DNA of 20,762 nt from a virus. Positions 1-20,762 of the stretch are shown piece by piece; the stretch's first letter is position 1, and each line of letters starts with the position of its first letter. The notes under the pieces were generated by a model that did no database searches, was not told where the DNA came from, and saw nothing but the letters and a program-made list of their open reading frames with translations. Location: positions 1-20,762 of the IMG/VR virus record IMGVR_UViG_3300036845_000139, one strand, 5' to 3'. Made by a program: the position numbers and the translations under genes.

Positions 1-3000
1 TATACCTCCTGCCCATTCAGGCTCTCCCCGTCAATGAACTTCTCGAAGTTATCTCCCTGAGCTTGTAGCTCCTTCGCAATGTCCTGTAGGCTGCGCCGAA
101 CCGGCTTCCCAATCTGGGTGTAGATCTGATGGACCCAGTTCAGGTAGCTCTGATCAATCACATCTGGCCGGGTCCTCTTGGCATTGACCTTGGCCGTGCG
201 ATCAAAGCTCTTGACCTCCTTCTCAAAGGCCTTGGCCTCCTTCGCCTTCGCTATAGCGTACTCACGTTGCTGGGCGAACTTGAACGCCTCGTCCCACTTC
301 TCCTTCAACGCAGCTAGCTCTACCCTATCGCTGGCCCGCTTGGCATTCTCCATGAAGTTCTGGTACGTGATCTTCTTCAGCCCCATCCGCCGAACCGACA
401 TCTTGGCCCTAGCACCCAGCACCACTGGATCGATGGGGACCTGCTGCCCCGCCTGCTCCGCATAGTGCAAGGTTTCTTCGTGGAGATAGTCCGTCGTGTG
501 CTTGGAGAGCATGGCCTCTACATTAGCGTCAACCTCGTCCTCCATCCTCCCATACTTCACCTCCATCATGCGATCAGTTTCCTGATCCACGATCTTCTTC
601 ATGAACTCCCTCGGCTCCAGCCCAGAGGTCTCCCTGGCATCCCTCAGCCCAGCCATCCTATCGAGCATCTGCTGACCGGTCCGGTACCCAAACAAACCCG
701 CTACATCGTCAGGGTGCAAGCCGATCTTAGAAAGGTAGGGCTTCAGGATCTCCCTGTAAGCCTCCGGTACTGCGTCCAGCCTGAGCTTGGGCCTCGTCGT
801 TACCTTCAATCCATGAAGGGTCCCCTTGTCGAAGAAAGCATCTGCCGCTACGTCCGGACGTTCGCTGATCCTCTGATCAACCTCCTTTCGCATCTCCCTT
901 CGATTATCTCGCCACTCCCGGCTCTGCCTCTTCTCCTCCTTCCTCCGCAGACGTTCCTCATTCGCCGCCCTCTCATTGAGCCACTGGTTCTCAATCGCCT
1001 GGACGTACCTTTCATACTTGTCCTTCGACATCCCAGGGCCTTTGGCCACGAAAGGTCTCCCCGGGAGCCTCTGCTCCTCTGGCTTAGCCTCTGGCTTGAC
1101 CTCAGGCGCCATTGCCATGGCCTCAACACCCCCTTCCGGCCCCATCCCTGGCAGTGGCGCTGGCTCCCTTGCTCCTATCTCCCCTAGATCCGTCGCAGTG
1201 AAGAGTTCCTGCCAGTTGGGATCCCTCTTCATCCCCCTCATCAGGTCGAGCCAGCCCTTGCCAATGCTCTCCAGGGTCTCCTTGATCCTCATGAAGTAGT
1301 CATGGATCGAAGTGTTTGCGTCTACCTTCTTGCCAGCCTTCCAGAATGCAAACTCCTCGGCGATGGCCTCCTCAAGCATCGCCTCATGGCTTAGGCCCAG
1401 CGGGGTGTACCGTTCCCTGATGTCGTGCTTGTCGATCCAGTTCCCGGCCTCTGCGGCGGTCTCCAGGATCCTCCACTCCTTGGGGGAGAAGAGCCCCATG
1501 TTTCGCAGGATATGAATGGCCTCGTGCCGCACCGTACGGAGTGGGGCCATCCCCTCGTTCTCAAGGGACCAGAAAAGGAGGGGAAGCCGATCGTTGTAGA
1601 ACTGGGCCACCCCACCGACCAGTGCACCCTTCATCCTAATGGCCGAGGCCTGGGCCCATTGGACGTACTTCTGTTCGCCGAAGATCCTGGACAGCTCCCG
1701 GTCCATCATGTCATAGACCTGGTGCTCAATCGCCGACCATTCCTCCGCCGGCTTGATCGCCACACTGACGTTCCGCGAAGTCTCCATCCACCAGCCGGGC
1801 TTGGTCAGGTCCTCCATGCCCTCAACGACGGTCCACCCCTCAGGCCCGCTGGGGAACCCCTCAACGTCCCACTTCACATTCGCTAGGTCTATGGGCTCAG
1901 CCCCCTCCCCAGTGATGGTCTTGACCTCAGGGAACTGTTCATGGAGTTGCTTGGCCATCTCCATAAGGTTCTTAGGCCCAAGGCTGTCCTTACTGAGCTG
2001 GTCGATGTTCAGGGTCTTGGCATCATGCGAAAGCGTCGCCTCTAGGTCTCCGACTCCCAGACCCCTGTCGTTGACAATGCTGAATAGATGCCGCGTCGGC
2101 TGCCCAATCCTCTCCGCTACCCCAGCCGGGGTTTCGTTGATTTTCTGGAGAACGAGCTTGTTCGCCTGCCCTGGGCTGAACGCCGGATCCGCCCCTGCGA
2201 CCTGCCGAACCTGATCCGGCATCTCCGGCGGAACCCTTTCAACCGGCACCTGCGCCTTAGCCTCAGCGACCGTCCTCCCATTCGGCCGCAGTCGGAGATT
2301 GTCATCTCCTATCGCAGTCTGGACCTTTGGCTCGACCTTCGTCATCCAATCGCTGAGAGGGATGGTTATATCCCCACCATGCTCCTCAGCATCGGCCATC
2401 TTCTGGGCCAGCCCATCGACCACGTCCCCTAAGAGACCATCCCCAACCTCAGGGACCTTGTCCCCATACACCCCCCTAATCGCCTCAACCGGGATATCAA
2501 CATCAACATCACCGTGGGCCTTTATGAAGTCATTAACAAGATCCTCTCCACCCTCACGGCCAAGTGTCCTAACGTTGATGGCACTCTGCATCGTCTCCTT
2601 GAGCTTCGCCACATCGCTGACGGCATTAGCATCCTTGTACGCATCAATGGCTGGGCTTAGCCCCGTCGGTGGCTCCTTGTTAGCCCTGCTCCAGGCCGCC
2701 AACCCATCAGCAGTAGCCTTGACCTGTGAGAGGGTTTCCCCCGCCGCTCGACGAGCCGCTGCCTCTCCAATGAGTCCGGCTGGGAGCTTTGCAGCAATCT
2801 CTGGAAACTCGCCGAAGAAGTTAGCAGCAAGGTCCACCACTGGGCTTGCTACGTCATAACCAAGCCTTATGGCTTGGCCCTCTTCGCCTCCAAAGTCCCT
2901 GACTAGACCAAGACCAATGCCAGTAGCGCCAGCAGCCTTCAGGCCCTCCGTCGCATGCTCAAACCTAACCAGGAACCGGGCGGTCTCCTGGCCAAATCCA

Positions 3001-3482
3001 TACTTCATAAACCTGCTCCACCACCTACTCTTGGACCAATTGTCCATGGTGTTGAACAGCGCATCACCCTGAGGCTCTATACTGTCGGCGTCGTACTCCT
3101 TAGTGAAAGCATCCATAACCCTCTTGGCATCAGAGTCCCCAGTCGAGTTCATTGCTATCAAGCTTCGAGACAGAATGTCCAGGTTCCCATAATCATCGTT
3201 GGAAACCTTCGAGGCCATGGGTTGGCCGTTGATGTACTTCTGAAGGAAGGGATTGCCCGCAATAATGTTTGACGCAGCAACCTGCTTCTGGGTCTTCTCG
3301 AAGTTCTCGGTGTTGGCGTGGATAACTGGGGCAGGAACGCCGGTCAGCTTGCTGAGGTGCAGGGCCCGTCCAGCGTCATCAGGGTCTTCATCCAGGTCCC
3401 CAATGGCCTGCATCCTGGCAGTTGCTCCCCATGCCTCCGGCGGTGGCGCCTGTTCCACATCCTCGTCGTCATCGCCATTCAT
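1..3482 (-). CDS. Giant internal virion protein at the T7 gp16 position, with HEXXH metallopeptidase-like motif (3'-truncated by window)
   Basis: The frame is open from ATG at 3482 to the window edge, giving at least 1160 residues with no stop, so the C-terminus is missing. The ATG overlaps the TGA of the upstream gene (ATGA). Residues about 465-530 resemble the degenerate acetyltransferase-like segment of phage polyvalent proteins (VGDLEATLS...LGPKNLMEMAKQLHEQFP). Residues 653-657 are HEAIH within RHEAIHILRNMGLFSPKEW, followed by LEEAIAEEF at 703-711. This is the layout expected of a gluzincin-type zinc peptidase, with E704, E705 or E709 as possible third ligand. Residues about 840-873 are a highly charged Arg/Glu helix. 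No transglycosylase domain is visible at the N-terminus, unlike T7 gp16 (1318 aa). Position after gp13-, gp14- and gp15-like genes suggests an ejected core protein. The role is inferred, and protease activity is unproven. Confidence 0.8.
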   Translation of the reverse strand, partial: MNGDDDEDVEQAPPPEAWGATARMQAIGDLDEDPDDAGRALHLSKLTGVPAPVIHANTENFEKTQKQVAASNIIAGNPFLQKYINGQPMASKVSNDDYGNLDILSRSLIAMNSTGDSDAKRVMDAFTKEYDADSIEPQGDALFNTMDNWSKSRWWSRFMKYGFGQETARFLVRFEHATEGLKAAGATGIGLGLVRDFGGEEGQAIRLGYDVASPVVDLAANFFGEFPEIAAKLPAGLIGEAAARRAAGETLSQVKATADGLAAWSRANKEPPTGLSPAIDAYKDANAVSDVAKLKETMQSAINVRTLGREGGEDLVNDFIKAHGDVDVDIPVEAIRGVYGDKVPEVGDGLLGDVVDGLAQKMADAEEHGGDITIPLSDWMTKVEPKVQTAIGDDNLRLRPNGRTVAEAKAQVPVERVPPEMPDQVRQVAGADPAFSPGQANKLVLQKINETPAGVAERIGQPTRHLFSIVNDRGLGVGDLEATLSHDAKTLNIDQLSKDSLGPKNLMEMAKQLHEQFPEVKTITGEGAEPIDLANVKWDVEGFPSGPEGWTVVEGMEDLTKPGWWMETSRNVSVAIKPAEEWSAIEHQVYDMMDRELSRIFGEQKYVQWAQASAIRMKGALVGGVAQFYNDRLPLLFWSLENEGMAPLRTVRHEAIHILRNMGLFSPKEWRILETAAEAGNWIDKHDIRERYTPLGLSHEAMLEEAIAEEFAFWKAGKKVDANTSIHDYFMRIKETLESIGKGWLDLMRGMKRDPNWQELFTATDLGEIGAREPAPLPGMGPEGGVEAMAMAPEVKPEAKPEEQRLPGRPFVAKGPGMSKDKYERYVQAIENQWLNERAANEERLRRKEEKRQSREWRDNRREMRKEVDQRISERPDVAADAFFDKGTLHGLKVTTRPKLRLDAVPEAYREILKPYLSKIGLHPDDVAGLFGYRTGQQMLDRMAGLRDARETSGLEPREFMKKIVDQETDRMMEVKYGRMEDEVDANVEAMLSKHTTDYLHEETLHYAEQAGQQVPIDPVVLGARAKMSVRRMGLKKITYQNFMENAKRASDRVELAALKEKWDEAFKFAQQREYAIAKAKEAKAFEKEVKSFDRTAKVNAKRTRPDVIDQSYLNWVHQIYTQIGKPVRRSLQDIAKELQAQGDNFEKFIDGESLNGQEV

Positions 3483-5701
3483 TTAGACACCGGTATTACT
3501 GGCTCTGCTGGGGTGGGGACTGGTGTTCTATCCCCCCTGGGTCTGGCCTCCTGGAACATCGCGTTGTACAGTCGATTGAAGTATTCACGTTCGATCTGGT
3601 GCTGCTGCGGGGTTGCACCGTACTTGGCCTCAAGCTCCTTAGTGATCTGCTGCTTATACTCATCCGGGATCGTCTGATACATCACATCCTTGCCGCCGAA
3701 GAAGCCCCTGATCCCACCAGCTGCCTTCTCCTGCAAGATCTGTGCACCAATGGCCTGCTTCTCCTGCGGACTTGGGGGCTTCCCATACTGCTCCGTATGT
3801 GCATCCCACGCCCCTTGCACCGCAGAGATGAAGCTCCAGTAATCCTCCGAGTTCTTCTTGATCCCGGCACTGTTCATTAACGAACCATAGGCCTGATTAA
3901 CATGCGACACTGAGGGTTCGTCCTGGCCCCACCTAGACTTATTCTGCTGGAACTTCTTCATCAGGGCGTCTGTCATCTTGTTGGGAAGATGCTCGTTGGT
4001 GAGATCCACTTCGTTCTGGAACTTCGCCTTCCCATCCGCCGTATTGAGCATTCCATCCAACACGTGGTACCGTGCCTCCTTCTCCGGGGTTAGCTCAAAA
4101 CCCTGGACAATGTTGGAGTGTATCCGTTTCATTATGTTATCTCTTTGCGGCTCAGTAAGATTGTCCCAGGACCGTTTCACAGCTGGGTCGGCAAAAAGCT
4201 GGTCCGGGTTCTGTACGAACCTACCATCCGGTCCTGGCTTAGTAGTGGCCCCTAGGACTGTGCTCCAGTTGTCGAAGTTAATCTCCTTCTTCTTCTGGTC
4301 GTTGATTGAGTTCTGCCTCTTCACTGCCTCGTCTAGGTATTTGGGAAGGAGGGGGAAGTCGTTGTTTGGGTCCAGTACCTTCCCCTGCTCTTGCGCCGCC
4401 GCTGATAGCTCGTTATCCCCTGCGGTCTTAGCCAGCCTCGCATGGGTGTTGGCTAGATACTTGTCAATCGTCGTTCCGAAGAGGTCATGCTTCCCAGCCG
4501 CCCTAGCACTGGCTATGGAACCCCCGGTAAACCAGCGTGACGCAGCCTCGTCGAAGCTCCCGGTGCTATCCATCCTCTTCTGGAAAACCTTCGTGAACAG
4601 TTCGTCCTGCTTCCCAGGATCTTTCAGGAACTCCTCAGCGGTCATGGGCTTCATTCCTGCCTCTTTCAAATAGTCAGGCAGGAACTTCTCCATCACCTGA
4701 TACCGGCCCAGGGGACGACCATACGGCGTCGAGATATCCGGGTGGCTTGCGTAGTTGTTACTCGACTCAAACCCTCCGATAGCATCCCTAGCCCGCTCAA
4801 TTGCGACCTTGTGCTGTCCCAAGAAGGGAACACGCCCAGTCGTAAGGTCCGCTACCACCCCTCTAGTAAGGACTTGGTAGCCGGGGTTCCGGACCTTCTC
4901 CTCAGTCTGTGCAACGTCGTCGTTGTTCAGCATCCCATCCTTCTGGTACTTCTTCAAGTACACCATAGCAGTGGTGGGATCGACCCTGGCCAGCTTTTGT
5001 ATGGCAGAGCTTAGTGCTGTACTCTTGTTCTTCGCGACCTCCGCGTTAATCGCATCCTCACTCCACCCCTTCCCATCCGTCCCCACTGCCCCTCCAAGGA
5101 ACGTTCTGGTACTCTCCTCCACCTTCCCCAGCATATTATCGATCTGTGCAGCGTCGGTCGGCATCAGCGAGACGTTATTGACGTCGTAGGATACCCTCGC
5201 CTTGCTGGTAGCATCCGTCCAAACCTTGTGCTGACCCCCTGCGTAGCTAGCCCCATTGGCGAACAGCCGGTTCTGGCTAGTCCTGGTCTGCATGTCGAAT
5301 TCGCGTTGGGCCTCTGGGTTTGTCAACCTCGATCTATGTTCCTGCCGGACCTGCTCCAGCTTATCATTGAAGTTGCTGAAGGCATCGACGGCGTTCTTTC
5401 CCTCGTTCTCCTTCAGCTTCTCAAACAGCTCCGTCTGTGCCTTCTCCGTATCGATCGCGGCATTCGTTGCATCATTGGAGTTGTCGAGCTTCTTGAACGC
5501 CTCGGCCCTGCCGAACAGCTCCTGACCGGTCTGTTGGGTAACGGTGCCGAAGTGCTCCAGCGCCGAGCCAACGCCGTACCCAAAGACATCCGGCCCTAGC
5601 TCCGGCGTCTGAACGCGGATAGGCCCTGCGCCGGTCCCTGGATAGATCGGCCGACCTAGATCCCTAACGCCGGGAACTGGATTATATGGAACCTGTGGCA
5701 T
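3479..5701 (-). CDS. Internal virion protein at the T7 gp15 position with lytic transglycosylase (SLT/lysozyme-like) domain
   Basis: 740 residues, close to T7 gp15 (747). The ATG shares one base with the upstream TAA (TAATG). Residues about 45-280 are helical and charged. Residues about 303-425 look like a lysozyme-fold transglycosylase: AIGGFESSNNYA with candidate catalytic glutamate E312 (codon 4766-4768), then TPYGRPLGRYQVMEKF, a Gln/Asp segment (DPGKQDELF) and ASRWFTGG. Such domains cut the glycan backbone of peptidoglycan, here probably to open a path for the ejected core or DNA. The C-terminal 300 residues are helical without a recognised domain. In T7 this activity resides in gp16, so the domain has a different carrier here. 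Assignment as a virion core protein rests on gene order and length. The enzymatic domain is well supported by motifs. Confidence 0.85.
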   Translation of the reverse strand: MPQVPYNPVPGVRDLGRPIYPGTGAGPIRVQTPELGPDVFGYGVGSALEHFGTVTQQTGQELFGRAEAFKKLDNSNDATNAAIDTEKAQTELFEKLKENEGKNAVDAFSNFNDKLEQVRQEHRSRLTNPEAQREFDMQTRTSQNRLFANGASYAGGQHKVWTDATSKARVSYDVNNVSLMPTDAAQIDNMLGKVEESTRTFLGGAVGTDGKGWSEDAINAEVAKNKSTALSSAIQKLARVDPTTAMVYLKKYQKDGMLNNDDVAQTEEKVRNPGYQVLTRGVVADLTTGRVPFLGQHKVAIERARDAIGGFESSNNYASHPDISTPYGRPLGRYQVMEKFLPDYLKEAGMKPMTAEEFLKDPGKQDELFTKVFQKRMDSTGSFDEAASRWFTGGSIASARAAGKHDLFGTTIDKYLANTHARLAKTAGDNELSAAAQEQGKVLDPNNDFPLLPKYLDEAVKRQNSINDQKKKEINFDNWSTVLGATTKPGPDGRFVQNPDQLFADPAVKRSWDNLTEPQRDNIMKRIHSNIVQGFELTPEKEARYHVLDGMLNTADGKAKFQNEVDLTNEHLPNKMTDALMKKFQQNKSRWGQDEPSVSHVNQAYGSLMNSAGIKKNSEDYWSFISAVQGAWDAHTEQYGKPPSPQEKQAIGAQILQEKAAGGIRGFFGGKDVMYQTIPDEYKQQITKELEAKYGATPQQHQIEREYFNRLYNAMFQEARPRGDRTPVPTPAEPVIPVSK

Positions 5702-6291
5702 TAGCTCGTGAACGTCCCACTCTTATAGGCACTAGCACCCTGACCAGCTAGCTTGCCTACAGTTCCAAGGATCGAAGACTCCACCGAGATGTCCCCGGCG
5801 GTCTTCGCATAGCTCGCCGCCTGTTGCTCATAGCTCGATGTCGTCATGTCCCAGTTAGCCTGCTCACCGAATTGGTAGGCCTGAACCTCATACCCATACG
5901 CCGTCTTCTGCGCATTGCTCCGGATCATCGAGATGTTTTCTTGACCGACCGACATCATGGCCGACCGAACCTCAGCGTTAGATCCGCTATTGATATCGAG
6001 GTTTCCGGCCCCCTGCTGAGCCCTGGTCGTGGACAGATCCTCGCTTACCTTAATCGCCTCCTGCTGAGCCTCCACCTCCCCGGCATGAACGGCATAGCTT
6101 GCGTTCTGATCCGCGATCGTTTGGTTCTGCTTCGCGATGCTAGCCTGATACTGTGCCTCCTGGGACTTGAATAGGTCCGCCTGCTGTTGGGCCTGCGCCT
6201 GAACCTGAGCCCCCTGCGCCTGCGATATACCGCCAAACAACGTCGAGACCATCCCAACGCCAGCCATCCCGGCTGTTACTGGGTCTGCCAT
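5701..6291 (-). CDS. Internal virion protein, T7 gp14-like
   Basis: 196 residues, the same length as T7 gp14. The N-terminus is short and hydrophobic/Gly-rich (TAGMAGVGMVSTLFGG), followed by a long Ala/Gln-rich helical stretch (QAQGAQVQAQAQQQADLFKS) and a Gly/Ser-rich end. This composition is typical of the podovirus core protein that enters the outer membrane during ejection in T7. The start at 6291 overlaps the upstream gene by 16 bases and is preceded directly by a GAGGAGGAGGAG purine run (6292-6303), which serves as the ribosome binding site. It lies between gp13- and gp15-like genes. Sequence similarity in this family is low, so the call leans on composition, size and gene order. Confidence 0.75.
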   Translation of the reverse strand: MADPVTAGMAGVGMVSTLFGGISQAQGAQVQAQAQQQADLFKSQEAQYQASIAKQNQTIADQNASYAVHAGEVEAQQEAIKVSEDLSTTRAQQGAGNLDINSGSNAEVRSAMMSVGQENISMIRSNAQKTAYGYEVQAYQFGEQANWDMTTSSYEQQAASYAKTAGDISVESSILGTVGKLAGQGASAYKSGTFTS

Positions 6292-6740
6292 CTCCTCCTC
6301 CTCCGTCCCTTAAAGCTCTCCGGGGTTATGTAGAACGGAACCAAAGTCATCTCGTGGTTGAAGTAGATGGCCCCCAGCCACTTCAACCACTTAAACGCCC
6401 TCTGGTCCTTCACATGAGTATCCCCAATGATCATCTCAAATTCCTTCAAGACGTTCTCAATCACTATCTCCGAATGCCGAATGAATTCGAACTTGTTCCG
6501 GTCCAGAGCTTCTGTGGTCAGCAGCCACATATAGGCCTTGCTATTCGACAACAGCGTTGGGGGCTTCAGCCCATAGATGCAAACTATCTCCCCATTGATA
6601 TACCCCACATAATTAGACTGGCTGGAACATATGAATTTCTGCAAGAACTCCATGCCCCTTGGCTCGCCGGCAACAGGGCTATTCCTCAGGATCTCATCGT
6701 AGTTGAGCTTGGTGTCTTCGACCCTCTTGATGGAGATCAT
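6276..6740 (-). CDS. T7 gp13-like protein with acetyltransferase-like (GNAT) fold
   Basis: 154 residues (T7 gp13 is 138). The order of elements fits a GNAT-like fold: an N-terminal helix (YDEILRNSPVAG), a strand pair around NYVGYINGEIVCIYGLKPP, a helix with basic/aromatic residues (RNKFEFIRHSEIVIENVLKE), and a late strand-helix unit (DQRAFKWLKWLGAIYF). The C-terminus ends in a basic run (KGRRRRRW). In T7, gp13 is needed for assembly of the internal core or virion and is not known to acetylate anything. No clear acetyl-CoA P-loop (R/Q-x-x-G-x-G/A) is visible, so enzymatic function is doubtful. The ATG overlaps the stop of the tail-tube gene (ATGA). Confidence 0.7.
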   Translation of the reverse strand: MISIKRVEDTKLNYDEILRNSPVAGEPRGMEFLQKFICSSQSNYVGYINGEIVCIYGLKPPTLLSNSKAYMWLLTTEALDRNKFEFIRHSEIVIENVLKEFEMIIGDTHVKDQRAFKWLKWLGAIYFNHEMTLVPFYITPESFKGRRRRRWQTQ

Positions 6741-9328
6741 CTGACTGTGTCTCCAACGGTTACCTCCGGGATCACTCCAAGAATCGTTGCCGGAAGGGGG
6801 TTATCCTGCTGCAAGCATATCTGTCCCGGCACGTCCCACAGAGGATCCATGATCACACGTTCATCCCCGGTGACCAGCGGGATCGTCTGACCGAGGAACT
6901 GTCCCTGCGACCACTCTTTGATCGGCGTCATGTTGACAAAGCTCTGGCCGAAGCTGAGCCCCCTGGTTTGGGACAGCCTGATGCTGAGGGCCGAGATCTT
7001 CTTCCTCTTTCCCTGGATGCTGTCCTTCTGGTCCCCTAGATCCAAGGGCATCGTCTGTAACTGGGCTATGAAAGCAAGACCTACAGTAACCTTGGTCGCT
7101 GGTTGTTCCAACGTAATCGATCCATTCTCCACTACCTGTGGCGCCAGCACATTCCCATCAGCGAGGATCGAAACGGTCTGTTCCTCCAAGTAATCCAGTC
7201 CAATGACCGTAGTCACTGGTGTCCACACTGTCCACTGACCTGGACCTTGTATCACCGGGGTCCTCAATGGATCATTGGGCACAATAGCAGTGATCGGTTG
7301 TGTTATATCGCCGAAGACATCGTTCGGCGAGACAAACTGAGTTATAGTAGCTATACCCCCGCCGGCTCTAATCACCTTCCCAACCATATCAGGGGTGAAG
7401 ACAGGATTATCAGCTACAAAGAAGACAACATGAGTCCCTGTGCTAGCACTAACAGACAACGTCCCATTAAGGGCCTGCCCTCCAGTCTGCGACCCACAAT
7501 CTACTCCCCAAGCATCCTCTGCCCCATAGGGCAGCTTCCTATCGTCCATCCGTTCAATGAACTGCCAGTAGTTTCCTCCGAACAGCCGCTCAACGACAAA
7601 GTAGGTAGCATCAAAGTTCCCCTCGGTAACCGTCGCAACTGACTTAAATCGCCCCTGGGTATCATGCCTAGCCCACCCATGGAGCTTCTGTTCCTTCAAG
7701 TACGTGAACGACAGAACTTCACCATCGTTCCTTACGCACCAAATCACCTTGAAGGGTTCCTCGGCGTAGGCCCACTGTGTAATCTGGTAGCCAAAGAAGA
7801 GATGATTAGATAGGACCGATACATCAGAGCCAGTATAAATATTGGCATAGATATTATACTCAAGATCTCTAACGATAGAGTTCTTAAACTGGACATAGAG
7901 AACGTCCTGGTTGATGATGATCGGCGGAACGTCGGAGATCCCATTGTAAGCCTGGGGGGTGGCGGTGGCATTAATTGGAGTAACGGCGGCCGTGGAGGCA
8001 AGACCGCCGGTTCCAGAGGAGAGCTGCCACGCGCCACCTGAAGTCAGCATTATCAGACCTCCAGGCATTGGCACCATAGCCTTAATGTAATTGACCTGCA
8101 AACTAACCAACGTTCCGGTAATAGCATCGGCAGCCTGGATTGGATTGGACGTATTGAAGTTGGTGTAGTACCCTGGCTGTGATCCCCAGAACGTCTGAGG
8201 GAACTGATTACTCCCTGCGAAATACAACCTCTGCTGGAAGAAGGCTGCACATCCGGGATCGTTCCCTCCAGCGAATGGGTTCTTGACATTAGGCGGTGTC
8301 GTCGTGAAATCCGGAACGATGTTTGAGTCAATGGCCTCAGTACCGGTCGTCGAAGTGATGAAGCCATAGGAGGCCCCACCGGGGACGAGAACGCCAATTC
8401 CGTTCTCAGCCTTGTATACATTGTACCCCGCAGCCCCAGACACCGCAGACCAGTCGATTATCAAAGTCCCAGCAGTAGCCCCAATGTCCACCGAAGCTGC
8501 TGATCCACCAGGGGGCGAGGGAGATGACTCCTGCCCCAGACCATCCACGGCGGTTACCACATAGGAAAAGTAGGCATTGCCCGCAGCTGTCACGGTAATC
8601 GTTGGGGTGCCTGGACTACCAACCGTAGATCCAGCAGTAAATGCTGAAAAGCCCCAATTAGTTGGACTGGCGAACGTTAGTACGTATGGAGGATACGATG
8701 GGTGGGTTAGGTACATCACATTAGCAACTTGGACAAACTTCAGTAGAGCCAGATCCACCGCAGCATATGGTGATGCGATCTGATAGATCTTGTTCGTCTG
8801 CCCACCGCTGGTATATGTGCCATAGTTGGTGCTGTCGACAGGGTTGCCATAAGTGTCAAATACCGTGAGCTGGCTTCCGCTAATGCTCTCAATGACGAAG
8901 TACCTATCGTTCAGCTGTACTGTCCCCCCAATGCCGGTGAGGAGAACCCAATCCCCATCAACGTAGGTATGCCCAGGCGCAGTTAAAATCGTCGTCGTTC
9001 CCTGGGTGACGCCGGTTATACTCACTGGAGGGAGGAATACCGGTGCTCCCTCGGAGAGTGGCCTCATATACTTGTCGCCGAACTCTAGAACATACGGCAC
9101 CAAGATCGAGGTCTGGAAGGGAATCACCCTCACCGGCAGGGCGGAGTTAAAGGCCTGAACGACGAAAGCTGTACCAGCTCGCGTCGAAGCCCCAGAGCGG
9201 TAGTCAACGAAGAAGTTCCTCATCATCGCTGCGCCGGTATGGTACTGTTCCATATCGACGTGAGCGAAGATGTTCGGCGACAACTCACCGGAGGCAAAGC
9301 TAGTTTGTATGACGTTCTGTTGGGCCAT
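6737..9328 (-). CDS. Tail tubular protein B (T7 gp12-like nozzle), enlarged by inserted domains
   Basis: 863 residues (T7 gp12 is 794). The N-terminus QTSFASGELSPNIFAHVDM and the following NFFVDYRSGASTRAGTAFV are hallmarks of the family, as is FFQQRLYFAGSNQFPQTFWG at about 364-383. I place the start at the ATG at 9328, which overlaps the TGA of the preceding gene (TGATG). The longer upstream frame to 9355 would run inside that gene. Residues about 103-176 form a beta domain (APGHTYVDGDWVLLTGIGG...TNYGTYTSGG) of the small-barrel type often seen in phage tail proteins. Residues about 235-340 look like a fibronectin-III-like beta domain (YFSYVVTAVDGLGQESSPS...SAVSGAAGYNVYKAENG). The protein forms the distal tail tube or nozzle and docks fibres in T7. 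Confidence 0.9.
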   Translation of the reverse strand: MAQQNVIQTSFASGELSPNIFAHVDMEQYHTGAAMMRNFFVDYRSGASTRAGTAFVVQAFNSALPVRVIPFQTSILVPYVLEFGDKYMRPLSEGAPVFLPPVSITGVTQGTTTILTAPGHTYVDGDWVLLTGIGGTVQLNDRYFVIESISGSQLTVFDTYGNPVDSTNYGTYTSGGQTNKIYQIASPYAAVDLALLKFVQVANVMYLTHPSYPPYVLTFASPTNWGFSAFTAGSTVGSPGTPTITVTAAGNAYFSYVVTAVDGLGQESSPSPPGGSAASVDIGATAGTLIIDWSAVSGAAGYNVYKAENGIGVLVPGGASYGFITSTTGTEAIDSNIVPDFTTTPPNVKNPFAGGNDPGCAAFFQQRLYFAGSNQFPQTFWGSQPGYYTNFNTSNPIQAADAITGTLVSLQVNYIKAMVPMPGGLIMLTSGGAWQLSSGTGGLASTAAVTPINATATPQAYNGISDVPPIIINQDVLYVQFKNSIVRDLEYNIYANIYTGSDVSVLSNHLFFGYQITQWAYAEEPFKVIWCVRNDGEVLSFTYLKEQKLHGWARHDTQGRFKSVATVTEGNFDATYFVVERLFGGNYWQFIERMDDRKLPYGAEDAWGVDCGSQTGGQALNGTLSVSASTGTHVVFFVADNPVFTPDMVGKVIRAGGGIATITQFVSPNDVFGDITQPITAIVPNDPLRTPVIQGPGQWTVWTPVTTVIGLDYLEEQTVSILADGNVLAPQVVENGSITLEQPATKVTVGLAFIAQLQTMPLDLGDQKDSIQGKRKKISALSIRLSQTRGLSFGQSFVNMTPIKEWSQGQFLGQTIPLVTGDERVIMDPLWDVPGQICLQQDNPLPATILGVIPEVTVGDTVR

Positions 9329-10140
9329 CAGTACATGCTCAACACATTGCCCCAATCGAACTGGATGTTAGGGCTCCAACTGTAGTCCGAAGGAAAGTCT
9401 ATCCCTCTCACCCTAATCCAATCCGGCGTCACATCGTTGATCGTCAGCCCTTCATTCCCATCCGTCTGCCTAGCGGCAACCAGATGCAAGTTAGCCTCTT
9501 GGATCTTAATATTCGCTAGGCCCTTATCCCCAGTAAGTGCGAATATCAACCTCCCAGCTAGGGCCGCAACCCAGGCTTCCACGAAGAGGGCATCCATAAC
9601 GTTCGGATCAGAGATCCTCTTAATGTACGTTAGGATCGCCGACTCTTGATTGGTCAGAATGACCCTGATGTCGCTCCCTATGTTAGATGGCTTGCCAGTC
9701 TGATCGATCTGATCAATTGCTACCTTGAACTTAACCGGCGGGCCGTTCCAGAACTGTGGGGCCCCGCCGGTCACAGCCGTCGTGATTGGTACACCACTGG
9801 CAAACCCAGTCGTGAACTGGGGTACGATCCACAGTGGCCTCAGGCAGTCCGCAGGATATGCATACTCGTACGCCCAGGGCGGGGGTGGTTGACCTTTCTG
9901 CCAACTGCTCGTTCCGGCGGAAGGGTTCTCTGGCGTCCCTGGAGCAGCACAGATCAAGCCTAAGTTGGCCGTATTCGTCGCACAGTTCCATGGCGCAAGC
10001 CTCAGCAGCTCATCTCTAACCGGTTCGATAGAGAGGGCACATTGCCTCGCTTCGGCACTGTTCTCCGTAAGCGAGGCAATGGTCGTACGTGTGCCAATAG
10101 ACTGTAGCGCTCTATTGGCGACGTCAACTTCAGCAGTCAC
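9328..10140 (-). CDS. Tail tubular protein A (T7 gp11-like adaptor)
   Basis: 270 residues. The N-terminal helix VDVANRALQSIGTRTTIASL and the segment EPVRDELLRLAPWNCA, followed by YAYPADCLRPLWI, are the classic signature of podovirus gp11-like tail adaptors that connect the portal ring to the nozzle. The start is a GTG (10140-10138). It is backed by a purine-rich Shine-Dalgarno AAAGGGAG at 10147-10154 with good spacing and by overlap with the TGA of the upstream gene. It lies directly before the gp12-like gene with a TGATG junction, matching the T7 gp11-gp12 order. It is longer than T7 gp11 (196 aa), with a Pro-rich insert at about 63-90 (GTPENPSAGTSSWQKGQPPP). Confidence 0.9.
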   Translation of the reverse strand: MTAEVDVANRALQSIGTRTTIASLTENSAEARQCALSIEPVRDELLRLAPWNCATNTANLGLICAAPGTPENPSAGTSSWQKGQPPPPWAYEYAYPADCLRPLWIVPQFTTGFASGVPITTAVTGGAPQFWNGPPVKFKVAIDQIDQTGKPSNIGSDIRVILTNQESAILTYIKRISDPNVMDALFVEAWVAALAGRLIFALTGDKGLANIKIQEANLHLVAARQTDGNEGLTINDVTPDWIRVRGIDFPSDYSWSPNIQFDWGNVLSMY

Positions 10141-10400
10141 CGTTGACTCCCTTTAGGATGGACGGTTCCGCCGATCCCAGGACTACCACCTTCCTTATCG
10201 CCGGAGCCATGGTATCCCTGAGTCCCTGCGTTGCCACAGTTGTGTCCATGAAGCCCTGGGCCCTTCGGATCGTTGATGTTCGTTGGGCCCTTGGGCGGTG
10301 AGTAGTTCTGGGTGTCCCGCTGGGAGACCTGACCGTGACCCTTTAGGCCTCCACCGCCCTTCCGTTCCGGTCCATACTCAGATAGAATATCCCTTGCCAT
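10137..10400 (-). CDS. Small Gly/His/Pro-rich phage protein with NYSPPKGPTNINDPKGPGLHG motif
   Basis: 87 residues. It starts MARDILSEYG and contains NYSPPKGPTNINDPKGPGLH, a pattern I recognise from small proteins next to gp11-like genes in many podoviruses. The C-terminal half is rich in Gly, His and Asn (HGHNCGNAGTQGYHGSG) and ends HPKGSQR. It is probably disordered or structured only on the virion. Function is unknown; a minor virion component or assembly factor is possible. The ATG shares one base with the upstream TGA (TGATG). Confidence 0.7.
   Translation of the reverse strand: MARDILSEYGPERKGGGGLKGHGQVSQRDTQNYSPPKGPTNINDPKGPGLHGHNCGNAGTQGYHGSGDKEGGSPGIGGTVHPKGSQR
10147..10154 (-). promoter_or_regulatory. 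Shine-Dalgarno supporting a GTG start
   Basis: On the minus strand, AAAGGGAG lies six bases upstream of the GTG of the gp11-like gene. It justifies the non-ATG start at 10140, which no in-frame ATG nearby would replace. Confidence 0.6.
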
Positions 10401-10663
10401 CAGTACCTCCTCGCAACCTGTGGCTCGCTCTTCTCCTCTTCTTCCTCCTTCCGCTTGCGGGTCTCCTCTGCCTCCTTCTCGGCCTTCTCCTTCATCTCCT
10501 CCACAGCTCGTTCCATCTGAACCTTATGGACTTCGGCTGCGATCTTCATAAGCTCGAGCCAAGCCTCGTTCCTGAGCGGAGCCAACGGCGGCCCAGCGAG
10601 CCTAGCTTTCTCCTCCACGAGCAGCAGCGTCATGGTCTTGTTGAAGTCAAATCCATCGCTCAT
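10400..10663 (-). CDS. Small charged coiled-coil protein
   Basis: 87 residues. The N-terminal part (MSDGFDFNKTMTLLLVEEKA) is mildly hydrophobic. From about residue 36 the chain is one long predicted helix, rich in Glu, Lys and Ala (MERAVEEMKEKAEKEAEETR...KEEEEEKSE), typical of a coiled coil. I recognise no family. It sits in the chain of small genes between the fibres and the tail tube and overlaps its upstream neighbour by four bases (ATGA). A role as a minor structural or assembly protein is a guess from position only. Confidence 0.65.
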   Translation of the reverse strand: MSDGFDFNKTMTLLLVEEKARLAGPPLAPLRNEAWLELMKIAAEVHKVQMERAVEEMKEKAEKEAEETRKRKEEEEEKSEPQVARRY

Positions 10664-10902
10664 TTGTGTTTCCCTTGGCTTCCAGCTGGATGGCTACATG
10701 GGTCCGCCACAGGGGCCTTAAACCCTCGGTCCTTGTGCATCTTCTCGAAGGCCCCAAACACACTCTTTGGCTCATCCATAGAATGCGTCCCCTGAGCCTG
10801 CCCTAGCTGTGCTGCCCAACCAGGGTTCACCCCAGTGGGCTTCGGCTCGACCTTCCTACTTCCAGTACCGGACTTCTCTGGCGCTTGCGTTATCTTCATC
10901 AT
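10660..10902 (-). CDS. Small hypothetical phage protein ending in HPAGSQGKHK
   Basis: 80 residues, starting at the first ATG of ATGATG (10902) and overlapping the upstream stop. The composition is Pro, Gly and Lys rich with little hydrophobic core, apart from a short helix-like segment (PKSVFGAFEKMHKDRGF). The C-terminus DPCSHPAGSQGKHK resembles the end of the protein encoded at 10137-10400 (HPKGSQR). No family is recognised with confidence. Its place in the tightly coupled operon and lack of spacing make it likely to be a real gene. Confidence 0.6.
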   Translation of the reverse strand: MMKITQAPEKSGTGSRKVEPKPTGVNPGWAAQLGQAQGTHSMDEPKSVFGAFEKMHKDRGFKAPVADPCSHPAGSQGKHK

Positions 10903-11246
10903 TCTCTCCTGAAGTGTTTGTACTTATTCCCCTCCGCCCCTTCCATCTCCTCCCTTATCTTGTAGAACGTTCCGCCTTGGTTGTTCTCCCTATCGAGCAG
11001 GATCTTCATCCTGTCACTCGCCCTTTCGATCTCCGACCTAAGGTGCGGGGGCATAGTAAGCCCAAGTTCCTCATACCTCGCTTGTATGTGAACAATGTCG
11101 TGAAAGTACATGGTGAACCTTCGCATGTATTCCGGAACCTCCTGCTCGGCCTTAATGATGGTCACACAAACTGCTGAGAGCTTCTCATCGATCCTCTTGA
11201 GTATCTGTGTTTGTTCATCTAAGGCTTTGAGGACCTCATCACTCAT
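10899..11246 (-). CDS. Small helical hypothetical protein
   Basis: 115 residues from the ATG at 11246 (MSDEVLKALDEQTQILKRID). The open frame extends upstream to 11306, but that part lies inside the preceding 58-codon gene, so the inner ATG is preferred; it gives an 8-base overlap with that gene. The protein is almost wholly helical: an N-terminal amphipathic helix, then EVPEYMRRFTMYFHDIVHIQARYEELG and ERASDRMKILLDRENN. There is no signal peptide or membrane segment. Function is unknown; a tail or head assembly role is only suggested by position. Confidence 0.65.
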   Translation of the reverse strand: MSDEVLKALDEQTQILKRIDEKLSAVCVTIIKAEQEVPEYMRRFTMYFHDIVHIQARYEELGLTMPPHLRSEIERASDRMKILLDRENNQGGTFYKIREEMEGAEGNKYKHFRRE

Positions 11247-11415
11247 CGCTGGGGCTCTGGGGCTTGGGCTTCTTCCTTCGAAGGATCCCCGTCTTTCTAT
11301 CGGCAAGATTGAACTCCTTTGCTACACTTTGAGGAACTCCTACCTTCTTCGCAAACTCCGGATCATGTGCCGCTCCTGCCATCATTCTTGCCTGCGGTCC
11401 GCTTTTGCTCGCCAT
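11239..11415 (-). CDS. Small basic phage protein with HDPEFAKKVGVPQSVAKEF motif
   Basis: 58 residues: MASKSGPQARMMAGAAHDP, then EFAKKVGVPQSVAKEFNLAD and a basic Lys/Pro tail (RRKKPKPQSPSDE). The central pattern resembles a family of tiny phage proteins in structural operons. A strong ribosome binding site AGGAGG (11421-11426) lies five bases before the ATG and overlaps the stop of the fibre gene. Function is unknown; the net positive charge would allow nucleic acid or capsid contact, which is speculation. Confidence 0.7.
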   Translation of the reverse strand: MASKSGPQARMMAGAAHDPEFAKKVGVPQSVAKEFNLADRKTGILRRKKPKPQSPSDE

Positions 11416-11424
11416 GCCTGCCTC

Positions 11425-12597
11425 CTACGTTCCGCTACTAGCCTTGACAATGCCATAAAGATTGAAAACCCCTCTAGTGATCTGGAAGCCACCACTATCG
11501 TAAAATCGGAAACCTTTAATTGGCTGAAGCCCAGCCGGCTGAGCATAGTACTGTGCAGCATTACACGTACGTGCCATGCCTAGAGATTGTGGAGCCGATA
11601 CCGAGTCCGACATGATGTTCTTGGGCCGATCTGTTACCCATGGCATCGAAAACTTGATCCTGTACTCTCCGCATGAAATTGAGTTCGGTGACCAGCCCAA
11701 GAACACCCCAGTTGTAAGCTCAGCTGCACCCTCTGCATATCCACTAGCAGGAGCAGTATCATAATAAGCTATGAGCACATTGACGTAATTATTAGTGGTA
11801 TCGAAGGTCGTCCCATCCCAGCTGATCTGCATCTGGAATTGAGTATAGGTGGTCGTCGCCGTTGACTGAAGATCGTAGACATCGATCTCGTACTGATCGA
11901 ATTGATTAGTGAAATTGTGAAACATAGGCACTGTAAGTGTAGGGGTAACCGGCACGATCGACGACAGAAGTACTCGGTTACCTGGACCACCGCCATTCGC
12001 TAGCACGAACTTAGTCGTTGCTATTTCATCAGTATTCGTTCCTGGAATGGGCGTCGGTGCAGTCGGCACCCCAGTAAAGTTCGGCGAGTCGATCAAGGCC
12101 CCACCAGCCTCACTGATGTCAGCCGCAAGCAAGGTCACCGCCCCACCACGACCGTTGAACGAGCTAACCGCCCCACCCGCCGGGGTCAGGATCCCCTGAG
12201 CAAGCATCGTCAGATAATCGAACTCCTGTTCAATCACCTGCTGCCACAATGCACCTTGGCCCACCAACGACACCGGCTGCACTATTGGCAATATCCTCTG
12301 TATACTAAACAGCGTTCCCGCAGCGATTGGGTTGCCGCCTGGGGCGTAGGTCACCGTTCCACCAATGCTGGTTGGGTTAGGCGGTATCGGAGGGTTAATC
12401 GAAAGCTGATAGTTATTCGCTCCAGTTCCAAACGCAACAGCAGAGGGAATGCCAGTAGCATCGGTGTAAGTCACCACTAGATAATTAGCCCCTGACATAG
12501 GCGTGGGGACAGCCGGGAAGCCGAAGTTGAAGGTAAAGTTCGTAGTAGCCCCATCACCTTTGTAGGTGATAACACTACTTGATGATGCAACGGTCAT
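11425..12597 (-). CDS. Tail fibre protein with T7 gp17-like N-terminus
   Basis: 390 residues. Residues 1-135 match the style of the podovirus virion-attachment domain of T7-like fibres: VITYKGDGATTNFTFNFGF, then ISINPP-like strands, LFSIQRILPIVQPVSL and the helix QVIEQEFDYLTMLAQ. Residues 145-200 carry the common fibre connector SSFNGRGGAVTLLAADISEA...SPNFTGVPTAPTP and GTNTDEIATTKFV. The C-terminal half (about 205-390) is a beta-rich domain ending GGFQITRGVFNLYGIVK, typical of a lectin- or carbohydrate-binding-like fibre tip. This is the only one of the three fibres with a recognisable attachment domain, so it may be the one that docks to the tail. A GAGGT site (12604-12608) precedes the ATG by six bases. 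Confidence 0.85.
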   Translation of the reverse strand: MTVASSSSVITYKGDGATTNFTFNFGFPAVPTPMSGANYLVVTYTDATGIPSAVAFGTGANNYQLSINPPIPPNPTSIGGTVTYAPGGNPIAAGTLFSIQRILPIVQPVSLVGQGALWQQVIEQEFDYLTMLAQGILTPAGGAVSSFNGRGGAVTLLAADISEAGGALIDSPNFTGVPTAPTPIPGTNTDEIATTKFVLANGGGPGNRVLLSSIVPVTPTLTVPMFHNFTNQFDQYEIDVYDLQSTATTTYTQFQMQISWDGTTFDTTNNYVNVLIAYYDTAPASGYAEGAAELTTGVFLGWSPNSISCGEYRIKFSMPWVTDRPKNIMSDSVSAPQSLGMARTCNAAQYYAQPAGLQPIKGFRFYDSGGFQITRGVFNLYGIVKASSGT

Positions 12598-12606
12598 CTA
12601 CTTACC

Positions 12607-14094
12607 TCATGTCACGTCATCTACCCAGCCCAGAACAACCACCAAGCAAGTGCCACCGTAGTTGGCGAAAACTCGCAGTTGCTGCGACGTGTTGCTATAA
12701 TTAAAAATGCCCTCGGCATAAGAATAGAAACCGGTCGCACCACTGATCGAGCCGCCTAGCATGCTCATGTAAGTCTGAACATTATTGTCAGCTAGGTCTG
12801 GGCTGTAGAACCGTAAGCTAGTGGTCGCACTTGCTCCCTGCTGCTCCACCGACAGTATAGGACGCACCTGAACCCCAGGCGGGATACTAGGAAACGTCAA
12901 ATTGGCTGGCGTTGAACTGACCGCCGTGCCAGCGATGTCCTGGACCGGTATCTGCCAGTAGAACGTCCTCCCACGTTGTAGCCACCCTACAAAGACGCTA
13001 GTCCCAGAGGTCTTGAACGAGCCTATCCTTCGCTTCTTGGTATAAGGTGATGGCATCAACGGAGCCGTAGCGCTCAACGACGTTAGAATGTCAACCACCC
13101 CAGTATCAGCTCGTGCAATCAGGAAAACATGGTACCAAGTATTAGCAGTGATTGCTCCGGTGTCCAAAGACCCAACAGTAGCTCCTGACCCAGCTGCGAA
13201 GGGGTTGGAAGTTCTCTTCTGAATTATTGAGGACAGTACCATCATAGTGGTATTGTCATCAGAGCAGGCCGAACCGGGACTTACGTCAAGCACGGTGGTT
13301 GGCGAGGCTGGAGTATCAGATTGCATCCCCAGCCCAGACAGATACCCTGGCAGTACAAGAGCAGGAGCCGAACCTCCTTGCGAAGCCGATGCCCCTGCAC
13401 CAATGTACTCGGTAATGATGACCACGCCGTTGGAGCCGTTGCCGCCGGGATAATTCTGACCGGCTCCATTGCTCGCTGCGCCACCACCACCGGCACCATA
13501 ATTGGAGGCATTGCTGCCTGCGTTTACCGCGCCGATGGCGGGTGGCCCGCCACCACCGAATGCCGAACTGCCGCCAGCGCCACCGGTATTTCCGATCGAT
13601 GTATTCAAGGGATTGTAAACACCGGCCGTTCCGGGAGCGCCAGCAAATATGACATCACCGACGCAGCCACTGACGACACCGCCAGCAGCACCAATACCGC
13701 CTGCGTTACCGGTCCCGCCACCGCCGCCGCCTGTGGCAACAACTAAAGACCCCAGACTCGTCGAGGCCCCAGCCCCACCACCAGAACCGGCTGGTCCCCC
13801 TGCTCCAGCCATCCCAATAGTTATCGCCTGCGATGCACCAATCTGTGCCGGCGTGAGTACCCTACGTGCATAAGCCCCAGAGCCACCACCGCCGCCTGAA
13901 AAATACGAATTTGCGGTTCCATTTACGCCACCACCACCACCGCCACCACCGATAGCCTCAGCAATCGCCGAAATCAAATTGGCCGACGGCGTATAGGTCC
14001 CTGACGCCGTGAAGACCGTCGTCTTGACTGAAATAACTGTCGAGGTAGCGTTAGGCTGCCCCGCTAAGTTTATATCCCAATCACTAGGCATCAT
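12607..14094 (-). CDS. Glycine-rich tail fibre/adhesin protein
   Basis: 495 residues, starting at ATGATG overlapping the upstream TGA. Residues 26-60 (VFTASGTYTPSANLISAIAE followed by a Gly run) open a glycine-rich domain that runs to about 230 and ends VVIITEY. It has repeated GGGG runs, as in the Gly_rich_2-type phage domains and reminiscent of the polyglycine sandwich of T-even gp38 adhesins. Residues 248-491 form a beta-rich module, shared with the fibre encoded at 14091-16136, that contains TWYHVFLIARADTGVVDIL and PYTKKRRIGSFKT. Probably a host-recognition protein on the tail. No enzymatic motif is visible. The display half differs completely from the upstream paralogue. Confidence 0.8.
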   Translation of the reverse strand: MMPSDWDINLAGQPNATSTVISVKTTVFTASGTYTPSANLISAIAEAIGGGGGGGGVNGTANSYFSGGGGGSGAYARRVLTPAQIGASQAITIGMAGAGGPAGSGGGAGASTSLGSLVVATGGGGGGTGNAGGIGAAGGVVSGCVGDVIFAGAPGTAGVYNPLNTSIGNTGGAGGSSAFGGGGPPAIGAVNAGSNASNYGAGGGGAASNGAGQNYPGGNGSNGVVIITEYIGAGASASQGGSAPALVLPGYLSGLGMQSDTPASPTTVLDVSPGSACSDDNTTMMVLSSIIQKRTSNPFAAGSGATVGSLDTGAITANTWYHVFLIARADTGVVDILTSLSATAPLMPSPYTKKRRIGSFKTSGTSVFVGWLQRGRTFYWQIPVQDIAGTAVSSTPANLTFPSIPPGVQVRPILSVEQQGASATTSLRFYSPDLADNNVQTYMSMLGGSISGATGFYSYAEGIFNYSNTSQQLRVFANYGGTCLVVVLGWVDDVT

Positions 14095-16136
14095 TTACCT
14101 CGATTGTCGAACCAGCCTACCGTGCCGATAAAAAGCCCGGTCCCCGCCGCCGCTCCAATGACCCGGACCTGACTAGTTGTGTTGGTGCGGATGACCAACT
14201 GACCAGCATTTGTGTTATTCAGGGTCATCGATCCAAACACAGCCTGAGAATCAGGTGACATCACGTTGATGGCCGAGCCAGTATTATTAAACGTATTGAT
14301 GATCGCTCGCGTCTTTATCCCCAACGGTACCGTTGCTGTGACGAGTCCTCCCGGTGCGACAGCGACCCCGCCACCATTGTAGACGTCATAGCCAAGATCC
14401 ACCCCCCACAAGAACTGATCGCCAAGCTGCGTAAACGCCATTATCTGCGACGATGCGTTGGTCTTGATCGAGCCAATTCTCCTCTTCTTCGTGAATGGAC
14501 TTGGAACCGTCGGTGCTGTTGCGCTCAATGAGAACAACACATCTACCGCACTAGTATCCGTCCTTGCGATCAGGTAGACATGATACCACGTTGAAGCAGT
14601 AACTGCCCCAGTGTCAAGCCCAGCTGTGCCTGATCCAGCAGCGAATGGACCTCCAAGCAGCTTGGTAAACGCCGAACTCAGAGCCAATGTGTATGTATTA
14701 TCATCAGAGGCCGCAGCACCTGTAGCAACGTCCACGACCGTCGTCGCCGACGTGGCATCGTTCGATAGGGCCAAGCCACCGAGATAGTTTGGTAAAACCG
14801 GCAATGCGTAAGGCGCAACGCTGGTCGAGAGCAGATCAACGTTAAGCGTCAAGGCCCCTGTCGTCGAGTTATAGGAAGTAACAAGCCCTTCCATCCACTG
14901 CGTCGGCACGCTAGCTGAAGAGAGCCTTGTGCGGGCACCAATGGTATAGGCCAGCCCCGGCTGGGTTATAACCGTAACCGGCCCAGTAACAAGCGAGGCG
15001 TTGGTAGTGCTAGTGGCCAGATATCCTGGACCAGGAGTTCCCGGTCCACCACTACCACCAGGCGGAACAGTCCAAGTAGAATTCTCGCAGAGGTACCTTG
15101 TTGTCCCAGCTGTGGCCCCCGGATCAGGGACTTCGCCCTTAGCATGGCTTGGGCCAGAAGCCCCAAACACAGGAATAGTCACAAAGCCTGTAGCTACGTT
15201 GATGGTGGCATCACCCTGCATGGTGAAGCCAGCGAACGCCCCGCCGTTGTTCCACTGAAGCTGTCCACTCGTCCCACCAGGGGTTCCACCAGTCGGCGGT
15301 ACTGCCCACAGAGCATTCTCACACAGGAACCGGGCAGTCCCTGCGGTAGCACCGGGGTCAGGTACAGTACCATGAACGTGGTTGGTGCCTGAAGCTACGA
15401 AGTCCTTCAGGGTGATAACCCCGGTCGATGGAGCCAACGTAGCGTCACCGGACATGGTGAAACCACCAAAGGCTCCGCTATTGTTGTATTGAACCTGCCC
15501 ATTGGTCCCAGCTGGCGTTGCTCCTGGACCAGGCGGCCCTGGTGCCCCATTTGGGCCTGTAGGACCCTCTGGCCCAATCGGCCCTGTTGACCCAGCAGGT
15601 CCAGGCGGCCCAGCACCAGCTACAGCGAAACCATCGAAATATGTGTTAATCGAAGACGATAGTATCGTATTGGCAACGGAACTGTTAACCCAACATTCGT
15701 AATAATCAGACCCACTGGCATTATCGACCATCGAGACAAATACATCAACCTCGGTCGACGTAGTGCTCTTAATACTCGTTCCGTTCTTGTAGATGGCAAC
15801 GCCAATGGTCCCAGCAGCCGAGGGAGCTAGCTGTGCCTCAATCTGCACTGGCCCAGCCGCTGGCGTCCAACGACTTTGAGTAGTGTCGTACTTTCCGTTC
15901 TGATTGAAGCCCGCAACGTTGAAAGTGACCTTCGTCCAAGTATTCGCAACAACTCCAGTCTGCGTTGCACTTAGCGTAGCTACAAAGCTGTCCGCAGGCC
16001 CAGCGTGGCCCCCACCGCCCCCGCTGGATGCTATAGCATTGGTAACGAACCTAGTGTTGGCTACGGCGTTAGTCGAGTCCCCTGCCAGCCGATCAGGGGC
16101 GACGAAGTTACCAAACTCGGTGAATTGGTCAGCCAA
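14091..16136 (-). CDS. Modular tail fibre: C1q-like domain, collagen-like repeat, tandem duplicated units, shared C-terminal module
   Basis: 681 residues with a TTG start (16136-16134). A TGA lies in frame just upstream and no earlier ATG or GTG exists, and the start overlaps the preceding stop by eight bases. Order: fibre connector motif (DSTNAVANTRFVTNAIA, about 20-36); a C1q/TNF-like beta domain (about 49-172, with ANTWTKVTFNVAGFN and GKYDTTQSRWTPAAG); a collagen-like run of about nine Gly-X-Y triplets (176-205); two tandem units of about 74 residues (210-283 and 288-361); and a C-terminal module (about 448-680) related to the next gene. Collagen-like segments in phage fibres trimerise the shaft. 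Role: probable receptor-binding fibre. No T7-type N-terminal attachment domain is present. Confidence 0.8.
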   Translation of the reverse strand: MADQFTEFGNFVAPDRLAGDSTNAVANTRFVTNAIASSGGGGGHAGPADSFVATLSATQTGVVANTWTKVTFNVAGFNQNGKYDTTQSRWTPAAGPVQIEAQLAPSAAGTIGVAIYKNGTSIKSTTSTEVDVFVSMVDNASGSDYYECWVNSSVANTILSSSINTYFDGFAVAGAGPPGPAGSTGPIGPEGPTGPNGAPGPPGPGATPAGTNGQVQYNNSGAFGGFTMSGDATLAPSTGVITLKDFVASGTNHVHGTVPDPGATAGTARFLCENALWAVPPTGGTPGGTSGQLQWNNGGAFAGFTMQGDATINVATGFVTIPVFGASGPSHAKGEVPDPGATAGTTRYLCENSTWTVPPGGSGGPGTPGPGYLATSTTNASLVTGPVTVITQPGLAYTIGARTRLSSASVPTQWMEGLVTSYNSTTGALTLNVDLLSTSVAPYALPVLPNYLGGLALSNDATSATTVVDVATGAAASDDNTYTLALSSAFTKLLGGPFAAGSGTAGLDTGAVTASTWYHVYLIARTDTSAVDVLFSLSATAPTVPSPFTKKRRIGSIKTNASSQIMAFTQLGDQFLWGVDLGYDVYNGGGVAVAPGGLVTATVPLGIKTRAIINTFNNTGSAINVMSPDSQAVFGSMTLNNTNAGQLVIRTNTTSQVRVIGAAAGTGLFIGTVGWFDNRGK
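15054..15509 (-). repeat. Tandem duplication of a ~74-residue fibre unit
   Basis: Unit A (15288-15509) and unit B (15054-15275) share the same skeleton: GT.GQ.Q.NN.GAF.GFTM.GDAT, then PDPGATAGT.R.LCEN..W.VPP. Similarity is visible in DNA as well as protein. Two extra or fewer units would change fibre length, which is a plausible reason for the duplication. Confidence 0.85.
15522..15611 (-). repeat. Collagen-like Gly-X-Y repeat
   Basis: About nine uninterrupted Gly-X-Y triplets (GPPGPAGSTGPIGPEG and onward) encoded within the fibre, linking the C1q-like domain to the duplicated units. Such runs can form a short triple helix in trimeric phage fibres. Confidence 0.85.
15621..15992 (-). other. 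C1q/TNF-like jelly-roll domain within the fibre
   Basis: Residues about 49-172 of the fibre. The pattern W-T-K-V-T-F-N, then G-K-Y-D-T-T-Q-S-R-W-T-P-A-A-G, and regularly spaced strands (VFVSMVDNASGSDYYECWV) resembles the C1q head. In most C1q-type proteins the head follows the collagen stalk; here it comes before it. The assignment is by motif and would need a structure prediction. Confidence 0.6.
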
Positions 16137-16482
16137 CGTTGCTATCCATCACTGTGAGGGAATTTGTACTCCCAGCCTGGGCGAATGCCCCCCAGGCCGT
16201 TTGGATCTCGCCGGTCAGGACGATCGTCGCTCCGGGGAACAGCAAGAACGTTCCACCAAGGGCTGAGTTCGACGGGGCCAGCGGCGTGCCATCACCAGCA
16301 AACATGGGGTATATGTAGAGATTGATCGTCGCCCCAGGATTGTGAAACGTCAACGAGACCCTTGCAGGGTTCGCCGCTACGACCTGTTGGCCGACTGCGC
16401 CGAGGTTATTGATCGGCCAGACCTTCCCGCCTGACGCCGCTCCTACACTGCCCGGCTGGCCCACACCATAGAAGATGGGCAT
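16129..16482 (-). CDS. Small beta-rich structural protein, possible head decoration
   Basis: 117 residues. The start ATG shares a base with the upstream TAA (TAATG). The sequence is rich in Gly, Ala, Val and Thr with alternating hydrophobic residues (QQVVAANPARVSLTFHNPG, NLYIYPMFAGDGTPLAP, LLFPGATIVLTGEIQTAW), consistent with a compact all-beta fold. It lies between the coiled-coil head gene and the first fibre. I do not recognise a named family. A decoration or fibre-base protein fits its fold and position, by inference only. Confidence 0.65.
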   Translation of the reverse strand: MPIFYGVGQPGSVGAASGGKVWPINNLGAVGQQVVAANPARVSLTFHNPGATINLYIYPMFAGDGTPLAPSNSALGGTFLLFPGATIVLTGEIQTAWGAFAQAGSTNSLTVMDSNVG

Positions 16483-16988
16483 TACGCCCTCCTAGTGCCT
16501 GTCTTCCTCATAAGCTCAGCATTCTGCTTCATAAGCTCGGCCATCTGTTCTTTCAGCTCAGCGATCTCAGCATTCATGGTGACGTTCATCTGTGGCAATG
16601 GCCCAGCGGTGGCCATGGCCTGCGAGAGCTGCTTCTGGAAGTCCGCTAGCATGCCCTCAGCATAACCGAGCCCACCAGGACCACTTCCATACATGCTCCA
16701 CTTATGCCGGTCAGCGTCGCTGATCTTCTGGGCCTCGTCGTCCAGTGGTTCCATCTCCGGCGTCGGTGGGCCAATGAACTCCAGATCCCTCGAGATCCCC
16801 TTGCCACTGTGGCACACCGTGATCTCGCCGGGGCGGTTGTGGTCCGATGGATCCTTTGGATCGAGGTACCTTGGGACCATATGCCGATTGCGGATCTGCT
16901 TCCCTGTCCCGGTATCGGTCTCCACGAATTCCCACTCCGTCCCAGGACAGTTGAGGTAGTGGGGGGCCGTTAGTCTCCATCTAGCCAT
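16482..16988 (-). CDS. Conserved phage protein with C-terminal coiled coil
   Basis: 168 residues. The N-terminus MARWRLTAPHYLNCPGTEWE and the segment HMVPRYLDPKDP are familiar from phage structural operons near the capsid gene. Residues about 136-160 form a leucine/methionine heptad (AEIAELKEQMAELMKQNAEL), probably a coiled coil, after a Pro/Gly linker. The basic end is RKTGTRRA. The ATG overlaps the upstream stop by eight bases and is preceded by GGGAG. Function is not known; multimerisation at the head or head-tail junction is a reasonable guess. Confidence 0.7.
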   Translation of the reverse strand: MARWRLTAPHYLNCPGTEWEFVETDTGTGKQIRNRHMVPRYLDPKDPSDHNRPGEITVCHSGKGISRDLEFIGPPTPEMEPLDDEAQKISDADRHKWSMYGSGPGGLGYAEGMLADFQKQLSQAMATAGPLPQMNVTMNAEIAELKEQMAELMKQNAELMRKTGTRRA

Positions 16989-17157
16989 TCTTAATGCTCC
17001 CTCTCAGGGCGGCGATGAGACAGCGACAGCCGAGTTTTAGCATTTCAGATCGGCTCATCCGCCAGCATGTTCTGATCTCAGGATTTAGGTCCTCAATCAG
17101 GAGAGTCACGCCGTCGTACTTCATCAGTGGTCCGCTTTGATCCCAAAAAAGCGTCAT
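16981..17157 (-). CDS. Small conserved phage protein with WRMSRSEMLKLGCRCL motif
   Basis: 58 residues starting MTLFWDQSGPLMKYDGVTLL, with the conserved-looking segment CWRMSRSEMLKLGCRCLIAA. The open frame extends to 17247, but an excellent Shine-Dalgarno GGAGG (17166-17170) sits eight bases before the ATG at 17157, and the longer version would run into the cement protein gene. I recognise the pattern as a widespread tiny phage protein without known function. It follows the cement gene, as expected for a head-associated accessory. Confidence 0.75.
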   Translation of the reverse strand: MTLFWDQSGPLMKYDGVTLLIEDLNPEIRTCWRMSRSEMLKLGCRCLIAALRGSIKNG

Positions 17158-17165
17158 GGTCTTAG

Positions 17166-17170
17166 CCTCC
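17166..17170 (-). promoter_or_regulatory. Shine-Dalgarno deciding the start at 17157
   Basis: GGAGG on the minus strand, eight bases from the ATG, in the 55-base gap (17158-17212) that is the longest in the window. It favours the short 58-residue product over the 88-codon open frame. Confidence 0.7.
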
Positions 17171-17212
17171 AGAAAGGAGTTGGCCCCATTCGCGAGGCCA
17201 ACAGTTGGGGCG

Positions 17213-17764
17213 TTAGTTAGGAACAACCACACCCGGAGGATAGCCACCGAGAATGGCGTTGTTGGCTGCGTTGTAGAACAGGTCGTGACGGTCGAGGACG
17301 ATCCCGGCCTTGATGGCCCCGCCAGTCATTGCAGCGGCGCCTACGGTGTACTGAAGCTGCAAGAACCTGGGCTCCGGGACTCCCTGCGGGGGCCTGGGAA
17401 CGTCCATGTCCAACAACCTTGAACCAACGGTCAGGTTGGCCAGGGCGTAAGCTGGAGAGGTGTACCAGACTGTGAAGGCCCCAGGAGCACCGCTCCCATT
17501 ATCCGGAGCACCAGCCAAGGCTACCGCCAGGGTCCCAGTGGTCCCTGTGAACGTCGTGCCAACTTCCACCAGGAGCTTGAGGGCCGGATCATCGCCGATG
17601 CCAAGATCCCTCGCTCCCTGGCCTGCGGCGAGCACCGGCAAGCCCACCAGATGGAGGTCGAGGGTATTGGTCGACGGCGTTGTTCCAGTACCTGTGGGAG
17701 TGTCACCAGGCAGGGTTCCACCGGCCGTGGTGTTCGAGAACATGAGTAGATTGTCAAGGATCAT
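17213..17764 (-). CDS. Capsid cement/decoration protein, Bbp16-like
   Basis: 183 residues. The N-terminus MILDNLLMFSNTTAG and the pattern TNTLDLHLVGLPV...ARDLGIGDDP, followed by alternating beta segments (LKLLVEVGTTF, GTLAVALAGAPDNG, RFLQLQYTVGAAAMTGGAIK, AGIVLDRHD), match the Bbp16-type jelly-roll cement protein of BPP-1-like phages. It binds the outside of the capsid and stabilises it. It follows the capsid gene directly, as in BPP-1. A strong AAGGAG (17771-17776) lies six bases before the ATG, in keeping with high expression. Confidence 0.85.
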   Translation of the reverse strand: MILDNLLMFSNTTAGGTLPGDTPTGTGTTPSTNTLDLHLVGLPVLAAGQGARDLGIGDDPALKLLVEVGTTFTGTTGTLAVALAGAPDNGSGAPGAFTVWYTSPAYALANLTVGSRLLDMDVPRPPQGVPEPRFLQLQYTVGAAAMTGGAIKAGIVLDRHDLFYNAANNAILGGYPPGVVVPN

Positions 17765-17791
17765 CGCTTTCTCCTTAGATTGGGTTGAGGG

Positions 17792-18835
17792 TCAAACAAC
17801 CCTGGCCTCGTTGTTCAGGATGGCATCGCAGGTCCTAACCGGTATGCCCCGGAACGTCGTGATCGGCTTACCTTCGAACTCCTCAATCCTGAGCAGGACG
17901 TTGGTCTTGTTCATGGCCTGGAGATCGAGATAGGTTCGGACCACACGATTTGCATAGATGATCGTGCGGCCCATGTTGGCCCTGACCTCCGGGGTGTCTG
18001 AGGTCTGGATCGTGCCGGCTGACACAGGCTGCGTCGGAAGGCGGTACAGTCCGCGGACGATCAGGTTGATCAGGTTCGCGGCACTGGTGCCTTGCAACTG
18101 CGTTATATCCACATTGGCTATGCGGACGATATAACGCCAGTCCCTCCCAACGAGTCCGATCTCCCACTTGAAGTGGTCTCGGTAAGCCTGATAGGTGTTG
18201 CCACTAGCATCTTGGACCGGCCACTCGCCCATGTCCCTGTGCTGGAGGCCGGTGATCTTCCCCTTAGGGAACGTGGCGAAGGTCGTGTCAGCTCCCCACA
18301 CCACGATCCACAGCGAGGTGTTCACCCCAGCCGTACCGCCGCCGTCGAGGACGTTGTTCGCCGTTTGGCTGTTCGCCGGATTGACCGTCGAATACCTGAC
18401 GCCGAGGCCAGAGAACCTTTCCGGGTTGATGAACTGGTTCCCATAGATTAGGGTCGAGGCCACCTGTTGGCTCATGCCTTCCAAGAAGGCCTTGACTTCG
18501 GAGAGCCTGAACTCCGCGGTGTTCCCATTGAGGTCGGCGATGTCCTTGTCGATCACTGCGTAGGTTTCGAGGTTTCCGCAGGTATCGACGATCTGCGAGG
18601 TCGTTGACTTGCCGGTGGGGACGCCTTGGTTCAACAGTCTCCACGTTGCTTGGGGCAGGCCTGTCCTGACCGTCGTCTTGTGGCCGGTGGGGAGGTTCCC
18701 CTCCATCACGAGCATATCCTCGAGGATCTCGTTGGTCTGAGACAGCAGTTCGATGATGGTGGCCACCCTGTAGCCATCATCCATTCGTTTGGCCCAGTCA
18801 GCGTAGGTTAGGGCCGTTGCTCCAATGTTAGCCAT
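17792..18835 (-). CDS. Major capsid protein (epsilon15 gp7 / BPP-1 Bbp17 type)
   Basis: 347 residues. Recognisable parts are YADWAKRMDDGYRVATIIEL at the start, TNEILEDMLVMEGNLPTGHK, TTVRTGLPQATWRLLNQGV and the later FSGLGVRYSTV, LQHRDMGEW and DHFKWEIGLVGRDWRYIVRI. This is the HK97-fold GP7 family of podoviruses such as epsilon15 and BPP-1. It forms the icosahedral shell. A GGTGAAG ribosome site overlaps the upstream scaffold stop, seven bases of intergenic space separate them, and scaffold, capsid and cement genes follow in order. The N-terminus shows no delta-domain-length extension, in line with use of a separate scaffold. Confidence 0.93.
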   Translation of the reverse strand: MANIGATALTYADWAKRMDDGYRVATIIELLSQTNEILEDMLVMEGNLPTGHKTTVRTGLPQATWRLLNQGVPTGKSTTSQIVDTCGNLETYAVIDKDIADLNGNTAEFRLSEVKAFLEGMSQQVASTLIYGNQFINPERFSGLGVRYSTVNPANSQTANNVLDGGGTAGVNTSLWIVVWGADTTFATFPKGKITGLQHRDMGEWPVQDASGNTYQAYRDHFKWEIGLVGRDWRYIVRIANVDITQLQGTSAANLINLIVRGLYRLPTQPVSAGTIQTSDTPEVRANMGRTIIYANRVVRTYLDLQAMNKTNVLLRIEEFEGKPITTFRGIPVRTCDAILNNEARVV

Positions 18836-18842
18836 TCTTCAC

Positions 18843-19517
18843 CTATGGAAGTTTGGGGTAAAGTGCATGAGCAGCACTAGGCCTCGACCCAGTTCCCTGC
18901 TCGCTCTGACCGTGCGGGGACGGCCCTGTCCCTGCGACGGATTTCCCCTCTGTGACCATCTGAGCGAGCTTATAGAAGGTGCGGACAAATGCTGGATTGT
19001 TACCCGCACCGGTTAGGTCCATAGCTCTCCGAAAGTCACTGGCCAACTTGGGGTCGCCAAGACTATCAATGGCCGAAGCCACGGTAGACTTGACTTGATC
19101 TAGCTTGCTCCCAATCTCAGGATCAGCTTTGATCTCCTTCAACCACCCTTCAGTCATCTCTCTGTATGCATTGAATGGGGCGTTGAAGGCCTCCTGCGTC
19201 TTCGACACGTAGAAGTCCACTAAGGACTGTGCATTCTTCTGATTGAGCTTCATGCCCTTGAACAGGGTCGAAGCCTCCTTCGAGATGTCCGGATCAAGCT
19301 GATACCCTTCCGGTACCTTGAACTCAGAGTACTCCGAAGGTGGCAGCTCCTCTTTCGGAGGAGGCGCACCCTCGTTGAGTATCGACGGAGTCTCTTCGGC
19401 TAGCGACTTCCCTTCGGTAGTCTTGGCTTCAGTCGCCGGTGGGGTCGACGAGGGATCTGCCGTCGGAGCCGGTTGGGCTGATGCTGCTGGGGGCGTCTGG
19501 GGTGCTACGTCGGCCAT
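18843..19517 (-). CDS. Head scaffolding (capsid assembly) protein
   Basis: 224 residues, acidic. The N-terminal 60 residues are Pro/Ala/Thr-rich and probably disordered (APQTPPAASAQPAPTADPSS). Then comes YSEFKVPEGYQLDPDISKEA and a helical core (GMKLNQKNAQSLVDFYVSKT, WLKEIKADPEIGSKLDQVKS) typical of podovirus scaffolds. The C-terminus AAHALYPKLP resembles the conserved A..LYP end that contacts the capsid protein in related scaffolds. A good AAGGAGA (19527-19533) supports the ATG at 19517, which lies 89 bases inside the upstream gene. It is adjacent to the capsid gene. Confidence 0.88.
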   Translation of the reverse strand: MADVAPQTPPAASAQPAPTADPSSTPPATEAKTTEGKSLAEETPSILNEGAPPPKEELPPSEYSEFKVPEGYQLDPDISKEASTLFKGMKLNQKNAQSLVDFYVSKTQEAFNAPFNAYREMTEGWLKEIKADPEIGSKLDQVKSTVASAIDSLGDPKLASDFRRAMDLTGAGNNPAFVRTFYKLAQMVTEGKSVAGTGPSPHGQSEQGTGSRPSAAHALYPKLP

Positions 19518-19824
19518 CTTCGGTAATCTCCTTCACGTTCTTTTCTCGCATCATCGTCACGTATTCGTCTGGGCAGAATGCCATGACCTCATTCAACAAC
19601 CTGAGTCCGATGTTCCGTTCCCCTTCGGCAAAGGCGGTGTTGAGGGCCGAGTTTGAATGGGAAGATGCAAATATATGGCAGGCCTCGAGGATTTCCAGGG
19701 TCCAAGCCCTACCTGAGGGAGTGGACATAATATGAGCAATGAATTGCCCTCGTTCTCGATCGGCTCGTTTAGCAGACTTCTCTGCGAGCCGAATGTGTCT
19801 CCTATCTGTGGCGTCATAGCTCAT
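19429..19824 (-). CDS. Bbp19-like phage structural protein
   Basis: 131 residues. The core at about 26-93 (GQFIAHIMSTPSGRAWTLEI, ALNTAFAEGERNIGLRLLNE, CPDEYVTMMRE) matches the pattern of the Bbp19 domain: a Gly-Arg-Arg/Ala-W start, an EGxRNxGLRLL helix and a final CPxxY. In BPP-1 this gene also lies just upstream of scaffold and capsid. The C-terminal 35 residues (TPDAPSSISPTGSDG) are low-complexity and overlap the scaffold reading frame. The ATG overlaps the upstream TGA (ATGA). Its role is structural or assembly, details unknown. Confidence 0.8.
   Translation of the reverse strand: MSYDATDRRHIRLAEKSAKRADRERGQFIAHIMSTPSGRAWTLEILEACHIFASSHSNSALNTAFAEGERNIGLRLLNEVMAFCPDEYVTMMREKNVKEITEDGRRSTPDAPSSISPTGSDGRSLVDPTGD
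19527..19533 (-). promoter_or_regulatory. Shine-Dalgarno of scaffold gene, inside the upstream CDS
   Basis: AAGGAGA lies nine bases before the scaffold ATG and is embedded in the coding sequence of the Bbp19-like gene. It indicates that the long overlap is genuine and that the scaffold has its own initiation site. Confidence 0.65.
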
Positions 19825-19946
19825 TCCTTCTTCCTCGCCTCGATGGGGACCATTTTATAGGCCACGCGATAGCTGTTATCCGGCTGCCGCTCAAACATCT
19901 CCATGGTCTTAAGATCGGCAATCCATCGTGGCAGTTCTGGTGTCAT
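19821..19946 (-). CDS. Very small hypothetical protein (41 aa)
   Basis: MTPELPRWIADLKTMEMFER followed by QPDNSYRVAYKMVPIEARKK. The frame is accepted because it is perfectly coupled on both sides: TAATG at its start and ATGA at its end. It has one amphipathic helix and a short strand, no cysteines and no membrane segment. No family is recognised. Confidence 0.6.
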   Translation of the reverse strand: MTPELPRWIADLKTMEMFERQPDNSYRVAYKMVPIEARKKE

Positions 19947-20122
19947 TAGATGAACCCTTTATCCTGAGCCAGCCACTCTGGCATCGTGAACGTCCCATCG
20001 TTATTCCGTTCGACCTGGGACTTAGGCACCCATTCAGTCTTGGTTCCATCATGAAGGCGCCACGCCTTCTCAGTTTCGCCTCTGACCTCAGCTGCGATCT
20101 CAATTAGTTCCTTACGTGGCAT
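19946..20122 (-). CDS. Small conserved phage protein with DGTFTMPEWLAQDKGFI end
   Basis: 58 residues: MPRKELIEIAAEVRGETEKA, then WRLHDGTKTEWVPKSQVERN and DGTFTMPEWLAQDKGFI. The layout (a strand pair around 'DG...WVPKSQVE' and a terminal 'WLA..KG' helix) is familiar from tiny phage and prophage proteins of unknown role. The start overlaps the upstream gene by 11 bases and the stop is coupled to the next gene (TAATG). Confidence 0.7.
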   Translation of the reverse strand: MPRKELIEIAAEVRGETEKAWRLHDGTKTEWVPKSQVERNNDGTFTMPEWLAQDKGFI

Positions 20123-20288
20123 CTAGAACCTCAATAGCACATTGTTCTGATGACTTGCCCTCAATCGCAGCATGAAGTCTCCGCAGCGCACGTTGCAAGA
20201 TGTCCTCGGTGATTGTCTCTGGAACAAACCATAGACTATCATCATTAGCCTGCTCATCCACAACAGCTTTGATTTCCGCTTCATTCAT
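20112..20288 (-). CDS. Small hypothetical protein (58 aa)
   Basis: MNEAEIKAVVDEQANDDSLW then FVPETITEDILQRALRRLHA. The longer open frame to 20384 lies inside the upstream DUF4177-like gene, so the ATG at 20288 (8-base overlap) is chosen. The protein is acidic and mostly helical (ITEDILQRALRRLHAAIEGK). No family is recognised with confidence. Its ribosome site is weak, so it is probably translated by coupling. Confidence 0.6.
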   Translation of the reverse strand: MNEAEIKAVVDEQANDDSLWFVPETITEDILQRALRRLHAAIEGKSSEQCAIEVLDAT

Positions 20289-20460
20289 TGTTGGTTTCCC
20301 GCTCCAACAAGATCTTTGCATACGAAACATCATCGTGGAGGGCTCCATGAAACACAGACCTGACCCGCCAGCCGTCGGCCCCAAGGTTATTAAGCTCTTC
20401 TATGGTATTGACGCCCGGCTCGACGGTGTACCACTGATATTCGTACTTTTTCTTGTTCAT
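20281..20460 (-). CDS. Small DUF4177-like protein
   Basis: 59 residues: MNKKKYEYQWYTVEPGVNTI then EELNNLGADGWRVRSVFHGA and a final strand YAKILLERE. The order (YEY strand, 'LN.LGADGWRV' helix-strand, 'ILLERE' strand) is that of the small DUF4177 fold common in bacteria and some phages. The function of the family is unknown. The ATG overlaps the portal stop (ATGA), so it is part of the head operon. Confidence 0.6.
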   Translation of the reverse strand: MNKKKYEYQWYTVEPGVNTIEELNNLGADGWRVRSVFHGALHDDVSYAKILLERETNNE

Positions 20461-20762
20461 TGTCCCATTGCCATCTGAAGTGCGTTGCGGGTGCCGCCCA
20501 CATCGGTCTGCGATAGCACATTGGCGGACTTAGCCATCTTCTCAGCCATATCAGCTTGCTGCGCCTGCTGTGCCTGCTGCTGACGTTGCTGGCGGATATT
20601 CTGGAGTGCGTCTGGCGATCGAATGAACTTCGGATCGTTGTTAAGGAGGGCGGAGATCTTATCCAGGCCATAATCGACGTCGATATTGTCCATTACCGCC
20701 GGATCGATCCCCGCCAAGTTGCCTGCAAGCTGGAATACCCTCTCAATGCCCGCAGCAGCCGT
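20457..20762 (-). CDS. Portal (head-to-tail connector) protein, C-terminal fragment
   Basis: The frame is open to the window edge, so only the last 101 residues are present. They run AAAGIERVFQLAGNLAGIDP, then VMDNIDVDYGLDKISALLNN, PKFIRSPDALQNIRQQRQQQ and an Ala/Gln-rich helical end. This is the characteristic C-terminal part of the podovirus portal (PF12236-type, T7 gp8-like): the 'DN.D.D' motif, the 'P...IRS..' motif and the Q-rich crown/barrel helix. Twelve copies form the DNA channel and bind the gp11-like adaptor. It is located immediately before the head accessory genes. Confidence 0.9.
   Translation of the reverse strand, partial: TAAAGIERVFQLAGNLAGIDPAVMDNIDVDYGLDKISALLNNDPKFIRSPDALQNIRQQRQQQAQQAQQADMAEKMAKSANVLSQTDVGGTRNALQMAMGQ

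Follow-up and report, generated by a model that had tools for sequence, protein, structure and literature searches.

The window, by which we mean the whole stretch of DNA analysed (a linear IMG/VR virus fragment of 20,762 bases), encodes a large ejection-type protein at the gp16 position of a T7-like tail/core cassette. Judging from residue conservation and the predicted fold, this protein very probably contains a true zincin whose active site is intact. It is read here as an injected metallopeptidase payload acting on host proteins, with a probability of about 0.5.

Cassette layout and domain content

The cassette lies on the minus strand and follows the gene order of T7 (Table 1). About 20 of the contigs fetched show the same gate-nozzle-gp13-gp14-gp15-gp16 order with most or all of the genes. 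The start of the gp16-position ORF overlaps the stop codon of the gp15-slot gene, and complete homologues of its product are mostly about 1850-2370 aa long. Within the nozzle, an insert is weakly matched by the FCCH/E1-type Pfam model PF16190 (E 1.4e-5); related phages carry this annotation too. Elsewhere in the window (14091-16136 (-) and 12607-14094 (-)), a protein resembling a tail fibre has a collagen-like Gly-X-Y stretch, and its C-terminal domain is found again in the gene next to it.

Table 1. Features of the ejection cassette and of its gp15- and gp16-position proteins
Feature	Position	Strand	Remarks
Tail gatekeeper/adaptor (gp11-like)	9328..10140	-	phrog_394, E 2e-43
Tail nozzle (gp12-like)	6737..9355	-	phrog_376, E 7e-172; 190 phage records
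gp13-position internal virion protein	6276..6740	-	phrog_308, E 2.5e-15
gp14-like internal virion protein	5701..6291	-	PF24072 T7_gp14 weak; phrog_418, E 8e-18
gp15-position protein	3479..5701	-	740 aa
Lysozyme-like/SLT-type transglycosylase domain in gp15-slot protein	4379..4846	-	residues 286-441; catalytic Glu candidate E312 (4766-4768)
gp16-position large ejection-type protein	3..3482	-	1160 aa; ORF leaves contig start, so incomplete
LPD22 (large polyvalent protein associated domain 22)	3171..3413	-	residues 24-104; Pfam PF18834, E 1.9e-11, over cut-off
GNAT-like domain	1866..2162	-	residues about 441-539; model residues 12-110 match GNATs (Foldseek, VIA-align)
Zincin-like metallopeptidase domain	1263..1733	-	residues about 584-740
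HEAIH	1512..1526	-	residues 653-657; predicted zinc ligands H653, H657; E654 predicted general base
E704-E705	1368..1373	-	E705 best candidate for third zinc ligand; ExxA pattern common to other zincin clades
Beginning of conserved C-terminal module	3..1115	-	module about 1100 aa, incomplete here; PHROG 9880 match at residues 816-1123

By the definition of Iyer et al., the gp16-position protein counts as polyvalent, as it combines LPD22 with unrelated catalytic domains (GNAT-like, zincin) in one large phage protein. Some of its relatives carry PBECR5 or ART-PolyVal domains; in Carin1 gp32 (L003:8709-17273), a protein of the same kind, PBECR5 is a nuclease domain matched by PF18814 (E 8e-19). 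The PHROG 9880 family matched by the C-terminal module has no function assigned in PHROG. An acetyltransferase-like remnant had been proposed upstream of the zincin, and the model and the VIA-align matches to GNATs bear this out. In the alignment, the position where a Q/R-x-x-G-x-G/A motif was sought reads DSLGPKN in the window copy versus NxFGPAL in relatives. The usual end of the CoA loop appears to be lost (LGPKN versus FGPAL), so that the label 'remnant' may be right; the domain is probably weakened or inactive.

The original prediction had also set the protein apart from T7 gp16 by the lack of a visible transglycosylase. None is found in residues 1-1160, but the contrast with T7 is not supported, as the domain sits in the adjacent gp15-slot protein. 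A model of this domain (pLDDT 87) matches almost exclusively lytic transglycosylases, lysozymes or chitinases, including T7 gp16, with a best Z of 9.9. The Pfam SLT model did not match it, though the fold agrees. The domain is an insert (about 296-430 in the alignment) present in 6 of 17 gp15-slot proteins and cleanly missing from the other 11, and the candidate catalytic Glu is invariant in all six. In several isolates with a related nozzle, the gene in the same place is annotated as SLT, lysozyme, endolysin, lysis protein or structural lysozyme. With this lysozyme-like/SLT-type domain, the phage would not be without a transglycosylase, and an annotation trap is corrected: the gp15 slot, and not gp16, holds the transglycosylase in this group. 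One gp15-slot protein (L109:6904-9276) is annotated as peptidase family M23 rather than as transglycosylase, suggesting that the cell-wall enzyme at this place may be exchanged too.

The zincin-like domain

Scanning viral contigs with one sequence, either the full protein or just the zincin, recovered no relatives, and alignment-based scans were needed. Starting from a tblastn match in Ruegeria phage 45A6, the resulting alignments reached 165 matching stretches in viral contigs; one relative (L006) aligns over nearly the full window protein at 24-28% identity. Conservation counts from scans with HExxH as search pattern were dropped as circular, and all counts quoted here come from other patterns.

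The HEAIH motif is present as predicted, followed by LEEAIAEEF at residues 703-711, and it is the sole HExxH in the 1160-aa protein. In an alignment of 20 cassette gp16 proteins, H653, E654, H657, E704 and E705 are invariant, as are L659, E669 and W670, and the HExxH is present in 20/20 loci detected by scan patterns that do not contain it. Outside the catalytic and ligand residues, the zincin domain is just 24-37% identical.

An AlphaFold model (m20886297814c) was made for residues 430-800 from 24 aligned sequences, with a mean pLDDT of 73.7 and a pTM of 0.56 (model number + 429 = residue). HEAIH lies on a predicted helix (218-232, local pLDDT about 84) with both histidines one turn apart, preceded by strands (179-210), and E704/E705 (E275/276) are on the later helix 270-286. 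Together with the invariant residues, this layout supports the predicted gluzincin-like zincin of the phage polyvalent protein type. Two findings would have spoken against that prediction, histidines not adjacent on a helix and a lack of H, E, H conservation among homologues, and both checks came out in its favour. In VIA-align, the anthrax lethal factor zincin domain takes the four best rows for the zincin part (Z 7.0-7.2 over 145-149 aligned residues; top row Z 7.2, rmsd 4.2, 145 aligned), with SPRTN-type 6mdx at Z 5.4; all Z are under 8, and a Z of about 7 is also reached by models without true relatives. Lethal factor is the reference fold used by Iyer et al. for polyvalent MPTases (PMC5512222). 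Foldseek alone returned GNAT-type and spurious top matches, with GNATs ranked first, and the missing zincin families in its list were given no weight as evidence. With middling Z values and this Foldseek ranking, the fold call depends on motif, invariance, helix order and structural comparison combined. From these we infer zinc binding by H653, H657 and E705, the last being chosen by pattern, and catalysis.

By sequence, the zincin domain has no peptidase match in Pfam or the PDB. PF18818 (MPTase-PolyVal) gave no match over cut-off in the window protein or its 24 aligned relatives, and no other Pfam peptidase matched the window's zincin clade convincingly. The kind of protein itself is already known. 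The protease had been put forward as a notable function, but such proteases are a described class: Iyer et al. (2017) distinguish 12 clades of zincin-like MPTases, the commonest domain of polyvalent proteins, and count the N4 vRNAP among such proteins (PMC5512222); PF18818 in Pfam is one domain of this type. In these MPTases, as in the model of the window protein, HExxH lies on one helix and a Glu on a subsequent one, with a small sheet before. They too sit in large multidomain phage proteins with LPD22, GNAT-like, ART or nuclease domains (PMC5512222), and their lethal-factor-type zincin fold is a putative further resemblance. The window's clade differs in lacking a convincing match to PF18818, and no Pfam peptidase model matched it. 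The closest zincin clade outside the cassette is that of a 3912-aa protein of Ruegeria phage 45A6 and its relatives (phrog_10691). There, the zincin also directly follows a GNAT domain, although genome type and architecture (helicase, methyltransferase, LPD38) are different.

The slot upstream of the C-terminal module

Relatives were also surveyed with the downstream C-terminal module of about 1100 aa alone, a search blind to HExxH, which gave 126 non-redundant proteins with a full slot. An HExxH is found in the homologous slot of 115 of them, against a chance expectation of about 3; outside the slot, it occurs 8 times in 191,477 residues, or about 0.027 per 640 aa. The motif invariably lies a short way before the module (median distance 140 or 178 residues), with one per protein nearly everywhere. 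These counts bear on whether HEAIH could be a chance motif inside an unrelated fold. Lone motifs do arise, as the chance HERLH at 559 of T7 gp16 shows, and HExxH by itself therefore proves nothing. Nevertheless, the invariance, the helix placement and the excess over the roughly three expected in the slot contradict such an origin, which we regard as extremely improbable.

Within the window's branch (n = 57), 33 proteins belong to clade A, 4 to clade B, 10 have other HExxH domains and 10 have none. In clade A, EE[AGS][IV][AV] follows 43-47 residues after HExxH in 32 of 33 members. Among the ten with other HExxH domains, L167 of clade C gives the only MPTase-PolyVal (PF18818) match, a weak one (E 0.028). 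Clade C gathers by exclusion what fits no other clade, and clade D is a single row. Based on sequence, the slot is shared by three or four divergent clades of putative zincins. At least 12 changes of slot state are counted on the tree of the C-terminal module, a quick tree with long-branch warnings on which the starred branches alone force fewer per group (A 8, none 5, C 3, B 2).

Among the ten zincin-less proteins of the branch, an ART-PolyVal-like domain replaces the zincin in three (L161, L156, L188; one over the Pfam cut-off), three have a GNAT-like domain, as counted by profile, and six have no recognised payload either. Conversely, 12 of the 47 zincin-bearing proteins have no recognised GNAT or ART alongside.

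Cultured phages show the same arrangement. In nine cultured or complete podophages with a related nozzle, the gp16-slot protein has exactly one HExxH, between its N-terminal parts and the homologous C-terminal module, while Ab31 and HTVC010P, also with a related nozzle, have shorter gp16-slot proteins in which no HExxH was found. The BPP-1-like podophage proteins BPP-1 Bbp10, Carin1 gp32, SR18 gp40 and PfDIW6 gp16 occupy this gene position, are homologous in their N-terminal parts and C-terminal module, and contain a single HExxH in the slot. They carry a zincin of a diverged clade (STFLHExGHFYLE ... HEQWARGFEAYLxEGKAPS), which hhalign relates to that of the window with an E of 1.8e-5 and a probability of 78, spanning the HExxH and the ExxA helix.

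Possible roles of the predicted protease

As the last-encoded, large ejection-type protein of the cassette, the gp16-position protein would consist of LPD22, a linker, a payload region (GNAT-like and zincin) and the conserved C-terminal module. It would be carried in the virion core and enter the cell together with the DNA; judged by its position in the ejection cassette, packaging and injection are likely. Once inside, Zn2+ would be held by the two histidines and E705, with E654 as general base, and the zincin would most likely cleave host proteins as a payload enzyme. T7 gp16 is also large and takes the same place in the gp13-gp14-gp15-gp16 order, but it has an N-terminal transglycosylase and no zincin, whereas the window protein begins with LPD22. 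No profile similarity was detected between the C-terminal module, or the large core domain, and T7 gp16, and distant homology may remain. The C1 domain of the N4 virion RNA polymerase gp50 offers another comparison: this giant podophage protein is also ejected and has HELVH, its zincin motif, at 2228, with a large C-terminal region behind it (PMC12633501), although the window protein contains no polymerase. Profile searches detected no similarity of N4 vRNAP to the window's zincin or C-terminal module.

The zincin might also be a self-processing protease, cutting the junction between payload and C-terminal module at core assembly or after ejection and so releasing the payload from the channel/core module. 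Iyer et al. propose processing as a main role of polyvalent MPTases and cite the cleavage of P1 DdrB ahead of packaging (PMC5512222). The fixed position of the HExxH, with nearly always one per protein and always just before the C-terminal module, and its retention in about 90% of the proteins would suit self-processing too, and the six zincin-less proteins that also lack a recognised payload agree with it. Against it, L161, L156, L188 and L136 retain ART and/or GNAT payloads without a zincin, N4 vRNAP and the MPTase proteins of plasmids are delivered uncleaved (PMC5512222), and no cleavage site was identified in the gp16-position proteins. Self-processing is a possible but less favoured role.

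Alternatively, the fold could be retained for structure, for example as a dock between payload and C-terminal module, catalysis then being incidental or lost. N4 vRNAP provides a precedent, since its HExxH domain C1 is integral to the C-terminal domain in the structure (PMC12633501) and the protein is packaged unprocessed (PMC5512222). Yet catalytic and ligand residues are invariant in a domain that otherwise has diverged widely, and several divergent clades in one slot all retain HExxH, which a purely structural role should not preserve in all of them. A structural role is therefore quite unlikely. The ten branch proteins without a zincin indicate that it is not essential to core function. 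An injected effector directed at host proteins is favoured by payload swapping, by replacement with ART-like domains and by zincins that have no recognised neighbour to set free. As main target, host proteins are ranked slightly ahead of the phage protein itself, and a target that is neither of these is unlikely.

More tentatively, the slot could be dedicated to proteases: a conserved delivery scaffold in a very large podophage group would repeatedly swap unrelated-looking zincins, occasionally an ART, at one fixed point, giving a host-adapted injected protease with targets differing by clade.

To our knowledge, phage proteases injected alongside DNA have been predicted and hardly tested. Our search of the literature, whose coverage was incomplete, found no report that the gp16-slot proteins of this group contain a zincin. 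The present reading would tie an injected protease to a recognisable cassette in many phages, cultured ones included, such as Bordetella phage BPP-1 with a zincin in the same slot. The slot, conserved yet exchangeable, is the part worth following.
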